From Candidatus Woesearchaeota archaeon (lineage in GTDB: Archaea > Nanobdellota > Nanobdellia > Woesearchaeales > JABGXB01), in the NCBI GenBank assembly GCA_018675975.1, contig JABGXB010000002.1, forward strand, positions 504,098-568,097: a stretch of DNA of 64,000 nucleotides, in the 5' to 3' direction. Under the pieces are notes generated by a model, which ran no database searches, was not told where the DNA came from, and worked only from the letters and a program-made list of their open reading frames with translations. Shown here piece after piece: positions 1-64,000 of the stretch (position 1 is the first letter of the stretch; each line of letters opens with the position of its first letter). Both the position numbers and the translations under genes were made by a program.

Positions 1-30
1 TGAGTATGTATTCTTTAATCTTATTATAAC

Positions 31-960
31 TCATTTTTTATTTTTGTCTTCAACACTATCTAACATTATTTTTGCGATATTTCTTATGTGGTCGACCATT
101 TGTACCATGTGAATTGTACTTTCGGGTGTGTTTTTATTATTTATGATCATTTCATTGATTTCGTCTCTTTCACCCATTATAGTATTTGCCAATTCTTTAT
201 TATTTGTAAAATATGCTTTCATTGTTTTTAAATAATATTCTTCAATTTTTAGGAAAGTATCTTGTAATTGTTTTGTTTTTTTCTTTTTAGAATCAATTTC
301 TTTTGCTATTTTTTTTACAAAATCTGCAACATTTTCTAAATTTTTAGCCATCCACCATACTGATATGGTTTCTACTGAACTTAATTTATGTGGATTATTT
401 GGATTTTCAAGTATTGATCTTATTAATCTTGATACTAAAAAATATAATTTGTCTACTTCATAATCTCTAAATTCTAGTGATTTTAATGTTGTTAAATCAT
501 CATTTTTAAGATCAATTATCATACTTCTTGCAATCATATCCATTCTTCTTAATGTATTTGCAATTGAAAATTCATTTAAATTTAAATAATCTCTAGCAAC
601 TAAACAACTATTTGTTTGTTCAGTTACTTCTAATGCTAAAAAATTTTGTAATATTTTTCTTATATCATCTAATTTTTCATTTAATTCTGTACCGTGAAAT
701 CTAAATACATTATAATTATTAATATATGCTGAAATAGTAGCTCTTCTTAGATAGTTTATGTTTTTTTTATCTACATTAAAAGATATTTCTTTTACTTCTT
801 CTCTGTCAACATTTTCTGTTGTAGATAATTCTAAACAATTTTTATTTGGTTTTAAAAATATTAAATCTCCTTTTTTTAAATTATTTGCTTTAATCCATTT
901 TTTTGGTATTGAAACTGTGTATGTATCTGCACCAGTTTTAACCAATTTTCTTGTTTCCAT
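31..960 (-). CDS. AbrB/PhoU-type phosphate regulator
   Basis: The protein (309 aa) opens with an AbrB/SpoVT-like swapped-hairpin DNA-binding domain (residues 1-45, with the typical 'VSIPKKWI' strand) and continues as two PhoU-like helical bundles (about 85-300). This domain pair is the usual archaeal PhoU-type regulator, thought to control phosphate uptake genes; no Pst transporter gene is in this window, so the target is not shown. The ATG at 960 is preceded by an AAGGGG-like ribosome binding site. A perfect palindrome lies over its TATA box (979-1002), which suggests autoregulation. The divergent neighbour at 1042 shares the control region. Family assignment is firm; the regulated pathway is inferred. 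Confidence 0.85.
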   Translation of the reverse strand: METRKLVKTGADTYTVSIPKKWIKANNLKKGDLIFLKPNKNCLELSTTENVDREEVKEISFNVDKKNINYLRRATISAYINNYNVFRFHGTELNEKLDDIRKILQNFLALEVTEQTNSCLVARDYLNLNEFSIANTLRRMDMIARSMIIDLKNDDLTTLKSLEFRDYEVDKLYFLVSRLIRSILENPNNPHKLSSVETISVWWMAKNLENVADFVKKIAKEIDSKKKKTKQLQDTFLKIEEYYLKTMKAYFTNNKELANTIMGERDEINEMIINNKNTPESTIHMVQMVDHIRNIAKIMLDSVEDKNKK

Positions 961-978
961 TAAGACCCCTTTTCAAAT

Positions 979-1002
979 AACGTATTCTATATAAAATACG
1001 TT
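979..1002. promoter_or_regulatory. Palindromic operator enclosing a TATA box
   Basis: The sequence reads AACGTATT, 8 nt, AATACGTT: a perfect 8-bp inverted repeat. The 8-nt spacer (987-994) is the TATA element for the minus-strand PhoU-like gene, about 30 nt before its ATG. A third half-site (ACGTATT, 1003-1009) directly adjoins the TATA box of the divergent gene (1011-1020). A bound dimer would cover both promoters. That the binder is the PhoU/AbrB protein itself is inference. Confidence 0.7.
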
Positions 1003-1041
1003 ACGTATTGATATATAAAGTTTTTTATTCTAATTAATTAT

Positions 1042-1446
1042 ATGAATTTATTAGATTGGGCTGAAGATTATTTTAGACATAGAGATTTAATTCTATGTCA
1101 AATAGAAACTATTGTAAAAAATAAAGATAATTTAATAATTAGACATAATGATGGAATAGTAAAAAAAATTTATATAACTGATTATATTAATAATTTTGAT
1201 TTTAGTTTAGATGGTGATGTAAATAATATTTTTGTTTTAAATAATAAAAAGAATTTAAATTTTTTAATAAATCACTGGGATGAATTATCTAAACATAAAA
1301 ATTTATCTTTTTATTTTATTAATCCGGATAGTTCTATTGATAAACTTTGGATTATTTCACCTTATATTCATTCTAAAATTTGTGAGCCTGATAATATTGA
1401 AAGAAGTTTAAATTCATTATTTTCATCTGTTTGTGAAATTAAATAG
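1042..1446 (+). CDS. Hypothetical protein, 134 aa
   Basis: I do not recognise this protein. It is soluble, with no signal peptide or membrane segment, and appears to be mixed alpha/beta, with Asn/Lys-rich composition like the rest of the genome. The ATG lies about 26 nt after the TATA centre at 1011-1020, so the mRNA is probably leaderless. Its 3' end overlaps the convergent agmatinase gene by 8 nt. It is divergent from the PhoU-like regulator and shares the palindromic control region, so it may belong to the same regulon. Confidence 0.6.
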   Translation: MNLLDWAEDYFRHRDLILCQIETIVKNKDNLIIRHNDGIVKKIYITDYINNFDFSLDGDVNNIFVLNNKKNLNFLINHWDELSKHKNLSFYFINPDSSIDKLWIISPYIHSKICEPDNIERSLNSLFSSVCEIK

Positions 1447-2338
1447 TTTTTTTATTTGATTCTATTAAACATAATAATTTAAAAATTAATTTTGCTGCTG
1501 AAAAATCAGAATAATGTTCTTGTTTATTACTTGAAAATTCCATAAAGTCAAGCCCAATTATATTTTTTTCTTTCAATATTTGTTTAAATAAGTTTATGGT
1601 GTATTGCCATTCAAGTCCATTTGGTTCTGGTGTTCCTGTATTTGGAAATATATGCGGGTCAAATCCATCTACGTCAATTGTTATGAATACATTTTTTTTT
1701 ATATTTGGTATTAATTTTTCAATTAATTTGGATATTGGCATTTGTTTTATTTCATGTGAAAAAATTGTACATATTTGATTATTATTTTTTACAAATTGAT
1801 GTATTTCTTTTGTAATTGATCTAATTCCTAATTGAATTATATTAATATTTTCAATTTCATTTATTCTTTTCATTACGCTTGCATGTGAATATTTATTATT
1901 ATTATAACTTTCATCAAGGTCCGTGTGGGCATCTATTTGTATGATTGTGAATTCATTATATTTTTCTTTTAATGCCCTTACTAATCCTAATGTTAGGCTG
2001 TGTTCTCCGCCAATCATTAGTGGAAATTTATTGTCATTTAATATTTTTTTTGAATTTTCATATACAAAATCTAATGCTGTTTCGATTTTAATATTTTCAT
2101 CAAATTTACTAATTTTAAATGTGTGAATATTATTTAATTCAATTTCAAATTCTTCATCATAATTTTCTAAATATTGGCTAGCATTAATTATTGCTTCGGG
2201 TCCATTTATTGTACCTTTATTATAACTTACTGTTCCTTCATAGCCTATGGGGAAAATAATTATTTTGCTTTCTTCATATTTGCTATTTTTTCTATTTCCA
2301 ACAAAATATTTTCCATTAAAATTATTTTTTAATTCCAT
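1439..2338 (-). CDS. speB: Agmatinase / ureohydrolase family enzyme
   Basis: Ureohydrolases split guanidino compounds to urea plus an amine at a binuclear manganese site; agmatinase turns agmatine into putrescine. All metal-binding motifs are visible: GGEHS (H113), DAHTD (D136, H138, D140) and DVDGFDP (D222, D224). Length (299 aa) is normal. It is the last gene of a three-gene minus-strand cluster, one base after the PLP decarboxylase, which itself follows deoxyhypusine synthase by one base. The context points to polyamine supply for hypusine formation. Agmatinase is the most likely activity; arginase or a guanidinated-protein substrate cannot be excluded from sequence alone. Confidence 0.88.
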   Translation of the reverse strand: MELKNNFNGKYFVGNRKNSKYEESKIIIFPIGYEGTVSYNKGTINGPEAIINASQYLENYDEEFEIELNNIHTFKISKFDENIKIETALDFVYENSKKILNDNKFPLMIGGEHSLTLGLVRALKEKYNEFTIIQIDAHTDLDESYNNNKYSHASVMKRINEIENINIIQLGIRSITKEIHQFVKNNNQICTIFSHEIKQMPISKLIEKLIPNIKKNVFITIDVDGFDPHIFPNTGTPEPNGLEWQYTINLFKQILKEKNIIGLDFMEFSSNKQEHYSDFSAAKLIFKLLCLIESNKKTI

Positions 2339-2339
2339 T

Positions 2340-3377
2340 TTAATCTACAATTATTGTTTTTATTTTTTCTAAATTACAGAAATCTGAGGAATAATTATAT
2401 GCTCCTGCATTTTCAAATATTATATAATTTCCTTTTTTTGGATTGTTTAGTCCTATTCTATATCTAAATATGTCCATTGAACAAGGCGTTTTTCCTTTAA
2501 TTAAATATTGTTCTTCTGGTTTATAATTTTCAATTTCATTTTGTATAATTAATTTCATATCTGCAATTAATGTATCAATAGATGTATTGTATACTGAACA
2601 ATCAATAGTGATATTTTTTTCTTCAATTGCAATTATTTGTGCTTTTAATTTTACACATGGTGCTGCTAAAGCTCTTCCAGGTTCAATATGTATTTCAATT
2701 GTTGAATTTTCTTTTTTACAGTATTCAACTAATTCTTTTATTTTATTTTTTATTCTTTCAATTGTTCTTGTATTTGTATTTTTATATGTTGATGGTATCC
2801 CTCCACCAATATTTATAATTTTTATTTTTTTATAATTTTCTTTTGTTAATGAATTTACAATATCTTCAACTAATGACCATTCTGCTACATTTTGTGTTTT
2901 TCTATGTACATGAATTCCTATTTTTTCTATTAAATTATTATTAGAATGTTTTTGAATTAATTCATTAACTTTTTTAGTATTTAATCCAAAAACAAAATAT
3001 TTTCCTGTTTTTACTGTATTTTCTTTTAATTTCATTCTTATTAATAATTTAATTTTTTTATTAGTTTTATTTATACATTCAATTAAATTATTTAAGTCTG
3101 TTTCATTATCGATTACAAATTTATTTATATTATTATTTAGTAAATTAATAATTTCTTCTTTGGAATGTGCAAATGGGAAATACCAAACTCGAGTTTTGTC
3201 TTTTATTTGTTTTAATGAGTTTAATGAATGGATGTTAAATTTGCAGTCAGTTAATTTTTCAAGCAAGATTCCAACTTCTTCATTTGTTTTATGACTATAT
3301 GATACTATTACATTTAAATTTTTTAATTTATTATATTCTTCAATTAATTTACTTTTTGATAATAGAAATTCAGCCAT
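2340..3377 (-). CDS. PLP-dependent ornithine/arginine/DAP-type decarboxylase
   Basis: This 345-aa protein has the fold-type III (alanine racemase-like barrel) decarboxylase pattern. K30 in 'YSHKTN' is the expected PLP Schiff-base lysine, GGGIPS and EPGR are the phosphate-binding motifs, the TPCSMD segment supplies the partner-subunit cysteine, and 'ENAGAY' is the usual C-terminal signature. The family includes ornithine, arginine, diaminopimelate and carboxynorspermidine decarboxylases; I cannot separate them by eye. Its place between deoxyhypusine synthase and agmatinase, with single-base gaps, favours arginine decarboxylation to agmatine, or ornithine to putrescine. Lysine biosynthesis is less likely in this setting. 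Confidence 0.8.
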   Translation of the reverse strand: MAEFLLSKSKLIEEYNKLKNLNVIVSYSHKTNEEVGILLEKLTDCKFNIHSLNSLKQIKDKTRVWYFPFAHSKEEIINLLNNNINKFVIDNETDLNNLIECINKTNKKIKLLIRMKLKENTVKTGKYFVFGLNTKKVNELIQKHSNNNLIEKIGIHVHRKTQNVAEWSLVEDIVNSLTKENYKKIKIINIGGGIPSTYKNTNTRTIERIKNKIKELVEYCKKENSTIEIHIEPGRALAAPCVKLKAQIIAIEEKNITIDCSVYNTSIDTLIADMKLIIQNEIENYKPEEQYLIKGKTPCSMDIFRYRIGLNNPKKGNYIIFENAGAYNYSSDFCNLEKIKTIIVD

Positions 3378-3378
3378 T

Positions 3379-4317
3379 TTAATTTATTATTTTGTTTTCA
3401 ATTAAATTTTCAAGTGCATGTATCATTGCTAATGGAAATAATATTGATACGTCACCTATGACTGTTGCAGCATCGCTTTCATCTTTAATTTTACCCCAGC
3501 TTTTAGCTTCTCTTGTTGTAGCTCCACTCATTGATCCACTTTTTTGTTCTGCTGTAGTCATATAAACTGCAAACTCCATTCCGCCATTAATTAATCCTGC
3601 AAGTATTGCATGGTGTTTTGAAATGCTTCCACCTAATGAAATAATTCCTTTTTTTTCATCGTGGCTTGTACATAATACAATATTTTTAAAATCTTGAATT
3701 ACATCAATCATAAAATCTGGATGTTTTTGTTGAAACATATATAGATGGAAGCCAAATGCACCGTCCGTTATTGCTGGACAAAATATTGGTACATTATTTT
3801 TTGCTGCTTGATATAAAATACTATTTTCATCATTTAGCATTAAACCAATTTCTCTAAATAGTTCACTTGGTGTCCATCTTTTTTGTTTTTCATAACATTT
3901 TTTTAACATTTCATTTAGCATATCTTCTAAAATTAAATAACTTTGATTATCAATTAATAAATTTCCGATTCGATTTAATCCTTTTTCTTTTAATTCTAAA
4001 TCGTCAAGATCAAATCTACCCATTTGAAATTTTTCACCATGAGCTTTCATTATATCTTCTTCAATTCCACCAACTGTTGTTACAATAACATTTGCCATTT
4101 TTAGATTAATTAATTGTGCAAAAAATCCTCTTAGGCCACTAGTTACCATATTTGATGTAAATGTAAAAAATATTTTAGCTCCTGCCATTTTCATTTTTTC
4201 AAATACATTGCTTGCTCTTTTTAATTCAATACTTTGAAATCCAACATTACCTAATTGTTCAACTAAGTCTTTTACATTTATTCCTTTTTTCCATTTAAGA
4301 TCTTTGATATATTCCAT
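3379..4317 (-). CDS. dys: Deoxyhypusine synthase
   Basis: Deoxyhypusine synthase transfers an aminobutyl group, in an NAD-dependent reaction, to one lysine of translation factor aIF5A. The 312-aa protein contains the active-site lysine motif SWGKI (K276) and the conserved 'LGGSISKHH' and 'TSGLRG' segments. It is first in a three-gene operon with a PLP decarboxylase and agmatinase. The gap upstream (4318-4528) holds the promoters of this gene and the divergent orphan. The aIF5A gene is not in the window. The enzyme assignment is secure; whether the donor is spermidine or agmatine is discussed in the findings. Confidence 0.93.
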   Translation of the reverse strand: MEYIKDLKWKKGINVKDLVEQLGNVGFQSIELKRASNVFEKMKMAGAKIFFTFTSNMVTSGLRGFFAQLINLKMANVIVTTVGGIEEDIMKAHGEKFQMGRFDLDDLELKEKGLNRIGNLLIDNQSYLILEDMLNEMLKKCYEKQKRWTPSELFREIGLMLNDENSILYQAAKNNVPIFCPAITDGAFGFHLYMFQQKHPDFMIDVIQDFKNIVLCTSHDEKKGIISLGGSISKHHAILAGLINGGMEFAVYMTTAEQKSGSMSGATTREAKSWGKIKDESDAATVIGDVSILFPLAMIHALENLIENKIIN

Positions 4318-4528
4318 TTTGATTTTTATAATATTTTGAGAAAAATAATTTTATTTTTTGATTATTATAATATAGAGAATTTAGACTAGTTGAATTAAAT
4401 TAACATTTTGCTTTTGTTAAATTATAATTTGTCATATTTGATATCTTTAGGTTTTATTTAAAAGTGTTTTGTTTATTGTTATAATACTTATTATACAAAT
4501 TTATAAATTATTTTATGTTTTTAAATTT

Positions 4529-5020
4529 ATGACAAAACGGGCAGTAAAATTTAATAGTGTTTTGAATTCTTTAACTAGTTGTTTAAGACAAAGAGGTTAC
4601 AGTGTAGTCTCTGGATTGGAGTCTGAATTTGTTAGATACAAGAGAGAAAATGATTTGTTTTCTGCTGAATTTGGTTTGACGGATTCTTTTAAAGAAGAAT
4701 TTGATCAAAATCGTAATTTGATCAATATAAATTTAGATTATGAATTAAAAAGTGAATTTCCTAAAATTTATTTTGATTTTATTATTCCAGCTGATCATAT
4801 GATGAGTATGTTTTTTAGAAGTTTGAATACTGATCGGTTTGTAAAACGTTTTCCAAACGATTGTGGTAAATCATATTTAAATCCAAATTTTGACATTGAA
4901 TTTGAAAAAAAGATTAATGATGAAAAAATAAAGAGTGTTTTGGTGACTGTTATTGATTACTTGTACAATCATTCGTTTACAAATTTTCAGATGTTATATA
5001 ATACTAGAAATTTTGAATAA
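4529..5020 (+). CDS. Hypothetical protein, 163 aa
   Basis: I do not recognise this gene. I start it at the ATG at 4529, about 25 nt downstream of a TATA-like element (4499-4509), rather than at 4469, because the extra 20 N-terminal residues would read the promoter as a hydrophobic segment. The protein is soluble, acidic in the middle and has no visible catalytic motif. Codon use resembles neighbouring genes but is a little less A-rich than the lysine-rich ones. It stands alone between the divergent hypusine cluster and a GTPase gene with its own promoter. Confidence 0.55.
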   Translation: MTKRAVKFNSVLNSLTSCLRQRGYSVVSGLESEFVRYKRENDLFSAEFGLTDSFKEEFDQNRNLININLDYELKSEFPKIYFDFIIPADHMMSMFFRSLNTDRFVKRFPNDCGKSYLNPNFDIEFEKKINDEKIKSVLVTVIDYLYNHSFTNFQMLYNTRNFE

Positions 5021-5061
5021 TTATGCACTATGATTATAAATAGTAAATTTGACATTAATTT

Positions 5062-5874
5062 ATGGCAAAGAACTTTTGGTCTAATGTTAATAAAGTAATT
5101 ACTGACTCTGATTTAGTTATGATGGTTTTGGATGCGCGTATTCCTGAACTTACTTTAAATCATGAAATTGAAAAAAAAATAATGAAGTTAAATAAAAATA
5201 TTATTTTTATTATAAATAAATGTGATTTAATTGATAAAAAACACGCGGAAGAAATTAAAAAAAGTATTCCTAATTCGGTTTTTATTAGTACAAAAAAACA
5301 TTTTGGGGCTACTATTTTAAAAAAAAAAATTATGCATTTTGCTTCAAAAAAACAATCTAATGATGATGTTGAAATTAGGAATCGTTCTTTAATTGTTGCT
5401 GTTGTTGGATATCCGAATACTGGAAAAAGTAGTGTTATTAATATGCTTGCGGGAAAGGGTAAAACAAAAACTAGTTCTTATGCGGGTTATACTAAAGGTC
5501 TTCAAAAAGTGAGAATTAGTCCAAAAGTTATGTTATTTGATAGTCCCGGTGTTATTTCTTTTGAAAATAAAGATAAAATTAAGCAAGTTATTTTGGGTTC
5601 TTTAAATCCTGCGAATCTAGAAGATATTGATTTATATGCATATGAATTAATTAAATATTTAAATGAAATTATTCAAATTCATTATTTTGATTCTTTTGAT
5701 AAAAATTTAGATGATGAAAATTTATTAATTAAAATAAGTGAAAAATTTAATTATAAAAAAAAGGGAAATGAATTCGATATAAATAAGGCTAGTGAAAAAT
5801 TAATTTTAGATTGGCAAAAGGGTAAAATTAATATGGTAGTTTGTGATGTTCTTGATAAATCGGAAGATTTTTAA
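5062..5874 (+). CDS. Circularly permuted YlqF/RbgA-type GTPase
   Basis: The GTPase motifs appear in permuted order: G4 NKCD (52-55) comes first, then G1 GYPNTGKSS (116-124), a G2-like threonine region (SYAGYT) and G3 DSPG (160-163). This order defines the YlqF/YawG (RbgA, Nug1, Lsg1) family, which helps assemble the large ribosomal subunit. A short helical tail follows. The ATG lies about 24 nt after TATA (5033-5043), suggesting a leaderless mRNA. The radical SAM gene follows after 22 nt and is probably co-transcribed. The role in 50S assembly comes from the family, not from this window. Confidence 0.85.
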   Translation: MAKNFWSNVNKVITDSDLVMMVLDARIPELTLNHEIEKKIMKLNKNIIFIINKCDLIDKKHAEEIKKSIPNSVFISTKKHFGATILKKKIMHFASKKQSNDDVEIRNRSLIVAVVGYPNTGKSSVINMLAGKGKTKTSSYAGYTKGLQKVRISPKVMLFDSPGVISFENKDKIKQVILGSLNPANLEDIDLYAYELIKYLNEIIQIHYFDSFDKNLDDENLLIKISEKFNYKKKGNEFDINKASEKLILDWQKGKINMVVCDVLDKSEDF

Positions 5875-5896
5875 CTATTTCTAAAATCTGTTTTTT

Positions 5897-6958
5897 ATGG
5901 ATACAGTACTTGTTAATATTAGTGATATTGAAAAGAATAATGAATTAATGAATTTATTAGATGAAGCAACTAATGTTTATAATAAAAATTTTAATGGTAA
6001 AACTTGGTATGGTAGATGTATTTTTATTTCTTGGTATTGTTCTGTTGGGGATTGTACTTTTTGTTTTAGAACTACTCAAAAACATAAAATTAAGCATCCT
6101 AAATTTTCAAGAAGGTCTATGGGATCGATATTATTAGAGGCTTTATTTTCTAAATTATTTAATTGGAGAATTGAATTTATTACTGGTGGTTATGGTATAA
6201 TGTCTAATGTGGATTTATTGGAAGTGGTTAAAAATGTAAGTTTTGTATATGGTGAAAAGGTTTGGGTTAATTTGGGTGCTCTTACAAATGAACAAATAGA
6301 ATTGTTTAGACCTTATATGAAAGGTATTTGTGCTTCTATGGAGACTTTACATCCTGAGTTACATAAAGAAGTTTGTCCAAGTAAACCTATTGAGCCATAT
6401 GATAAAATGTTTTCAAAAATAACTGGTTTTAAAAAAAGTATTGCAGTTATTGTAGGACTTGGTGATACATTTGATGATATGAAATATTTATTTGATTTTG
6501 TAGAAAAACATGATTTGGATAGAGTTACAATTTATGCATTGAAACCAATTACTGGTGGGGCATATAAGGAAGGGCCAACAACTGAACAATATATTACTTG
6601 GATTGCAAAATTAAGAATAAGATTTCCTAAATTAGAAATTATTGCTGGTACGAATTTTAGACGTTGTGATGAAATTAATTGGTTAATGAAGGCGGGAGCA
6701 AATGCTATTACTAAATTTCCTGCAACAAAACAATTCGCTTCAAAAAAAGCTTATGAAATTACTCAATTAATTAAAGATGAAAAAAGAGAATTTACTTCAA
6801 ATTTAACTGAGTTAAAAAATCAAGATATGGGTGAAATTGATTGGAATTATGAAATTGATAAGTTAAATATAAAACAAGATTATAAAGATCAAATGAAAGA
6901 AAAATTACAAAATTATTTGAATACCTTTAAAAAAAATCATTTGAAGGTTGAAAATTAA
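5897..6958 (+). CDS. Radical SAM protein with CX4CX2C cluster motif
   Basis: The cluster-binding cysteines are C48, C53 and C56, giving CX4CX2C instead of the canonical CX3CX2C. The rest looks like a BioB/HydE/HmdB-type radical SAM barrel: a glycine-rich SAM-binding strand (GGYG), an 'ETLHPELH' segment and a 'GLGDTFDD' strand. The substrate is unknown. The protein has no C-terminal accessory cysteine cluster, although C-terminal-half cysteines are present singly. It follows the YlqF-type GTPase by 22 nt and may be co-transcribed. Its end overlaps the convergent gene at 6955 by 4 nt. Family level is confident; function is not assignable. Confidence 0.8.
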   Translation: MDTVLVNISDIEKNNELMNLLDEATNVYNKNFNGKTWYGRCIFISWYCSVGDCTFCFRTTQKHKIKHPKFSRRSMGSILLEALFSKLFNWRIEFITGGYGIMSNVDLLEVVKNVSFVYGEKVWVNLGALTNEQIELFRPYMKGICASMETLHPELHKEVCPSKPIEPYDKMFSKITGFKKSIAVIVGLGDTFDDMKYLFDFVEKHDLDRVTIYALKPITGGAYKEGPTTEQYITWIAKLRIRFPKLEIIAGTNFRRCDEINWLMKAGANAITKFPATKQFASKKAYEITQLIKDEKREFTSNLTELKNQDMGEIDWNYEIDKLNIKQDYKDQMKEKLQNYLNTFKKNHLKVEN

Positions 6959-7452
6959 TATTGATATAAATTTAAAAATCCTTTAATTCTACTTAATAAT
7001 TCATTACCAACTTGAATCATTAATTCATTATCTGGTTCTAATTCTTTTGACATTACAATTTTGTTAAATACTGTTTTAATAAAAAACCAGTTTTTATTAA
7101 AATTCCATGCATCACCATAATCAGTTTCAATTATACCTTCAATTTCTATTTTTATTTTTGCATCTTGCATTAATACTTTATGTTCTGCTCTTTCTACTTC
7201 TACATTCTTTATTTCATTTGCTTCAAATTTTATTTTAAATATGTGTTTTAAATAGTCTGATAAGTCTTTTTCAAATTCAATTTTCATTTTAAAACTTTTA
7301 GAATCTTCTTTAGCAGTTTCTTCATATTCAGGGTCATCATATCCATATTGTTTACTTTCAAAAAAATCTTTTATTACTTTGTGTAAGTCTTTTAAATCTA
7401 ATAGACCTGAATATTCAATTTTTTTTGTAAATATTTTTCTTTTTTCTCCCAT
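6955..7452 (-). CDS. Hypothetical protein, ETDY paralogue B
   Basis: I do not recognise a named family. The 165-aa soluble protein shows an alternating charged beta-strand pattern in the middle ('AKIKIEIEG' then 'ETDY') and a helical C-terminus. The gene upstream on the same strand (7484-7942) has the same order of parts, including the opening 'GL-D-I' helix and the central strand plus ETDY, so the two look like tandem paralogues 31 nt apart. The strand-rich body with a long final helix would suit a SRPBCC/START-like or SHS2-like binding fold, but this is only a guess. Confidence 0.55.
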   Translation of the reverse strand: MGEKRKIFTKKIEYSGLLDLKDLHKVIKDFFESKQYGYDDPEYEETAKEDSKSFKMKIEFEKDLSDYLKHIFKIKFEANEIKNVEVERAEHKVLMQDAKIKIEIEGIIETDYGDAWNFNKNWFFIKTVFNKIVMSKELEPDNELMIQVGNELLSRIKGFLNLYQY

Positions 7453-7483
7453 TTTTATTCTTATATTTTTTTTAATTTATTTA

Positions 7484-7942
7484 CTATATAATTGTATTTA
7501 AAATATTTTTAACATTATCTCTCCATTCACATATCATTTCATCCATTCTTTCATCCATTTCTGATAATTGATCTTCAATTGAATTTTCAAATACTTTTTT
7601 ATCTAAATTTCCTTTTTTAGTATTTTCAAATTTATCTACATAGTCTGTTTCTTTGTCAATTTCCATTGTTATTCTTAATTTTCCTCTGCAAATGGTTTTT
7701 ATTTTTTCTCCTTGTTTTATATCAACTGGGTTTTGCATTTGCCAAAATAATTTTATTGTATATTCAATTTTTGTATATGGATTTACTTTTCTAAATCCTG
7801 ACATTTCATATTTATTTTCTTTACCTTTTCTAATACTTGATTTTGGACTTGATAAAAATGTATGTGAGGGTCCAAAACCCTGACAATATTTTATAATTTC
7901 ATCAATATCAAATAATCCAACAAATATTATCGTTTTTTCCAT
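7484..7942 (-). CDS. Hypothetical protein, ETDY paralogue A
   Basis: This 152-aa protein is not recognised. It begins with 'FVGLFDIDEI', has a central pair of amphipathic strands ('YTIKLFWQM', 'GKLRITMEID') followed by ETDY, and ends in a long helix. It matches the layout of the downstream neighbour 6955-7452 and probably arose with it by tandem duplication. Both are transcribed away from the DUF1385 gene. No signal peptide, metal motif or nucleotide-binding motif is visible. Confidence 0.55.
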   Translation of the reverse strand: MEKTIIFVGLFDIDEIIKYCQGFGPSHTFLSSPKSSIRKGKENKYEMSGFRKVNPYTKIEYTIKLFWQMQNPVDIKQGEKIKTICRGKLRITMEIDKETDYVDKFENTKKGNLDKKVFENSIEDQLSEMDERMDEMICEWRDNVKNILNTII

Positions 7943-8019
7943 AATTTATTTTAGTTAAAATTGTTTAAAAATATATGGGATATAAATATTTTTATAAATA
8001 TCCATTTATAGTAAAATTC

Positions 8020-8886
8020 ATGGTAAAAAAATATATTGGTGGTCAAGCTCTTTTGGGTGGTGTTATGATGAAGGGCAGAGAATTTGTAGCTGCTGTGGTT
8101 GAAAATGATAAAAAATATAGTTATTATATTAAGCGAATCAAACCATTACCTAATATATTTGAAATCCCTTTTATTCGGGGATTTATACATTTAATTGAAA
8201 TGATGATTATTGGCTTAAAAACATTAATTTGGTCTGGTAATCAACAATTAGAAGAAGATGAACAAGAAAGTATGTCAAATTCTCATATTTTCTTTTTAAT
8301 TTTAACTTCATTTATTTTTGCAATTGGGTTATTTGTAATTTTACCTTTATTTTTAACTAAAATTTTTATTAGTGATGGTAGTTTATTATTTAATTTAATT
8401 GATGGTTTAATTAGAGTTATTATTTTTATTTTATATATTGTTATAATTGGAAAAATGGATGATATTTCTGAGGTTTACAAATATCATGGTGCTGAGCACA
8501 AAACGGTAAACTGTTATGAAGCGAATAAAAAATTAACTGTAAAAAATGTAAAGTCATTTAGTACGGTTCATCCTAGATGTGGAACTACATTTATTTTTAT
8601 TGTATTAATTATTTCAATTTTATTATTTTCAGTAATTAAAAGTAATGATTGGTTTGTTCAATTTGCAATTAGGGTTTTATTTATTCCTCTAATTGCTGGT
8701 ATTAGTTTTGAAATATTAAGATTTACTGCAAATCATTGTAATAATTTTTTTATTAAAATTATTATGAAACCTGGTTTGATGTTACAATCTTTAACTACTA
8801 AAGAACCAGAAGATGATAAAATAAAAGTTGCAATTCTTGCAATAAATAAAGTTATTGAATTAGAAAAAAAATATAAAATTAATTAA
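8020..8886 (+). CDS. DUF1385 (YqhQ-like) membrane protein
   Basis: The protein (288 aa from this start) has the DUF1385 signatures: 'GGQALLGGVMMKG' at the N-terminus, the 'YHGAEHKTVNCYE' box and 'HPRCGTTF'. Several membrane segments lie between and after them. DUF1385 proteins are multi-pass membrane proteins of unsettled function found in bacteria and some archaea. I place the start at 8020 instead of 7975 because a TATA element (7991-7998) sits 25 nt upstream and would otherwise be inside the gene. The conserved His and Cys residues suggest a metal- or redox-related role, which is inference. The 3' end overlaps the convergent nucleotidyltransferase gene by 8 nt. Confidence 0.8.
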   Translation: MVKKYIGGQALLGGVMMKGREFVAAVVENDKKYSYYIKRIKPLPNIFEIPFIRGFIHLIEMMIIGLKTLIWSGNQQLEEDEQESMSNSHIFFLILTSFIFAIGLFVILPLFLTKIFISDGSLLFNLIDGLIRVIIFILYIVIIGKMDDISEVYKYHGAEHKTVNCYEANKKLTVKNVKSFSTVHPRCGTTFIFIVLIISILLFSVIKSNDWFVQFAIRVLFIPLIAGISFEILRFTANHCNNFFIKIIMKPGLMLQSLTTKEPEDDKIKVAILAINKVIELEKKYKIN

Positions 8887-10675
8887 AGTATATTTGTGTA
8901 TTTTCACCAAATAATTTTTCTAAAGATTCAATGAATTCTTTATTTATTTTTGGTTTGTTTTTTATTTGAAAAGAATCTACTTGTTTTTCATATTCTTCTA
9001 TATTACTTTTTTCTGTTTTATCAAATCCACCATTTTTATTTAATTTGGCTTTTAGCACTGTTTGATTTTTATTGTCTTCTAAAAATAATATGAATATATT
9101 TTGATCAAAAATATTAATAACTCCACTTTTATTTTTACTAATTACATTTATTTTGATTTGATCTAAGTCTTTTCCTTTTTTTTTCTCTATAAAATCTATG
9201 AATTCTTTAAATAAATCTGAAAAATTATTTTTTATTTTTGAAATTATGTCTGCAGTTAAAGTTCTGTTTTTATTTTCAAATATATATTTTAATTTTGTAA
9301 ATAGGTTTTTTTTTATTTGACCTGTATTAATTAATTCTTCTTCAAATGTTTTTAAAATATCTTCTTCTTTAATTTTTTTAATTCCTGATAATTTTAATAT
9401 GTCTCTTGTTAATGAAGTTGTTGTGTCAAATAAATCAGTTATATTTTCTTTTTCTTTTATGTTTTCAATTTCTTTATATAATAATTTTATTCTTTCTAAA
9501 TACTCTTTGGAATCATTTAATAATTTTTGAATTTCTTGTCCACTTACTTTTTTAATTTCTCCATGTTCTATTGATTTTCTAATTTTTAATACATTTTTTA
9601 ATGTGTCTAAATATTTCTTTTCTAATAATTTTTCTTTTTTTACAAAAATCTCTTCCATTAATTTAACAGTTTCACTTGGTGCTGGTGGGGTAAGTCCCAT
9701 TAACATTAGAGCTGCTTGTGATGGTGAGTGTATTGCCCAAAAAAAATCTTCTACTGCAATTTCTTTTAATTTATTTTCTGCTCTATCTAAAAAACCTTGT
9801 CCAACGTGCATTAATTGTTCAATTGCTTCTTTACTTGGTTTAATTTTTCCTTTTTTTAATAATTGTTTCCAAGGTAAAAATAATCCTCTGTCATATAAAG
9901 AAATTCCATCTCTTAATAATGTAAAATAAATTGGATTCGCATCCCTTAGTCCTTCCCAGAAATCAGATAATAAATATGTTTGAATATTAATTGGAGTTTT
10001 TACTCCTGTTTTTTCTGCTGCTTCAAATGACATTTGATGTATTATAACACTTAATTTTTCTTTTAATTCATATCTTGGCATTCTTTTAACATCTGTATCA
10101 TCTACTATAATCCAAATGTCTATATCACTTTTTTTATTGGCTTTTCCAGTTACTAATGAACCTGAAAGTACATAGCTTACTATATATTTTTCAAATTTTT
10201 GTAAAACTAAATATTTGTGTAAATTTGTAACTTTTAATGTATTTAATAACCATTTATCATAAATTACTGCACTAACTGCTAATATGTCTACAAATTCTCT
10301 TCGACCTTCAAGGCAGCTTTGCCATAATTCACTAATTAAAATTGTTTGAATGGAAAAATCTTTATCAATTTCTTGTCCAATTTTATTAATTATTGTATTT
10401 ATTTTTTTATTTAATTCAATACTTTCTGCTTCTTTTGAATCTGAATCATCTACTACTACTACAATATTATGTTTGTTTTTTAATTCGTCAATTTTTTGTT
10501 TCATTTCTTGGGCATTATTTTGATCTAGTTTCATTTCTTGATCTAAATTTGGAGGTGGTAATAATGCAATAGAAATAATATATTTGTCAAATTGGTCTAA
10601 TATTTTTTTTGAAAATTTATCTAATTTTTTTTTAATTTTAGATAGTTTTTCTTCCATATTTGCTTCCATATTCAT
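8879..10675 (-). CDS. MNT-type nucleotidyltransferase with HEPN-like helical region
   Basis: Counting from 10681, residues 174-188 hold a pol-beta nucleotidyltransferase motif GS-X10-DXD, the form used by MntA-type minimal nucleotidyltransferases. A helical region follows (about 290-420) with R368-X4-H373, reminiscent of the HEPN RX4-6H motif. The N-terminus (about 1-110) and the Lys/Glu-rich C-terminus have no recognised domain. Length is about 600 aa. Several in-frame starts exist; the TATA element at 10691-10701 favours ATG 10675 or 10669. In MntA/HepT pairs the two domains are separate toxin and antitoxin genes; here they appear joined, so the protein may instead be a stable housekeeping enzyme. 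Confidence 0.7.
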   Translation of the reverse strand: MNMEANMEEKLSKIKKKLDKFSKKILDQFDKYIISIALLPPPNLDQEMKLDQNNAQEMKQKIDELKNKHNIVVVVDDSDSKEAESIELNKKINTIINKIGQEIDKDFSIQTILISELWQSCLEGRREFVDILAVSAVIYDKWLLNTLKVTNLHKYLVLQKFEKYIVSYVLSGSLVTGKANKKSDIDIWIIVDDTDVKRMPRYELKEKLSVIIHQMSFEAAEKTGVKTPINIQTYLLSDFWEGLRDANPIYFTLLRDGISLYDRGLFLPWKQLLKKGKIKPSKEAIEQLMHVGQGFLDRAENKLKEIAVEDFFWAIHSPSQAALMLMGLTPPAPSETVKLMEEIFVKKEKLLEKKYLDTLKNVLKIRKSIEHGEIKKVSGQEIQKLLNDSKEYLERIKLLYKEIENIKEKENITDLFDTTTSLTRDILKLSGIKKIKEEDILKTFEEELINTGQIKKNLFTKLKYIFENKNRTLTADIISKIKNNFSDLFKEFIDFIEKKKGKDLDQIKINVISKNKSGVINIFDQNIFILFLEDNKNQTVLKAKLNKNGGFDKTEKSNIEEYEKQVDSFQIKNKPKINKEFIESLEKLFGENTQIYFN

Positions 10676-10868
10676 ATTCAACCATATGATGATTATAAAC
10701 CCTTTGACTCAAAATATGGGTTATTTTAACAAAAATGTGTGACATTCAAATCAAAATTAACCTTTTTTGTCATTTGGGTGTTACAAAAATTAACAAAGTT
10801 TATAAAAGAGGTTTTAAATGGCCTTGAAATTCGATATATTTTTAAATGTGTTAAGTTAATTACCTATT

Positions 10869-11042
10869 ATGGGTCGTAAAAAAAAAAGTCAATTAACTGG
10901 TTCTGCAGGTGTATTTTTTAAGCGAATTTCACCAAAAAAGCAAAAATTAGCTGAACCTGAGAGAGATGAAATTAAAGTTGAGATTATAGTACAAGAAGAA
11001 AAACTTTGGAAAAAAACACCCGAATGGAGGCCATTAATTTGA
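10869..11042 (+). CDS. Small basic protein, 57 aa
   Basis: A short ORF starts ATG-GGT-CGT and encodes 57 residues with a strongly basic N-terminus (MGRKKK) and a mixed-charge C-terminus ending in 'EWRPLI'. It has no membrane segment. It overlaps the following Kazal gene by 19 nt in another frame, so translation of the two may be coupled. TATA-like sequence lies at about 10833-10845. I do not recognise the protein. Good codon structure and the overlap argue for a real gene, but its small size keeps confidence moderate. Confidence 0.5.
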   Translation: MGRKKKSQLTGSAGVFFKRISPKKQKLAEPERDEIKVEIIVQEEKLWKKTPEWRPLI

Positions 11043-11335
11043 AATCTTTTAAATTATTTATATTAGTATTAGTTTTAGCATTAGTTGTATTATTAGGTGC
11101 ATATTTTAATATTAATTCAATTGATTTTGTAAGAGAGCATGAAAATGGTTTTGAATATTCAAACAATTTTGAAATTGAAACTATTGATATTGTTGAAAAT
11201 ACAGATATTGAAAATCCTTGTTTATGTCCTGAACGATATGATCCCGTTTGTGGTCGAGATGGTATAACGTATCCAAATATTTGTTTTGCAGAATGTAAAA
11301 ATATTCCAATTGTAAGACAAGAAATTTGTAATTAA
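11024..11335 (+). CDS. Membrane-anchored Kazal-domain protein
   Basis: The protein has 103 aa from the ATG at 11024 (a TTG at 11006 is also in frame). Residues 10-29 form one hydrophobic segment, an uncleaved anchor or signal peptide. The C-terminus is a Kazal serine-protease-inhibitor-like domain with six cysteines (C66, C68, C76, C87, C91, C102) and the 'YDPVCGRDGITYPNIC' core. Kazal domains are extracellular and disulfide-bonded, so the protein should face outside the cell. A disulfide supply is plausible, as thiol oxidoreductases are encoded at 11820 and 15099. The role could be inhibition of host or environmental proteases, or a surface adhesion module; both are inference. Confidence 0.82.
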   Translation: MEAINLKSFKLFILVLVLALVVLLGAYFNINSIDFVREHENGFEYSNNFEIETIDIVENTDIENPCLCPERYDPVCGRDGITYPNICFAECKNIPIVRQEICN

Positions 11336-11823
11336 TTATTTATTTTATTTAAAGAACATATCATTATGTCACCATTTTGAGTTTTTGACATATTGTTAAT
11401 TAATTTATTTAATATTTTTTGTTCATCAATTAATTTATGAAATTTTTTAATTAATCTTGGTTCATCATATTTTTTAGAAATGAAGTTTTTTAATTTTTTA
11501 TTTTTGTTTTTAATTTTTTTTATTTCATCAATAAATAAATTTATTTCTGGTGAATATAAAAATCCAAAGGCCCCATCACAATATCCATTAACATCTAAAT
11601 AATTTTTTAATTTTAATGGCAGCATACCATCTAAATTTCTTTTAGTTAATAAATTTACAACAATTGGTAAATAGTCATTTTCAGTTTTTAAAAATTCAGG
11701 TAAACAATATCTAATAAACGAAAATGTTTCAAATTCCATGGATGTAATTGTATGATTATTAGCTTGTTCAAATTCTTCTATTTCAGAATCATTTTTAATT
11801 GTTGTAATTTTTGTTTGAATCAT
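11332..11823 (-). CDS. Hypothetical protein, 163 aa
   Basis: The family is not recognised. The protein is soluble and mostly helical with a Lys/Asn-rich second half ('KKIKNKNKKLKNF'). Its start overlaps the stop of the membrane thioredoxin gene by 4 nt (ATGA arrangement), so the two are co-transcribed and probably translationally coupled. Its end overlaps the convergent Kazal gene by 4 nt. No cysteine pair, signal peptide or nucleotide motif is visible, so a redox role is suggested only by the neighbour. Confidence 0.5.
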   Translation of the reverse strand: MIQTKITTIKNDSEIEEFEQANNHTITSMEFETFSFIRYCLPEFLKTENDYLPIVVNLLTKRNLDGMLPLKLKNYLDVNGYCDGAFGFLYSPEINLFIDEIKKIKNKNKKLKNFISKKYDEPRLIKKFHKLIDEQKILNKLINNMSKTQNGDIMICSLNKINN

Positions 11824-12191
11824 CTAAATGTACACCCTGAAAATTCAGCTAAGTTTGTTAAGGATTGTGTTCCTAATAATTTGGAACTTAAATCATTATC
11901 TTTAACCCATTGTGGGTAGCTGCTAACTTCTGCTCTTGCGCATAAGTCTCTGCTTTTATCACAATCAATAAATGTTATATGTTCAATTGCTGATTTAAAC
12001 ATTTCTTTTTGTCTTTTACAATGAGGGCACCATTCTGTTCCATACATAATTACATTATTTTCAGTTAAGCATTTTGCAAAAGATATTAATTCTTGACTTG
12101 CAGATTCAGGTTTATTTAAATTATACATAATTAATGTTAATAATATTAATCCTAGAAATATAAAAATTAAATGTTTTGTTATTTTATTCAT
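11820..12191 (-). CDS. Membrane-anchored thioredoxin-like protein
   Basis: A single N-terminal membrane segment (about 7-24) is followed by a short thioredoxin-like domain with the active-site pair C55-P-H-C58 ('TEWCPHC') and a cis-proline region 'SYPQW'. This CPHC domain resembles the thioredoxin-like part fused to, or paired with, VKOR-type disulfide-forming enzymes. The domain should lie outside the membrane and act on secreted cysteine proteins, such as the Kazal protein encoded next door. It overlaps the downstream orphan gene by 4 nt. No VKOR/DsbB partner gene is in this window. Confidence 0.82.
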   Translation of the reverse strand: MNKITKHLIFIFLGLILLTLIMYNLNKPESASQELISFAKCLTENNVIMYGTEWCPHCKRQKEMFKSAIEHITFIDCDKSRDLCARAEVSSYPQWVKDNDLSSKLLGTQSLTNLAEFSGCTFR

Positions 12192-12225
12192 AATTTTTAT
12201 TTTTTTTACACTTTTATAAAAGTTA

Positions 12226-13233
12226 TTAATTTTGATTATCTAATACCCATTTTTTTAAATTAGATTGTATAAATTTTTTTAAGTCTTCAAATTCTGTTAT
12301 TAATTTATATTTAATTTTTTTACTTTTATACAATTTTTTAAAGTCTTCAATTGTTTGATTCTCAATTAAATCTTGTTTTGAAGTGTATGCGGTAATATTT
12401 TTACTATATTCTTCATTTTTTTCTAATAATTTAAATTGATCTTCTATACTATAGCTTGATTCAGTTAAGTCAAAAATAAATAAAACTTGATTAGCTAAAT
12501 ATTCTAATGCTAAGTTTGCATGTATTTCAATTTTATTTGCTTTATTTGGTCTTATTAAAGTTCCAGGTGTATCTACAAATTGAATTTTTCCATATATTGA
12601 ATCAATTATTCCTGCATTAATTTTTTTTGTTGTAAATGCATAATTTTTAATTTCTGGTTTTGATTTTGTTATTTTATATAATAATGTGGATTTCCCCACA
12701 TTTGGAAATCCAGAAATACAAATTGTAAATAATTTTGTTTTTACTGCAGGAAATTTTTTCATATGAAATCTACATTTTTCAATATATTCAAATTCTTTTT
12801 TTGTTTGTTTTATTATTGAATTAATTCTACCTAAATATGATTTAAATATTAAATTTAATTCTTCTCTATTTTTTTTTCTACCTAATTGCATTAATTTTTC
12901 AAATGTGATTTTTTCAATTGTTTCAAAACTCCATTTAACTGCACCCAGACTTTTTTTTAACTTATTATAGTCTAATTCTAATATAATTAATTCTCTATAA
13001 AATAAATGTAATTGATCTATGTTTGGGAATGATTCTACGATGTTTTTTAAATATTTTTTAAAATCACCATTTATTGTTTTAATTTTATAATCATTTAATT
13101 TTTTTAATTTTGAAATATATCCTAGTTTATCTATTTTTTTTTTAATTATGCTACGATTTTTTTTAATTTTTTTTAATGCTAGGTCAAATATTTCCTGTAA
13201 TGGCCTTATTATTTGTAATTTATCAAATTCCAT
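12226..13233 (-). CDS. Nog1-type ribosome-assembly GTPase
   Basis: The 335-aa protein has a helical N-terminal domain of about 160 residues, followed by an Obg/HflX-class GTPase domain: G1 GFPNVGKST (175-183), a G2 threonine region 'YAFTTKK', G3 DTPG (221-224) and a G4-like SKQD (285-288). The N-terminal helices and the spacing match archaeal homologues of nucleolar GTP-binding protein 1, which acts in large-subunit assembly. The G4 motif has Ser instead of Asn, which could loosen guanine specificity. The gene is followed at 38 nt by an orphan on the same strand upstream and has its own AT-rich promoter region. Confidence 0.85.
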   Translation of the reverse strand: MEFDKLQIIRPLQEIFDLALKKIKKNRSIIKKKIDKLGYISKLKKLNDYKIKTINGDFKKYLKNIVESFPNIDQLHLFYRELIILELDYNKLKKSLGAVKWSFETIEKITFEKLMQLGRKKNREELNLIFKSYLGRINSIIKQTKKEFEYIEKCRFHMKKFPAVKTKLFTICISGFPNVGKSTLLYKITKSKPEIKNYAFTTKKINAGIIDSIYGKIQFVDTPGTLIRPNKANKIEIHANLALEYLANQVLFIFDLTESSYSIEDQFKLLEKNEEYSKNITAYTSKQDLIENQTIEDFKKLYKSKKIKYKLITEFEDLKKFIQSNLKKWVLDNQN

Positions 13234-13270
13234 AATTCCCCTATTTTTTATTTAATTATAAATACTCTGT

Positions 13271-13663
13271 TTACTCTAATTCCTTTTTCCATAGGTCACA
13301 TATTTTATTCATATTATCAATAAATTCTATACTTAATCTATATTTTTTATCATATAAACCTAAATTTACTAATCCCATATTTATCATAACTTTAAGAATT
13401 CTTGAATAAAATTGTTTTCTATTATATTTTAATTCTTTAATATTAAATTTTATTTTATTTTTTATTTCATAATATTCATTACCTAATAGATTTAATTTCC
13501 CTGTATTTAAAAGATCGGCAAAATGTGAAATTTCTTTTTTTGATACATATTTTTTATTTTTTAAATATTCTATTAGAACCTTTACAACTTTTCTCTGTGT
13601 TTCTAATTGAAATATTATATCAATTATATTTGTAATTTCATTTGAATTAAAATTAATAGTCAT
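13271..13663 (-). CDS. Hypothetical protein, possible winged helix
   Basis: This 130-aa protein is not recognised. The pattern 'QRKVVKVLIEYLKNKKYVSKKEIS' followed by helices and a 'MINMGLV..YRLS' wing-like segment resembles a winged-helix DNA-binding fold. This is a structural guess; there is no diagnostic signature. It lies between PRPP synthetase and the Nog1-type GTPase on the same strand, 37 nt upstream of the latter, and may be transcribed with it. There are no cysteines forming a metal motif except one near the C-terminus. Confidence 0.5.
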   Translation of the reverse strand: MTINFNSNEITNIIDIIFQLETQRKVVKVLIEYLKNKKYVSKKEISHFADLLNTGKLNLLGNEYYEIKNKIKFNIKELKYNRKQFYSRILKVMINMGLVNLGLYDKKYRLSIEFIDNMNKICDLWKKELE

Positions 13664-13699
13664 ATAATTATTATAAAATTACTTTTTAAAAAACTTAAC

Positions 13700-14575
13700 T
13701 TATTTTTTTTTAATTTCTTTTATTAATGTATCAGTAATATCAATTTTATTTGTATTATGTTCTATTGTATTTACTGTAAATATATTATTAAAATGTTTTT
13801 TCATTTTTTTTAATGCATTTTCTACAAAAAGTCCATGAATCCCCACACAACTTACTGATTTTGCACCTAATTTTTTAGCTTTAATTGCTGCTTTTATCAT
13901 TGTATTTCCTGTACTTATTATATCATCAACAATAATAACATTCTTGCCTTTTATTGGAATTTCTTTTACTAATTTAACATCTACATCTCTATATGAGTGT
14001 CTTGTTTTTTCTAAACATGTTGATTGTGTTTTTGCGATTTTTGCAATTTCATCAGCCCATTGATAACTTTCCCAATCTGGTCCCATTATAACTTCATTTT
14101 TAAAATTTTTTTCAATAAAATTACCTATTGCCTGATTTGCAGTTAATCTTTTTGATTTTATTTTAAAAATATCTGACATTTTTCTAATTCTGTGTAAATG
14201 TGGATCTACTGTAATTATTTTATCAACTGAATTATTAATTAATTCTGACATTATTTTTGCATTTATTGCTTCCCCACTATTAAATCTTTTATCTTGTCTC
14301 ATAAATGCTAAATATGGAGCAACCAATATTATTTGTTTTGCCCCTAAATCTTTTGCAGTTTTTCCTGCAAAAACTATATTATATAATGCTTCATTAGAAT
14401 TTGGTTGAAATGATTCAACTATAATTAATTTTTTATTTTTTATTTCTGATTTATATCTCAAATAAATATCTCCATCTGGAAATGTTTTTATTTCTGTTTC
14501 TATGTATTTACATTTTAATTTTTTTGCAATTAGATTTGCAGTTTTTGAAGAATTTTTTAAACTTGTAATTATCAT
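13700..14575 (-). CDS. prs: Ribose-phosphate pyrophosphokinase
   Basis: PRPP synthetase transfers diphosphate from ATP to ribose-5-phosphate, feeding nucleotide and histidine or tryptophan synthesis. The 291-aa protein shows the flexible-loop motif 'APYLAFMRQDKRF', the histidine-containing ATP/Mg site 'TVDPHLHR', and the PRPP-binding loop 'VDDIISTGNT'. Length matches archaeal class enzymes. The start ATG at 14575 has an AT-rich promoter in the 77-nt gap shared with the divergent orphan at 14653. Its presence shows nucleotide metabolism is at least partly retained. Confidence 0.92.
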   Translation of the reverse strand: MIITSLKNSSKTANLIAKKLKCKYIETEIKTFPDGDIYLRYKSEIKNKKLIIVESFQPNSNEALYNIVFAGKTAKDLGAKQIILVAPYLAFMRQDKRFNSGEAINAKIMSELINNSVDKIITVDPHLHRIRKMSDIFKIKSKRLTANQAIGNFIEKNFKNEVIMGPDWESYQWADEIAKIAKTQSTCLEKTRHSYRDVDVKLVKEIPIKGKNVIIVDDIISTGNTMIKAAIKAKKLGAKSVSCVGIHGLFVENALKKMKKHFNNIFTVNTIEHNTNKIDITDTLIKEIKKK

Positions 14576-14652
14576 ATAATAAAATGGTTATTTTTGTTTT
14601 ATATATTTTGTGTAGAATATAAGTTTATAATAATTTAATTTATATTTTGTTT

Positions 14653-15072
14653 ATGGTTTTAAATTTAATTAAATCAAAAAGTGAAGAATACTATTCATTA
14701 GGTAATTTTGAAAAACCTTATGATGATGATTTCTATAAAAAAATTAATAATAAACATGCTATACTTATTGCTAAATATACAATGGAAAAAATTCCTTTTG
14801 AGGTTGGTTCTCTAACTACTGAAACTTTAAATTTTTTTACAAAAAGTGAAGATTTAACTGATGTTTTATATCATCATTTAATGTTTAGTGTTGATTTTAC
14901 AAAAAAAGTTGATCTAAATAGACCTGTTAATAGATTTTTAAGATATAATAGATATTATCTTGATAAAAATCCTGGTGAGGTTGATGATTTTGAATTAGTA
15001 CAATTTGAACCTTGTATTTTAGATAAAATAAAATTCCTGCCTGATTATATTAGAGATGTAGTTGGATTATAA
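14653..15072 (+). CDS. Hypothetical protein, 139 aa
   Basis: I do not recognise this protein. The ATG at 14653 is preferred over an in-frame TTG at 14647 since a TATA-like element (about 14620-14632) is about 25 nt upstream. The sequence is soluble, acidic, rich in Asp and Tyr, with no membrane segment. The stretch 'DLNRPVNRF..YNRYY' resembles 'SLDRPVSFH..FRTTYPF' in the orphan at 23468, a weak hint of distant relationship. It stands alone and is convergent with the thiol oxidoreductase gene. Confidence 0.5.
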   Translation: MVLNLIKSKSEEYYSLGNFEKPYDDDFYKKINNKHAILIAKYTMEKIPFEVGSLTTETLNFFTKSEDLTDVLYHHLMFSVDFTKKVDLNRPVNRFLRYNRYYLDKNPGEVDDFELVQFEPCILDKIKFLPDYIRDVVGL

Positions 15073-15098
15073 AAATAATTAATAAAAAAAATAAAAAA

Positions 15099-16658
15099 TT
15101 AATTTAATCCCATTTCTGTAATTAAATTTTCAAATACTTCATATGGTACTGCTCCAGAAATTAAAACTCCATTAACAAAAAATGCAGGTGTTCCAGACAC
15201 TCCTAATTTAGCACCATTTGTCATACCATCATTAACATATTTTGCTTTTTCTGAACTACTTAAACAAGTATTAAATAATTCTGTATCAAGTCCTAAATCT
15301 ACTGCATGTTGTTTTAAATCATTAATTGAAAGTCTTTTAGTTTCAAAAAGTACGTCATGAAATTCCCAAAATTTATTTTGATCTCTTGCACATTGTGCGG
15401 CTTCAGATGCTTTAAATGCGTTTGGATGTATTTGAACTAAAGGAAAATCACCAAATGCTAATTTAGCTTTACCTGTTTCAATTAAATTTGTTTTAATATC
15501 TTTTACAACTTCATTATATGCTTTTGAACAAAAAGGACATTCAAAATCTGAAAATTCCAATATTGTTATTGGTGCATTTTCATCTCCTAATACTGGATAT
15601 TCTGAAATATCAATTTCATTTAATATTTGTAATGGTGCTCCAACTCTATCAAGTGCAAATACATAATATTCTCCATTTTGATCAAATACTTGTGATAGTT
15701 TTTGATAATTTGATGTATCAACTAAATTTTGATCGAAAAGCATTGCAGGTACAGTTTCAATACCAAGTTCATTTAATAATTGTTGACTTGTTTGGCTATC
15801 TACTCTTTCAATTTCTAATGTTGGAAATAATTCAAGTAATGCTGTTTCAATTTGTTCTGTATCACAAACATAACAATTTTCTATTGTTAATAATTTCATA
15901 CTAAGTTGTGGATCGTCAGTTATTTGTTTTGGTTCAACAACTTCTTGACCTTTTGCTGCATTTATTTTTTGTAACATTTCTTCATAAGGTAAATTTCCTA
16001 CACTTAATTGACCATTAATTGTAAATGATGGTGTTCCAGATACTCCAACTAATTGTGCTTCACTAAAATCTGCATCTACTTTGTTTGAATATTTTTCTGT
16101 TTCAATACATGAATTAAAGTCTTCCATATTTAATTCAAAATTTGAAGCTAATTCAATATATAATTCACTACCTAAACTTCTTTGATTTTCAAAAAGTGCA
16201 TCGTGATATTCCCAAAATTTATTTTGTTCTCTTGCACACTCACTTGCTAATGCTGCACTTCTTGCATTTGGATGTATGTCTAATGGAAAGTGTTTATATT
16301 CAAATTCAACTTGATCACCCAATTCTTCTCTTATTCTTTTTGCAGTTGGTGCAAAACTTGCACAGTAAGGGCATTCAAAATCTGAATACTCTATAATTTT
16401 AATCTTGCCTTCAAAAACAGCTTGATTATTATTATTATTATTTGTATTTTCAATGCTGGCGGGATTGATTGGATTAAATGTAACAAATACTAATGCAATT
16501 AAAAGTACTGCAGAAACTATTTGCCATGTTAATACATCTTTTTTTAAATCTTTTTTAGTTTCATGATTTTCATTTGAATGATCATGCTTATGATGATGTT
16601 CATGATGAACTTTATTCTCATGTGTTTCTTTATGTTTTTCAGAATTATCTTCACTCAT
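15099..16658 (-). CDS. Triple thioredoxin-fold DsbA-type protein
   Basis: The 519-aa protein has a His-rich N-terminal tail (about residues 9-32), one membrane segment (about 45-63) and an Asn-rich linker. Then come three thioredoxin-fold units: a DsbA/thioredoxin_4 domain with C96-P-Y-C99 and cis-Pro 'GVSGTP' (about 82-235), a middle domain with C262-Y-V-C265 (about 250-350), and a second DsbA domain with C375-P-F-C378 (about 355-519). It should act outside the membrane as a disulfide oxidase or isomerase for surface proteins, such as the Kazal and S-layer proteins. The His-rich tail lies inside and may bind metal (inference). Confidence 0.87.
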   Translation of the reverse strand: MSEDNSEKHKETHENKVHHEHHHKHDHSNENHETKKDLKKDVLTWQIVSAVLLIALVFVTFNPINPASIENTNNNNNNQAVFEGKIKIIEYSDFECPYCASFAPTAKRIREELGDQVEFEYKHFPLDIHPNARSAALASECAREQNKFWEYHDALFENQRSLGSELYIELASNFELNMEDFNSCIETEKYSNKVDADFSEAQLVGVSGTPSFTINGQLSVGNLPYEEMLQKINAAKGQEVVEPKQITDDPQLSMKLLTIENCYVCDTEQIETALLELFPTLEIERVDSQTSQQLLNELGIETVPAMLFDQNLVDTSNYQKLSQVFDQNGEYYVFALDRVGAPLQILNEIDISEYPVLGDENAPITILEFSDFECPFCSKAYNEVVKDIKTNLIETGKAKLAFGDFPLVQIHPNAFKASEAAQCARDQNKFWEFHDVLFETKRLSINDLKQHAVDLGLDTELFNTCLSSSEKAKYVNDGMTNGAKLGVSGTPAFFVNGVLISGAVPYEVFENLITEMGLN

Positions 16659-16750
16659 TTTTTGACCTCTAATATATTTACAAAAATTTTAATTTATTTA
16701 TATATTTTGTGAATGGATTGTAATATTAATTTTTATAATAAAATATAAAA

Positions 16751-16850
16751 ACGCCGAGACTGGGATTTACAGAAAATCAAAGATTTTCTTATATTCGCAA
16801 TTTTATTGCTAACATGAACCCAAGGATTCAAATCCTTAATGTTTAGTTAG
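16751..16850 (-). pseudogene. Broken tRNA-Ser 3' copy with hairpins
   Basis: Positions 16751-16768 repeat exactly the 18 nt at the 3' end of the intact tRNA-Ser gene (16870-16887), with similar AT-rich flank. Further along the same strand, around 16815-16840, is a sequence like the tRNA variable-arm/T-arm 5' part (GGGTTCA, then a TAAGG-ATT element), so a T-arm seems split by about 46 nt. On the minus strand the region holds three perfect small hairpins (7 bp, 5 bp and 8 bp). It is not a functional tRNA. It may be decayed, an attachment-site remnant, or a separate small RNA. Confidence 0.55.
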
Positions 16851-16870
16851 ATTGAAATAAATATAAAATA

Positions 16871-16953
16871 CGCCGAGACTGGGATTTGAACCCAGAATCC
16901 CTTACGGGACAAGCTTTCCAGGCTTGCGCAATACCGGATTATGCGATCTCGGC
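16871..16953 (-). tRNA. tRNA-Ser (anticodon GGA)
   Basis: The minus strand folds as a class II tRNA of 83 nt. The acceptor stem is GCCGAGA/TCTCGGC with discriminator G73, as expected for serine. The anticodon stem CAAGC/GCTTG carries loop CTGGAAA, giving anticodon GGA. A 14-nt variable arm and the T arm CTGGG-TTCAAAT-CCCAG are clear. CCA is not encoded, consistent with the CCA-adding enzyme at 33400. No intron is seen. It lies 18 nt after tRNA-Met and is likely transcribed with it. Confidence 0.95.
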
Positions 16954-16971
16954 AATCACATATATAAAATA

Positions 16972-17046
16972 TGCCACTAGAGGGATCTGAACCCTCGACC
17001 TCCAGATTATGAGTCTGGCGCTCTAACCAGGCTGAGCTACAGTGGC
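16972..17046 (-). tRNA. tRNA-Met (anticodon CAT), elongator type
   Basis: A 75-nt class I cloverleaf reads on the minus strand: acceptor GCCACTG/TAGTGGC, D stem GCTC/GAGC, anticodon stem CCAGA/TCTGG with loop CTCATAA, T arm GAGGG-TTCAGAT-CCCTC and discriminator A. The anticodon is CAT. It lacks initiator features such as three G-C pairs at the base of the anticodon stem, so elongator Met is most likely. An Ile tRNA with a modified C34 is the alternative. CCA is not encoded. Confidence 0.93.
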
Positions 17047-17107
17047 TTATAATTTAGATGAAACGGTTCGATTTAAAATTGTTTTGTATAGAATAAGAAA
17101 TATTTAA

Positions 17108-17416
17108 TTAAATCATTTCAATTTCAATATTAAGACCTTCTGGAATTGGCACTCTCATAATCATTCTTAATGCTCTTTCTTCTAATCCAATATCTATTAA
17201 TCTTTTATGTACTCTCATTTCAAAATTATCAAAACTTGCTTTACCACGTCCTGCTGTACATTTTCTTGTAGTAACTTTAATTTTTCTAGTTGGTAGGGGA
17301 ATAGGACCTTTCATTGAAACTCCAGTTTTTTCTGCAATTTCTAAAATGTACGAACATGTCTGATTTATTTTTGCTATTTCAGTACACGTTAATTTGATTC
17401 TTGCTTTTTGTTGCAT
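17108..17416 (-). CDS. rpsJ: Small-subunit ribosomal protein uS10
   Basis: The 102-aa protein is a full-length uS10 with the conserved 'GPIPLPTRK' and 'HKRLIDIGL' segments. uS10 sits in the head of the 30S subunit. In many archaea it follows EF-1A directly; here a plus-strand orphan (17558-18358) separates the two. An AGAGG-like ribosome binding site precedes the ATG. tRNA-Met and tRNA-Ser follow downstream on the same strand. Confidence 0.96.
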   Translation of the reverse strand: MQQKARIKLTCTEIAKINQTCSYILEIAEKTGVSMKGPIPLPTRKIKVTTRKCTAGRGKASFDNFEMRVHKRLIDIGLEERALRMIMRVPIPEGLNIEIEMI

Positions 17417-17557
17417 TTTATTCCTCTAGGTATCTCGGAATTTATTGCCATTTATAAATATATCTTCAGATTTATTTTAATAATTTTTACTTACTTATTT
17501 CATCCTATATTGTATATTTGCTATTATTTTTATAAATATTTAAGAATATTGTTTAGT

Positions 17558-18358
17558 ATGGAAGAGACAGGTCTGCCCTTAGCTGATTTTGATAAACCAA
17601 CATTGGAATCTATAGCAAAAATTGAGAATAGTCAAAACCAATTTAATAAGAAAAGAAGTGATTTAATTCAGCATTTATCAGAACAATTTCAATCATTGTA
17701 TTTCTCTTCAACTTATAATTGGAAAGCATTAAAAAAAGACACTATATTTTTTGCAGTTGAGGAAGAGAGTAGATTGGATGGATTGAAAAACTTTGGTGCA
17801 GAAGAAATTTTGGGAGAAGCTAAATATAAATTTATAAAAGATAATATGTATAGGTTGAAAGGAGAAAATAGAAATGTTTCTCCAATAACTATTCCGGCAT
17901 ATGGATATTTTATTGGTCTAGTAAAACAGAATGATTTATTTGATGAAGGTGTCAAATATAGTAATTTGAATTTAACAAAAAGTCATGCAGCTTTAATTTT
18001 TATGGGTGAGGGTATTCGAGTATTTCCTATTGTTTCTGCAAGGAGTATTCTTACGCTTGAAAAAAATCCTGATTTTACAACATTTATAAAAAAAGATACT
18101 CGAGATGATTTTTATTATAAATCTTCTACTCCTGATTCGTGGCCTCCATCATCGGATGTATTTTCATGGGATAAACAATTTACAAGTGATGCAAGTTATA
18201 TAAGACACTCAAAACTTGTATTTAATGATTTAATTAAACGGGTTGTAGGTGGGAATGATAGAGTATTTCCAAATCCTGAATTGGTTATGGCGCATAATAA
18301 AAGATTTAGTATTAGATTGGAAAAACTTGAATGTTATTTTAAAGAATATTTAAGTTAG
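17558..18358 (+). CDS. Hypothetical protein inserted between tuf and rpsJ
   Basis: I do not recognise this 266-aa soluble protein. The start at 17558 is chosen because TATA (17528-17538) lies about 25 nt upstream; the longer reading from 17408 would run through the uS10 promoter and add an artificial hydrophobic leader. It includes a Ser/Pro-containing 'STPDSWPPSSDVF' stretch and no known motif. It is on the opposite strand to the translation genes on both sides, which breaks the usual EF-1A/uS10 pair. This suggests a later insertion. Codon use is less extreme than in the Lys/Asn-rich neighbours. Confidence 0.6.
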   Translation: MEETGLPLADFDKPTLESIAKIENSQNQFNKKRSDLIQHLSEQFQSLYFSSTYNWKALKKDTIFFAVEEESRLDGLKNFGAEEILGEAKYKFIKDNMYRLKGENRNVSPITIPAYGYFIGLVKQNDLFDEGVKYSNLNLTKSHAALIFMGEGIRVFPIVSARSILTLEKNPDFTTFIKKDTRDDFYYKSSTPDSWPPSSDVFSWDKQFTSDASYIRHSKLVFNDLIKRVVGGNDRVFPNPELVMAHNKRFSIRLEKLECYFKEYLS

Positions 18359-18427
18359 ATGTATTATTTTTACTTTGAATTATTAAGAATTAAAATTATA
18401 AAAAAAATAAAAAATTAAATAGTTGAA

Positions 18428-19720
18428 TTATAATTCAACTTTTTTATCAATTTTTAAACAAACACCTGCAGCTACTGTTGCACCACTATCTCTAATTGCA
18501 AATTTAGATAATTGTGGAACTGTATCTTTAGTTTCGATAACTGTTGGAGTTGTTGGTTTTAATCTAACAATTGCTGTGTCACCGTTTCTTAACATATCAG
18601 GTTTTTCTTCAACAACTTGTCCTGATGCAGGATCTAACTTTGCTTGAATTTCTAAAAATTGACAAGCTACCTGTGATGTGTGAATATGACATACAGGTGT
18701 ATAACCTACAGTTAAAACTGATGGGTGATTGATAACAGTAATCATTGCAGTAAATTCTTCTGCAATTGTAGGAACATTACTTGCATCTCCAAGTACATCT
18801 CCTCTTGCTACGTCTCTTTTGTTAAATCCTCTTATTGAAATACCAACATTGTCACCTGGAACAGCTTGTGGCATGTTTTGGTGATGCATTTCAATTGATT
18901 TAATTTCACCATGAACACCTTTACCTTCTCTTCCTGGTACTGCAGTTACTTTTTGTCCAACTTTTAATATACCTGTTTCAATTTTTCCTACTGGAACACA
19001 ACCAATACCTGTAATATTATAAGCATCTTGTACTGGAATTCTTAAAGGTAAGTCAACTGGTTTTTCAGGAACATCAAAACTATCTAATGTTTGTAATAAT
19101 GTTTTTCCGTCATACCATGACATGTTTTCTGATTTATTTACAATATTTTGTCCTTGTAATGAAACTGTTGGAATGAATCCTTTAATTTGTTCATCTCTAA
19201 ATCCACTACCTTTTAATAATTTAGTAACTTCATCTTTTACTGCATTAAATCTATCTTGACTATATTGTTGTAAATCCATTTTATTTACTAATACAACAAC
19301 TTGATCAATACCTTGAACTTTTGCAAGGAATGCATGTTCTTTTGTTTGTGCATTAATACCATCATTAGCTGCAACAACAAGAACTGCTGCATCTGCTTGT
19401 GATGCACCTGTAATCATGTTTTTAATAAAATCTTTGTGCCCTGGAGCATCAATAATTGTGTATCTAAATTTATCAGTTTTAAATTCCATGTGTGATAAAT
19501 CTATTGTAACTCCTCTTTCTTGTTCTTCTTTTAGATTGTCCATTACGTATGCAAATTCAAAACCTGCTTTACCTTTTTCTTGAGCAAGTTTTTTTAACTT
19601 TTCCATTTTTTGTGCGTCAAATGCACCTGCATCAAATACTAATCTTCCTACTGATGTTGATTTTCCGTGGTCTACGTGACCGATAAAAACAACATTAATG
19701 TGTTCTAATTCTTTTGCCAT
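18428..19720 (-). CDS. tuf: Translation elongation factor 1-alpha
   Basis: EF-1A delivers aminoacyl-tRNA to the ribosome with GTP. The 430-aa protein has G1 GHVDHGKS (14-21), the G2/switch region 'ERGVTIDL', G3 DAPGHKD and G4 NKMD, followed by two beta-barrel domains. Codon choice and conservation fit high expression. A GAGGA ribosome binding site precedes the ATG, and the region between it and EF-2 has its own TATA boxes plus a perfect inverted repeat (19760-19790), so it is probably transcribed partly on its own. Confidence 0.98.
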   Translation of the reverse strand: MAKELEHINVVFIGHVDHGKSTSVGRLVFDAGAFDAQKMEKLKKLAQEKGKAGFEFAYVMDNLKEEQERGVTIDLSHMEFKTDKFRYTIIDAPGHKDFIKNMITGASQADAAVLVVAANDGINAQTKEHAFLAKVQGIDQVVVLVNKMDLQQYSQDRFNAVKDEVTKLLKGSGFRDEQIKGFIPTVSLQGQNIVNKSENMSWYDGKTLLQTLDSFDVPEKPVDLPLRIPVQDAYNITGIGCVPVGKIETGILKVGQKVTAVPGREGKGVHGEIKSIEMHHQNMPQAVPGDNVGISIRGFNKRDVARGDVLGDASNVPTIAEEFTAMITVINHPSVLTVGYTPVCHIHTSQVACQFLEIQAKLDPASGQVVEEKPDMLRNGDTAIVRLKPTTPTVIETKDTVPQLSKFAIRDSGATVAAGVCLKIDKKVEL

Positions 19721-19759
19721 TTTTAATTCCTCGATATTTTATTCTAATTTTATAACTAA

Positions 19760-19790
19760 AGGTTAAACCTGCTTTTTATAAGTTTAACCT
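19760..19790. promoter_or_regulatory. Inverted repeat enclosing EF-1A TATA box
   Basis: AGGTTAAAC, 13 nt, GTTTAACCT forms perfect 9-bp arms. The spacer contains TTATAAAA on the minus strand, a TATA box about 55 nt before the EF-1A ATG; a second TATA-like element lies at 19747-19755. The repeat is 18 nt beyond the EF-2 stop codon. It could be an operator for EF-1A or, as RNA, a 3' hairpin ending the EF-2 transcript. Confidence 0.6.
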
Positions 19791-19807
19791 CTTTGATTAA
19801 AAAGTCC

Positions 19808-21964
19808 CTAAAGACCTTTTCTTTGTTTAATTTTTGCAACAGTAGCATCTTGTAATTCAAAAGGTAACATTTCAAATCTTTGATCTAATACAAAAGAACT
19901 ACCTCTACCACCTGTTGCACTTCTCAAATCTGATGAAAAACCTATTATTAATTCTGAAACTGGCATGTCTGCTAATGCAGTCAATGTGCTTTCTTCAGTT
20001 TCCATATTTAATAACTGGCCTCTTTTATTTGAGATTAATCTGGAGATCTCACCCATATAATCAGAAGGTGCTTCAAATTGTATTTTTTGAATTGGTTCTA
20101 ATAATACTGGTCTTGCATCTAATATTGCGGTTCTAATACCTTCTCTTACTGCAGGATATAATTGTCCAGGTCCTCTGTGGATTGCATCTTCGTGTAATTT
20201 TGTTTCTGTTAATGTAATAATCATATAAGTGCACGGTTCTTTTGCAATTGCTCCTGCTTTCATAACATCTTCAAACATGTCTAAAACCATTTCTATTATT
20301 TCATTAAGATGCACTTCTCCTCTTGTACCATCAACAAAAATACAATTATTAAAAATATCTCTTACTTTTTTCGCAGTATCATTATCGAAACCTGCTGCCT
20401 TTAATGAATCAAGAACTTTTTGATCTTTCTTTTTAATTCTACCTGAATGTATATTACCTTCTTTGAAAGCTTCTTTTAATTCATCAGACATTGGTTCTAC
20501 ATTAAAATACAATCTATTGTGTTTATTTGGTGATTTTCCTTCTGCTGCATTTGGTGTTGAATTTAATATTGACTCTCTATAAACAACAACGGGTGCACCC
20601 ATTTTAATTTTTACACCTTTTTCACTAATAATTCTATTTTCAATAATTTCTAAATGTAATTCACCCATACCACTCATTAAGTGTTCTCCTGTTTCTTCAT
20701 TAATTTCAATTTTAATTGAAGGATCTTCTTTTCCAACTGCTCTTAGGACTTCTAATAATTTTTTCAAATCACCTGGATTTGCAGCTTCAATTGATTTAGT
20801 TACAACAGGATCAAAAATATGTTTTAATTCTTCAAATGGTGAAACTTCACCGATGGCCATTGTGTCACCTGGCACTCCTTTCAAACCTGAAATTCCTATT
20901 ATATTTCCTGCTGGGACATTATCAACAATTTCTCTTTTTGCACCATTGTAAATAAATACTTGTTGAACTCTACAATCTTGTTGTGCTAATTGTAATCTTA
21001 CTTGTTCTCCTTTTTTTATTGTTCCTGCAAAAACTCTTCCTGTTGAAATTTCTCCTGCTTGTTTGTCAACTACTACTTTTGTAATTACAAAAACTGGTTT
21101 TCCATTTGGATCGCAATTAACTAATTCTTTACCCATTTCACTATCTAAATCCCCAGTCCATAATTTATCAATTCTATATTTTGAAGATGCATTTGGTGAT
21201 GGAAGATGTTCAATAACTGCTCCTAATAAGCAATCATGTAATGGAATTTTTTTAGCTAATTCTTTTCTTGTATCTTGTGTATATGCTTCATAAATATCTT
21301 TAAACGTTATTCCTTTTTTTGTCATATAAGGAATTGACAAAGCCCAATTGTGGAATGCTGAACCAAAACATACACTACCTTTTGTTGCATCTAATTGCCA
21401 CTTGTTTCCATATTCTTCTCCTGCAATACTTATTATTAATTTATTTACTAAATCAATTATTTTTGCAAGTCTTGGAAGTAAGTCTTCTGGTTTTAATTGT
21501 AATTCTTGAATCAGTCTATCAACTTTGTTAATAAATAAAATTGGTTTAACTCTTTCTTTTAGTGCTTGCCTTAGAACAGTTTCTGTTTGAGGCATTATAC
21601 CTTCAACTGCACAAGAAAGAACAACAGCACCATCAACAGCTCTCATTGCTCTTGTAACATCTCCACCAAAATCAACGTGACCTGGTGTGTCAATTAAATT
21701 AATTAAATGTTCTTTTCCTTCTATCTCATGAACCATTGATACACTTGCCGAATCAATTGTAATTCCTCTTTCAGCTTCATCTTCTTTAAAATCTAATGCT
21801 CTTGCTTGGCCTGCTAAGTGTTCACTCATCATTCCTGCACCAGATAATAAATTATCTGAAAGTGTTGTTTTTCCGTGATCAATATGTGCACATATTGCTA
21901 TATTTCTTATGTTATCTGGATCTTTCATAATCCGCGTAACTTTATCAACCATCTTTTCTGCCAT
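19808..21964 (-). CDS. fusA: Translation elongation factor 2
   Basis: EF-2 drives ribosomal translocation. The 718-aa protein has G1 AHIDHGKT, G2/switch 'ERGITIDS', G3 DTPGHVDF and G4 NKVD. Domains II-V follow. The diphthamide loop is present as 'DAIHRG', with the histidine that is modified in archaea and eukaryotes; diphthamide enzymes are not in this window. It is part of the minus-strand run L7Ae-eS28-eL24-NDK-EF-2, starting 10 nt after the NDK stop with a GGTG-type site. Confidence 0.98.
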   Translation of the reverse strand: MAEKMVDKVTRIMKDPDNIRNIAICAHIDHGKTTLSDNLLSGAGMMSEHLAGQARALDFKEDEAERGITIDSASVSMVHEIEGKEHLINLIDTPGHVDFGGDVTRAMRAVDGAVVLSCAVEGIMPQTETVLRQALKERVKPILFINKVDRLIQELQLKPEDLLPRLAKIIDLVNKLIISIAGEEYGNKWQLDATKGSVCFGSAFHNWALSIPYMTKKGITFKDIYEAYTQDTRKELAKKIPLHDCLLGAVIEHLPSPNASSKYRIDKLWTGDLDSEMGKELVNCDPNGKPVFVITKVVVDKQAGEISTGRVFAGTIKKGEQVRLQLAQQDCRVQQVFIYNGAKREIVDNVPAGNIIGISGLKGVPGDTMAIGEVSPFEELKHIFDPVVTKSIEAANPGDLKKLLEVLRAVGKEDPSIKIEINEETGEHLMSGMGELHLEIIENRIISEKGVKIKMGAPVVVYRESILNSTPNAAEGKSPNKHNRLYFNVEPMSDELKEAFKEGNIHSGRIKKKDQKVLDSLKAAGFDNDTAKKVRDIFNNCIFVDGTRGEVHLNEIIEMVLDMFEDVMKAGAIAKEPCTYMIITLTETKLHEDAIHRGPGQLYPAVREGIRTAILDARPVLLEPIQKIQFEAPSDYMGEISRLISNKRGQLLNMETEESTLTALADMPVSELIIGFSSDLRSATGGRGSSFVLDQRFEMLPFELQDATVAKIKQRKGL

Positions 21965-21973
21965 TTAATTCAC

Positions 21974-22462
21974 CTATATAACGTATTTTTCATAAACAGT
22001 TTGATAATCATGTAATTCATTTTTATCAAACCATAAAGTTAATTCTCTTTTCGCATCATTTTCGTCAGCTGATGCATGGATTAAATTTGCTACAATTCTT
22101 TCATTTGTATTTGCATAATGTTTTGAAATGTGACAAAAATCTCCTCTTATTGTTCCTGGTGTGGATTCATTTGGATATGTGGATCCAATTAATTTTCTTA
22201 CGACATTAATTGAATCAACTCCTTTTAGACATACAGCTATAACTGGTCCTTCTGATAAATATTTAGTTAAACCATCTAAAACTCTTTGTCCGTGTTTTTC
22301 GCCAATGTCATTATAATGATTTTCAGCGTGTTCTTTTTGAACCCATACCATTTTCATTCCAATTATTTTTAATCCAGTTCTTTCTAATCTTTTTATGATT
22401 TCTCCAGATAAAGATCTTTGAACTCCATCTGGTTTAATCAATATTAAAGTATTTTGTATCAT
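21974..22462 (-). CDS. ndk: Nucleoside diphosphate kinase
   Basis: NDK moves the terminal phosphate between nucleoside triphosphates and diphosphates through a phosphohistidine. The 162-aa protein begins 'TLILIKPDGVQR', has the 'NESTPGTIRGDF' loop, and keeps the catalytic histidine in 'NLIHASADENDAKREL', matching the family NxxHGSDS region. Length is slightly above the usual 150. It is embedded between eL24 and EF-2 with gaps of about 10 nt, a common archaeal order. Here it could supply GTP for the elongation factors. Confidence 0.96.
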   Translation of the reverse strand: MIQNTLILIKPDGVQRSLSGEIIKRLERTGLKIIGMKMVWVQKEHAENHYNDIGEKHGQRVLDGLTKYLSEGPVIAVCLKGVDSINVVRKLIGSTYPNESTPGTIRGDFCHISKHYANTNERIVANLIHASADENDAKRELTLWFDKNELHDYQTVYEKYVI

Positions 22463-22471
22463 TTTAAAAAT

Positions 22472-22675
22472 TTATTTTTTCATAGCTGCAACTCTTACAG
22501 CTTTTTCTTTTTTGTACTCTTCAGTCCATTTAGTTCTTCTTGGTTTTCTTTTTAATTCAAGCATGTTTTTTTCACATCTTCTTGAACAAAAATTAAATAT
22601 TTTAGAGTCTTTTTTAATGAACTGAACACCTGTTCCAGGTTCTATTTCTTTTCCACAAAAATTGCATTTATCCAT
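22472..22675 (-). CDS. rpl24e: Large-subunit ribosomal protein eL24
   Basis: The 67-aa protein has the eL24 zinc ribbon: CNFCG near the start and 'FCSRRCEKN' further on, followed by a basic 'KRKPRRTKWT' tail. It is a normal-length archaeal eL24. It begins one base after the eS28 stop and ends 9 nt before NDK, in the conserved L7Ae-eS28-eL24-NDK operon. Confidence 0.96.
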   Translation of the reverse strand: MDKCNFCGKEIEPGTGVQFIKKDSKIFNFCSRRCEKNMLELKRKPRRTKWTEEYKKEKAVRVAAMKK

Positions 22676-22676
22676 T

Positions 22677-22919
22677 TTATTTATTTAATTTTCTGGCTTC
22701 GATTTCAGTTTCTCTAAGCATTATGATGTCTCCTATTCTTATTGGACCTCGAACATTTCTTCTTAATACTTTTTTTTGATCTCTTCCTTCAAGAACTTCA
22801 CATCTGACTTGTATCGCTTCACCTTTTGATCCAGTTCTTCCAACAACTTCTCTAACTACTGCTGGAACTGCATGACTAAATTCAACTCCACTTGATCTTT
22901 TTTGTTCTGGCTTTGCCAT
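22677..22919 (-). CDS. rps28e: Small-subunit ribosomal protein eS28
   Basis: The 80-aa protein carries the eS28 OB-like pattern: '[26 protein letters not shown]' region and the characteristic '[13 protein letters not shown]' followed by '[11 protein letters not shown]'. It has a slightly longer N-terminus than minimal eS28. It lies 9 nt after the L7Ae stop, with an AGGTGAG site before the ATG, and directly before eL24. Confidence 0.97.
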
Positions 22920-22928
22920 TTAACTCAC

Positions 22929-23270
22929 CTACATTTGTGATAGAGAAGTTTTAATCTCTTCAATAATGTTTTTAGCTTCGCCTGCTTCAACTATGCTTAC
23001 TGCAATTGTTCCAACATCAATTCCTGCTGCAGCACCTAGTTCAGTTTTAGAACTAACTTCTAAATATATTACATTTTTCTCTTTTGATAATACAGGTAAA
23101 TGTAAAATAATTTCTTTAGGGTTAGCATCGCTTGACGCAATAACTAATTGTGCTTTGCCAGTTTCAATTGTTTTTGTAACTTCATTACATCCTTTTTTTA
23201 TTTTTCCAGTTGCACGTGCTAATTCAATAGCTTCGTATACTTTATCTAATAATTCTTTAGGTACTTCCAT
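22929..23270 (-). CDS. rpl7ae: Ribosomal protein L7Ae
   Basis: L7Ae binds kink-turn RNA in the large subunit and, in archaea, in box C/D and H/ACA guide RNPs and RNase P. The 113-aa protein has the family core 'KGCNEVTKTIETGKAQLVIASSDANP' followed by 'AGIDVGTIAVSIVEAGEA'. It is first in the operon; the GGTGG site before the ATG and TATA about 23380-23390 mark a leadered transcript. That leader could host a kink-turn for autoregulation, but I did not recognise one. Confidence 0.97.
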   Translation of the reverse strand: MEVPKELLDKVYEAIELARATGKIKKGCNEVTKTIETGKAQLVIASSDANPKEIILHLPVLSKEKNVIYLEVSSKTELGAAAGIDVGTIAVSIVEAGEAKNIIEEIKTSLSQM

Positions 23271-23467
23271 TTTTCCACCATATATATTTATTTTAATTCT
23301 TGAAATAATTTGTTGAGAATTAGTTAATCAATATCTCAACCAAATTGGTCTCATCAATATACTTTTAGGATTTTTAGTCTTTTTATAAAGCTTTTCATGT
23401 TTTTTTTTTCATATTATTAATGACACATTTATTTATAATTCAAAAAAACTATTTTATTATAAAAATT

Positions 23468-24343
23468 ATGAGGTTGATTATGAATATTAAAAGAAGTTTG
23501 ATGGATTATCCTATAGGATATAAAGATTATGATAAATTGGGGCGTGAGTCATATAAATTTTCTGACTCAATTAGTCTTGAACATTTGAGTGAATTCGATT
23601 TGAATGCATGGAATGCTGGTGATTGGCAAACTCCTATGTTTAAAGATATGGAATTGAGTGAAAATTTACTTTTTTTAACTCAAGTATTTTATGGTGATTT
23701 GACATCCAAAAGTTATTTGATTTCACTTGATAGACCCGTTAGTTTTCATTCAGAATTTAGAACTACATATCCTTTTAAAATTGAAGAAGATAAATTAAAA
23801 TTTAAAATTCCAGTTATTTCTAAATTTCAATTATTAGATACTGATTTAACTTCTAGGCCTGCAACATCAGAACATGATATGATGGATTATGAAAATTTTA
23901 CTAAATCTCGGATTCATTCGTCTATATTAGATGGAGCTTATGGTGTAATTTTTGCCCCATTGTCTTTTGGGAAAGATAAAGATACAAAAAGTGGTTATCA
24001 TACTAAAAGAGAAATCTTACCTTTTTTATTTGATGATGTAATATCTGGAAGTCATGTTAGTAGTGATGTGAGGAACGCTTTTAATTATATGGCTTCATTG
24101 GATTTAATTGGTAGAATTTTAGGTGAGGAAACTATGGTGGACAATACAATTCCAAATAGTCCTCTTATTAGTCGAGTTCATCATTCATTAGATAGAGAAA
24201 CTAAAGAATTATTTTTAGCTGCAAAATGTAGTTATAATGATTTTAAAGAAAATAAACCTTTTGAGCAAACTAGTGGCTTAATAAACGGACTTGGTTATGA
24301 TAATTTACGAGAGTATTTAACAATTATTGGGAGACCTGAATAA
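23468..24343 (+). CDS. Hypothetical protein, about 291 aa
   Basis: I do not recognise this protein. Possible ATG starts are 23468 and 23480; TATA-like sequence at 23431-23440 favours the first over the upstream TTG/ATG at 23420. It is soluble, with no known catalytic signature. The segment 'SLDRPVSFHSEFRTTYPF' weakly resembles a part of the orphan at 14653. It stands alone, divergent from the L7Ae operon, with its own promoter. It is one of several orphan single genes placed between translation operons. Confidence 0.55.
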   Translation: MRLIMNIKRSLMDYPIGYKDYDKLGRESYKFSDSISLEHLSEFDLNAWNAGDWQTPMFKDMELSENLLFLTQVFYGDLTSKSYLISLDRPVSFHSEFRTTYPFKIEEDKLKFKIPVISKFQLLDTDLTSRPATSEHDMMDYENFTKSRIHSSILDGAYGVIFAPLSFGKDKDTKSGYHTKREILPFLFDDVISGSHVSSDVRNAFNYMASLDLIGRILGEETMVDNTIPNSPLISRVHHSLDRETKELFLAAKCSYNDFKENKPFEQTSGLINGLGYDNLREYLTIIGRPE

Positions 24344-24392
24344 TTTTTTTTATTTTGCTTAATTTTTTAAACACATATTAATATTTAGTTTT

Positions 24393-26084
24393 ATGAAAGA
24401 AAAAATTAAATTTCAAATTTTATCAAATTATATTAGAAATAATGGAAAAATTGTAGATAAGGCAGTTATGGGTGTTTTATTGAAAGAAAATCCTGATTTG
24501 AAAAAAGATATTAAAAATTTAATGAGTGAAATTAAAGAAGAAATTAAAATAATTGAATCTTTAAGTGAAAAAGAAATTTTAAATTTAGTTAAAAAAGAAA
24601 AGATTGAAATTTCTAAGAAAGAAAAATCTAATGAAAAAGAATTGATTAAAGTTCCTGGTTTAATTAAAGGAAAAGTTAAAACTCGTATGGCTCCTGAGCC
24701 TTCTAAAGTTAATCATATTGGTCATGCTTTATCATTCCTTATTAATTATAAATATGCTAAAGATTATGATGGTATAAGTGTATTAAGATTTGAAGATACT
24801 AATCCAGATAATGCAACTAGTGAATTTGTTGAATCTATGAAAGATGATTTATTAAATTATATTGGTTTGAAACCGGATGAAATTATTATTGTTTCTGATC
24901 ATATGGAAAAATACTATGAGATGGCTAAACAATTAATTGAAAAAGGTCATGCTTATATGGATTTTTCAAAACAAGAAGAATTAAAAAAACAAAGAGAAAA
25001 ATTATTGCCTTCTATTTTTAGAGATAAAAGTGTAAAAGAAAATCTTAGTGATTGGAATACATTTATTTCTGGTAAGTTTAATGAAGGTGAATGTATTTTA
25101 AGATTGAAAATTAAACCAGATCATAAAAATGAAGTTATGCGTGATCCAGTTTTATTTAGGATGATGAAAAAAACTCATTGGAAACACAGTAATAAATATT
25201 GCGTTTGGCCACTTTATGATTTTGAAAATGCAATTGAAGATGGTTTAATGGGAATTACACATGTTTTTAGAAGTAATGAATTTGGTAATAAAAGAATTGA
25301 ATTACAAGATCATATTAGATCCTTATTTAATTTGAAAAATCCTTTAGTTATTCAATATGGTAGATTTAATATTAAAGGTGGAGTTAGTAAAGGAAGGGAG
25401 ATTAAAGAAATGATTGATAGTGGTGATTATTCTGGTTGGGATGATCCAAGATTAATTACATTAAAAGCATTAAAGAGAAGAGGGATTCAAAAAGAAGTTT
25501 ATGAAAAACTTTTAATTGAAATTGGACTTTCTCCAACTCAAACTAATATTGATTTTAGAACTTTAAGTTCAATCAATAGACAAATATTAGATCCTATTTC
25601 TCCTAAATATTTTTATGTTGACAACTCTATTGAAATTGAAATTAAAAATGCACCAAATTTAGAAATTAAATTTGATACATTTCCAAAAAAAAATGATAAA
25701 AGTAGAATTGTAAATACGAAAAATAAATTTCTTATTGCAAAAAATGATCTTGATAATTTTAAAGATGGTGATGTAGTTAGATTAATTGATACATTAAATT
25801 TTAAAATTGTTAATATAAAGAAAAAAATATTTGAATTTCATTCAATTGATTTTGTTTCATTTCAAAAAGAAAAAAATAAATCAAATAAAATACATTTTGT
25901 TGTTAAAACTGAATCTATAAAAGTGAAAATAATTAATGAAGATAATACTCAAACAGAAGGTTATTTGGAAAATTCTGCAAGTAAATTAAAAGAAGGTGAT
26001 ATTATTCAAGCAGAAAGATTTGGTTTTATTAAATTAGAAAAAAAGAATAAAACATTTTATCAATTTATTTTTTGTCATAAGTAA
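24393..26084 (+). CDS. gltX: Glutamyl-tRNA synthetase, archaeal type
   Basis: The 563-aa class I synthetase charges tRNA-Glu, and in many archaea also tRNA-Gln for later amidation. Features are a helical N-terminal region (1-85), 'APEPSKVNHIGHA' with the HIGH motif at 108-111, the 'LRFEDTNP' strand, a KMSKS-like 'GGVSKGR' region, and an archaeal/GlnRS-like beta-barrel anticodon-binding C-terminus. Typical archaeal GluRS length. The reduced KMSKS form is normal for this group. It is downstream of an orphan and has its own AT-rich promoter. Confidence 0.95.
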   Translation: MKEKIKFQILSNYIRNNGKIVDKAVMGVLLKENPDLKKDIKNLMSEIKEEIKIIESLSEKEILNLVKKEKIEISKKEKSNEKELIKVPGLIKGKVKTRMAPEPSKVNHIGHALSFLINYKYAKDYDGISVLRFEDTNPDNATSEFVESMKDDLLNYIGLKPDEIIIVSDHMEKYYEMAKQLIEKGHAYMDFSKQEELKKQREKLLPSIFRDKSVKENLSDWNTFISGKFNEGECILRLKIKPDHKNEVMRDPVLFRMMKKTHWKHSNKYCVWPLYDFENAIEDGLMGITHVFRSNEFGNKRIELQDHIRSLFNLKNPLVIQYGRFNIKGGVSKGREIKEMIDSGDYSGWDDPRLITLKALKRRGIQKEVYEKLLIEIGLSPTQTNIDFRTLSSINRQILDPISPKYFYVDNSIEIEIKNAPNLEIKFDTFPKKNDKSRIVNTKNKFLIAKNDLDNFKDGDVVRLIDTLNFKIVNIKKKIFEFHSIDFVSFQKEKNKSNKIHFVVKTESIKVKIINEDNTQTEGYLENSASKLKEGDIIQAERFGFIKLEKKNKTFYQFIFCHK

Positions 26085-26188
26085 TTTCATGATTTATAGT
26101 TTAATTTTAAATTTATAAAAAATTATATTTTTGATTGTGTATAGTCAAATTAATATATATTTTTAAACTAATTTTATATTTTCTTTTC

Positions 26189-26659
26189 ATGGAACAAAAT
26201 AATTTACCTATAATTAGTCATGGTTTTTTGAAACAATATAGATTTCTTTATTATAATGATTGTGATCGGCCTGTATTTGATTATATAAATTCAAGTTCAA
26301 TTTTTTTAAAAAAAGGTGCTAAAGTAAAGCTTTCTGCTGGATTAATAGATAAATTTAATTTGGATTTTGAAAGTATTAAAGTTGGGGTACATTTTCTTCC
26401 TAAGTGGAAAGAAAATCTGGTAGAGCCTATAGAATCTAGTATTGTAAATTCTCAAATTGATTTTTATTTAAAGACAATAAAACCAAGTGGAGATAAAATA
26501 TATTTGGGTAGTATCAATGGCCCAAGTTATAATGGTTTTGAAAATTATCAAAAACATTTTATTGATTTTGCTAAATCTTGTTTGAAAAATAAAGAATTAT
26601 TAGATCATTTAATTGAACAATATAAATTTAAACAAGAATTAGATAAACCTTTTAATTAA
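26189..26659 (+). CDS. Hypothetical protein, 156 aa
   Basis: The family is unknown. I use the ATG at 26189 since TATA-like sequence at 26152-26164 is about 30 nt upstream; reading from 26135 would translate the promoter. The protein is soluble, with no motif I can name. It sits alone between GluRS and the uL1 operon, all on the plus strand, but promoters flank it on both sides. Confidence 0.5.
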   Translation: MEQNNLPIISHGFLKQYRFLYYNDCDRPVFDYINSSSIFLKKGAKVKLSAGLIDKFNLDFESIKVGVHFLPKWKENLVEPIESSIVNSQIDFYLKTIKPSGDKIYLGSINGPSYNGFENYQKHFIDFAKSCLKNKELLDHLIEQYKFKQELDKPFN

Positions 26660-26680
26660 TTTTGTTCTTTTTTTGACATT

Positions 26681-26765
26681 AAATTTATAAATTGCTTGAT
26701 TTTCTTGCATTAATATAGCCCAAGAACTGTTGATTTCGTATCAAGCCAGAAGGGTGGAGGATAAT
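26681..26765 (+). promoter_or_regulatory. uL1 operon promoter and leader
   Basis: A TATA element (AAATTTATAAATTG, 26681-26694) should start transcription near 26713, leaving a leader of about 50 nt before the uL1 ATG at 26766. The leader has a small stem (TTGAT/ATCAA, 26730-26744) and a strong GGTGGAGG ribosome binding site (26753-26760). L1 autoregulation by binding its own mRNA is known in bacteria and Methanococcus; whether this leader mimics the rRNA site is unproven. Confidence 0.6.
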
Positions 26766-27419
26766 ATGAATCCAGAAAAATTATTAAATGTAATTAAACA
26801 AGCCAGAGAAGGCGCAAAAAAAAGAAATTTTACACAATCATTTGATTTAATAGTTCATTTAAAAGAACTTGATTTGAAAAAACCAGAACAACAAATTGAA
26901 TTTTTTCTAAAACTTCCAAATTCTAAAGGTAGAACAAATAAGGTATGTGCATTTGTAGGTCCAGAATTATTGGATGAAGCAAAAAAATGTTGTGATGGAG
27001 TTTATCGAGAAATGGATTTTGCATCTTATGTTAAAGATAAAAAAGGTGCAAAAAAAATATCTATGCAATATGATGTTTTTATTGCACAAGCAAATTTAAT
27101 GGGTAAAGTTGCAGCAGCTTTTGGTAGGATTTTAGGCCCTAGAGGTAAAATGCCAAGCCCAAAAAGTGGTGCTGTAATTCCGCCAAAGGGAAATGTTAAA
27201 GCTGTTGTAGAAAATATGAAAAATACAATTAAGTTTTCAGCAAAACAAAGATTAACATCTCATGTTCCTATTGGTTCAGAATCTATGAAAGATGAGCAAG
27301 TTAAAGAAAATATAGAAAATTTTTATAAGACTTTGGTAAATGTATTACCTGGACGAGAAAATAATGTGAAGTTAATTACTTTAAAGCTTACTATGGGAAA
27401 ATCCATACAAATTGAATAA
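26766..27419 (+). CDS. rpl1: Large-subunit ribosomal protein uL1
   Basis: The 217-aa protein is uL1, the L1-stalk protein of the 50S subunit. Recognisable parts are the N-terminal 'NVIKQAREGAKKRNFTQSFD' region, the 'AAAFGRILGPRGKMPSPKSG' core and the strand-rich C-terminus 'VKLITLKLTMGKS'. I start it at ATG 26766 behind the GGTGGAGG site, not at 26730. It is first in the uL1-uL10-L12 stalk operon. Confidence 0.97.
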   Translation: MNPEKLLNVIKQAREGAKKRNFTQSFDLIVHLKELDLKKPEQQIEFFLKLPNSKGRTNKVCAFVGPELLDEAKKCCDGVYREMDFASYVKDKKGAKKISMQYDVFIAQANLMGKVAAAFGRILGPRGKMPSPKSGAVIPPKGNVKAVVENMKNTIKFSAKQRLTSHVPIGSESMKDEQVKENIENFYKTLVNVLPGRENNVKLITLKLTMGKSIQIE

Positions 27420-27421
27420 AA

Positions 27422-28270
27422 ATGGTAACTGAACAAAAATCACAAGTTGTAAATAAATTAAAAGATTTAACAGAAAAGTATAGTATAGTTGCAAGTCTAG
27501 ATTTATTTGGATTGCCTGCAAAACAATTACAAAATATGAGAGAAGAATTAAGATGTAATTGTGAAATATTAATGACAAAACATAGATTGATGACAATTGC
27601 ATTAAATGAATCTAGTAAAAAAGGTATAGGGAAACTTTCAGAAAGTTTTAGGGGTATGCCTGCATTAATTTTTACAAATGATAATCCTTTTAAATTATTT
27701 AAAAAATTAGAAAAAAGTAAAAGTCCTATTGCTGCTAAGGCTGGACAAGTTGCTCCAAAAGATATTATAGTTCCAGCGGGTTCTACTAATTTTTCACCAG
27801 GTCCAATTATTGGTGAATTAAAATCAGCAGGTATTGATGCTGGTATTATTAATGGAAAAATTGAAATTAAAAGTGATTCAACAGTTTTAAAAAAAGGTGA
27901 AACATTTACTGAAAGTTTATCTTCATTACTTGCAAGATTAGATATTAAACCTATGGAAGTAGGTCTAAATTTAGTTTCTGCATATGAAAATGGTTTGGTA
28001 TTTGATGCTGATGTATTAAAAATAGATGAAACTGCGTTTGCAGCTAAATTAGCAAGTGCAATTTCAGGTGGATTTAATTTATCAGTTGAAGTTGTTTATT
28101 TTAATAAACAAAATATTAATTTAATATTGAATAATGCTATTTCTCAAAGTAGAAATTTAGCAATAAATGAATGTTTAGTTAATAGTCAAATAATAGAAGA
28201 TATTTTAGCAAGAGCAACAGCTAATGCTAATGGTCTTAAGAGTGAATTGCAAACAAATGGTTTTGCATAA
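27422..28270 (+). CDS. rpl10: Large-subunit ribosomal protein uL10 (P0)
   Basis: This 282-aa protein is the archaeal P0-type stalk base. The N-terminal rRNA-binding domain includes 'LPAKQLQNMREELR' and 'MTKHRLMTIAL'; an inserted P0 domain contains 'GAGSTNFSPGPII'-like sequence ('PAGSTNFSPGP'). The C-terminal helix that binds L12 dimers follows. The acidic tail shared with eukaryotic P0 is absent or very short: the protein ends 'ELQTNGFA'. It starts 2 nt after the uL1 stop. Confidence 0.95.
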   Translation: MVTEQKSQVVNKLKDLTEKYSIVASLDLFGLPAKQLQNMREELRCNCEILMTKHRLMTIALNESSKKGIGKLSESFRGMPALIFTNDNPFKLFKKLEKSKSPIAAKAGQVAPKDIIVPAGSTNFSPGPIIGELKSAGIDAGIINGKIEIKSDSTVLKKGETFTESLSSLLARLDIKPMEVGLNLVSAYENGLVFDADVLKIDETAFAAKLASAISGGFNLSVEVVYFNKQNINLILNNAISQSRNLAINECLVNSQIIEDILARATANANGLKSELQTNGFA

Positions 28271-28302
28271 TTATGATAAAAAAAAATAACGGAGAATAAA
28301 AA

Positions 28303-28605
28303 ATGGAATACGTATATGCTGCATTATTATTGCATAAATCAGGAAAAACAGTTGATGAAGCATCAGTTAAAAAAGTGTTAGAAGCTGCTGGTGTTTCTGT
28401 TGATGAAAGTAGAGTAAAGGCATTAATTGCTTCATTAGAAGGCGTTAATATAGACGAAGCTATGGAGAAATCTGTTGCTGCACCTGTTGCTGCTGCTCCA
28501 ACTACAAATGCTACTGCTGCTCCTGAAGCAAAACAAGAAGCAAAGAAAGAAGAAAAAAAAGAACCAGCTAGTGCTGCTGCAGGACTTGGTGCTTTATTTG
28601 GATAA
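28303..28605 (+). CDS. rpl12: Ribosomal stalk protein L12 (P1 type)
   Basis: The 100-aa acidic protein has the P1-type helical N-terminus ('[14 protein letters not shown]', '[20 protein letters not shown]'), an Ala-rich hinge and a charged Lys/Glu tail ending 'AGLGALFG', the conserved C-terminus that contacts elongation factors. A GGAGA ribosome binding site precedes the ATG. Third in the stalk operon. Confidence 0.96.
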
Positions 28606-28647
28606 TTTTTTTTATTTTTTTATATAAAAAATAATTAGGAGAGGTAC

Positions 28648-29547
28648 ATGGTAGAAGAACAAAAAAGGCGAATCTTAACAGATTTGAAAGATGTTAGGGA
28701 ATCTTTAAATGTAATTAGGGATGACTTGAACTCTTTAAATGAACAAAAAGAAAGTGCATTTAAAGAAAAGTCAGAAATAAGAAAAGAAATTATTAAATTA
28801 ATTACTGAAGTTAAAAAATATAAAGATGAACGAGATCAATGTACTTCTAAAGTTAAAGCTTTAAAAAAACAAAGAGATGAAGTTAATATTACAATTAAAA
28901 ATTTAATTGAAAAACATCAAAAAGTTTTAAAAGATAATCCTGATTTAGCAAAAAAAGCTGATTTTAAACCTTCAAAAAAAATTAATGCTGTAAAAATAAA
29001 AAAAACAATTGAAGAGTTAGAATTTAAATTAGAAACTTCTGTTATGAGTTTTGAAAAAGAAAAATTAATGACAAAAGAAATAAAAGATTTACGTAATGAA
29101 TTAAAAAATGATACTTCTTCAGATGATAGTGTTTCTGAAAAAGAAATTTTTAATTTAAGTAGGGAAATTTCTAAAAATAAAAAAATTGCAAAAGATTTAC
29201 ATAAAAATGTAACTGAACTTGCAACTAAATCTCAAGAAAATCATGATATTATAATTAATATAAGTAAAAAAATTGATGATTTTAAAGAAAGAGAACAGAA
29301 AATATTAGATAATTTTAATGATTTTAAAAAGAAATATTCTTCTAAAAGAAAAGAAAAATCCGGTTTTGAAAAGAAAATAAAAGAAATAAGAGAAAACTTA
29401 GATGGTGAAAAAGAAGAAAATAAACAAGTTTCAGAAGAAAATAAAAAAGAAATCATAAAAGAAAAAGTTGGTGAAGTTGAAAATAAATTAAAAACAGGAA
29501 AGAAACTTTCAACTGAAGATTTATTAGCATTTCAAATGGGTAAATAA
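28648..29547 (+). CDS. Long coiled-coil protein downstream of L12
   Basis: The 299-aa protein is almost entirely coiled coil, Lys/Glu-rich, with a proline-containing break near residues 100-115 ('FKPSKK'). Similar archaeal coiled-coil proteins are often labelled 'phosphoserine phosphatase-like' without catalytic residues and lie near translation genes; none of the HAD motifs is visible here. A strong AGGAGAGG site precedes the ATG, 42 nt after L12, so it likely belongs to the stalk operon. A ribosome-associated structural role is an inference from context. Confidence 0.75.
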   Translation: MVEEQKRRILTDLKDVRESLNVIRDDLNSLNEQKESAFKEKSEIRKEIIKLITEVKKYKDERDQCTSKVKALKKQRDEVNITIKNLIEKHQKVLKDNPDLAKKADFKPSKKINAVKIKKTIEELEFKLETSVMSFEKEKLMTKEIKDLRNELKNDTSSDDSVSEKEIFNLSREISKNKKIAKDLHKNVTELATKSQENHDIIINISKKIDDFKEREQKILDNFNDFKKKYSSKRKEKSGFEKKIKEIRENLDGEKEENKQVSEENKKEIIKEKVGEVENKLKTGKKLSTEDLLAFQMGK

Positions 29548-29584
29548 ATTTTAAAATTTAAAGAAATAATTTAATAATAAAAAA

Positions 29585-29797
29585 TTAATTTTTGAATTCT
29601 GTGAATTCACATTTTCCACAGTAATTTCTATTTTTATGTGCAGCCATAAATACACCTGGTCCACATTTTGGGCATGTTTTTTGTATTCTTTCTAATGTAT
29701 CGCCAGTTACTTTATATGCTTTATATTTATTTGAAGGAACTTTATTTTTAACTTGTTTTTTTCCATCATCTTTTTTGCCGCCTTTTTTCTTTGCCAT
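29585..29797 (-). CDS. rps27ae: Small-subunit ribosomal protein eS31 (S27ae)
   Basis: The 70-aa protein has a basic Lys/Gly-rich N-terminus and a zinc ribbon made of CPKCG and CGKC. This is the archaeal form of eS31, which in eukaryotes is fused to ubiquitin. It starts directly after the eS24 stop (no gap) with an AGGAGAATTAA site, in the conserved RpoE'-Spt4-eS24-eS31 order. Confidence 0.96.
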   Translation of the reverse strand: MAKKKGGKKDDGKKQVKNKVPSNKYKAYKVTGDTLERIQKTCPKCGPGVFMAAHKNRNYCGKCEFTEFKN

Positions 29798-30172
29798 TTA
29801 ATTCTCCTCCTTTTTCTCTTCTACTGGCTCTTCTTTTTTAACTTGAGCAACTTCTTCTTTTACTTCTTTAGTTTCTGTTTTATTTTCTTCTTTTTTTTCA
29901 GCATTATTTTTTTTAAATATATATTTTAGCTCAATTTTTTTTAAAGAATCTTCATCATCGTAAATACGAGCTTCAAACTTTGCACTATTTGTACCAAAAA
30001 CTACTTTAACATTATCTACAACAATATCTTCAGTTTTTGCTTTTAATTGTGAAGCAATTTTTGTTTTAATATCAGTTTTACTAGGTGTTGCACCATCATA
30101 ATTGATTATACCATTAATTAATTTTCTATTCAATAACTTTTGTTCAATTGTATTATTAACTTTTATTTCCAT
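29798..30172 (-). CDS. rps24e: Small-subunit ribosomal protein eS24
   Basis: The 124-aa protein has the eS24 core ('ATPSKTDIKTKIAS' and 'VVFGTNSAKFEARIYDD') followed by a Lys/Glu tail of about 30 residues longer than many archaeal homologues. It follows Spt4 after one base and precedes eS31 directly. Confidence 0.94.
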   Translation of the reverse strand: MEIKVNNTIEQKLLNRKLINGIINYDGATPSKTDIKTKIASQLKAKTEDIVVDNVKVVFGTNSAKFEARIYDDEDSLKKIELKYIFKKNNAEKKEENKTETKEVKEEVAQVKKEEPVEEKKEEN

Positions 30173-30173
30173 T

Positions 30174-30362
30174 TTATCTTACCTTTATTGAAAATTCACC
30201 GTTTTTTGTTTTTTTTAAATATTTGGATATATCTGATTTTTCAGAATTTACTATTATAACTTTTCCTTTCCAATCATCAGTTGGATTTTGAGATTTACAA
30301 TTTGGACATGGATCTGTTCCTGAATATAAATAATTACAATTTTTACATGCTAATTTTTTCAT
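30174..30362 (-). CDS. spt4: Transcription elongation factor Spt4 (RpoE'')
   Basis: The 62-aa zinc-ribbon protein has CKNC and CPNC pairs and the Spt4 'DDWKGKVIIVNSEKSDISKYL' segment. Spt4 pairs with Spt5 to keep RNA polymerase processive. The start overlaps the RpoE' stop by 4 nt, indicating translational coupling. Spt5 is not in the window. Confidence 0.94.
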   Translation of the reverse strand: MKKLACKNCNYLYSGTDPCPNCKSQNPTDDWKGKVIIVNSEKSDISKYLKKTKNGEFSIKVR

Positions 30363-30895
30363 TTTTTAACTTTTTCCTTCCATTCAACATTTCCAAGATT
30401 TTTTTGTCTCATTGTTAAACCAATTTTTGGATGTGATAAATCTTTATAACTTACAGCAATTATTTTTGCTCTACATTTATCTGCGATTTTTAACACATTT
30501 TTACTTTCTTTTCCCTGTAATACTTTATCTTTTGAAAATGAAACAAAATCATCCATTGTTTGAGTTAAGTGTACCATACCATCAATTGGACCTAAATTTA
30601 AAAATGCACCAAAATCAGTTATTTCTCTTACTTGACAATGAAGTAATTCATTATTTTCAGGTAGGTATGAAACTAATTCGAATGTACATGGATGGTAAAT
30701 AGCACCATCACCTGTTATAATTCTTCCTTGTCCAACATCAATTAACTTAGTACAGTCAATTATAAAACCCATGTCTTTTGAAATCATACCGTCAAACTTT
30801 TCTTTTATTTTTTGTAAAAGAGCTGTTTTTTTATCCATTTCAAATTGTTCTGGTGATACTCTTATGTGATCTTTTATTGTAAATTTGTAAAACAT
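30359..30895 (-). CDS. rpoE1: RNA polymerase subunit RpoE' (Rpb7-like)
   Basis: The 178-aa protein has the Rpb7 N-terminal domain ('FYKFTIKDHIRVSPEQF') and a C-terminal S1/OB domain ('CQVREITDFGAFLNLGPIDGMVHLTQ'). With RpoF it forms the stalk of archaeal RNA polymerase and binds nascent RNA. It lies 2 nt after the PIN-domain gene and overlaps Spt4 by 4 nt. Confidence 0.95.
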   Translation of the reverse strand: MFYKFTIKDHIRVSPEQFEMDKKTALLQKIKEKFDGMISKDMGFIIDCTKLIDVGQGRIITGDGAIYHPCTFELVSYLPENNELLHCQVREITDFGAFLNLGPIDGMVHLTQTMDDFVSFSKDKVLQGKESKNVLKIADKCRAKIIAVSYKDLSHPKIGLTMRQKNLGNVEWKEKVKK

Positions 30896-30897
30896 TT

Positions 30898-31305
30898 TTA
30901 TTCCTTATTTATTATTTCAAGTCTATTTTTTTGCCGCAATTTTATTAATTTTGTACCAATTTTTTTTAATTTATTTGATAGTTCTTTATCTTGTGTTGCA
31001 ACATAGACATTTTCAGTTGAAGCAATTTTAATTATTTGATCGTCAACTAATAAATTACTGGGGACTTTAAGTATTTTTAAAGCTTTTCTTTTAATGAGAT
31101 CATCAATCCAACTTAATGCCATTTTTGCTGCATTGGAATCTTTACCAGAACCTTTATTTTTTAATTGATTTAATTCTTTTAAAGAATCTTCTAATACATT
31201 AATATTGTATGGCTCATGCATAATTTGATCTATTTGTTCCAATATGTCTACTCTAAAAACAAAAGGAATTGTCCAAAAATTTGTATCTATTATTATTTCT
31301 ATCAT
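30898..31305 (-). CDS. PIN-domain protein, Fcf1/Utp24-like
   Basis: The 135-aa protein shows the PIN fold: N-terminal 'IIIDTNFW' with the first metal-binding Asp, a central acidic residue, and 'VYVATQDKELSNKL' near the end. In archaea this single-domain PIN family is related to Fcf1/Utp24, rRNA-processing endonucleases, and is often next to rpoE. It starts the operon PIN-RpoE'-Spt4-eS24-eS31. Toxin VapC is less likely because no antitoxin is adjacent. Confidence 0.82.
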   Translation of the reverse strand: MIEIIIDTNFWTIPFVFRVDILEQIDQIMHEPYNINVLEDSLKELNQLKNKGSGKDSNAAKMALSWIDDLIKRKALKILKVPSNLLVDDQIIKIASTENVYVATQDKELSNKLKKIGTKLIKLRQKNRLEIINKE

Positions 31306-31365
31306 ATTATTGTAAATTTTTTATTTTATTTAAACATTTTTAAATAGTAAAATAATTCTTTTTAT

Positions 31366-32394
31366 ATGGATTTACAAAATAAATTTAATTTAATTGTAAG
31401 AAATTTGGGTGAAATAGTAGGAGAAGATAAAATTAAAGATATTCTTAAAAAAAGAAATTTAAAAGTTTATTGGGGTACTGCTCCAACTGGAAAACCTCAT
31501 ATTGCATATTTTTTACCAATTGTTAAAATTGCTGACCTATTAAAATCTGATTGTGAAGTTATTATTTTGTTTGCAAATATTCATGCATATTTAGATAATA
31601 TGAAATCAAGTTGGGACATATTAGACTATAGGACTCAATATTATGAAATTATAATAAAAGAAATGCTAAAATCAATTGGTGTTAATATTAAAAAATTAAA
31701 ATTTGTAATGGGATCAGATTTTCAATTAAAAAAAGAATATACTTTAGATGTGTATAAATTGAGTGCAATTTCAAATCTAAATGATTGTACAAGAGCGGGT
31801 GCTGAAGTAGTAAAACAAGTAAAATCTCCTAAATTATCTGGATTATTATATCCAATATTACAATCATTAGATGAAATTTATTTAGGTGTTGATGCACAAT
31901 TTGGTGGTATTGATCAAAGAAAAATATTTATGTATGCTAGGGAATTTTTACCAAAAATTAAGCATTCATCACAAATTCATTTAATGAATCCCATGATTGC
32001 TGGACTTACAGGAAATAAAATGTCTTCATCTGATAATAATTCAAAAATTGATATTTTAGATTCACCTGATTTAATTAAAAAGAAATTTAATAAAGCAAAT
32101 TGTGTAGAGGGAGATAAAAATAATAATGCAATTTTGGATTTAACAAAATATATTATTTTTCCATTATTGGATTATAAATTAACTTCATTTAAAATAGAAA
32201 GGCCTGAAAAATTTGGTGGAAATTTAGAATTTAATTGTTATGAGGATTTAGAATGTAGTTTTGTATCAAAAGAATTACATCCTTCTGATTTAAAACAAGC
32301 AGTTAGTAATTTTTTTATTGAATTAACAAATCCAATAAGAGATTGTTTTAATAATTCTAAAAATAAATTAATATTAAAAAAAGCATATGAATAA
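31366..32394 (+). CDS. tyrS: Tyrosyl-tRNA synthetase
   Basis: The 342-aa class I synthetase has the archaeal/eukaryotic TyrRS signature 'TAPTGKPHIAYF', in which the HIGH motif reads HIAY, and 'GNKMSSSD' for KMSKS. The substrate region 'LLYPILQSLDEIYLGVDAQFGGIDQRK' is complete. A TATA element about 24 nt before the ATG implies a leaderless mRNA. The DUF357 gene overlaps the 3' end by 8 nt. Confidence 0.95.
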   Translation: MDLQNKFNLIVRNLGEIVGEDKIKDILKKRNLKVYWGTAPTGKPHIAYFLPIVKIADLLKSDCEVIILFANIHAYLDNMKSSWDILDYRTQYYEIIIKEMLKSIGVNIKKLKFVMGSDFQLKKEYTLDVYKLSAISNLNDCTRAGAEVVKQVKSPKLSGLLYPILQSLDEIYLGVDAQFGGIDQRKIFMYAREFLPKIKHSSQIHLMNPMIAGLTGNKMSSSDNNSKIDILDSPDLIKKKFNKANCVEGDKNNNAILDLTKYIIFPLLDYKLTSFKIERPEKFGGNLEFNCYEDLECSFVSKELHPSDLKQAVSNFFIELTNPIRDCFNNSKNKLILKKAYE

Positions 32395-32695
32395 AATGGT
32401 TGACAATTTAATTAGTGATGAAAAGTTAAATAGATATTTCTTTTTAACAAAAAGTGCATTAGATAAATTAAAATTAGCTGTTCCAAAAAAAACTCACCTG
32501 CATAATGCAGCAAAAGATTGTTTAGATATGGCAACTCGATATTTTAATGATGCTGAACATTTTAGAAAAGAAGGTAAATATGTTGAATCATTTGCCGCAC
32601 TAAATTATTCTCATGGTTGGTTAGATTGTTCAGCTAGATTAGGTTTATTTGATGTAGAATATGATGATTTTTTATTTACAGTAGATAAAGATTAA
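32387..32695 (+). CDS. DUF357 protein
   Basis: The 102-aa helical protein matches the archaeal DUF357 pattern: 'AAKDCLDMATRYFNDAEHFRKEGKYVESFAALNYSHGWLDCSARLGLF'-like order with a conserved aromatic/His/Trp cluster. Function is unknown; the family is archaea-wide and often near translation or tRNA genes. The ATG at 32387 overlaps the TyrRS stop; ATG 32396 is an alternative. Co-transcription with tyrS is likely. Confidence 0.85.
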   Translation: MNKMVDNLISDEKLNRYFFLTKSALDKLKLAVPKKTHLHNAAKDCLDMATRYFNDAEHFRKEGKYVESFAALNYSHGWLDCSARLGLFDVEYDDFLFTVDKD

Positions 32696-32733
32696 TTATT
32701 AATTTTATAAATCAAAAAGTTTAAATTAATTAT

Positions 32734-33369
32734 ATGGTAAATAAAAATTTAATTGATTATATTAAAAAAATTAAATTAAAAGGTTATTCTGATATTCAAA
32801 TTAGATCATTTTTATTAAAATATGGATATAAATTAAAGGTTATCAATGAAGCATTAAATGATAAATCTACTAATCCTGCAATTCCAAATATTGTTAATGA
32901 AACAAATACTAATCACAGTTCTAAATATATTAATGGAAATACAATTAAAAGTAATAATATTAATACGAAAGCTAATATTAACTCCAAAACTAATTTGCCT
33001 ATATTAATTAAAATGAGTGGTATTTTTAATTATATTTTAGGGATTACTATACTAGTTTTTGGCTCATTTTTTTATAATTTAATTTTTGATTTAAGTGGAA
33101 TACTAAAATATTTATTTATATCGTTTTCAATAATAATTTCAATATTATTTTTTGTTTCTGGTTATTATATTTTAAAATTGAAAACAAATTCAAAAATTAT
33201 ATCTTCAATTCCAAATTTTATATTAATTTTATTTTGTATTATTATGATATACAAAGAGACATATGGTACGAATTTATTTGGAATGTTGTATTATTTTATT
33301 ATTTTGATTTTTCCACTTTTAATTGTTTATGTATTATTTGATAAAAAATTTACTAAATACTTTACTTAA
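32734..33369 (+). CDS. Four-TM membrane protein with N-terminal helical motif
   Basis: The first 45 residues form a small UBA-like motif ('IKLKGYSDIQIRSFLLKYGYKLKVINEAL') that I associate with many small membrane proteins of DPANN archaea. An Asn/Thr-rich linker (about 50-90) leads to four hydrophobic segments (about 92-205). The function is unknown. TATA (32703-32713) lies 26 nt before the ATG. The N-terminal part should be cytosolic and the linker flexible. Confidence 0.6.
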   Translation: MVNKNLIDYIKKIKLKGYSDIQIRSFLLKYGYKLKVINEALNDKSTNPAIPNIVNETNTNHSSKYINGNTIKSNNINTKANINSKTNLPILIKMSGIFNYILGITILVFGSFFYNLIFDLSGILKYLFISFSIIISILFFVSGYYILKLKTNSKIISSIPNFILILFCIIMIYKETYGTNLFGMLYYFIILIFPLLIVYVLFDKKFTKYFT

Positions 33370-33399
33370 TTTTTTAAATACACAATTTATCAATTATAT

Positions 33400-34653
33400 A
33401 TGAATTTAATTAATAAATATAAGACTAAAAAATCAGATATTGATTTTGTAAATAATTTACTCATTAATTTAAATAATAATTTAAAAAATCAAAATATTGA
33501 TGCTGATGCTTTTTTAGGTGGAAGTTTTGCAAAAAAAACTTATTTAGAAATTAAAGATTTTGATATTTTTATAAGATTTAATTCTAAAAAATATAAAACT
33601 GAAAATATTTCAATTATATTAATTAATTTTGTAAAAAATTATTATAAAAATTATACTATATTGCATGGATCAAGGGACTATATTCAATTAATAATTAATA
33701 AAAAATTAGTTGAATTAGTTCCAATTTTAAAAGTTAATTCGTATAAAGACGCAAAAAATATAACAGATATGAGTCCATTACATGTGAAATACGTAAATGA
33801 TAATTTAAAAAATATTGATGAAGTTAAATTATTAAAGTTATTTTTAAAATGTAATAAATTATATGGGGCGGAAAGTTACATAGGTGGATTTTCTGGTTAT
33901 ATTTGTGAATTGTTAATTATAAAATATAAAACATTTGCAAATTTAATCAAAAATGTTGCTTTATGGGATGAAAAAACAATAATTGATATTATGAATTATT
34001 ATAAAAATAATTTAAAATTAATGCAAAATAAATTAACACAATCAAAATTTAATTCGCCATTAATTTTTATTGATCCTGTTCAAGATATAAGGAATGCAAG
34101 TAATGCATTATCAAAAGAAAATTATAATAAATTTATTTTTTTATGTAATAATTATTTAAATTCAAAAACTAAAAAAGAATTTTTTATATTAAATGAATTT
34201 AAATTTTCTAATATTGAAAAATTAGCAAAAAAAAGTAAAACACATTTATTTTATTTTAAATATTTAGCAAAAAAGGGATTAGAAGATGTAATTGGTGGAA
34301 AAGTTAAAAAAGCATATAATAATATTAAAAAAATAATAGTAAATAATGATTTTACAATATTTGAATCTGGTTTTAATTTTAATAAAAACTGGTCTGAAAA
34401 AAATAATAAAGAATTAGGATATATTTATTTTTTATTAAATGAAACTGAATTGCCGTTATTAAAAAAACATTTTGGTCCAAAGTTATTTGTAAAAGAGGCA
34501 GTTGAGAGTTTTAAAAAAAAATATAATACTGTGAATATTGAAAATGATTTAATTTTTGTATATAAAAAACGGATTATAACAAATTTAAAACAATTAAAAA
34601 AAACAATTTTAATAGATAAAATAATTAAAAATAATTTTAAAAAATTAATTTAA
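33400..34653 (+). CDS. cca: Archaeal CCA-adding enzyme (class I)
   Basis: The enzyme adds CCA to tRNA 3' ends, needed here because the three tRNA genes in the window do not encode CCA. The 417-aa protein has 'GGSFAKKTYLEIKDFDIF', the GS plus DXD nucleotidyltransferase motif, and the archaeal class I body. The third carboxylate, usually Asp, appears to be Glu in 'ELVPIL'. TATA lies 24 nt before the ATG, suggesting a leaderless mRNA. Confidence 0.92.
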   Translation: MNLINKYKTKKSDIDFVNNLLINLNNNLKNQNIDADAFLGGSFAKKTYLEIKDFDIFIRFNSKKYKTENISIILINFVKNYYKNYTILHGSRDYIQLIINKKLVELVPILKVNSYKDAKNITDMSPLHVKYVNDNLKNIDEVKLLKLFLKCNKLYGAESYIGGFSGYICELLIIKYKTFANLIKNVALWDEKTIIDIMNYYKNNLKLMQNKLTQSKFNSPLIFIDPVQDIRNASNALSKENYNKFIFLCNNYLNSKTKKEFFILNEFKFSNIEKLAKKSKTHLFYFKYLAKKGLEDVIGGKVKKAYNNIKKIIVNNDFTIFESGFNFNKNWSEKNNKELGYIYFLLNETELPLLKKHFGPKLFVKEAVESFKKKYNTVNIENDLIFVYKKRIITNLKQLKKTILIDKIIKNNFKKLI

Positions 34654-34704
34654 AATAAATGTCAATATCAATATTCTTTTAAATAGATAAAAAAATACTA
34701 CTAT

Positions 34705-35208
34705 ATGTTTGATTTATGGATTCAATTAGTAATATTAGCATTAATTTCAATGCTTCCTTTTGGTGAAGGTAGGCTTGCAATTATATTGGGTGTTTTAAGT
34801 ACTAATATTGATATATTTGGTTATGAAATTGGTGGTTTTGGTCTTTCACCAATTTTTGTTTTTTTTTATACTTTATTTTTTAATATAATTGGAATAATAA
34901 TTGGGTATTTTTTTTTTAAATATATTATAGATTATTTTTTACACATTAAGTGGATAGAAAAATTGCACGATTATTATGTTGAAAAGAAATTAAAGAAAGT
35001 AAAACCATATATAGATAAATTTGGCTTTATGGGATTAATGTTATTTGTTGGAATTCCATTACCAGGATCTGGTGTTTGGACTTCTGCTTTAATTGCAAAT
35101 GTACTTGAAGTAGATTTTAAAAAATATTTTTATCCTTGTTTTTTAGGAATAATTGTTGCATTGTTTATTACAGTAATTTTAACTGTGAAAACATTGAGTT
35201 TTTTCTAA
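34705..35208 (+). CDS. Small multidrug-export-type membrane protein (COG2426)
   Basis: The 167-aa protein has about four membrane segments, the N-terminal 'SMLPFGEGRLAIILG' motif and the 'GIPLPGSGVWTSALIANVL' motif typical of the Sm_multidrug_ex/COG2426 family. Its transport role is named but poorly tested; it is distantly DedA-like. A TATA-like box 23 nt upstream of the ATG suggests separate, leaderless transcription. Confidence 0.82.
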   Translation: MFDLWIQLVILALISMLPFGEGRLAIILGVLSTNIDIFGYEIGGFGLSPIFVFFYTLFFNIIGIIIGYFFFKYIIDYFLHIKWIEKLHDYYVEKKLKKVKPYIDKFGFMGLMLFVGIPLPGSGVWTSALIANVLEVDFKKYFYPCFLGIIVALFITVILTVKTLSFF

Positions 35209-35366
35209 ATTTTTATAAATAGTAAGAAAATTCTAATATTATAAACAACACCTAATTTAATAAAAATGTTTTATTTTGTTTGATGTGCAACAATTCACAC
35301 GTCTTTTTGCAAAATGAGTGTGTTTTTGTTTTTAAATTAGTTAAATCGATTAAAAAGGTAAATAAT

Positions 35367-35780
35367 ATGGCAACATTTCATGAAATTGACGGAACAACTT
35401 TAAATTATAGAGTTGGAGAGAAATTAAAAGAATTATTAAAAATGCCTGAATGGGCTCATTATGTAAAAACTGGTCATCATAATGAAACTTTTCCAGAGCA
35501 AGTTGATTGGTGGTATGTAAGAGGTGCTGCGATTTTAAGAATGGTTGCCTTAAGAGGTCCATTAGGTGTTTCAAGATTAAGAAAAAAATTTGGAAATAAA
35601 AAAAATAGAGGTCATAAACCTGAAAAGAAATTTATTTCTGGTGGAAAAATTATAAGAACTCTTTTACAACAATTAACTTCTACAGGTTATATTGTAAATG
35701 CAGAAAAAGGTTCAAGAAAGGGAAAAATATTAACTCCAAAAGGAGAATCATTTCTCAATTCAGTTGCTAAAGAATTATAG
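35367..35780 (+). CDS. rps19e: Small-subunit ribosomal protein eS19
   Basis: The 137-aa protein has eS19 features: 'PEWAHYVKTGHHNE', 'DWWYVRGAAILRMVALRGPLGVSRLR' and a winged-helix-like C-terminus. The start is ATG 35367; the longer reading from 35280 is untranslated leader. A TATA-like element lies around 35211-35222 and the leader is long. It heads the eS19-eL39-eL31-prefoldin-FtsY run. Confidence 0.96.
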   Translation: MATFHEIDGTTLNYRVGEKLKELLKMPEWAHYVKTGHHNETFPEQVDWWYVRGAAILRMVALRGPLGVSRLRKKFGNKKNRGHKPEKKFISGGKIIRTLLQQLTSTGYIVNAEKGSRKGKILTPKGESFLNSVAKEL

Positions 35781-35788
35781 GTGTTAAA

Positions 35789-35971
35789 ATGTCAAGAGTT
35801 AAAAGTTCAAGTAAAAAAAAAAGATTGGCAAAAGCAAATAGATTAACTAATTGGGCACCTGTTTGGACAATATTAAAAGTATTTGGAGCTGGTCAAGCAA
35901 AAAAGACTCATCCTTCTCAATTAACAGATAGAAAAAGAAATTGGAGAAGAGGTCGTAAATTAAAAGTATAG
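35789..35971 (+). CDS. rpl39e: Large-subunit ribosomal protein eL39
   Basis: This 60-aa very basic protein carries the eL39 C-terminal pattern 'NWRRGRKLKV' and the central 'PVWTILKVF'. It is slightly longer than the usual 50 aa. A GGTG site lies before the ATG, 8 nt after eS19. Confidence 0.95.
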   Translation: MSRVKSSSKKKRLAKANRLTNWAPVWTILKVFGAGQAKKTHPSQLTDRKRNWRRGRKLKV

Positions 35972-35979
35972 GTGATATT

Positions 35980-36516
35980 ATGGCAGAAATTAAAAGATCA
36001 TACAATATTCCATTAAGGAGAGAATTTTTAAAAGTTCCAAAGTATAGACGAGCAAATAAATCAATATCAGCTATAAAAAAATTTTTAATTAAACATATGA
36101 AGTGTCCAAATATAAGTATTGGAGAAAAATTAAATTCAAAAATATGGCAACATGGAATAAAAAATCCACCTCATCATGTTTTAGTTGATGTATTAAAGAC
36201 TGTTGATGATAAGGTTTATTGTGAATTACAAGGTTTTGAAATTAAAGTTTACAAAAAGAAAGAACCTGAAAAAGCTAAAACATTAAAAGATAAAATTGAA
36301 GAGAAATTTGAAGGTAAATCAAAGAAAAAAGTTATAGTAAAAAAATCTAAAGATGCTGAAGAAACAAAAACAAAAAAAGTAGTAAAAAAAATAGTTAAGG
36401 CAGAAGAAGAAAAACTTAGTGATGAAGTAAAAGAACCTGTTTTAGAAAAAAAATCAGAACTTGAAAGTAAACCTGAAGATATTAATTCAAACAAAGAAGA
36501 TAAAAAAGCTGAATAG
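35980..36516 (+). CDS. rpl31e: Ribosomal protein eL31 with charged C-terminal extension
   Basis: Residues 1-90 are a normal eL31 ('RSYNIPLRREFLKVPKYRRANKS', 'LNSKIWQHGIKNPPHH'). Residues about 91-178 form an added Lys/Glu-rich, low-complexity tail not present in ordinary eL31 (about 80-90 aa). The tail is likely disordered and should project from the ribosome near the tunnel exit, where eL31 sits. It starts 8 nt after eL39 behind a GGTGA site. No frameshift or fusion to a known domain is visible. Confidence 0.92.
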   Translation: MAEIKRSYNIPLRREFLKVPKYRRANKSISAIKKFLIKHMKCPNISIGEKLNSKIWQHGIKNPPHHVLVDVLKTVDDKVYCELQGFEIKVYKKKEPEKAKTLKDKIEEKFEGKSKKKVIVKKSKDAEETKTKKVVKKIVKAEEEKLSDEVKEPVLEKKSELESKPEDINSNKEDKKAE

Positions 36517-36537
36517 GCTTTTATTTTTTTATTTTAA

Positions 36538-36951
36538 ATGGAATCTAAAAATATTGATTTAAAGCATAAGTATATGCAATTAGAAGAAATAGAAAATCAA
36601 ATAAAGTCTTTTAATGAGAAAATAAACTCTATTCAAGACGATTTATTAAGATTGAATGATGTTAAAGAAAATCTAATTTCATTAAAAGAACAAAAAAATG
36701 ACCAAAATTCTTTAATTTCTGTTTTAGAAGGTATTTATATTAAAGCAAATATAATAGATTTTTCAAATTTATATATTAATATAGGATCTGACATAATTGC
36801 AAAAAAATCATATACTGAAGTTTTCGAATTGATTGAATTGCAAAGAAAAACTCTTAATCAAACAACTGAAAGTTTAAAAAATTCAATATTAGAATTAGAT
36901 TCTCAAGCATTAAAGCTAGAAAAAGAACTAGAAAGTGAAGTTAAAGAGTAA
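36538..36951 (+). CDS. pfdA: Prefoldin alpha subunit
   Basis: The 137-aa protein has two long helices flanking a beta-hairpin region ('SVLEGIYIKANIIDFSNLYINIGSDIIAKKSYTEVFELIE'), the prefoldin alpha pattern. Prefoldin holds nascent chains for the thermosome. The position between eL31 and FtsY is common in archaea. The start follows an AT-rich 21-nt gap. Confidence 0.9.
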   Translation: MESKNIDLKHKYMQLEEIENQIKSFNEKINSIQDDLLRLNDVKENLISLKEQKNDQNSLISVLEGIYIKANIIDFSNLYINIGSDIIAKKSYTEVFELIELQRKTLNQTTESLKNSILELDSQALKLEKELESEVKE

Positions 36952-36985
36952 GATTTATATTCATATATATAATTTTTAAATTAAG

Positions 36986-39166
36986 ATGTTTGGTTTTTTT
37001 AAAGATAAATTAAAGGATATTGTAACTAAGTTTAGTAAAACAGTAGAAGAAGAAGTAGTTGAGGATGATTTTAATTCTGAAGAGTATTATGAAAAAGAAC
37101 TTAAAGTAAAAGATGAAGAAAAACAATCAGAAGATAAAAAAAAACCAATTGAAACAAAAAAAGAAATAAAACAAGAAATAAAACAAGATACTAAAAAAGA
37201 AGAAATAAAACAAGAAATAAAACAAGATACTAAAAAAGAAGAAATAAAACAAGAAATAAAACAAGATACTAAAAAAGAAGAAATAAAACAAGATACTAAA
37301 AAAGAAGAAATAAAACAAGAAATAAAACAAGATACTAAAAAAGAAGAAATAAAACAAGAAATAAAAAAAGAAGAGAAAATAGAAGTAAAAAATAAAGAAA
37401 TTAAAACAAAAAAACCAGAATTTGTTGAAAAACCTAAAGTTGAAGATAAATCAAAAGAAGATAGCGATCAAGAAAATAAACAAAAAATAAAAGATAAAAT
37501 AAAACAAGAATTTAGGGATCAAATTTATAAAAAATATAATATTTTATCCGGCGATAAAAAAAATAATTCTAAAGATAATGAAGATATTATTGAAATAAAA
37601 GATACTGATTTAGGTGATAATAAATCTGATATTATTGAAACAAAAAAAGAACATGAAATTAAAACATTAAATATTGATATTGATGAAAATTTAAAAGATG
37701 AAATTTCAAATGAAGCAAAAGAAGAATTAAAACAAGAAATTAAAGGTGATGATGCTTTAAATGAAAAAATTGATAATTTTGATGAAAATTTATTTGATTC
37801 AGTTGATGAGGGAAAACATATTTCTTATGATGAAAATAAAAGCTTTTTTGATAAAATTAAAGAAAAACTTTTTACATCAAAAAAAGAAAATATATTAGAA
37901 ACTAATTCTGTTGAAAAAGAAAAAGAAATTTTAGAAAATAATTTATTAAAAGAAAAAGAACAATCTGAATCAAAAAAATTAGAAATTGAACATGAATTTG
38001 AAGAATTAGAACAAAAAATAGAAAAACAACCAGAAATCCAAGAAGAAACGCAAGAAGTTAAAGAAGAGATTAAAGAAATAATCGAAGAAAAGAAAATAGA
38101 AGACAAACAACAAATTCATGATGAAATTAAACCAGAATTAAAAGAAGAAAAACTTGAAGTTAAAGAAAATATTCAAAAAGAAATCAAAGAAGAGAAAGTA
38201 GAACCTATTATTGAAGAAAAAATAGAGACAGTAATTAAACAAAAAGTTGAACATGTTCAAGTTAAAAAAGAAGAACCTGGTTTTTTTAATAAAATAAAAG
38301 ATGTTTTTGTTAAAAAAACTTTAAGTGATGATAAATTTGAAGAATTATTTTTTTCATTAGAGTTGGCATTGCTTGAAAATAATGTTGCATTATCAGTTAT
38401 AGATAAAATAAAATTGGACTTGAAAACTAGATTAGTTGATAAAAAATTAAATCGTTTTCAAATTGATAAAACAATTTCAATTTCATTAAAAGAAAGTATT
38501 TCAGATTTATTTAATATTCCAACTATTAATATTATGGAAGAAATTAAAAATAAAAAAAATGAAACTGGTGAACCATATATTATTTCGTTTGTTGGTATTA
38601 ATGGTGTTGGAAAAACTACAAATTTAGCAAAACTTGCAAATTATTTTAAAAAAAATGGATTTTCAGTTATTATGGTTGCTGGAGATACTTTTAGAGTTGC
38701 AGCAATTGAACAAATTGAAGAACATGCAAATAATTTAGATATTAAATTAATTAAACATGATTATGGTTCTGATCCAGCTGCAGTTTGTTTTGATGCAATA
38801 AAACATGCAAAATCTAAAAATATAGATGTTGTTTTAATAGATACTGCTGGAAGAAGTAATGCTAATATTAATTTAATGAATGAACTTAAAAAAGTTATCA
38901 GAATTAGTAAAAGTGATTTGAAAATTTTTGTTGGTGATTCTTTAAGTGGAAATGATGCTGTTGAACAAGCAGAAAATTTTAATGAATCAGTTGGTATCGA
39001 TGGAGTTATTCTTGCAAAAAGTGATGCTGATGAAAAGGGTGGGACTGCAATTTCAATTGGTTGGGTTTTAAAAAAACCAATTTTATTTTTAGGAACTGGT
39101 CAATCATATGATGATCTTAAAGAATTTTCTTCAAATTTGATATTAGATAATTTAGGTTTAAATTAA
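36986..39166 (+). CDS. ftsY: SRP receptor FtsY with very long charged N-terminus
   Basis: The C-terminal 295 residues form a complete NG GTPase domain: N helices from about 431, G1 GINGVGKTT (about 535), 'DTFRVAAIEQ', DTAGR (about 618), 'AKSDADEKGG' and 'GTGQSYDD'. FtsY docks SRP-ribosome complexes at the membrane. The first 430 residues are acidic/Lys-rich, disordered or coiled, with a 13-residue tandem repeat (about 58-125) encoded by a 39-bp DNA repeat. Such A domains vary, but this one is unusually long. The stop overlaps the convergent srp54 by 4 nt. Confidence 0.95.
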   Translation: MFGFFKDKLKDIVTKFSKTVEEEVVEDDFNSEEYYEKELKVKDEEKQSEDKKKPIETKKEIKQEIKQDTKKEEIKQEIKQDTKKEEIKQEIKQDTKKEEIKQDTKKEEIKQEIKQDTKKEEIKQEIKKEEKIEVKNKEIKTKKPEFVEKPKVEDKSKEDSDQENKQKIKDKIKQEFRDQIYKKYNILSGDKKNNSKDNEDIIEIKDTDLGDNKSDIIETKKEHEIKTLNIDIDENLKDEISNEAKEELKQEIKGDDALNEKIDNFDENLFDSVDEGKHISYDENKSFFDKIKEKLFTSKKENILETNSVEKEKEILENNLLKEKEQSESKKLEIEHEFEELEQKIEKQPEIQEETQEVKEEIKEIIEEKKIEDKQQIHDEIKPELKEEKLEVKENIQKEIKEEKVEPIIEEKIETVIKQKVEHVQVKKEEPGFFNKIKDVFVKKTLSDDKFEELFFSLELALLENNVALSVIDKIKLDLKTRLVDKKLNRFQIDKTISISLKESISDLFNIPTINIMEEIKNKKNETGEPYIISFVGINGVGKTTNLAKLANYFKKNGFSVIMVAGDTFRVAAIEQIEEHANNLDIKLIKHDYGSDPAAVCFDAIKHAKSKNIDVVLIDTAGRSNANINLMNELKKVIRISKSDLKIFVGDSLSGNDAVEQAENFNESVGIDGVILAKSDADEKGGTAISIGWVLKKPILFLGTGQSYDDLKEFSSNLILDNLGLN
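37163..37370 (+). repeat. 39-bp in-frame tandem repeat in ftsY
   Basis: About five copies of a 39-bp unit encode EIKQEIKQDTKKE, with one copy shortened by 12 bp (EIKQDTKKE) and a diverged last copy. Near-identity at DNA level implies recent expansion. Each unit keeps the frame, and the encoded peptide is a charged helix. Confidence 0.9.
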
Positions 39167-40524
39167 AAAGGTAATTTTCCACCCATCATTCCTTTCATTT
39201 TATTTGCAAGGCCAGCCATTTTTCCTGTTCCTTGTCCACCTTTCATTAACCGAATCATTTTTTTACTTTTTTTGAATTGCTGTAATAATTCTTTTACTTC
39301 CCCATTATTTCTTCCACTACCTTTAGAAATTCTTTCAATTCTTTCTTGTGTAATTGTTGACGGATCTTCAAGCTCTGCTTTAGTCATTGAATCTAATGCA
39401 AATTTCCATTTATCCATATTTTTTTCTCCCATGTCTAATGCTTCTTTTGGAATATTAACATTTGACATACCAGGAATTAAATCCATTATTTTAGAAACAG
39501 ATCCCATTTTTTTAAGCGAGGACATTTGTTCAAATAAATCTAATAAATTAAATTCACCTTTTAATAATTTTTTTCCCATGTCTTCAACATCAGTTTCTTT
39601 AAATGCATCTTGAACTTTTTCTAATAGTCCTTCAATATCACCCATACCTAATAAGCGAGAAACAAATCTTTTTGGTTCAAATATTTCTAAATCATCTGGT
39701 TTTTCTCCAATACCAATAAATTTAACATTAGCCCCAGTAGTTGCACATGCAGATAATGCACCCCCACCTTTTGCTGTACCATCAAGTTTTGTTATTAAGA
39801 CTCCATTAACTCCACAAGTATCATGGAATGTTTGTGCTTGTTTTTGTGCATTTTGTCCTTGGTCTGCACCTATTACTAAAAGATTATAATCACTGTGTAT
39901 TTGGCTTGATATGTTATTTAATTCTTGTATTAACTCATCACTTAATGCATCTCGCCCAGCTGTATCAACAATTACAATATCATACTCATATAATTTATCT
40001 TTAAACTGATTAAAAATTTGTACTGGGTCTTTTAATTCTGGATTTCCAAATACAGGAACATCTAATTGACTGCAACCTTGTTTTAATTGAGTAAATGCAG
40101 CTGGTCTCCAGGTATCGGTTGAAATGCAACAAACTTTTTTCCCTCGTTTTTTATAAAATTTGGATAATTTAATTGCTGATGTTGTTTTACCATTACCAAA
40201 TAATCCAACTAACATAAAAATAAATGGTTTTTTTTCAATTTTTATTTGTTCACTATCTCCTCCTAAAAATTGTACTAACTCTTCATAAATAATTTTAATT
40301 AAAAATTCTTTTTTTGTAATTCCTGTTGGACTTTTTTCATTTAATGCTCTTTCTTTAATTTTTTTTGATATTTCTAAAACTAATTTCACATTTACATCAC
40401 TAGACAATAATGCCCTTTGAATATCTTTTACAATTTCATTAATTACATTTTTATCTATAAAAATTCCACCAGTTATTTTATTTAATGTAGACTTTAATGA
40501 TACTGTGAGTTTATCTAAAACCAT
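39163..40524 (-). CDS. srp54: Signal recognition particle protein SRP54
   Basis: The 453-aa protein has N, G and M domains. G motifs are 'GLFGNGKTTSAIKL', 'DTWRPAAFTQL', DTAGR and 'TKLDGTAKGGGAL'; the Met/Gly-rich M domain ends in 'MKGMMGGKLPF' and binds signal peptides and 7S RNA. It is convergent with its partner receptor gene ftsY, overlapping 4 nt at the stops. The start has a TATA-like box just upstream. Confidence 0.97.
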   Translation of the reverse strand: MVLDKLTVSLKSTLNKITGGIFIDKNVINEIVKDIQRALLSSDVNVKLVLEISKKIKERALNEKSPTGITKKEFLIKIIYEELVQFLGGDSEQIKIEKKPFIFMLVGLFGNGKTTSAIKLSKFYKKRGKKVCCISTDTWRPAAFTQLKQGCSQLDVPVFGNPELKDPVQIFNQFKDKLYEYDIVIVDTAGRDALSDELIQELNNISSQIHSDYNLLVIGADQGQNAQKQAQTFHDTCGVNGVLITKLDGTAKGGGALSACATTGANVKFIGIGEKPDDLEIFEPKRFVSRLLGMGDIEGLLEKVQDAFKETDVEDMGKKLLKGEFNLLDLFEQMSSLKKMGSVSKIMDLIPGMSNVNIPKEALDMGEKNMDKWKFALDSMTKAELEDPSTITQERIERISKGSGRNNGEVKELLQQFKKSKKMIRLMKGGQGTGKMAGLANKMKGMMGGKLPF

Positions 40525-40588
40525 ATATAAGAATTATTTACTATTAATTATAAAATTAACTTAAAAAAAAAATTAAAAAGAAGAATAA

Positions 40589-40837
40589 TTATCTTCTTTT
40601 TCTTTTAGCTGGAGCCTTTCTTTTAGCTGCTTTTCTAGCCGGAGCTTTTCTTTTAGCTGCTGCTTTTCTAGCTGGAGCTTTTCTTTTAGCTGCTTTTCTA
40701 GCCGGAGCTTTTCTTTTAGCTGCTGCTTTTCTAGCTGGAGCTTTTCTTTTTACAGACCTTGTTGATCTTTTAGCTACCTTTCTTTTTGGAGCCGCCTTCC
40801 TTTTTGTAGTTCGTTTTGCAGTTTTTCTTGCCGCCAT
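40589..40837 (-). CDS. Lys/Ala-rich histone H1-tail-like protein
   Basis: The 82-aa protein is made of repeats of the form KRKAPARKAA(A), with an Arg/Lys-rich start. It has no globular domain. Composition and the recurring A-P spacing resemble the C-terminal tail of eukaryotic H1 and of bacterial Hc1/AlgP-type proteins that compact DNA. The encoding DNA is a 30-33-bp tandem repeat. A GAGGA ribosome binding site precedes the ATG. DNA or RNA binding is strongly suggested by charge; chromatin function is inferred. Confidence 0.75.
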   Translation of the reverse strand: MAARKTAKRTTKRKAAPKRKVAKRSTRSVKRKAPARKAAAKRKAPARKAAKRKAPARKAAAKRKAPARKAAKRKAPAKRKRR

Positions 40838-40999
40838 TTGATTCCTCTTTTTTATTTAATTATTATGATGTTGTAAAATCATATATATATTAGTAAATAC
40901 CTTTTTAGAGTATATAAATGTTTTCCTTTGACATATAAAGAATTAATTTTGTTTTGTGTTCCATTAATTAAAAAAAAAATTAAGAATTATTTTTTTATT

Positions 41000-41635
41000 T
41001 TACGCTTCAACTTTTGTTTTATCTAAGTTTTCTTCAAACTTAAATTGTTTTTTACCCTCTTCAATTTTAATGATTCTAATTTCACTTGTTTTTACTGAGG
41101 TTATTTTTTTAATTGAATCTTTCATTTCTTTTTGAAATTTTCCTAATATAATATTTTTTATTGTTTCATTATATGTAGATTCATTTATTTTTTTTTCAAT
41201 CCATTGTTTTACACTTTTTCTTAATTCACATTGTATTGCTTTTGATGCTAAATATTGTGTTACAATTAATGGTTTAATTCTTACTTTAATATTATCTTTT
41301 GATTCAACTAAAAATGAATCATCAATTTTTGTTTTTTCTCGTCTTACATATTTTCTCATTGAGTTTGACATTATTTCATATCTACAAACTCTAGTGTCAC
41401 ATTTTTGACCTGTTGTTTTAACGATTTCAAAATCTATAATTATATTTTGTTTTTTTGGATCTCGTGTAAGCATCATTAAATTACTACTTAATTTTCTACC
41501 AATTAATAATTCATTATCAGAAGTAATAGTTTTTCCTAATTCTTTATTGTTAAAAAAATCTGGTGCATTTACTTCGAACCATTTTTTTTTTTTCCAATTT
41601 AATACTGATTTTGATGCTTTTTTAAATTTTGCCAT
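41000..41635 (-). CDS. rps3ae: Small-subunit ribosomal protein eS1 (S3Ae)
   Basis: The 211-aa protein has the eS1 core: 'KKKWFEVNAPDFFNNKELGKTI', 'LIGRKLSSNLMMLTRD' and 'CDTRVCRYEIMSNSMRKYVRREKTKIDDSF'. It sits at the mRNA exit of the small subunit. A TATA box (about 41652-41666) lies 25 nt before the ATG and no ribosome binding site is seen, so the mRNA is probably leaderless. Confidence 0.96.
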   Translation of the reverse strand: MAKFKKASKSVLNWKKKKWFEVNAPDFFNNKELGKTITSDNELLIGRKLSSNLMMLTRDPKKQNIIIDFEIVKTTGQKCDTRVCRYEIMSNSMRKYVRREKTKIDDSFLVESKDNIKVRIKPLIVTQYLASKAIQCELRKSVKQWIEKKINESTYNETIKNIILGKFQKEMKDSIKKITSVKTSEIRIIKIEEGKKQFKFEENLDKTKVEA

Positions 41636-41709
41636 TATTCTAGGAGATTTTGGTTTGTTTATAAAGTTTTTTAATTCCGGATTTAAATCTGTTTACTACA
41701 CTATATACA

Positions 41710-43257
41710 CTATAGATAATTTGCAATAATCTGTGCAGGTAAATTTCCATATGATAAAATTTTTTTATGAAATGTAATATAGTCCATTTTATTTTTTAAT
41801 ACATTTTCATCTCTAGCTTTTTCAATTATGTGAGCTCCAATTAAATAAGACATTGGATATGTTGGTCTTTGTGAATACCAAAAACATTCTCCTTTGGCTC
41901 TACTTTCTGGTATCATTGTATGTTTCTTTAAAAATTTCCATGCTTTTTTATAAGTCCAATTATTACAATTTGTATTTATGTCAATAATAATTCTACATGC
42001 CCTTAATGCTCTCATTTTATACATTAAAAATTTATCATAATCGGTTTTTGAAAACCCAGTATCAACCATAAGTTTTTCACAATATAATCCCCATCCTTCT
42101 ACAAAAGTTATTGATGCTAAAAATTGTCTTAAAATATTATTTTTAAATTTTGTATTATGTATTGTTGACATTTGTAAATGATGTCCTGGAAATGCTTCAT
42201 GTACTGAAGTTAATTTTAATTCATGTAAATTCATATGAGCTAATTCTTCTTTTGTTCTTGGTGTTGTTATAAAATATCTACCAATTTGTTTTTTATCATC
42301 CATTCTTGGTGGAACATAGGCTGCCGCAGGAAATTGCTTTTCTAATTGTTTTGGAGTTTTCATAACAATTAACTTTTCTTTATGGTTTATTTCAAATAAT
42401 TTATTTTTAATAATGAATTTTTTTGAATCCAATGTAATTTTTTTAGTTATTTCAATTAATTTATCTTTTTTAATAATTTTTTTATCAATTTTTTTAAAAA
42501 ATTGTTCAATGGTACAATTATTTTTATTTGCAATTTTTTTCATTTCACTTTTATATTTTTTAAGTTCATTTTGTCCTAATTTTAATAATTCATTTATATT
42601 TTGATTAATATATTTAGATTTTTTTAATATTTTACTAAATCTGGATTTCCCAATTCCATAATTATCAATACTTTGATTATATAATGTTTTAAGAAATTTT
42701 AAATATTTTTCAACTGTTTTTTTTAACTTATCAACTTTAATTAATTCATTTTTACTAAATTTTATTTTATTTTTAAGTTCATCAAAAAAATCTACATTTG
42801 ATGACATATAAATACTATTATCTAACCATATTTTTATAATTTTATTACTATTTTTTAATATTTTAATACCAATATTTAAATTTTTTATTTGAGTATCAAT
42901 TCGCGATAATATTATTGCTTTTTTATTTTTAAAATCAGATATCAAAAACTCTTGAATAGAATTATGTGGTAAAAAAATACTAGGATCTTTTAATCTTAAA
43001 TCATATTTATGTTCATCAATTTCAAGTTCTAAATGATCTTTAAACAAATTGTAATCAATTAAATCATCTTTATTTAATTTATTTATATTTATTTTTTTTA
43101 GATTAAGTAAATATTTTTCATTTAATTTTAAATTATTATTTCTATTTTTATTATCTAATAATGTTTCATTAAATAAATATTTGTGATGAGAATAATTATA
43201 AGCTCCACCTGGATTTATTTTAAAAAACTCATTAAAATATGATTTAATAATTGAAAT
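41710..43257 (-). CDS. DUF885 metallopeptidase-like protein, non-canonical start
   Basis: The reading frame has DUF885 features: 'HEAFPGHHLQ' (HEXXXGHH zinc-type motif), the downstream 'FVEGWGLYCEKL' glutamate region, 'RACRIIIDIN' and 'AKGECFWYSQRPTYPMSYLIG'. The first canonical start (TTG 43047) would remove about 70 residues, including 'NPGGAYNYSHHKYLFNETLLD', which continues the family N-terminus. In frame upstream the only start-like codons are ATT (43257) and ATA (43260), behind a GAGGTG site (43266-43271). I take AUU as start. The substrate is unknown; about 515 aa suits the family. Confidence 0.72.
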   Translation of the reverse strand: MSIIKSYFNEFFKINPGGAYNYSHHKYLFNETLLDNKNRNNNLKLNEKYLLNLKKININKLNKDDLIDYNLFKDHLELEIDEHKYDLRLKDPSIFLPHNSIQEFLISDFKNKKAIILSRIDTQIKNLNIGIKILKNSNKIIKIWLDNSIYMSSNVDFFDELKNKIKFSKNELIKVDKLKKTVEKYLKFLKTLYNQSIDNYGIGKSRFSKILKKSKYINQNINELLKLGQNELKKYKSEMKKIANKNNCTIEQFFKKIDKKIIKKDKLIEITKKITLDSKKFIIKNKLFEINHKEKLIVMKTPKQLEKQFPAAAYVPPRMDDKKQIGRYFITTPRTKEELAHMNLHELKLTSVHEAFPGHHLQMSTIHNTKFKNNILRQFLASITFVEGWGLYCEKLMVDTGFSKTDYDKFLMYKMRALRACRIIIDINTNCNNWTYKKAWKFLKKHTMIPESRAKGECFWYSQRPTYPMSYLIGAHIIEKARDENVLKNKMDYITFHKKILSYGNLPAQIIANYL

Positions 43258-43310
43258 TATTTTAACACCTCTTAATTATTAATTTTTTTTTTGTTTATTA
43301 ATTTTATTAT

Positions 43311-44876
43311 TTAAAAATCATTAATTGTATGACTTATATTATTTTCTTTAATTCCGATTTGTTCTCTTATGTTTTTTGCAATGGCTGATCCAATTAATTT
43401 AGATAGTATATTAAAATCCGTTTTTTTTATATCAAGAACATTTTTTATTCCATTATTGTGCATAACTCTAGCTCTTACTCTACCAATATATTTTAATTTT
43501 AATAATGGTAATAATTCTTCTTTTACACCATATTTTATTCTCATACTTAATTTATTTATGTCTTTTATTATTTTCATATTATTAACTATTTTAGAAATTT
43601 CACTTATACAATATAATAGCCACATGCTTTTTTCAATTTTGACCCGTAAATCTCCTGGTGTTGAATTATAATTTAATAATATTTTATTTTCTCCTGCTTC
43701 ATTTATCCATTCTTCTAAACAAAGGCTTGTTTTAAATGAATTTAAATATTCTTTATATTCTGGATCATAAATATCTGGCACATCCATAATAATATTTTCT
43801 TTATTAGATTCAAATATGGTCATTATTTTTTCAAATTCTGAATTTTTAACACGTAATAAGGGGCGCATTTCTATGGTATTTGAAATAATATTTAATAATG
43901 TTATTGGTAAAATTTCTTTTTCTGAATTTATTTTATTAATATTTTCTATTAATTCATTTGCAGTTAAAGGATCTATGTATAATTGACTTACCCTAATACC
44001 TAATTTTGTTATGTTTATATTATCAAAAAAACTATTGCTTTTATTTGCACTTGAAAATTCATCTTTTTCGAATTCTATAAATTTCCAATCATTTAAATAA
44101 TTTAATATTTTATCAATTGTAAATTTTAATCTATCCATATCACCAAATTGAAATGCCCAAAATGTTTTTGAAAAAAAATCGATAAGGTCTTTATAATTTT
44201 TTACAATTTGTGTTGATAGTAAGGATAAAATATACATTCTTAAGGTTGGTTCAACTGCAAGTTTTGAATATATTGATTCGGGTTTACCTATTAAAAATTT
44301 ATTATATATATCTTCATACTCTTTTTCATTATTTGATATTGCAATACTTTCTCCATAATCTTCTTTACCTGGCCTTCCGGCCCTTCCAGACATTTGTAAA
44401 TATTCTAAAACTGGTATCCAATCATATTCCCTTCCTGTAAATCTTTTTAATGATCTTAAAATAACTCTAAATGCTGGCATATCAAGTCCTGCTGCAAGTG
44501 ATGTAGTTGCAGAAATTATTTTTATATTTCCATTTCTAAAATTATCTTCTACTAATTTTCTTTGTTTGCTTGTAAGTCCACTATGATGAAATGCAATACC
44601 TTTTTTTATACATTTAGCAAGACGAATACATTGTTTTGTTGGTTGACTTAAATCTTTGGTTATTTGTTGTGATAAGTATTCAAAAACTTTTTTTTCATTT
44701 AATGAAAAAGGTTCATTTTTTAATTCTGGTTTAACTTGTTTTTCTCCATCAAAATAAATTAATTTTGATATATCTTCAGCACATTTTTCACTACTGCTTT
44801 TTGAACTATTAAAAACTATTCCTTGTTTTTGTTTTTTTATAGTATTAATTGCAATTTTATGTGTTGGTTCAATCAT
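43311..44876 (-). CDS. C-terminal half of a Ski2/Hel308-like helicase
   Basis: The 521-aa protein contains only the second RecA domain and the C-terminal domains of a Ski2-like helicase: motif IV region 'GIVFNSSKSS', motif V 'TTSLAAGLDMPAFRVILRS', motif VI 'QMSGRAGRPG', a winged-helix/ratchet region and a final helix-hairpin-helix ('LKYIGRVRARVMHNNGI'). Motifs Q, I (Walker A) and II (DEAH) are missing. Only 73 nt separate the ATG from the divergent neighbour, and a TATA box (44897-44905) is 25 nt upstream, so the half is expressed as such. It may pair with an N-terminal half encoded elsewhere. Confidence 0.82.
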   Translation of the reverse strand: MIEPTHKIAINTIKKQKQGIVFNSSKSSSEKCAEDISKLIYFDGEKQVKPELKNEPFSLNEKKVFEYLSQQITKDLSQPTKQCIRLAKCIKKGIAFHHSGLTSKQRKLVEDNFRNGNIKIISATTSLAAGLDMPAFRVILRSLKRFTGREYDWIPVLEYLQMSGRAGRPGKEDYGESIAISNNEKEYEDIYNKFLIGKPESIYSKLAVEPTLRMYILSLLSTQIVKNYKDLIDFFSKTFWAFQFGDMDRLKFTIDKILNYLNDWKFIEFEKDEFSSANKSNSFFDNINITKLGIRVSQLYIDPLTANELIENINKINSEKEILPITLLNIISNTIEMRPLLRVKNSEFEKIMTIFESNKENIIMDVPDIYDPEYKEYLNSFKTSLCLEEWINEAGENKILLNYNSTPGDLRVKIEKSMWLLYCISEISKIVNNMKIIKDINKLSMRIKYGVKEELLPLLKLKYIGRVRARVMHNNGIKNVLDIKKTDFNILSKLIGSAIAKNIREQIGIKENNISHTINDF

Positions 44877-44949
44877 ATAAGTAAATTTTCCATTTAATTT
44901 ATATTTCTATTGTAGTAATCATTAAAAATAAAACAATTTTTTTAATTTT

Positions 44950-45897
44950 ATGTATAAAAAAATAAAAACTAATGATGGTTCCTACACTTTATATAATTCT
45001 AAATTTGATGAAAATTATCATAGTATTTCTGGCGCGGTTCAAGAATCATATCACAAATTTATTTTTCCTTGTAAAATTTTATTCTCAAAACAAAAAATAT
45101 CTATATTGGATATTGGTTTTGGGCTTGGTTTGAATTGTTTTTGTACATTATTTTATATTTCCAAAATTTCAACTGAAAAGAAAAAAGTTATTTTTTATTC
45201 TTTTGAAAATGATATTGATTTGTTTAATAATTTAAATGAAGAATTATATTTGAATAATGATAAAAATGATAATTTTGATTTAAGTTTTATTGAATTTTTT
45301 TTATCAAAATTAAAAAATAAATTAAATGATATTAATATTAAAAATAATATTAATGATGATGAAAATAGTTTTTATATTGAATATTCTTATCAAAATATTG
45401 ATGTAAAACATTATTTTTTTATTGGGGATGTTAGAAAATTTAATTTTGAAAATCTTAATTATGATATTTGTTATCATGATCCATTTAGTTTTCACAATAA
45501 TTTAGAATTATGGACTTATGATTTTTTAAAAAAAATTATTAAAAATTTAAACTTTTTCTTTTTAACATATAGTTTTTCTTTACCTTTTTTAAATTCAGTA
45601 AATAATTTAAAATTAGATCTGTTTGAAATAGACCCAATTGGTAGAAAAACACCTAGTATTTTAGCAATTAAAAAATCAAATTTTTTAAATTGTTTTAAAT
45701 TTAATTTGTCGGTTTATAAACCTTTAAATGATATTTATTATAAATATTTAAAATCCAAATCTGCAATTTGTTATTTTGATAAAAAATTTGATTTAAATAA
45801 TGATCAAATAAAAGAAAATAGGGTTGAACTTGTTTCGAATTCTAATTTAGAAAGTTTAAGTAAAATTAAAAAAACTTGTAAACTATCACCGAAATAA
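44950..45897 (+). CDS. MnmC/DUF752-like tRNA methyltransferase
   Basis: The N-terminus has the MnmC methyltransferase signature: 'TNDGSYTLYNSKFDENYHSISGAVQESYHKF', then the SAM site 'ILDIGFGLGLN' and later 'DICYHDPFSFHNN'. In bacteria this domain makes the last methylation of mnm5U34 in tRNA wobble positions. The oxidoreductase half of bacterial MnmC is absent, as in other archaeal DUF752 proteins. Length 315 aa. TATA lies about 26 nt before the ATG. The neighbour at 50082 is another tRNA/rRNA modification enzyme but not in the same operon. Confidence 0.83.
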   Translation: MYKKIKTNDGSYTLYNSKFDENYHSISGAVQESYHKFIFPCKILFSKQKISILDIGFGLGLNCFCTLFYISKISTEKKKVIFYSFENDIDLFNNLNEELYLNNDKNDNFDLSFIEFFLSKLKNKLNDINIKNNINDDENSFYIEYSYQNIDVKHYFFIGDVRKFNFENLNYDICYHDPFSFHNNLELWTYDFLKKIIKNLNFFFLTYSFSLPFLNSVNNLKLDLFEIDPIGRKTPSILAIKKSNFLNCFKFNLSVYKPLNDIYYKYLKSKSAICYFDKKFDLNNDQIKENRVELVSNSNLESLSKIKKTCKLSPK

Positions 45898-45937
45898 ATA
45901 TAAATAATTTTACATAAATTCATTTAAGAGGTATTTA

Positions 45938-46879
45938 ATGGATTTTTTAAAAAAATTACAAAAAGATAATGAAAATTTAAAGGTTTTAGAGGATAATGAT
46001 TTAATTAATGATAAAGAATTGTTTAAAATTAATGATTTTGAAGAAAAAGATTCTAATCAAAATAATAATTCATCAAATAATAATCAATCTAATGATGAAT
46101 TTATTGATTATAATAGTAATCTAAATGATAATTCCTTTAATGGTGTAAATAATACTAATAATGATGCTAATAGTGTAATTGCTGATATTAATAATAATTT
46201 GAATAATGATTTGGGTGTTGATGAGAATAATTTACATAATGAAAATAAAATTGAAATTAATGAATTAAATAATCAAAATAATCAAATTAGTCAGAATAAT
46301 CAAATGAATCATAATACTCAAATGAACCATAATGATATTAATGCAAATTCTGAAAATATTAATAGTAATGATAATGTGAATAATAATGACAATAATAAAA
46401 ATAATGTAAATATTAATACTACTAATGATAGGATTGTAAATATGTTGGGTTCTGAATTTAATCCTGCTTTTGAACCAAATACTGGTCAAAAAAGTAATTC
46501 AGATATTAATTTAAAAAATGTAAATTTGAATGAAACCCCTACTGCAAATATTCAGCCAAATGTAAACTCAAATCTAAGAACTGGTATTAATAATACTGAT
46601 TTAGATGAATTGAAATCTAATTTACAGAAAATGCATAAATTTATTATGGACTTTCAAAAATTAAAAAATGTTGAAATTAAAACATTGTATAGTAAATTTG
46701 AACAAGTTCTAGTGAGATTAGATGTAATTGAAGATAAATTAAAAGGTGTAAATAATAAACAATCTGTCTCTAATGCTACTAATAATTCTAATGTTAATGC
46801 AAAACCAAATGATAATTCTGAATCAAAAGATTCAGATCCTTATGTGGATTTATCGAGTTTTTTTTATGCAGGTAAATAA
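45938..46879 (+). CDS. Asn-rich low-complexity protein with C-terminal coiled coil
   Basis: Residues about 35-215 are dominated by Asn with Asp, Ser and Gln, and the rest of the N-terminus is Lys/Glu/Asp. Residues about 228-275 form a coiled coil ('DELKSNLQKMHKFIMDFQKLKN'). There is no signal peptide or membrane segment. An AAGAGGT site precedes the ATG, and the stop overlaps the HerA-like ATPase start (TAATG), so the two are coupled and the proteins probably act together. The coiled coil may be the binding part. Function is unknown. Confidence 0.7.
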   Translation: MDFLKKLQKDNENLKVLEDNDLINDKELFKINDFEEKDSNQNNNSSNNNQSNDEFIDYNSNLNDNSFNGVNNTNNDANSVIADINNNLNNDLGVDENNLHNENKIEINELNNQNNQISQNNQMNHNTQMNHNDINANSENINSNDNVNNNDNNKNNVNINTTNDRIVNMLGSEFNPAFEPNTGQKSNSDINLKNVNLNETPTANIQPNVNSNLRTGINNTDLDELKSNLQKMHKFIMDFQKLKNVEIKTLYSKFEQVLVRLDVIEDKLKGVNNKQSVSNATNNSNVNAKPNDNSESKDSDPYVDLSSFFYAGK

Positions 46880-48912
46880 TGAAATTTACTATAGGTAAAA
46901 TAATAAATAATTTGGGAGTGGAACAAAAAAATGATTTAAATTTTTTAGATAAATTTTTATTAAAACATTTTGTTTGTTTTGGTGGTTCTGGTTCTGGTAA
47001 AACTTATTTATTAAAAAAATTAATTGAAGAAATAACATTAAAAAAAATCCCAGGTATTATTATTGATACTCAAGGAGATTTTTCTTCTTTAAATATTTTA
47101 AATAAAAATAATTCAAATTCAAATGATTGGAATGATGTTGAAGTAAGAATATTTACTCCATTAAGAAATAATGGTATTGAATTGTCTTTTTCACCTTTTT
47201 TTAAAATTGATTGTGAGTATGATAATTCTGAATTAGTTAATGTTATTTCTAATTGTTCAGATTCATTTACAAATTTATTGGGTTATAATATTTATAGTGA
47301 AGATGGCAAAACTACTTCTGCTTGCCTATATTTAGTTTTTGAATATTTTTATAATAATAAAAAAGAAATAAATTTTGATTCATTGATTGATTTTTTTTCA
47401 AAATCTAATGACTTAAGTTTAAAAATAAATGAGTTTTTGAGTGCTGCTAAATTAGTTCAGTTAATTAAACGTATTAAACTTCTAAATATTGGTAAAAATA
47501 AATTAATTTATGATGGGAAAATAAAATTTGATTTAGATATTTTATTTAAGCGACCAGCTTTAAATATAATTAATATTACTGGAATTGAAAACGAAGATGT
47601 TCGTTTTAATATAATTAATTTAATTATTTCTAATTTATATAATTGGATGATTAAAAATCCTTCAAATAAACTTTCATCTTTTTTAGTTATCGATGAAATT
47701 AGTTCATATATTCCTGCTGGTGTAAAAAAACCATTTACTAAAGATTTATTGCAATTATTATTTAAGCAAGCAAGAAAATATGGTGTTTCTTGTCTTATTG
47801 CAACACAAAATCCAGGTGATATTGATTACAAAGCCTTATCTCAATTTTCAACATGGTCGATTGGTCGATTAAATACAAAACAAGATTTTAAAAAAATTGA
47901 AAGTGCAATTAATTCAGTTAATTCTAATTTTAATTTTTCAACTGAATTACCTTCTTTAAAAACGGGAGAATTTTTATTATATAGTCCTGATGCTTTTGAT
48001 AATTGTGTTTTATTTAAAACAAATGAATTACTTACTGAACATAAAACAATTTCATTGAAAAATATAAAAAATGATGAATTGACTATAAAAAAAATAGAAT
48101 TAGATTTTAATTCTAAAAATAATTTGGATGATGATATAATAAATACAAATAATGGTAATTCAAAAACCGATTCTGAAAATTTAGTTAAGGGATTTCCTAT
48201 TAATGTAGAAGAAAAAGATTTATCTAATTTAATTAAAAAAAATAAAAAAAGATTTCTTATGTTTTTTTCTGAATTGGAACAGGTAGAAAAAATAGAATTG
48301 AAATATTTTCCAATTTATTATTGTTCATTAAAAATAAAAGAATCTAAGTTTTTGGGTTTGAGTCATAGTATAAGTGAATACAATGTTTTTTTTGATGCGG
48401 AAAATTTAAATCCTTTACAATTTAATCATTTTGATTTTGAATCAATTAATGGTTTTAACAATTTTATTAATTTAAATGATGATGAAATTAAAATTTTTAA
48501 AGAGATTTTTTTAAATAAAAAAATAACGCCAGCAGAAATTTCTTTAAAATTAGATTTATCAAATAGAATAATTAGTGATTGTATAAATAATTTAGTTGAA
48601 AATAATATTATTATTAAAAAAAATGATGGAAAATTAAAATTATTTTCTTTAATGGTTGATATTAATATTCCTTTTAAATTAAAAAAATTCTCTGCAATGG
48701 AAGATTATTCTTTTTATAATATGTCAATTAATAAAAAAGAAATAAATAATATTGATAGATTAAAATCCATTTTAAATATTTGGTTTTGTGATTGTACTAT
48801 TCAAAATTCTCAATTAGTTTATATGCCATATTATAATATAATTCTTTCAGATAAAAAAAATACACGTTCATTAAAAATTAATGCGTCTTCTGGTAATATT
48901 ATTAATTTTTAG
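46879..48912 (+). CDS. HerA/VirB4-like FtsK-HerA ATPase
   Basis: The 677-aa protein has a Walker A at 35-42 (GGSGSGKT), 'IIDTQGDFSSL', Walker B 'FLVIDEISSYIP' (about 270) and 'LIATQNPGDIDYKALSQFSTWSIGRL', all in HerA-superfamily order. A winged helix follows (about 535-590), and the C-terminus has two 'YMPYY/YFPIYY' type segments. HerA proteins pump DNA in end resection or conjugation; this subtype with a C-terminal wHTH is not matched to NurA, which is not in the window. It overlaps the Asn-rich protein gene by 1 nt. Confidence 0.82.
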   Translation: MKFTIGKIINNLGVEQKNDLNFLDKFLLKHFVCFGGSGSGKTYLLKKLIEEITLKKIPGIIIDTQGDFSSLNILNKNNSNSNDWNDVEVRIFTPLRNNGIELSFSPFFKIDCEYDNSELVNVISNCSDSFTNLLGYNIYSEDGKTTSACLYLVFEYFYNNKKEINFDSLIDFFSKSNDLSLKINEFLSAAKLVQLIKRIKLLNIGKNKLIYDGKIKFDLDILFKRPALNIINITGIENEDVRFNIINLIISNLYNWMIKNPSNKLSSFLVIDEISSYIPAGVKKPFTKDLLQLLFKQARKYGVSCLIATQNPGDIDYKALSQFSTWSIGRLNTKQDFKKIESAINSVNSNFNFSTELPSLKTGEFLLYSPDAFDNCVLFKTNELLTEHKTISLKNIKNDELTIKKIELDFNSKNNLDDDIINTNNGNSKTDSENLVKGFPINVEEKDLSNLIKKNKKRFLMFFSELEQVEKIELKYFPIYYCSLKIKESKFLGLSHSISEYNVFFDAENLNPLQFNHFDFESINGFNNFINLNDDEIKIFKEIFLNKKITPAEISLKLDLSNRIISDCINNLVENNIIIKKNDGKLKLFSLMVDINIPFKLKKFSAMEDYSFYNMSINKKEINNIDRLKSILNIWFCDCTIQNSQLVYMPYYNIILSDKKNTRSLKINASSGNIINF

Positions 48913-49246
48913 ATTGAAAGTTTAATATTGCTTGAGCTATATCTCCTTCGGCGTCCATTAAAAGTTCTTCAGCTTTTTCTTCATTAATATTACATTGCTC
49001 AGAAACAGTTTTTATATCTTCATCAGTAATTTCAATAATTTCTTCGTTTGCTTCAAATCTATTTTCTCCACTAATTTGATAATTTTTTTCACTACCCATT
49101 TCAATTTCTTGGACGCTAGGGTTTTCAAAAATTATCTCCCCTTCATCCATTTTAAAAATTACTTGATTTACTTTTATTTCATCTTGTTTAATGCCCATTT
49201 GTTTCATAGCTTTTGCCATATCTTTTGGATTGAGACCTGGAAACAT
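48902..49246 (-). CDS. nac: Nascent polypeptide-associated complex alpha
   Basis: The 114-aa protein begins 'MFPGLNPKDMAKAMKQMGIKQ', has the NAC beta-barrel ('VIFKMDEGEIIFENPSV') and ends with a UBA domain ('DIKTVSEQCNINEEKAEELLMDAEGDIAQAILNF'). Archaeal NAC is a homodimer that binds nascent chains at the ribosome exit. It lies one base after Sec61-beta and overlaps the convergent ATPase gene by 11 nt. Confidence 0.95.
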   Translation of the reverse strand: MFPGLNPKDMAKAMKQMGIKQDEIKVNQVIFKMDEGEIIFENPSVQEIEMGSEKNYQISGENRFEANEEIIEITDEDIKTVSEQCNINEEKAEELLMDAEGDIAQAILNFQSKN

Positions 49247-49247
49247 T

Positions 49248-49421
49248 TTATAGACCTAATATGTTGATTCCATAATTGTATAATAGAAATTGAAAAATAA
49301 TAACTAATACTATAACAACAATAACTGCTTTAGGGTCAATAATAATTTTACTAGAAATTTCTTTACCAAAATTTACTAATCCGCCACCTGTGGGCATACT
49401 AAACCCTTTATTTTTTACCAT
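49248..49421 (-). CDS. secG: Protein translocase subunit Sec61-beta
   Basis: A short gene encodes 57 residues. It has the Sec61-beta core 'MPTGGGLVNFGKEISSKI..DPKAV' followed by a single C-terminal membrane helix. Archaeal Sec-beta is a tail-anchored accessory subunit of the SecYE channel. NAC starts one base after its stop, so the pair forms a co-translational targeting operon, fitting with SRP54/FtsY nearby. Start ATG 49421; upstream is AT-rich. Confidence 0.88.
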   Translation of the reverse strand: MVKNKGFSMPTGGGLVNFGKEISSKIIIDPKAVIVVIVLVIIFQFLLYNYGINILGL

Positions 49422-49556
49422 ATTTTTTATTTTTTATTTTTCTTTATAAATTTATCTTGAAGATTTGAATATTTTATTTTTATTTTATAAAACGATAACT
49501 TTAAAAGTTGATTATATGTACTCTCATTATTTATATCAATATTATAGGTGATTTTA

Positions 49557-49787
49557 ATGGAAATGACAAAACCGTTTGACACTCTAAATGCTTCAAAAGG
49601 CAAAAGAGTTGTAATTGAATTAACAAAAGAAAAAAGAAGATTAATAGGCACATTAAAGGCTTTTGATCAACATATTAATGTTGTTTTAGAAGAGACTGAG
49701 GAATATTTGGATGGAGAATTAAAAAGTAAATTAGGTTCCGTTTTTTTAAGAGGAGCTGCAATTTTATATATTTCTCCTGCTAATTAA
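49557..49787 (+). CDS. Sm-like (LSm) RNA-binding protein
   Basis: The 76-aa protein has Sm1 ('[39 protein letters not shown]' region) and Sm2 ('[14 protein letters not shown]') motifs. Archaeal LSm rings bind U-rich RNA. I start it at ATG 49557 behind an AGGTGA site (49546-49551), not at the in-frame GTG 49548. The eL37 gene follows after 5 nt, a conserved archaeal pair. Confidence 0.94.
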
Positions 49788-49792
49788 TAAAA

Positions 49793-49963
49793 ATGAAAGG
49801 AACACCATCAAAAGGTAAAGGAGCAAGAAGTTTAAGTCATACTTACTGTAGACGTTGTGGTAGTAGATCATATCATATTAGAACTAGTATTTGTTCAAGT
49901 TGTGGTTATGGGAATTCAACTAGATTTAGACCATCTCAATCAAGAAAAGTTAAACAAAAATAA
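49793..49963 (+). CDS. rpl37e: Large-subunit ribosomal protein eL37
   Basis: A 56-aa basic zinc protein: '[10 protein letters not shown]' start, then CRRCG and CSSCG pairs and '[13 protein letters not shown]'. This is standard archaeal eL37. It follows LSm by 5 nt and precedes tRNA-Leu by 15 nt, so a shared transcript is plausible. Confidence 0.95.
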
Positions 49964-49978
49964 TTCTACTGACTTTAT

Positions 49979-50061
49979 GGCGGGTTGCCGGAGTGGTCAA
50001 ACGGGGTGGATTTAGGCTCCGCTGGCTTATGCCTACGCGTGTTCGAATCACGTACTCGCCA
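49979..50061 (+). tRNA. tRNA-Leu (anticodon TAG)
   Basis: An 83-nt class II tRNA. The acceptor is GGCGGGT/ACTCGCC with one G-T pair and discriminator A73. The anticodon stem GTGGA/TCCGC holds loop TTTAGGC, so the anticodon is TAG, reading CUA/CUG. A 14-nt variable arm and T loop TTCGAAT are present. CCA is not encoded. It is 15 nt after eL37 and 20 nt before the pseudouridine synthase gene. Confidence 0.94.
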
Positions 50062-50081
50062 TTTTTTATATATATGTTAAA

Positions 50082-50783
50082 ATGAAATTAATAAAATATT
50101 TAATTCAATGTGGTATTGGTTCAAGAAGAAAATGTATTTCTTATGTTGATGAAAAAAAAATAAAAATCAATAATGAAATTGCAGAATCTATTTTTCAAGA
50201 AATTACACAAACTGACAAAGTAAAATTCAATGATAAACTACTAAAATCTGAAACCTTTGACTATTATGTTTTAAATAAACCAAAAAATTATATTTGTTCT
50301 AATGATGATAAATTTTACAACAAATTAGTTATTAATTTACTTCCAAAAAATAAACGATTATTTACTGTTGGTAGGTTAGATAAAAATACTACTGGTTTAA
50401 TACTAATTACTAATGATGGAAATTTTGCAAATGATATTTTACATCCGTCTAAAAAAGTAATTAAATCATATGAAGTTATTATTGAGGGTAAATTAAATTT
50501 TAATGAAATTAAATTTTTTAAAAATCATGTTAAACACATTGGTAAAATTTGGTTTCAAGTTGAAGACTTAATTTTTTCAGACAATCATACAAAACTAATT
50601 TTTAAAATTATTGAGGGTAAAAAACATATTGTTAAGAATTTTTTTACATATAATGGTGTTAAAATATTAGATTTAAAAAGAATGTCAATTGGTAATTTAA
50701 ATCTAAATGAATTACAAATTAATGATGGTGAATATAAAAAAACCACTAAAACCTATTTACTTGATAGTATTTTTAAAAATTAA
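50082..50783 (+). CDS. RsuA-type pseudouridine synthase
   Basis: The 233-aa protein begins with an S4 RNA-binding domain ('LIKYLIQCGIGSRRKCISYVDEKKIKINN') and continues with an RsuA/RluB-family catalytic domain whose active-site Asp is in 'GRLDKNTTGLILITNDG'. It converts uridine to pseudouridine, probably in rRNA. This family is mainly bacterial, so transfer is likely; the gene's base composition matches the host, so it is not recent. It is just downstream of tRNA-Leu. Confidence 0.9.
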   Translation: MKLIKYLIQCGIGSRRKCISYVDEKKIKINNEIAESIFQEITQTDKVKFNDKLLKSETFDYYVLNKPKNYICSNDDKFYNKLVINLLPKNKRLFTVGRLDKNTTGLILITNDGNFANDILHPSKKVIKSYEVIIEGKLNFNEIKFFKNHVKHIGKIWFQVEDLIFSDNHTKLIFKIIEGKKHIVKNFFTYNGVKILDLKRMSIGNLNLNELQINDGEYKKTTKTYLLDSIFKN

Positions 50784-51136
50784 TTATTATTGATATTTGT
50801 AGTTTTTTATGCGTATTAAACTTTTTTTTGTATTTTTTGTTTTCAAATTAACTTGTTGTGTATTTTTTAATACACTATTATTTTTTTAATCTATTAAAAT
50901 TAATTTGTTGTTGTTATTATTGAGTGAATTTAATCTATTCTCTTGAATTTACTGTTTATTGTCTGTATATTTGGATATTAGATATTTTTGTTCTAAAAAC
51001 GTCAGTAACTTTTATAAACCGAATATTAATATTAGCATTTACAAGAAAGATAAACTATTGAAAAGGGATGTATTTTAATATATTGTTTTATGCAAGGTAT
51101 TTCCTCGATAGTTTTTGCACGGAGGTGTATTAATTA
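50784..51136 (+). promoter_or_regulatory. Intergenic region with S-layer promoter and leader
   Basis: These 353 nt hold no ORF. The left half is AT-rich with T runs after the pseudouridine synthase stop. A TATA box (CTTTTATAAACC, about 51007-51018) should start transcription near 51043, giving a leader of about 95 nt. The leader ends in a strong GGAGGTG site (51121-51127) before ATG 51137. Such a long leader is unlike the leaderless genes nearby and may stabilise or regulate an abundant mRNA. Confidence 0.7.
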
Positions 51137-53980
51137 ATGAAAAACGTAATGACAAAAATTAAGAAATTTGCAACTGCGGGTGCGTCCATTGCTCTATTAG
51201 GAACGTCAATGGTTAGCGGAGCAGCTGCTGCGAGTTTTGCAGATTATCCTGCACCATTTGTAAAAGATGGAAAATATGATGCAAATGCATTCATTGTTAT
51301 GGGTGCAAATGCGGCAACTATGGATGTTATCGGTGCATTAGATGTAGCGGCTTCCTTACAGGCTGTTTCAGTTGTTGAATCTACAGTACAAGTTTCAAGT
51401 ACATGTGGTGGAGTAACTGGATTAAGTGTATTAGGGGATGCAGCAAAATTTGAAGTATCAAATGACATTTTAGCTTATGGTGAAAGTATAGGCGATGTTC
51501 GATCACAATTTATTGGTAAAATTGGTGGAGTTGGTGATTTATTAGCATTTTCAAACGCTGGTAAAGGTCCTAATGAAGTTAATGGTAATCAATATAGTGA
51601 GTATTTATATTTTGAAGATAAAGAATCAGGTACAGATACATTAGCAAGCACTTCAGTAAGTTTTACTAAAGCAGACGGAGATGACTTCTTTGCACATAAT
51701 GATGAATCAATTGTAGACTCATATTTAGTTTTTAATAAGGGTGGTACTACTATAAATCAATCATTATTTGAATATGAAATGGACTTTTCATCAGACAATA
51801 ACTGGGAAATTCAATTACCTTCAGATTCTTATACTTATGCAGGAGACTCATTAAGTATTTTAGGTACTGATTTTCATGTAGTTAGAGGTGCATTAGATTC
51901 AACTGATACACAATTAACATTAGAATTCTTAGGTACTTTACCTGATGAAGGTTCAATGGTAATTTATGAAACTGATCCTATTGAAGCAGCGGCTTTTGCA
52001 ACTGAATTAGATTTACCTAATAACAGAGTAACAGAACCATTTATGGTTGGTATTTACAATGTTGTAGTTGAATTAAGAGCAGCGACTGCTGGTGCAGATG
52101 CAAGATTTAATGTAAGATACACTAATACTGTTACTGGTGAAGAAAAATATGAAAGCAATATAAAAGTAATAGAAGAAGGTGCAGTTGAAGAAGTTGGTGA
52201 CGAAGAAGAATTATTCATGTATGTTGAAACTATTAATAGTTTAGGAGACAATACTGACGAAATTCACTTTTTAATCGGTTCAGACCATATAAAATTAGTT
52301 GATAACTTTACAGATGATACTTTTGTAGCAGATGTAACTGTTGACGGTGAAAAATTAAATAATGGTTTTGTTAGAATGAAAGGTTCATATGACAGTTCAG
52401 CTGAAGAACTTGCTTTAAGAACAATTGAATATAGATTAAACGATTTAGATGAGGATGTATACGTTCCTTCAGGACATGGTTTAAGAGAATATTTAAGTGA
52501 TGACTGTGATATTGAATCATTAACTTGTGAAAGTGACTCAGATTACCAATACTTTAATGGTATGCTTGGACAAAACTGGGATATTAAATTCTTAGGAATG
52601 ACTGATGCAGCTAGATCAAATATAACATTATCAGGTTCTAGTGGTAATTTAGATTTGAGTATTGTTGAACAAGGTTCAGGTGGAAAGGCTAGTAAATTAC
52701 AAATTATCAATTATGATAAAAATGAACCAATGGCTTGGAGAACTGACGATGGAGATATAGGAACAAGATATGATGGTGATTTTGAAGCATTTATATTTAC
52801 TGAAGGTTGGTATAATACAACAAATGGAAATATAACTAATTCAAATGGAACAACTCCTTGTACTGGTGCAAACCATGAAACTTGTCAATTAATTTATGAT
52901 GAGGATGTATTTGTAGTATCACATAAAGCAACTAGAGATGATGATGTAAGAAGTCATATTTTAGAATATTCTAGTATTGATACAAACAATAACAAAATTA
53001 AGTTTAATTCAGTTGCACAAGGTGTTGGTGATATAGAAAGATCATATGCTTTAGTTGCTGGTAATGACAATGTACTTGGTGAAGCTAAATTAAATGCTCG
53101 TGGTGATGAATATCAATTCTATGTTTTAGATAATGAAACATTAAATTATCCTATTGTTGTTGATTTAAACAAAGATGGTGTTATTGATAATAGTGTATCA
53201 CTTCTTGCAAACGAATTTGGTGTAGTAATGGAATTTGAAAAACAAGCAACGCCTCCATATCTTACAGCATCGTCAGATTCAGAAACAGTTAACTTTAATT
53301 TAAGTTATGTTGATGATATGTTTGAAGATAGAAGTAGTGATCTATTAGTTCAAATCCCAATTACTTTGGTAAACTCATCAGCTGAAACTATGAGTGTTGG
53401 AACTGTTACTGATAATGATGGTAGTGGTACTAATATATTACAAACACAAAAAAATGCTGAAGATACGCAATTTGGTGCAGATATATATGGTACTACATTT
53501 ATGGCTGTTGAATCCGGTGACGGTGACGATGAAACTATAACTATGAGCACACCTTCAACTCAATTATCAGCACAAGTATTTGTTGTATTTGGTGATAGTG
53601 AAGTTTCTAGTGGTGGATCAAGTGGATCTGGTGAAGCTGTAACTCAATCTGTTAACAGAGCAAGATTAGGTATGGGTGTACTTGATAGTGAAGCAAGTAG
53701 ATATGTTGATGCAGACGGTTCATTTAGCAAAAATATGATTGTTATTGGTGGACCTTGTGCAAACAGTGTAGCTGCTGCATTAGAAGGTAAATCTGCTGAC
53801 GCTTGTGGAGAAGGTTATGAACCAGGACAAAGTTTCTTGAAAATGGTTGAGAGTGGAGAAAATGTAGCTGTATTAGCATTTGGTTATGACGCTGCAGGAA
53901 CTTTAAAAGCAACTGATAAACTTTCAGGACTGGCTTCATCCGATAATGCAAACTTAGGAACTGAAGTACCTTTGAACTAA
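51137..53980 (+). CDS. S-layer protein
   Basis: The 947-aa protein has a Sec signal peptide with cleavage near 'SGAAAASF' (about residues 30-33), then the archaeal S-layer N-terminal pattern 'FIVMGANAATMDVIGALDVAASLQ'. The body is acidic and Thr/Ser/Asp-rich, and a C-terminal part repeats the N-terminal style ('MIVIGGPCANSVAAALEG', 'LAFGYDAAGTLKATDKL'), as in Methanococcus-type S-layer proteins. Cysteines are few but paired, possibly made by the DsbA proteins. Codon use is cleaner than neighbours, fitting very high expression. It forms the cell envelope. Confidence 0.9.
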   Translation: MKNVMTKIKKFATAGASIALLGTSMVSGAAAASFADYPAPFVKDGKYDANAFIVMGANAATMDVIGALDVAASLQAVSVVESTVQVSSTCGGVTGLSVLGDAAKFEVSNDILAYGESIGDVRSQFIGKIGGVGDLLAFSNAGKGPNEVNGNQYSEYLYFEDKESGTDTLASTSVSFTKADGDDFFAHNDESIVDSYLVFNKGGTTINQSLFEYEMDFSSDNNWEIQLPSDSYTYAGDSLSILGTDFHVVRGALDSTDTQLTLEFLGTLPDEGSMVIYETDPIEAAAFATELDLPNNRVTEPFMVGIYNVVVELRAATAGADARFNVRYTNTVTGEEKYESNIKVIEEGAVEEVGDEEELFMYVETINSLGDNTDEIHFLIGSDHIKLVDNFTDDTFVADVTVDGEKLNNGFVRMKGSYDSSAEELALRTIEYRLNDLDEDVYVPSGHGLREYLSDDCDIESLTCESDSDYQYFNGMLGQNWDIKFLGMTDAARSNITLSGSSGNLDLSIVEQGSGGKASKLQIINYDKNEPMAWRTDDGDIGTRYDGDFEAFIFTEGWYNTTNGNITNSNGTTPCTGANHETCQLIYDEDVFVVSHKATRDDDVRSHILEYSSIDTNNNKIKFNSVAQGVGDIERSYALVAGNDNVLGEAKLNARGDEYQFYVLDNETLNYPIVVDLNKDGVIDNSVSLLANEFGVVMEFEKQATPPYLTASSDSETVNFNLSYVDDMFEDRSSDLLVQIPITLVNSSAETMSVGTVTDNDGSGTNILQTQKNAEDTQFGADIYGTTFMAVESGDGDDETITMSTPSTQLSAQVFVVFGDSEVSSGGSSGSGEAVTQSVNRARLGMGVLDSEASRYVDADGSFSKNMIVIGGPCANSVAAALEGKSADACGEGYEPGQSFLKMVESGENVAVLAFGYDAAGTLKATDKLSGLASSDNANLGTEVPLN

Positions 53981-54121
53981 ATTAATTAATTTTTTATTTT
54001 TTTTTTACTTTTTTTTAATTATATTATATTTTGATTATATTTCTATTTTTTGACAAATTTGTCACATATTTTGTGTTTTTTATATATTAATGTTTATAAA
54101 TTAATTTTTGTTAAGTTTGTT

Positions 54122-54622
54122 ATGAAAAAAGACTCATTTAAAGTAATATTTACCTTTCTAAGTTTAATTTTATTTTTTAGCTTGGGTTTTATTAGTAGCA
54201 ATATTTTTTTTGATAGTAATAATCAAAATCCATTATCTTTATCTGCTACTATTGAAAAAAATTCTCCATCAAATTGGATTAATGAAGATGATTTAATAAT
54301 TGAAAATGATGGTATAAAAATTAAATTAAATAATTATATAATTGCAAGATTTAGTAATACAAATTCAATGGATCCTTTTTTGGATGAAAATTCAAATGCA
54401 ATTGAAATTAAACCAGAAAATGCGGATCAAATAAATGTGGGAGATATTGTTTCATATAGAGTTAAAGGTGAAGTTAATCCTATAATTCATAGAATAATTG
54501 ACATAGATTATGATGAAAATGGTTATTATTATATTTTAAAAGGAGATAATAATAATTTGCCAGATCCATATAAAGTTAGATTTAATCAAATAGGATATGT
54601 TTTGGTGGGAATTTTATATTAA
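54122..54622 (+). CDS. Signal peptidase I, SipW/ER type
   Basis: The 166-aa protein has one N-terminal membrane segment (about 8-29) and an S26 catalytic domain: Ser82 in 'TNSMDPF', His122 in 'PIIHRII' (the ER/archaeal form uses His instead of Lys) and Asp141 or Asp147 in 'KGDNNNLPDP'. It cleaves signal peptides outside the membrane. I start at ATG 54122 with TATA about 27 nt upstream, not at 54050. It is directly downstream of the S-layer gene, a likely major substrate. Confidence 0.9.
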   Translation: MKKDSFKVIFTFLSLILFFSLGFISSNIFFDSNNQNPLSLSATIEKNSPSNWINEDDLIIENDGIKIKLNNYIIARFSNTNSMDPFLDENSNAIEIKPENADQINVGDIVSYRVKGEVNPIIHRIIDIDYDENGYYYILKGDNNNLPDPYKVRFNQIGYVLVGILY

Positions 54623-54671
54623 TATGCTCTGTTGCAATTAATCTTATAAAATTTAATATTTAATTAGCTTT

Positions 54672-55436
54672 ATGAAATCTAAATTTTATTTGTTTTTAGC
54701 TATTATTTTATTATTTGGTGTATTTGTCTCAGCACAAAATAATTTGTTGAATACTACTGTTTATATGCCTTCAGATGAATATTTTAGTGAAAGTAAATCT
54801 GGAACTTATTTAACTTGGAATAAAATTCATTATATTTATTTAAAAAATAATAATTCGGCTAATTTATTATCAAAAAAAATTAATTTTTGTATGGATTTAT
54901 TTTTTAATTCAAATTTAAAATATGAACGGGTGGAAGGGGATTTTTGTAATAGAATTTATTTTTTTAAACCTCAAAAATCTATGGTTTTTTATTATAATTT
55001 TTCATTAATTTATATTATTTTATTAATTGGGATTTATTTTGTTTATAGAAAGTATTATCGTGGTAAAATTATTTTAGAAAAAAAAATTAAATTTCTTGAA
55101 AAGTCATTTCATGGTATAAAAAAAATTAGAGTTGAAATTTTAATATCCAATAAAACTAAAAATAATTTTTCTAATGTTAGAATAAGTGATTTAATTCCAA
55201 ATATTTTAGATATTTCTGAAAGTGGTTTAGGTACTATTAAACCGGAAATAGTTAATTCTATTTCTGGTAAAGAATTAATATTTGATGTGGGTACTGTTGA
55301 AGTTGGTGAAAGGTTAATGGTTTATTATGATTTAAAAAGTAAAATTGATTTGAGTGAAGACTTTACTTTAGAGGATACATATTTAATATATGATACTTAT
55401 TTTGGTCAAAAAAGAATAAAAATTAACATTTTGTAA
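54672..55436 (+). CDS. Secreted/membrane protein with DUF11-like domain
   Basis: The 254-aa protein has a signal peptide (about 1-21, 'SAQNN'), a short outer region, one membrane segment (about 108-126) and then a strand-rich domain ('VEILISNKTKNNFSNVRISDLIPN' to 'FDVGTVEVGERLMVYYDL') like DUF11/CARDB-type conserved repeats. The topology would put the beta domain inside the cell unless the first segment is uncleaved. Function is unknown. It is next to signal peptidase; the end overlaps the convergent RelA/SpoT gene by 14 nt. Confidence 0.65.
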   Translation: MKSKFYLFLAIILLFGVFVSAQNNLLNTTVYMPSDEYFSESKSGTYLTWNKIHYIYLKNNNSANLLSKKINFCMDLFFNSNLKYERVEGDFCNRIYFFKPQKSMVFYYNFSLIYIILLIGIYFVYRKYYRGKIILEKKIKFLEKSFHGIKKIRVEILISNKTKNNFSNVRISDLIPNILDISESGLGTIKPEIVNSISGKELIFDVGTVEVGERLMVYYDLKSKIDLSEDFTLEDTYLIYDTYFGQKRIKINIL

Positions 55437-57330
55437 TCATTATTTTTTTAACTGATTTTATTTTTTTAATTGCATTTAAAATATTATTTATATGTTCTAA
55501 ATTTTCAACTTCAATTTTAAATGATAATGATACTTTTTCTTTATCTATAATTTTTGCATTTGCACTATTAATTTTATTTGTAAGTCTACTTATTGTATTT
55601 AGTAAATCTACCATTAGTCCTTTTCTTTCAGAACAACTGATTTTTAATTCTATTTCACCTTTGGTATTTTCTTGCCAGTGTGATTTTAGAATTCTATCTT
55701 TTCTAATATTTTGTTTTTTTAATTTTTCACAATTTTTATTATGTATATTAATTGTAAATCCATTAATATTTATTCCAATAATTTCATCTCCTGGCATTGG
55801 ATTACAACATTTTGCAAATTTAATATTATAGTCTTGCATTTTATTTACATAAATTAATTTGGAATTTATTTTTTCTTCTATTTTATTTATGCTCTTGGAA
55901 TATTTTGGATGTGGTATTTGACTTACTTCATTTAATGCTTTTCTTATTTTAGATCTAGCTTTATGTGTTTTTGCAAATTTTAACCACTCTCGGCTTGGCA
56001 TATGATTTTTTTGGGTTATGATTTCTACTAAGTCCCCATTACTTAATTCACTTCTTAATGTTTTATACTTGCCATTAATTCTTACACCAATAGATTTATC
56101 TCCTATATTACTATGTATTGCATATGCAAAATCAATTGCAGTTGCATTTTTTGGTAAATTAATAACTTTTCCGGCTGGAGTTATACAATATATTTTTTCA
56201 GAAAAAAATTCAAATTTTACAATATCAACAATATCTGTTTCTATATTATTATCATTATTAATTATTTCTTTTATCCATGACATTTTTTTATCATATTTTT
56301 CATTTCCTTCAAATCCTTTGTATATGAAATGTGCTGCAATTCCTTCTTCTGCTTGTTTGTCCATGTCACCAGTTCTAATTTGTATTTCTAATACATTATG
56401 ATTCTCATCGAATACAGTTGTATGTATTGATCTGTAATTATTTTCTTTTGGGCTTGCAATATAATCTTTTAATCTATTTAATATTGGTTTATATGTAGTG
56501 TGAATCAATCTTAAAACTTCATAACAATCTTTTATGTTTTCAACAATTATTCTAAATGCTAATAAATCATTAATTTCTTCTAATTTTTTTGTTGAAGATT
56601 TTTTATATATTGAATAAATATTTTTTGGTCGTCCAAGCATTTGATATTTTATTTTTTCTTTTTCAATTAAGCTAATTAATTTTTTTTTTGTATTATCAAT
56701 TATTATTTCTCTTTCTTTCTTTTTTTGTGGCAGAAATTCTTTTATTTTGTAAAATGCATCTGGATCTAAATGTTTTAAACTTAAATCTTCTAATTCACTT
56801 TTTATTTTTCCAAGACCTAATCTATTTGCAATTGGTGCATATATTTCTAATGTTAGTTTTGCAATTTCTTTTTGTTGTTTTTTATCTAATGAACCTAATG
56901 TTCTCATATTGTCTAGCTTATCTGCTAATTTGATGAAAATAACTCTAATATCTTTAGAAGAAGAAAGAATCATTTTTCTTAACTCTTCTGCAAAATCTAA
57001 ACTTACAATTGATTTATTAATTAAATTTATTTTATTTATTTCATTTTGTAAATTAAATATTGATTCTCCAAATTTTTCTTTAATTTCTTTTTCTTTACTT
57101 TTATCAATTAAACAAATTCCGTGTAATAATGATACAATTATACTATCATTATCCATTTTATTTTCTGCACAAGTTTTTGCAACTCTATATGGATGATTGA
57201 AATAATTCTCTCCAGATATTCTTTTTTCATTTTCAAAGAATTTTTTAGAAAATTCATATGCTTTTTGAACTAAGTCTATGTTTTTTTTATCTTCTAATAG
57301 TTCTTTTAGTTCTTCAAATTGTTTATCCAT
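55423..57330 (-). CDS. Long RelA/SpoT homologue, hydrolase motif lost
   Basis: The 635-aa protein has all parts of a long RSH: a HD-type domain (about 20-190), synthetase domain (about 215-340), TGS (about 378-440), helical linker, CC/zinc-finger-like segment (about 505-520, 'FAKCCNPMPGDE') and ACT (about 560-632). Synthetase residues are intact (D255, R260, K288, D289, Y299, E315, Q317). In the hydrolase domain the first His (H46), D137 and N141 remain, but the HD..ED motif reads H70-G71..L74-I75. It should make but not degrade (p)ppGpp. Bacterial origin is likely. A TATA-like box lies about 25 nt before the ATG. Confidence 0.92.
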   Translation of the reverse strand: MDKQFEELKELLEDKKNIDLVQKAYEFSKKFFENEKRISGENYFNHPYRVAKTCAENKMDNDSIIVSLLHGICLIDKSKEKEIKEKFGESIFNLQNEINKINLINKSIVSLDFAEELRKMILSSSKDIRVIFIKLADKLDNMRTLGSLDKKQQKEIAKLTLEIYAPIANRLGLGKIKSELEDLSLKHLDPDAFYKIKEFLPQKKKEREIIIDNTKKKLISLIEKEKIKYQMLGRPKNIYSIYKKSSTKKLEEINDLLAFRIIVENIKDCYEVLRLIHTTYKPILNRLKDYIASPKENNYRSIHTTVFDENHNVLEIQIRTGDMDKQAEEGIAAHFIYKGFEGNEKYDKKMSWIKEIINNDNNIETDIVDIVKFEFFSEKIYCITPAGKVINLPKNATAIDFAYAIHSNIGDKSIGVRINGKYKTLRSELSNGDLVEIITQKNHMPSREWLKFAKTHKARSKIRKALNEVSQIPHPKYSKSINKIEEKINSKLIYVNKMQDYNIKFAKCCNPMPGDEIIGININGFTINIHNKNCEKLKKQNIRKDRILKSHWQENTKGEIELKISCSERKGLMVDLLNTISRLTNKINSANAKIIDKEKVSLSFKIEVENLEHINNILNAIKKIKSVKKIMITKC

Positions 57331-57361
57331 AATATAAGAATTATATTGTATATTTTAAATT

Positions 57362-57838
57362 TTACTGAGCTAGGTTCTTTAAGCTATTTTTAAGAATTTG
57401 ATTTTTTTTAATATTATTTTTATTGAATAATTGTTTACATTCGTCATATGTAACCCATTTATAATTTAAAATTTCGTCTTCTTTTGGTATTAAATTACCA
57501 TTTCCTAAATATTTTCCAGATACAAAAAAAAATGCTTTTCCTTTAGAATATCCTCTGCCTCTGTTATTTGTGAAATTTATATCCAATTTATCTTCATATA
57601 CTTGAGTATTTGTAATTTTATATTCATTATAATTTACATTTAATTCTTCTTTTAACTCTCTTTTTATGGTTTCAGATATCTTTTCGGATTTTTTAATTCC
57701 ACCTTGGGGGAAATACCATGATTTTTTATCTCTTGTCGAATTTACAATTAAAATTTTATTATTTTTATTTATCAATATTACAGAAACTGTGGGTCTATAT
57801 TCTCCTAATTTTTTTAAATTATCTATTCTATTATACAT
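57362..57838 (-). CDS. Nudix hydrolase, RppH-like
   Basis: The protein (158 aa from ATG 57838; TTG 57844 is alternative) has a complete Nudix box, G-X5-E-X7-REL-X-EE, in 'GGIKKSEKISETIKRELKEEL'-type order starting near residue 47, preceded by 'SWYFPQGG' as in RppH/diadenosine polyphosphatases. Substrates could be mRNA 5' ends, dinucleoside polyphosphates or (p)ppGpp. It lies directly upstream of the RSH gene on the same strand (31 nt apart). A TATA-like element (57862-57874) is about 30 nt before the ATG. Confidence 0.87.
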   Translation of the reverse strand: MYNRIDNLKKLGEYRPTVSVILINKNNKILIVNSTRDKKSWYFPQGGIKKSEKISETIKRELKEELNVNYNEYKITNTQVYEDKLDINFTNNRGRGYSKGKAFFFVSGKYLGNGNLIPKEDEILNYKWVTYDECKQLFNKNNIKKNQILKNSLKNLAQ

Positions 57839-57943
57839 TTTCAATTTTATTAGTGCGGTGTGAGTATATTAAAACCATGTATATACAAAATTTACAATTT
57901 TTCAATCGATTTTTTTATAAATAGAATATAAATTTCATGTTTT

Positions 57944-59014
57944 ATGGGGAGGTTTAATAATTTTTTAAGTAGTGATGAAACGGTTTTTAAAAATCATGTT
58001 GCGCTAGATTATGATTTTGTTCCCAAGGTTATTAAATTTAGAGAATCTGAACAGCAATCTATTGCAAATTGCGTTAAACCTATGTTGCATGGTAGGAGTG
58101 GAAGGAATTTAATTATAAGTGGTACTCCTGGTATTGGTAAAACTGTAGCTGTAAAAAAAATATTTGAAGAAATTGAAGAAGATACTGATCAAATAATTCC
58201 AATTTATGTGAATTGTTGGAAAGTTAATACAACTTATAAAATTATGATTGAAATTTGTCATCAATTGGGATATCGTTTTACTCAAAATAAAAAAACAACT
58301 GAATTAATACAAATTGCAATAAATTTAATGAATAAATCTAGTATTGTTTTTGCTTTTGATGAAATTGATAAAGCAGAAGATTTTGATTTTTTGTATATTA
58401 TTTTAGAAAGTGTCTATAGGCGAACTATGTTTTTACTTACAAATTATTCTGATTGGATAACAAGTTTAGATATGAGAATTCGAAGCAGATTGGTTGCAGA
58501 AAGTTTAAATTTTAAATCATATTCAAAACAAGAAGTTAATGATATATTAAAAGAAAGAGTTGATTTAGGTTTTTATGATGGTGTATATAATTCTGATTCA
58601 TTTGAGTTTGTAGTTGATAGAGCATTTTTATTTAAAGATATTAGAACTGGTTTATATTTATTAAAAGAAAGTGCAAATTGTGCCGAAGACAGATCTTCTC
58701 GTATTGTAGAATTGGATGATTCTAAAAAAGCTCTTGATAAAATGGATGATTTTAAAACAAAAAAAATAAATAATTTAAATGATGATTTAAAGATGGTATT
58801 AGAATTAGTTAAAGACAATACTGGAAAAAAAATTGGTGAAGTTTTTGATATTGGTATTAAACGTGGTTTGAAAATTAGTTATAAAACATTTCAAAGACGT
58901 ATTAAAAAATTAACTGATAGTGGATTTATTAAAAGTGAAATAATTTATGGTGGTAGTGAAGGCAATAGTAGTTTTTTATATTATAATAATCAACCAACAT
59001 TAGATGATTTTTAA
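57944..59014 (+). CDS. Orc1/Cdc6-like replication initiator ATPase
   Basis: The 356-aa AAA+ protein has Walker A 'GTPGIGKT' (60-67), Walker B 'FAFDEID' (136-142), a sensor/arginine region ('DMRIRSRL') and a C-terminal winged helix (about 270-340). The opening 'ALDYDFVPKVIKFRESEQQ' matches Orc1/Cdc6, which binds origins and loads MCM. The promoter is leaderless: TATA (57911-57924) about 26 nt before the ATG. Origins often lie beside this gene in archaea, but I saw no clear origin-box repeats in the 105-nt gap. Confidence 0.88.
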   Translation: MGRFNNFLSSDETVFKNHVALDYDFVPKVIKFRESEQQSIANCVKPMLHGRSGRNLIISGTPGIGKTVAVKKIFEEIEEDTDQIIPIYVNCWKVNTTYKIMIEICHQLGYRFTQNKKTTELIQIAINLMNKSSIVFAFDEIDKAEDFDFLYIILESVYRRTMFLLTNYSDWITSLDMRIRSRLVAESLNFKSYSKQEVNDILKERVDLGFYDGVYNSDSFEFVVDRAFLFKDIRTGLYLLKESANCAEDRSSRIVELDDSKKALDKMDDFKTKKINNLNDDLKMVLELVKDNTGKKIGEVFDIGIKRGLKISYKTFQRRIKKLTDSGFIKSEIIYGGSEGNSSFLYYNNQPTLDDF

Positions 59015-59056
59015 ATATCTAACAACATTTATTAATTGGCTTTTTATTTTTTAATT

Positions 59057-60250
59057 GTGGCAAATAATAAAAATCAAACAAGGATAAATGGTTTAAATAA
59101 TAATATCCAACTTTATATTTTTACAGAAATTTTTAGAAGACTTAGTAGGACGTGGTATCCTATTCTTTTTTTATTTTATATTTTTATTCAATTGGATTTA
59201 AAATTATTTGGTTATTTAGTCGCAGTAACTTCTATTACTGTATTAATTTTTGAAGTTCCTTCCGGTGTATTTGCAGATCAATATGGTCGAAAACTATCTT
59301 ATATGATTGGTCAAATAATATTAATTTTAACTTCATTTGTTTTTATTTTATCAAATAATTTTGTATATTTAATTATTGCAGCATTTTTATATGGTTTGTC
59401 AAATTCATTTTTGAGTGGTGCAGATAAAGCTTTAATTTTTGATTCTTTTTATGAGTTAAAGCGTAGTAATGAATTTAGGCTTTATAATGGAAAATTGTAT
59501 GCTTATACAATGGTAGTGGCCGCAATATCTACTTTCATCTCTGGTTTTATTGCAGAATATAATTGGAATATTTTATTTTTTATTGGAATTATATTTGGAT
59601 TAATTAATTTAATTTTAATAAGCAAATTTTATGAACCAAAAATTCATGAAAAAACATCTCATAAATTACATTTTAAGAAAAGTGTTTTAGAATTAATTAA
59701 TTCAAGGACATTATTATTTTTAGTTATACTTTTTATTTTTATAAATTCATTATTAGAGTCTTTGTCAGATTATCATCAAGTTTTTGCCATGGAAGTTGGT
59801 TGGACTGTTTCCTCATTTGCAATGCTTTTTAGTATTTCATTTATGTTATCTGGGATTTCTGCATATATTATTGAGACTATTGAAAAATATATTAAAAAAG
59901 ACTTTGCACTTTATGCCGTTCCCGTTCTTATGGGTTTAGTTTATTTTTTTATGGGATATTTAAATAATTATTATGGAATATTATTATTTATTTTTGAAGG
60001 ATTATTAATTGGATACTATTATGTTGTTCTTGAAGATATAATTAATCATAATGTAAGTAGTAGACGAAGGGCAACAATTTGGTCATTATCTTCTTTTGTT
60101 GAACAAATCTTTGTAGGATTATCTAGTATTTTTATTGCTTATTTTTCTACATTTTTTGGTTTTCAATTTTCTTATATTTTTGTAGGACTTTTTATTGGCT
60201 TAGGTGGATTTATTTGTGCAAAATTATCTTTAAGGTTTATGAAAAAATAA
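59057..60250 (+). CDS. Major facilitator superfamily transporter
   Basis: The protein (about 397 aa) has 11-12 membrane segments and the MFS loop 2-3 motif 'GVFADQYGRKLSYMIGQ'. The substrate is unknown; the sequence resembles the drug/sugar efflux group. The start is uncertain: TTG 59036 or GTG 59057; there is no ATG before the first membrane segment. It follows Orc1/Cdc6 closely and may share its transcript or use a weak TATA at 59008-59018. This kind of MFS gene is often bacterial in origin, which I cannot test here. Confidence 0.82.
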   Translation: MANNKNQTRINGLNNNIQLYIFTEIFRRLSRTWYPILFLFYIFIQLDLKLFGYLVAVTSITVLIFEVPSGVFADQYGRKLSYMIGQIILILTSFVFILSNNFVYLIIAAFLYGLSNSFLSGADKALIFDSFYELKRSNEFRLYNGKLYAYTMVVAAISTFISGFIAEYNWNILFFIGIIFGLINLILISKFYEPKIHEKTSHKLHFKKSVLELINSRTLLFLVILFIFINSLLESLSDYHQVFAMEVGWTVSSFAMLFSISFMLSGISAYIIETIEKYIKKDFALYAVPVLMGLVYFFMGYLNNYYGILLFIFEGLLIGYYYVVLEDIINHNVSSRRRATIWSLSSFVEQIFVGLSSIFIAYFSTFFGFQFSYIFVGLFIGLGGFICAKLSLRFMKK

Positions 60251-60353
60251 TTGTTCTACCATGATCTAATATAATTAGTTTTTTTTAATATGATTTAAAA
60301 TATTAATTACAATCAATAAAAACTATTATATATTATTAAAATTATTTTTAAAT

Positions 60354-60944
60354 ATGAATTTAAAAACAAAGTTTGATCTTCTAGCAGACAAACTTGAAAA
60401 AGCGACATTAGGTTCAAATTATAAGGCTCATAAAATTATTCCAAGGGAACTTTTAAAACTAATAAATAAAGATGCGTTAATTTTAGATTTAGGTGTTGGA
60501 ACTGGTTTAAGTTCCAGATTATTTATTGATAAGAAATTTAGCGTAGTTGGCATGGATTTTTCTAAAGAATTATTAAAAGTTGTATCTAAGTATAATTATG
60601 AACAATTAATAAAACAGGATTTGAATAAAAAACTAAAAGTTAAAAAAAATAATTTTGATTTGGTGATATCATTTGGAGTTTTTGATTTTTTTGAAGATTT
60701 AAATCATATTTTTAATGAAGTAAAACGAGTTCTAAATATAAATGGATATTTTGCATTTACTGTGATTAAAAGTCAAAAACCGTCAGATTCTTCTCAAACT
60801 TATAAGCATACAAAAAAAGAAGTTAGAGCTTTAGTAAAAAAATATAATTATAAAATTGTTAATGAATTAGAATTTTTAGAATATGAAAAAAAAGATTATA
60901 TGGCAATTTATTATGGCTTTATATTAAAAAAAAATTGTAATTAA
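60354..60944 (+). CDS. SAM-dependent methyltransferase (class I)
   Basis: The 196-aa protein has the class I SAM site 'ILDLGVGTGLSSRL' (about residues 43-56), an acidic end of beta-2 ('GMDFS') and 'FDLVISFGVFDFFEDL' for motif IV. It resembles UbiE/Methyltransf_11-type small-molecule enzymes. The substrate is unknown. TATA is centred 25 nt before the ATG. Confidence 0.82.
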   Translation: MNLKTKFDLLADKLEKATLGSNYKAHKIIPRELLKLINKDALILDLGVGTGLSSRLFIDKKFSVVGMDFSKELLKVVSKYNYEQLIKQDLNKKLKVKKNNFDLVISFGVFDFFEDLNHIFNEVKRVLNINGYFAFTVIKSQKPSDSSQTYKHTKKEVRALVKKYNYKIVNELEFLEYEKKDYMAIYYGFILKKNCN

Positions 60945-61046
60945 TATTAAGGATAAATTGACAGAGATTTCAAATAATATTTATTCTATTATTTATTGTA
61001 ATCGAATATAACAAATTTGTGCATTCTTGTTTTTATTTTTAATTTT

Positions 61047-61170
61047 AGGACTGGACACAGTGGTCAAGCTGAGACTTTTTTTATAAATGATATTTGGTTA
61101 GTTAAATTATATTTGATCAACTCAAATTGCATAGCCAACCTCACCGGATTTTTTATCCGGTTTTATAATT
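61047..61170 (+). ncRNA. Possible structured leader RNA
   Basis: This non-coding stretch lacks a good ORF and is more G+C-rich than its surroundings. It has a hairpin near 61049-61068 (GACTG/TGGTC with wobbles), a GGTT/AACC pairing across 61093-61140, and a strong CCGGA-loop-TCCGG stem followed by T run (61142-61163) that looks like a terminator or attenuator. It precedes a 41-codon ORF with a good ribosome site. The RNA family is not recognised. Confidence 0.35.
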
Positions 61171-61193
61171 ACAAAAACAAACAGGTGAAAAAC

Positions 61194-61319
61194 ATGAAAC
61201 CCACAAACCCAACTTCAAAAAATATAACTGCTATAACTAATAGTTTAATTAATTTCTCAAAAAAAGCTAATTTTAGCTCGTATGAATTAATGTTACAAAA
61301 ACATTGTATATTAAGTTAG
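61194..61319 (+). CDS. Small ORF, 41 aa
   Basis: ATG 61194 is preceded by AGGTGA (61183-61188) at a good distance. It encodes a 41-aa polar, Ser/Asn/Lys-rich peptide ending 'QKHCILS'. A longer reading from 61017 is unlikely because it would translate the hairpin region. A second short ORF begins one base after the stop. No homology can be claimed. Confidence 0.35.
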   Translation: MKPTNPTSKNITAITNSLINFSKKANFSSYELMLQKHCILS

Positions 61320-61320
61320 A

Positions 61321-61416
61321 ATGAAAGAGCTTACAGTATTATTATCTTCTTTTATAGATCGCCCCTTGATAAAAGATTATTACTGTATAAATAAAAATAG
61401 TCTTTTTTATAGATAA
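61321..61416 (+). CDS. Small ORF, 31 aa
   Basis: ATG 61321 begins one base after the stop of the 41-aa ORF, so translation could be coupled. The peptide has 31 residues ('MKELTVLLSSFIDRPLIKDYY...'), weakly amphipathic. A long imperfect inverted repeat (61333-61386) lies within it, so the stretch may instead be an RNA hairpin/terminator. Low confidence as a gene. Confidence 0.25.
   Translation: MKELTVLLSSFIDRPLIKDYYCINKNSLFYR
61333..61386. repeat. Imperfect inverted repeat
   Basis: ACAGTA at 61333-61338 pairs with TACTGT at 61381-61386, and most intervening bases continue the pairing (ATTATC with GATTAT, TTTTAT with ATAAAA) apart from small bulges. The loop holds GATCGCCCC. As RNA it is a long hairpin followed by a T run near 61402, fitting a transcript end for either strand. 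Confidence 0.5.
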
Positions 61417-61419
61417 TAT

Positions 61420-61866
61420 CTATAATCTTCTTTCTATATTAAATTCTGTTTTTGATAATTCTACTAAAATAGCTCTTAAAAAATTAACTTCGAATTCATA
61501 AAAATGTTTATCTAATTCTTTTTTATTTTTTAAAAAGTATAAGTTTAATTCTTTATAACTATTTGAAATTAATACAAAATTTACAGCTAAATATTTTATT
61601 TTTTTTGAAAATATGAAATTATTAATTATTCTTTTTATTATTTCAATATGTGATTTAGTTTCATTTTTATGTTCATTATCTAAAACATTTAATATTTCAT
61701 CTACAGTATTATTTACTTTAACTAATAATTTTGCCCAAAAGGCTACATTTCCTTTTTCTTCTTCTATTTTTTTACTAATTAAATTTCTTAAATGCATAAA
61801 TTCATCTTTAGGTTCTAAAATGTCAAATTGAAATCTTATATCTTGTATTCTTTCAAGTGATATCAT
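61420..61866 (-). CDS. Hypothetical helical protein, 148 aa
   Basis: I do not recognise this protein. It is all-helical ('MISLERIQDIRFQFDIL...'), with amphipathic and hydrophobic helices but no clear membrane span. Its start overlaps the stop of the upstream 194-aa gene by 14 nt, so the two form a coupled pair. No HEPN RX4-6H, metal or catalytic motif is visible. Confidence 0.5.
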   Translation of the reverse strand: MISLERIQDIRFQFDILEPKDEFMHLRNLISKKIEEEKGNVAFWAKLLVKVNNTVDEILNVLDNEHKNETKSHIEIIKRIINNFIFSKKIKYLAVNFVLISNSYKELNLYFLKNKKELDKHFYEFEVNFLRAILVELSKTEFNIERRL

Positions 61867-62437
61867 TATTATTACCTCTGCGTTTTTGTAAAAAGTCGGA
61901 TATTTTCTTATTATGTAATTTTTGTTTTAAAATAATATGATTTGTGAATGTATTTTTTGTATTAGTTGATATCCATTTGTTAATTAATTGTTGTTCTTTT
62001 GAAATTCTTTTTTCAATCCATGATAAAAAATCAATTTGATCAAAATGCATTTTTGATTCCATTAAAAAATTAGATGTATAATTTTCTGTTATATTTTTTA
62101 TATCTGTATTTAAATTTAATATTTTTGAAGGATTATTTAAATTAAAATAATTACATATTTTGCTTGAATATGAACTTTCTTCTGTATATTCTTTTAATAT
62201 TTTTTGTTTTAATATTTTTAATTCTAATTCACCTTTTTCTGAAAGTGAATAAGATCCAATGTCATATCCCTCATCTTCATTTATGGGAATTTTAGTGGAG
62301 TTTACTTTTTTTTGAAATTCTTTTATAAAAAAACCTTCATCAGGTACAATGTGGCCTATTGAATTATTATTAAATTTAATTAAATCATTTAGTATGTGTA
62401 AATTTATTGGATTATCCTCTATTTGAATGTGGGCCAT
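61853..62437 (-). CDS. Hypothetical protein, 194 aa
   Basis: This protein is not recognised. It is polar, Asn/Lys/Glu-rich, mostly helical, with 'MAHIQIEDNPINLHILNDLIKF' at the start and a basic end 'FLQKRRGNNNDIT'. It overlaps the downstream 148-aa gene by 14 nt. The pair is divergent from TrpRS across a 144-nt AT-rich gap. The fixed overlap and order suggest a two-protein unit, but no known toxin-antitoxin or complex signature is seen. Confidence 0.5.
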   Translation of the reverse strand: MAHIQIEDNPINLHILNDLIKFNNNSIGHIVPDEGFFIKEFQKKVNSTKIPINEDEGYDIGSYSLSEKGELELKILKQKILKEYTEESSYSSKICNYFNLNNPSKILNLNTDIKNITENYTSNFLMESKMHFDQIDFLSWIEKRISKEQQLINKWISTNTKNTFTNHIILKQKLHNKKISDFLQKRRGNNNDIT

Positions 62438-62581
62438 AGATATTTTTAGTCATGTAATGTATTTAATGAATATTAACGTTATGTTTTTACTTTTTGATGT
62501 TAGTTTGGCTTATTTGTTATTTGTGTTAACTATTTTATGATTATCATATAGTTTTATATAATAAAAAACAAGAAATTCAAT

Positions 62582-63724
62582 ATGGTAAAACAAATTGTAA
62601 ATCCTTATGAAGTAAAAGGAAGTATTGATTATGATAAATTAGTTGATGAATTTGGTGTTAGTAAGATAAATAATAAATTATTAAATGAAATTGAAAAAAA
62701 TGTTGGTGAACTTCATTTTTTATTAAGGCGTGGTTATTTTTTTTCACACAGAGATTTGGATAAATTATTAAAAAGATATTCGAAGGGTGAAAAATTTGTT
62801 TTATATACTGGGAGAGGCCCTAGTGGAAGTACTACTATAGGTCATTTATTATCTTGGGTTTTTACAAAATGGTTGGCAGATAAATTTGATGTTAAAACTT
62901 ATTTTCAAATTACTGATGATGAAAAATTTTTATTCAATCCGAACTTAAATTTAACTGAAACTAATAAATTGGCATATGAAGCAGCATTAGATTTTATTGC
63001 TTTAGGTTTTAAAGAAGAAAATTTAGATGTTATAGTAAATACTAATGCGGCTGATATTTTATATCCTGTTGCTATTAGAATTGCAAAAAAATTAACTCTT
63101 TCATCTGTTAAAGCAAGTATGGGTTTTAATGATAGTTCAAATATTGGTATTAATTTTTATACTGCAATGCAATCAGTTCCTGTTTTCTTAGAGTCAATTA
63201 GACAAAAAAAAAATGTTCCTGTTTTAATTCCATATGGTATAGATCAAGATAATCATTTTAGATTAACAAGAGATGTTGCTGAAAAATTAGGTTTTTTAAA
63301 ACCGTTTACTATTAATTGTAAATTTATGCCTGGGTTAAAAAGTAATGATGGAAAAATGAATGCTTCTGATCCGAATTCTGCAATTTATACTACTGATGAT
63401 GAAAAAACTGTTATCAATAAAATTAAAAAGGCACAAACAGGTGGACGTGAAACAATTACAGAACAAAAAAAATTAGGTGGAAGACCAAAAGAGTGTAATG
63501 TTTATTCATATTATGATTTATTTTTTGAACCAGATGACAATAAATTAAAAACTATTTATTCAAATTGTGTGGGTGGAAGCTTACTTTGTGGTGAATGTAA
63601 ACTAATGCTTGCAAATAAAGTAAATGTATTTTTAAAAAAACATCAAATAGAAAGACATAAGGCAAAAAGTAAGTTGAAAAATTATTTTTTAAAAAAAGAT
63701 TTTGATACAATTAGAATTGATTAA
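62582..63724 (+). CDS. trpS: Tryptophanyl-tRNA synthetase
   Basis: The 380-aa archaeal/eukaryotic-type TrpRS has 'YTGRGPSGSTTIGHLL' (HIGH form TIGH), 'ITDDEKFLF', 'DQDNHFRLTRDVAEKLGF' and 'GKMNASDPNSAIYTTD' (KMSKS form KMNAS). TATA (62552-62562) is 25 nt before the ATG, so leaderless. Length is normal for the group. Confidence 0.95.
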   Translation: MVKQIVNPYEVKGSIDYDKLVDEFGVSKINNKLLNEIEKNVGELHFLLRRGYFFSHRDLDKLLKRYSKGEKFVLYTGRGPSGSTTIGHLLSWVFTKWLADKFDVKTYFQITDDEKFLFNPNLNLTETNKLAYEAALDFIALGFKEENLDVIVNTNAADILYPVAIRIAKKLTLSSVKASMGFNDSSNIGINFYTAMQSVPVFLESIRQKKNVPVLIPYGIDQDNHFRLTRDVAEKLGFLKPFTINCKFMPGLKSNDGKMNASDPNSAIYTTDDEKTVINKIKKAQTGGRETITEQKKLGGRPKECNVYSYYDLFFEPDDNKLKTIYSNCVGGSLLCGECKLMLANKVNVFLKKHQIERHKAKSKLKNYFLKKDFDTIRID

Positions 63725-63863
63725 TTTTAAAATATAGTTTGCTATATCGATATTGGAATTTATTTTTTATATTATTTCTTTTTTATAACTGTCAACTCAA
63801 TAACAAAAGGTTTAAATATAGTCCTTTTTGAAAAAACCATATAAAAATTAAAAGGGGTTGATT

Positions 63864-64000
63864 ATGGAAAAAATAATTAGAAAGATAGATGGGATGAATA
63901 CTAAAGTAAAAGAGGGATTTGTTAAGGTTAGACACGACATTTCTTCTGTTGTTAATAAACAAAGTGAATTTATTGATTTCTTTTCAAAAAAAATTGCTGA
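63864..64000 (+). CDS. Start of an unknown CDS, cut by window end
   Basis: ATG 63864 follows an AAGGGG-type site. The first 45 residues ('MEKIIRKIDGMNTKVKEGF...') are open to the window end and look helical, with alternating basic and hydrophobic residues, perhaps coiled coil. TATA-like AGGTTTAAATAT (63809-63820) would give a 20-25-nt leader. The product cannot be identified from this fragment. Confidence 0.55.
   Translation, partial: MEKIIRKIDGMNTKVKEGFVKVRHDISSVVNKQSEFIDFFSKKIA

Follow-up and report, generated by a model that had tools for sequence, protein, structure and literature searches.

An archaeal long RelA/SpoT homologue with a lost hydrolase motif and without most of the AH domain

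The long RelA/SpoT homologue (RSH) encoded in the window, that is, the whole stretch of 64,000 nucleotides of Candidatus Woesearchaeota DNA analysed here, is an archaeal, AH-less protein with a dead hydrolase motif. Archaeal RelA/SpoT proteins as such were already known from a passage of an earlier paper (PMC8407392). The window RSH is probably a synthesis-only ([hS]) ribosome-associated Rel of an archaeal, DPANN-type branch, in which hydrolysis has been lost. The initial annotation had read it in the same way, and the combination of a lost motif and an intact synthetase supports the predicted synthesis-only activity.

The features of the locus are listed in Table 1. The protein scores 586.8 bits with the TIGR00691 (spoT_relA) profile, above the cut-off of 499.2, and is thus a member of the long RSH family. 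In a search of PDB sequences, the nearest solved protein is B. subtilis Rel (6yxa, E 2e-113), followed by other bacterial Rel and RelA proteins. An AlphaFold model built with 12 sequences (mean pLDDT 78.6, pTM 0.61) finds its best PDB structure matches in E. coli RelA, B. subtilis Rel and A. baumannii SpoT. The protein was first described as a complete long RSH with HD, synthetase, TGS, CC and ACT domains. The CC (ZFD) and ACT domains are indeed present, but most of the AH domain that should separate TGS from CC is lacking. The catalytic residues of the synthetase, said to be present, are all found on alignment: R234, K236, S240, D255, R260, R286-L-K-D289 and Y299, and likewise H303, E315, Q317 and R319, with no catalytic position lost.

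Table 1. Features of the RSH locus, in window coordinates.
Feature	Coordinates	Strand	Details and basis
Long RSH, 635 aa	55423..57330	-	Complete ORF; (pseudo)HD - synthetase - TGS - (AH missing) - ZFD/RIS - ACT
HD_4 domain, hydrolase-dead, residues 24-173	56812..57261	-	Pfam and alignment
HGICLI, residues 70-75, replacing catalytic HDxxED	57106..57123	-	Alignment
(p)ppGpp synthetase domain (RelA_SpoT), residues 233-339	56314..56634	-	RLKD variant of RXKD motif; Pfam and alignment
TGS domain, residues 380-439	56014..56193	-	CCA-contacting H406; Pfam and alignment
Short linker, ~residues 464-507, at bacterial AH position	55810..55941	-	Spacer comparison and AlphaFold model
Zinc-finger (ZFD/RIS/CC) domain, ~residues 502-539: C508, C509, H530, C534	55714..55827	-	
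ACT/RRM domain (ACT_4), residues 559-630	55441..55656	-	Pfam
RppH-like Nudix hydrolase, 158 aa from ATG	57362..57838	-	TTG start at 57844
Orc1/Cdc6-type replication protein	57944..59014	+	Divergent from RSH

Alignment with bacterial Rel confirms the annotated replacement of HD..ED by HG..LI: the sequence HGICLI of the window RSH corresponds to HDVVED in bacterial Rel, and the intact motif characteristic of Rel[HS] is absent. G71, L74 and I75 stand where the catalytic D, E and D would be. In RelSeq numbering, which is also used for R44 and the other pocket residues mentioned below, these three are D78, E81 and D82. Because these three residues are replaced, the hydrolysis activity has presumably been lost. 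In A. baumannii SpoT, substitution of E82, D83, R45 or N147 abolishes hydrolysis (PMC9974481), a single exchange at E82 or D83 being sufficient. In the window RSH these two acidic residues are both gone, as is the D next to them. The change in the HD domain consists of several substitutions and not of a frameshift. Moreover, 38 of about 116 aligned archaeal RSHs no longer have the motif, and a sequence error at a site left intact in relatives, against which the initial annotation had cautioned, is therefore very unlikely.

Long RSHs had been thought uncommon in archaea. In this group they are common. A long RSH gene is present in 99 of the 236 genomes sampled from the phylum; within the same order, about 66 of 193 genomes have one, with 34-44% identity to that of the window. 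DPANN proteins of this kind have also been known since 2021, when the passage of PMC8407392 devoted to DPANN RelA/SpoT reported them in 41.7% of Woesearchaeota and 21.3% of Pacearchaeota and predicted a bacterial origin. The 38 hydrolase-dead proteins comprise the window RSH, 22 members of family f62 (all those outside the doubtful second contig of genome G209), the protein of G140, four members of clade c90, three each of c95 and c106, and the proteins of G173, G053, G090 and, in part, G230. On alignment, the synthetase residues are essentially invariant in all 38. The TGS histidine and the C, C, H, C residues of the ZFD are conserved in every one of them and in nearly all intact proteins, and the window RSH has the complete set of these ribosome-sensor residues (H406, C508, C509, H530 and C534).

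In trees calculated without the HD columns, the RSHs of G053 and G090 branch beside intact relatives (support 100/100 and 100/96, respectively), and a topology that unites every dead protein of the large clade, as one loss would require, is rejected (AU test, p = 0.0245). Together, these results call for at least four independent losses of the hydrolase motif in archaeal RSHs. The HD domain of f62 evolves faster than the remainder of the protein (mean pairwise identity 0.47, against 0.59 for the synthetase and 0.60 for the C-terminal part), which is not so in intact relatives (0.53, 0.56 and 0.45, respectively). The rule that associates RXKD with bifunctional enzymes and EXDD with synthesis-only enzymes (PMC3153485) is broken in archaeal RSHs, since x-x-K-D is found in nearly all the dead proteins and ExDD in 11 of the intact ones. 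Genome G209, which carries one dead and one intact RSH, was considered as a possible RelA/SpoT division. This was rejected: its second contig has a GC content of 38% versus 44.5%, the RSH that it carries groups elsewhere, and the contig is probably a binning error.

Conservation within the dead HD domain bears on another explanation, in which the altered pocket is not merely decaying but serves as an alarmone or nucleotide sensor regulating the synthetase. R44, H53 and N148 are 100% conserved in the 23 dead sequences of f62 plus G140, in which D78, E81, D82 and D144 drift; the residues conserved in f62 may reflect retained nucleotide binding. In SpoT, R45 stacks the guanine (PMC9974481), and R37, H46, H70, D137 and N141 are kept in the aligned window RSH. 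However, clades c95 and c106 have lost the same residues and kept the synthetase, and the conservation of the pocket may be structural. A sensory role of the HD domain in the window protein is rather unlikely.

The AH domain is usual in bacterial long RSHs, although it is no formal criterion of the TIGR00691 model. The distance from the end of the TGS domain to the ZFD cysteines is 37-54 aa in all 115 assessable archaeal RSHs, compared with 104-137 aa in ten bacterial RSHs. In complete long RSHs found on IMG/VR contigs it is mostly 102-119 aa, L257 being one odd short case. The spacer of the window RSH, at 46 aa, is far from the 102-137 aa of bacterial long RSHs, and the usual AH feature is absent. 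Of 14 control genomes, 10 exceed the cut-off of the Pfam RelA_AH_RIS model (PF19296), as against 2 of the 236 genomes of the phylum (99 of which have a long RSH); among the matches listed, and in the window RSH too, the alignment starts near profile position 70. Judged by these sequence comparisons, archaeal RSHs of this group are devoid of most of the AH domain. No earlier description of AH loss in archaea was found in the freely accessible literature searched.

In E. coli RelA, the AH (alpha-helical) domain contacts the A/R tRNA (PMC4974054), and the TGS histidine is known to contact the tRNA CCA end (PMC7058999). Since the CCA-contacting histidine and the ZFD residues are conserved, the archaeal proteins have most likely retained the ability to read starved ribosomes, though in a different manner: with the AH domain missing, the mode of A-site tRNA engagement would have to differ. 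As this domain is absent from all archaeal members examined, A-site tRNA is predicted to be read in another way on the archaeal ribosome.

We infer that the window RSH synthesises an alarmone, is activated on the ribosome and leaves alarmone removal to something else. Deacylated tRNA at the ribosome would most likely be sensed through the TGS domain and the ZFD, and (p)ppGpp or a related nucleotide would most likely be made from ATP and GTP/GDP. Engagement of the tRNA and ribosome would take place without the AH domain, which in bacterial long RSHs lies against the A-site tRNA. The HD fold is kept and its hydrolysis probably lost, and the alarmone would be cleared by a non-RSH route such as one of the nine Nudix enzymes, some phosphatase, or dilution.

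Alarmone made without a counterbalance is toxic to bacteria, and their alarmone synthetases are for this reason nearly always accompanied by a hydrolase. A synthetase lacking a known hydrolase would be toxic in bacteria, and this counts against the proposed pathway. Archaeal and eukaryotic RSHs have been noted to break the bacterial rule that pairs synthetase and hydrolase (Atkinson et al., PMC3153485). The search for another (p)ppGpp hydrolase, recommended with the initial annotation, yielded no second HD-type hydrolase in the window genome (G000), whose sole HD_4 domain in the profile search is that of the RSH itself, and neither a companion SpoT nor a small alarmone hydrolase is present there. 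Ppx/GppA was found in none of the 30 genomes examined, G000 included. A stand-alone HD hydrolase was considered as a general replacement and rejected. It occurs in only about 7 of the 38 hydrolase-dead genomes, namely G303, G308, G261 (HD..EN), G309 (HD..EK), G293, G117 and G209 (HD..ED), and not in G000; the others have no clear stand-alone HD hydrolase.

The Nudix gene lies on the same strand as the RSH gene, as annotated, and 31 bp upstream of its start; the two are possibly co-transcribed. Its product had been proposed as the enzyme that could clear (p)ppGpp in a stringent-response pair; taken further, it would be a dedicated (p)ppGpp hydrolase in an operon with the synthesis-only RSH. The Nudix box of the protein, GGIKKSEKISETIKRELKEELN, has REL-x-EE intact and N replacing the last G. 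The description as RppH-like holds for the start of the protein (YRP...FPQGG) but not for its match to the RppH model, which at 50.9 bits remains below the cut-off of 118 and outside the equivalog. The premise that some RppH-type enzymes hydrolyse (p)ppGpp is correct, as E. coli RppH hydrolyses ppGpp and pppGpp slowly (PMC7144940).

Conservation of the pair was sought in related genomes. Searched against 193 relatives, the window Nudix has its closest counterparts in a paralogue at another place in G000 (38% identity) and in a gene of G040 (37%), a genome with no long RSH. The gene is absent from the nearest homologous RSH neighbourhoods (f59 and f11), where Orc1/Cdc6-RSH is kept. In only three of about 116 loci does a Nudix gene adjoin the RSH gene: in G000, in G236, where it lies 42 bp downstream of a hydrolase-dead RSH gene, and in G027, whose HD motif is intact. 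The Nudix proteins of the latter two are 22-27% identical to that of the window. Adjacency on either strand fits chance (3 cases versus ~1.1 expected, P of at least 3 ~0.10), and same-strand adjacency is slightly above it (3 versus ~0.55 expected, P ~0.02), the strand criterion having been chosen post hoc. The mean Nudix count is similar in hydrolase-dead and intact genomes (5.7 versus 6.3, p = 0.46). Four hydrolase-dead genomes, G061, G195, G227 and G230 (92-100% complete), have no Nudix match at all; in the first three, a second HD_4 above cut-off is missing as well. The Nudix-RSH pair is no conserved module, and a dedicated role of this neighbour is improbable. It is possible that the window Nudix, one of nine encoded in G000, helps to clear the alarmone in this one organism.

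In a report that covers H. volcanii and S. acidocaldarius, (p)ppGpp was obtained from no archaeon tested (PMC8646023), though neither of the two is known to encode an RSH. This report counts against alarmone synthesis and, together with the fact that no hydrolase was found to balance synthesis, it favours a protein that has given up making alarmone and is kept for binding the ribosome. Such a function is very unlikely for the window RSH: the near-invariance of the synthetase residues extends across all 38 dead members, and of the two catalytic domains in f62 the synthetase is the more conserved.

The archaeal affiliation of the protein is seen in the tree without HD columns, which places the window RSH among archaeal RSHs (support 99/95) and apart from five bacterial RSHs (95/72). 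It is the sole member of family f1 in the sampled set and has a long branch; in AU topology tests, c90, f59 and f62 are all acceptable as its sister. Gene order favours kinship with f59/f11: in genomes of these families (G146, G115 and G010), Orc1/Cdc6 is found near a divergent RSH gene, with no Nudix gene. The bacterial RSHs compared came from outside the Patescibacteria (CPR), and a short-AH protein of a CPR donor may have been the source of the archaeal RSHs. A scan of the genome_contigs collection returned one distant fragment.

Although long RSHs are elsewhere typical of bacteria, the probability of bacterial contamination or assembly error is negligible, as the gene sits on a 571-kb contig of a 1.03-Mb, three-contig genome (100% complete, 0.16% contamination, one RelA_SpoT domain), is flanked by S-layer, archaeal signal peptidase and Orc1/Cdc6 genes, shares its Orc1-RSH neighbourhood with other genomes of the order and its AH-less architecture with all archaeal members, and shows several substitutions in the motif with no frameshift. 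The flanking genes and the tree bear out the archaeal context first annotated, and a bacterial origin of the contig is refuted as far as sequence allows.

On a wider scale, a tentative and still doubtful proposal is that many DPANN have a one-way stringent response, with an AH-less, ribosome-bound RSH that recognises starved ribosomes, repeated loss of hydrolysis, a pocket serving as sensor in some clades, and clearing by an activity that is neither HD, Nudix nor Ppx/GppA. The synthetase and ribosome-sensing residues are strongly constrained, and the hydrolase has been dropped at least four times, mostly with no replacement seen. The hydrolase-dead genomes form a tractable set in which to seek a new alarmone-clearing route, and the question of (p)ppGpp production in archaea is now tied to a concrete protein.

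Among known systems, the DPANN RelA/SpoT proteins of PMC8407392 appear, from the passage concerned, to be the same gene group as the window RSH; that passage is silent on hydrolase loss, AH loss and alarmone clearing. Nudix enzymes of the RppH or Ndx8 type can cleave (p)ppGpp. The window Nudix matches RppH models below cut-off and is by analogy a candidate (p)ppGpp enzyme, but its linkage to the RSH is not conserved. With Rel[HS] (B. subtilis Rel, 6yxa; RelSeq, 1vj7), the window RSH shares the domain order and an RXKD-type motif; it differs in being archaeal, in the loss of the hydrolase motif and in the missing AH domain. E. coli RelA[hS], of the type found in Beta- and Gammaproteobacteria, has the synthesis-only activity that is predicted for the window RSH, and resembles it in its pseudo-hydrolase and its conserved TGS histidine and ZFD cysteines. 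RelA has EXDD, a decayed HD pocket, an AH domain and a SpoT partner, whereas the window RSH has RLKD (286-289), a partly kept pocket, no AH domain and no SpoT partner. The two are not monophyletic in the tree, the window RSH grouping with archaeal RSHs and E. coli RelA with bacteria, but they share the inactive hydrolase motif and intact synthetase residues from which an RSH of the RelA[hS] type would be recognised.

In most genomes of f62, a large family with hydrolase-dead long RelA/SpoT homologues (RSHs), the RSH gene is flanked in conserved order by genes of clusters c4 and c3 (for example at loci L185, L179 and L192), which we take from their sequences to be enolase-like and glyceraldehyde-3-phosphate dehydrogenase-like, respectively. 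One f62 genome, G209, carries both a hydrolase-dead RSH (L179) and an intact RSH belonging to another clade (L180). The contig of the intact copy differs in GC content (38% versus 44.5%), and this second RSH is probably a binning error.

In the three genomes of clade c106 (G303, G308 and G261), the HD pocket of the RSH has decayed entirely. Each of the three also encodes a stand-alone HD_4 protein (L229, L230 and L231), with HDTLEN at the position where the hydrolase motif HDxxED is expected.

Other genes of the genome that contains the window (G000; L227 is a locus on its contig 3)
Feature	Position	Remark
Second RppH-like Nudix gene	L227:6653-7141 (contig 3)	38% identity to the window Nudix protein
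Large S-layer-like protein	window 51137-53980	S_layer_C
Short protein, archaeal signal peptidase I match	window 54050-54622	next after the S-layer-like protein

Loss of the hydrolase motif is also seen in the second long RSH of Parabacteroides distasonis (L152); the same strain has an intact long-RSH paralogue as well (L149). A 625-aa RSH is encoded on a contig catalogued as viral (L257, IMGVR_UViG_3300028591_008352); its HD motif is intact, its cysteine pair is altered and the spacer between its TGS and ZFD domains is apparently very short (18 aa).

Most of the AH domain, the helical region between TGS and ZFD in bacterial long RSHs, is absent from all archaeal long RSHs (L033-L097 and L177-L226), in which the TGS-ZFD spacer measures 37-54 aa, as against 102-137 in bacteria.
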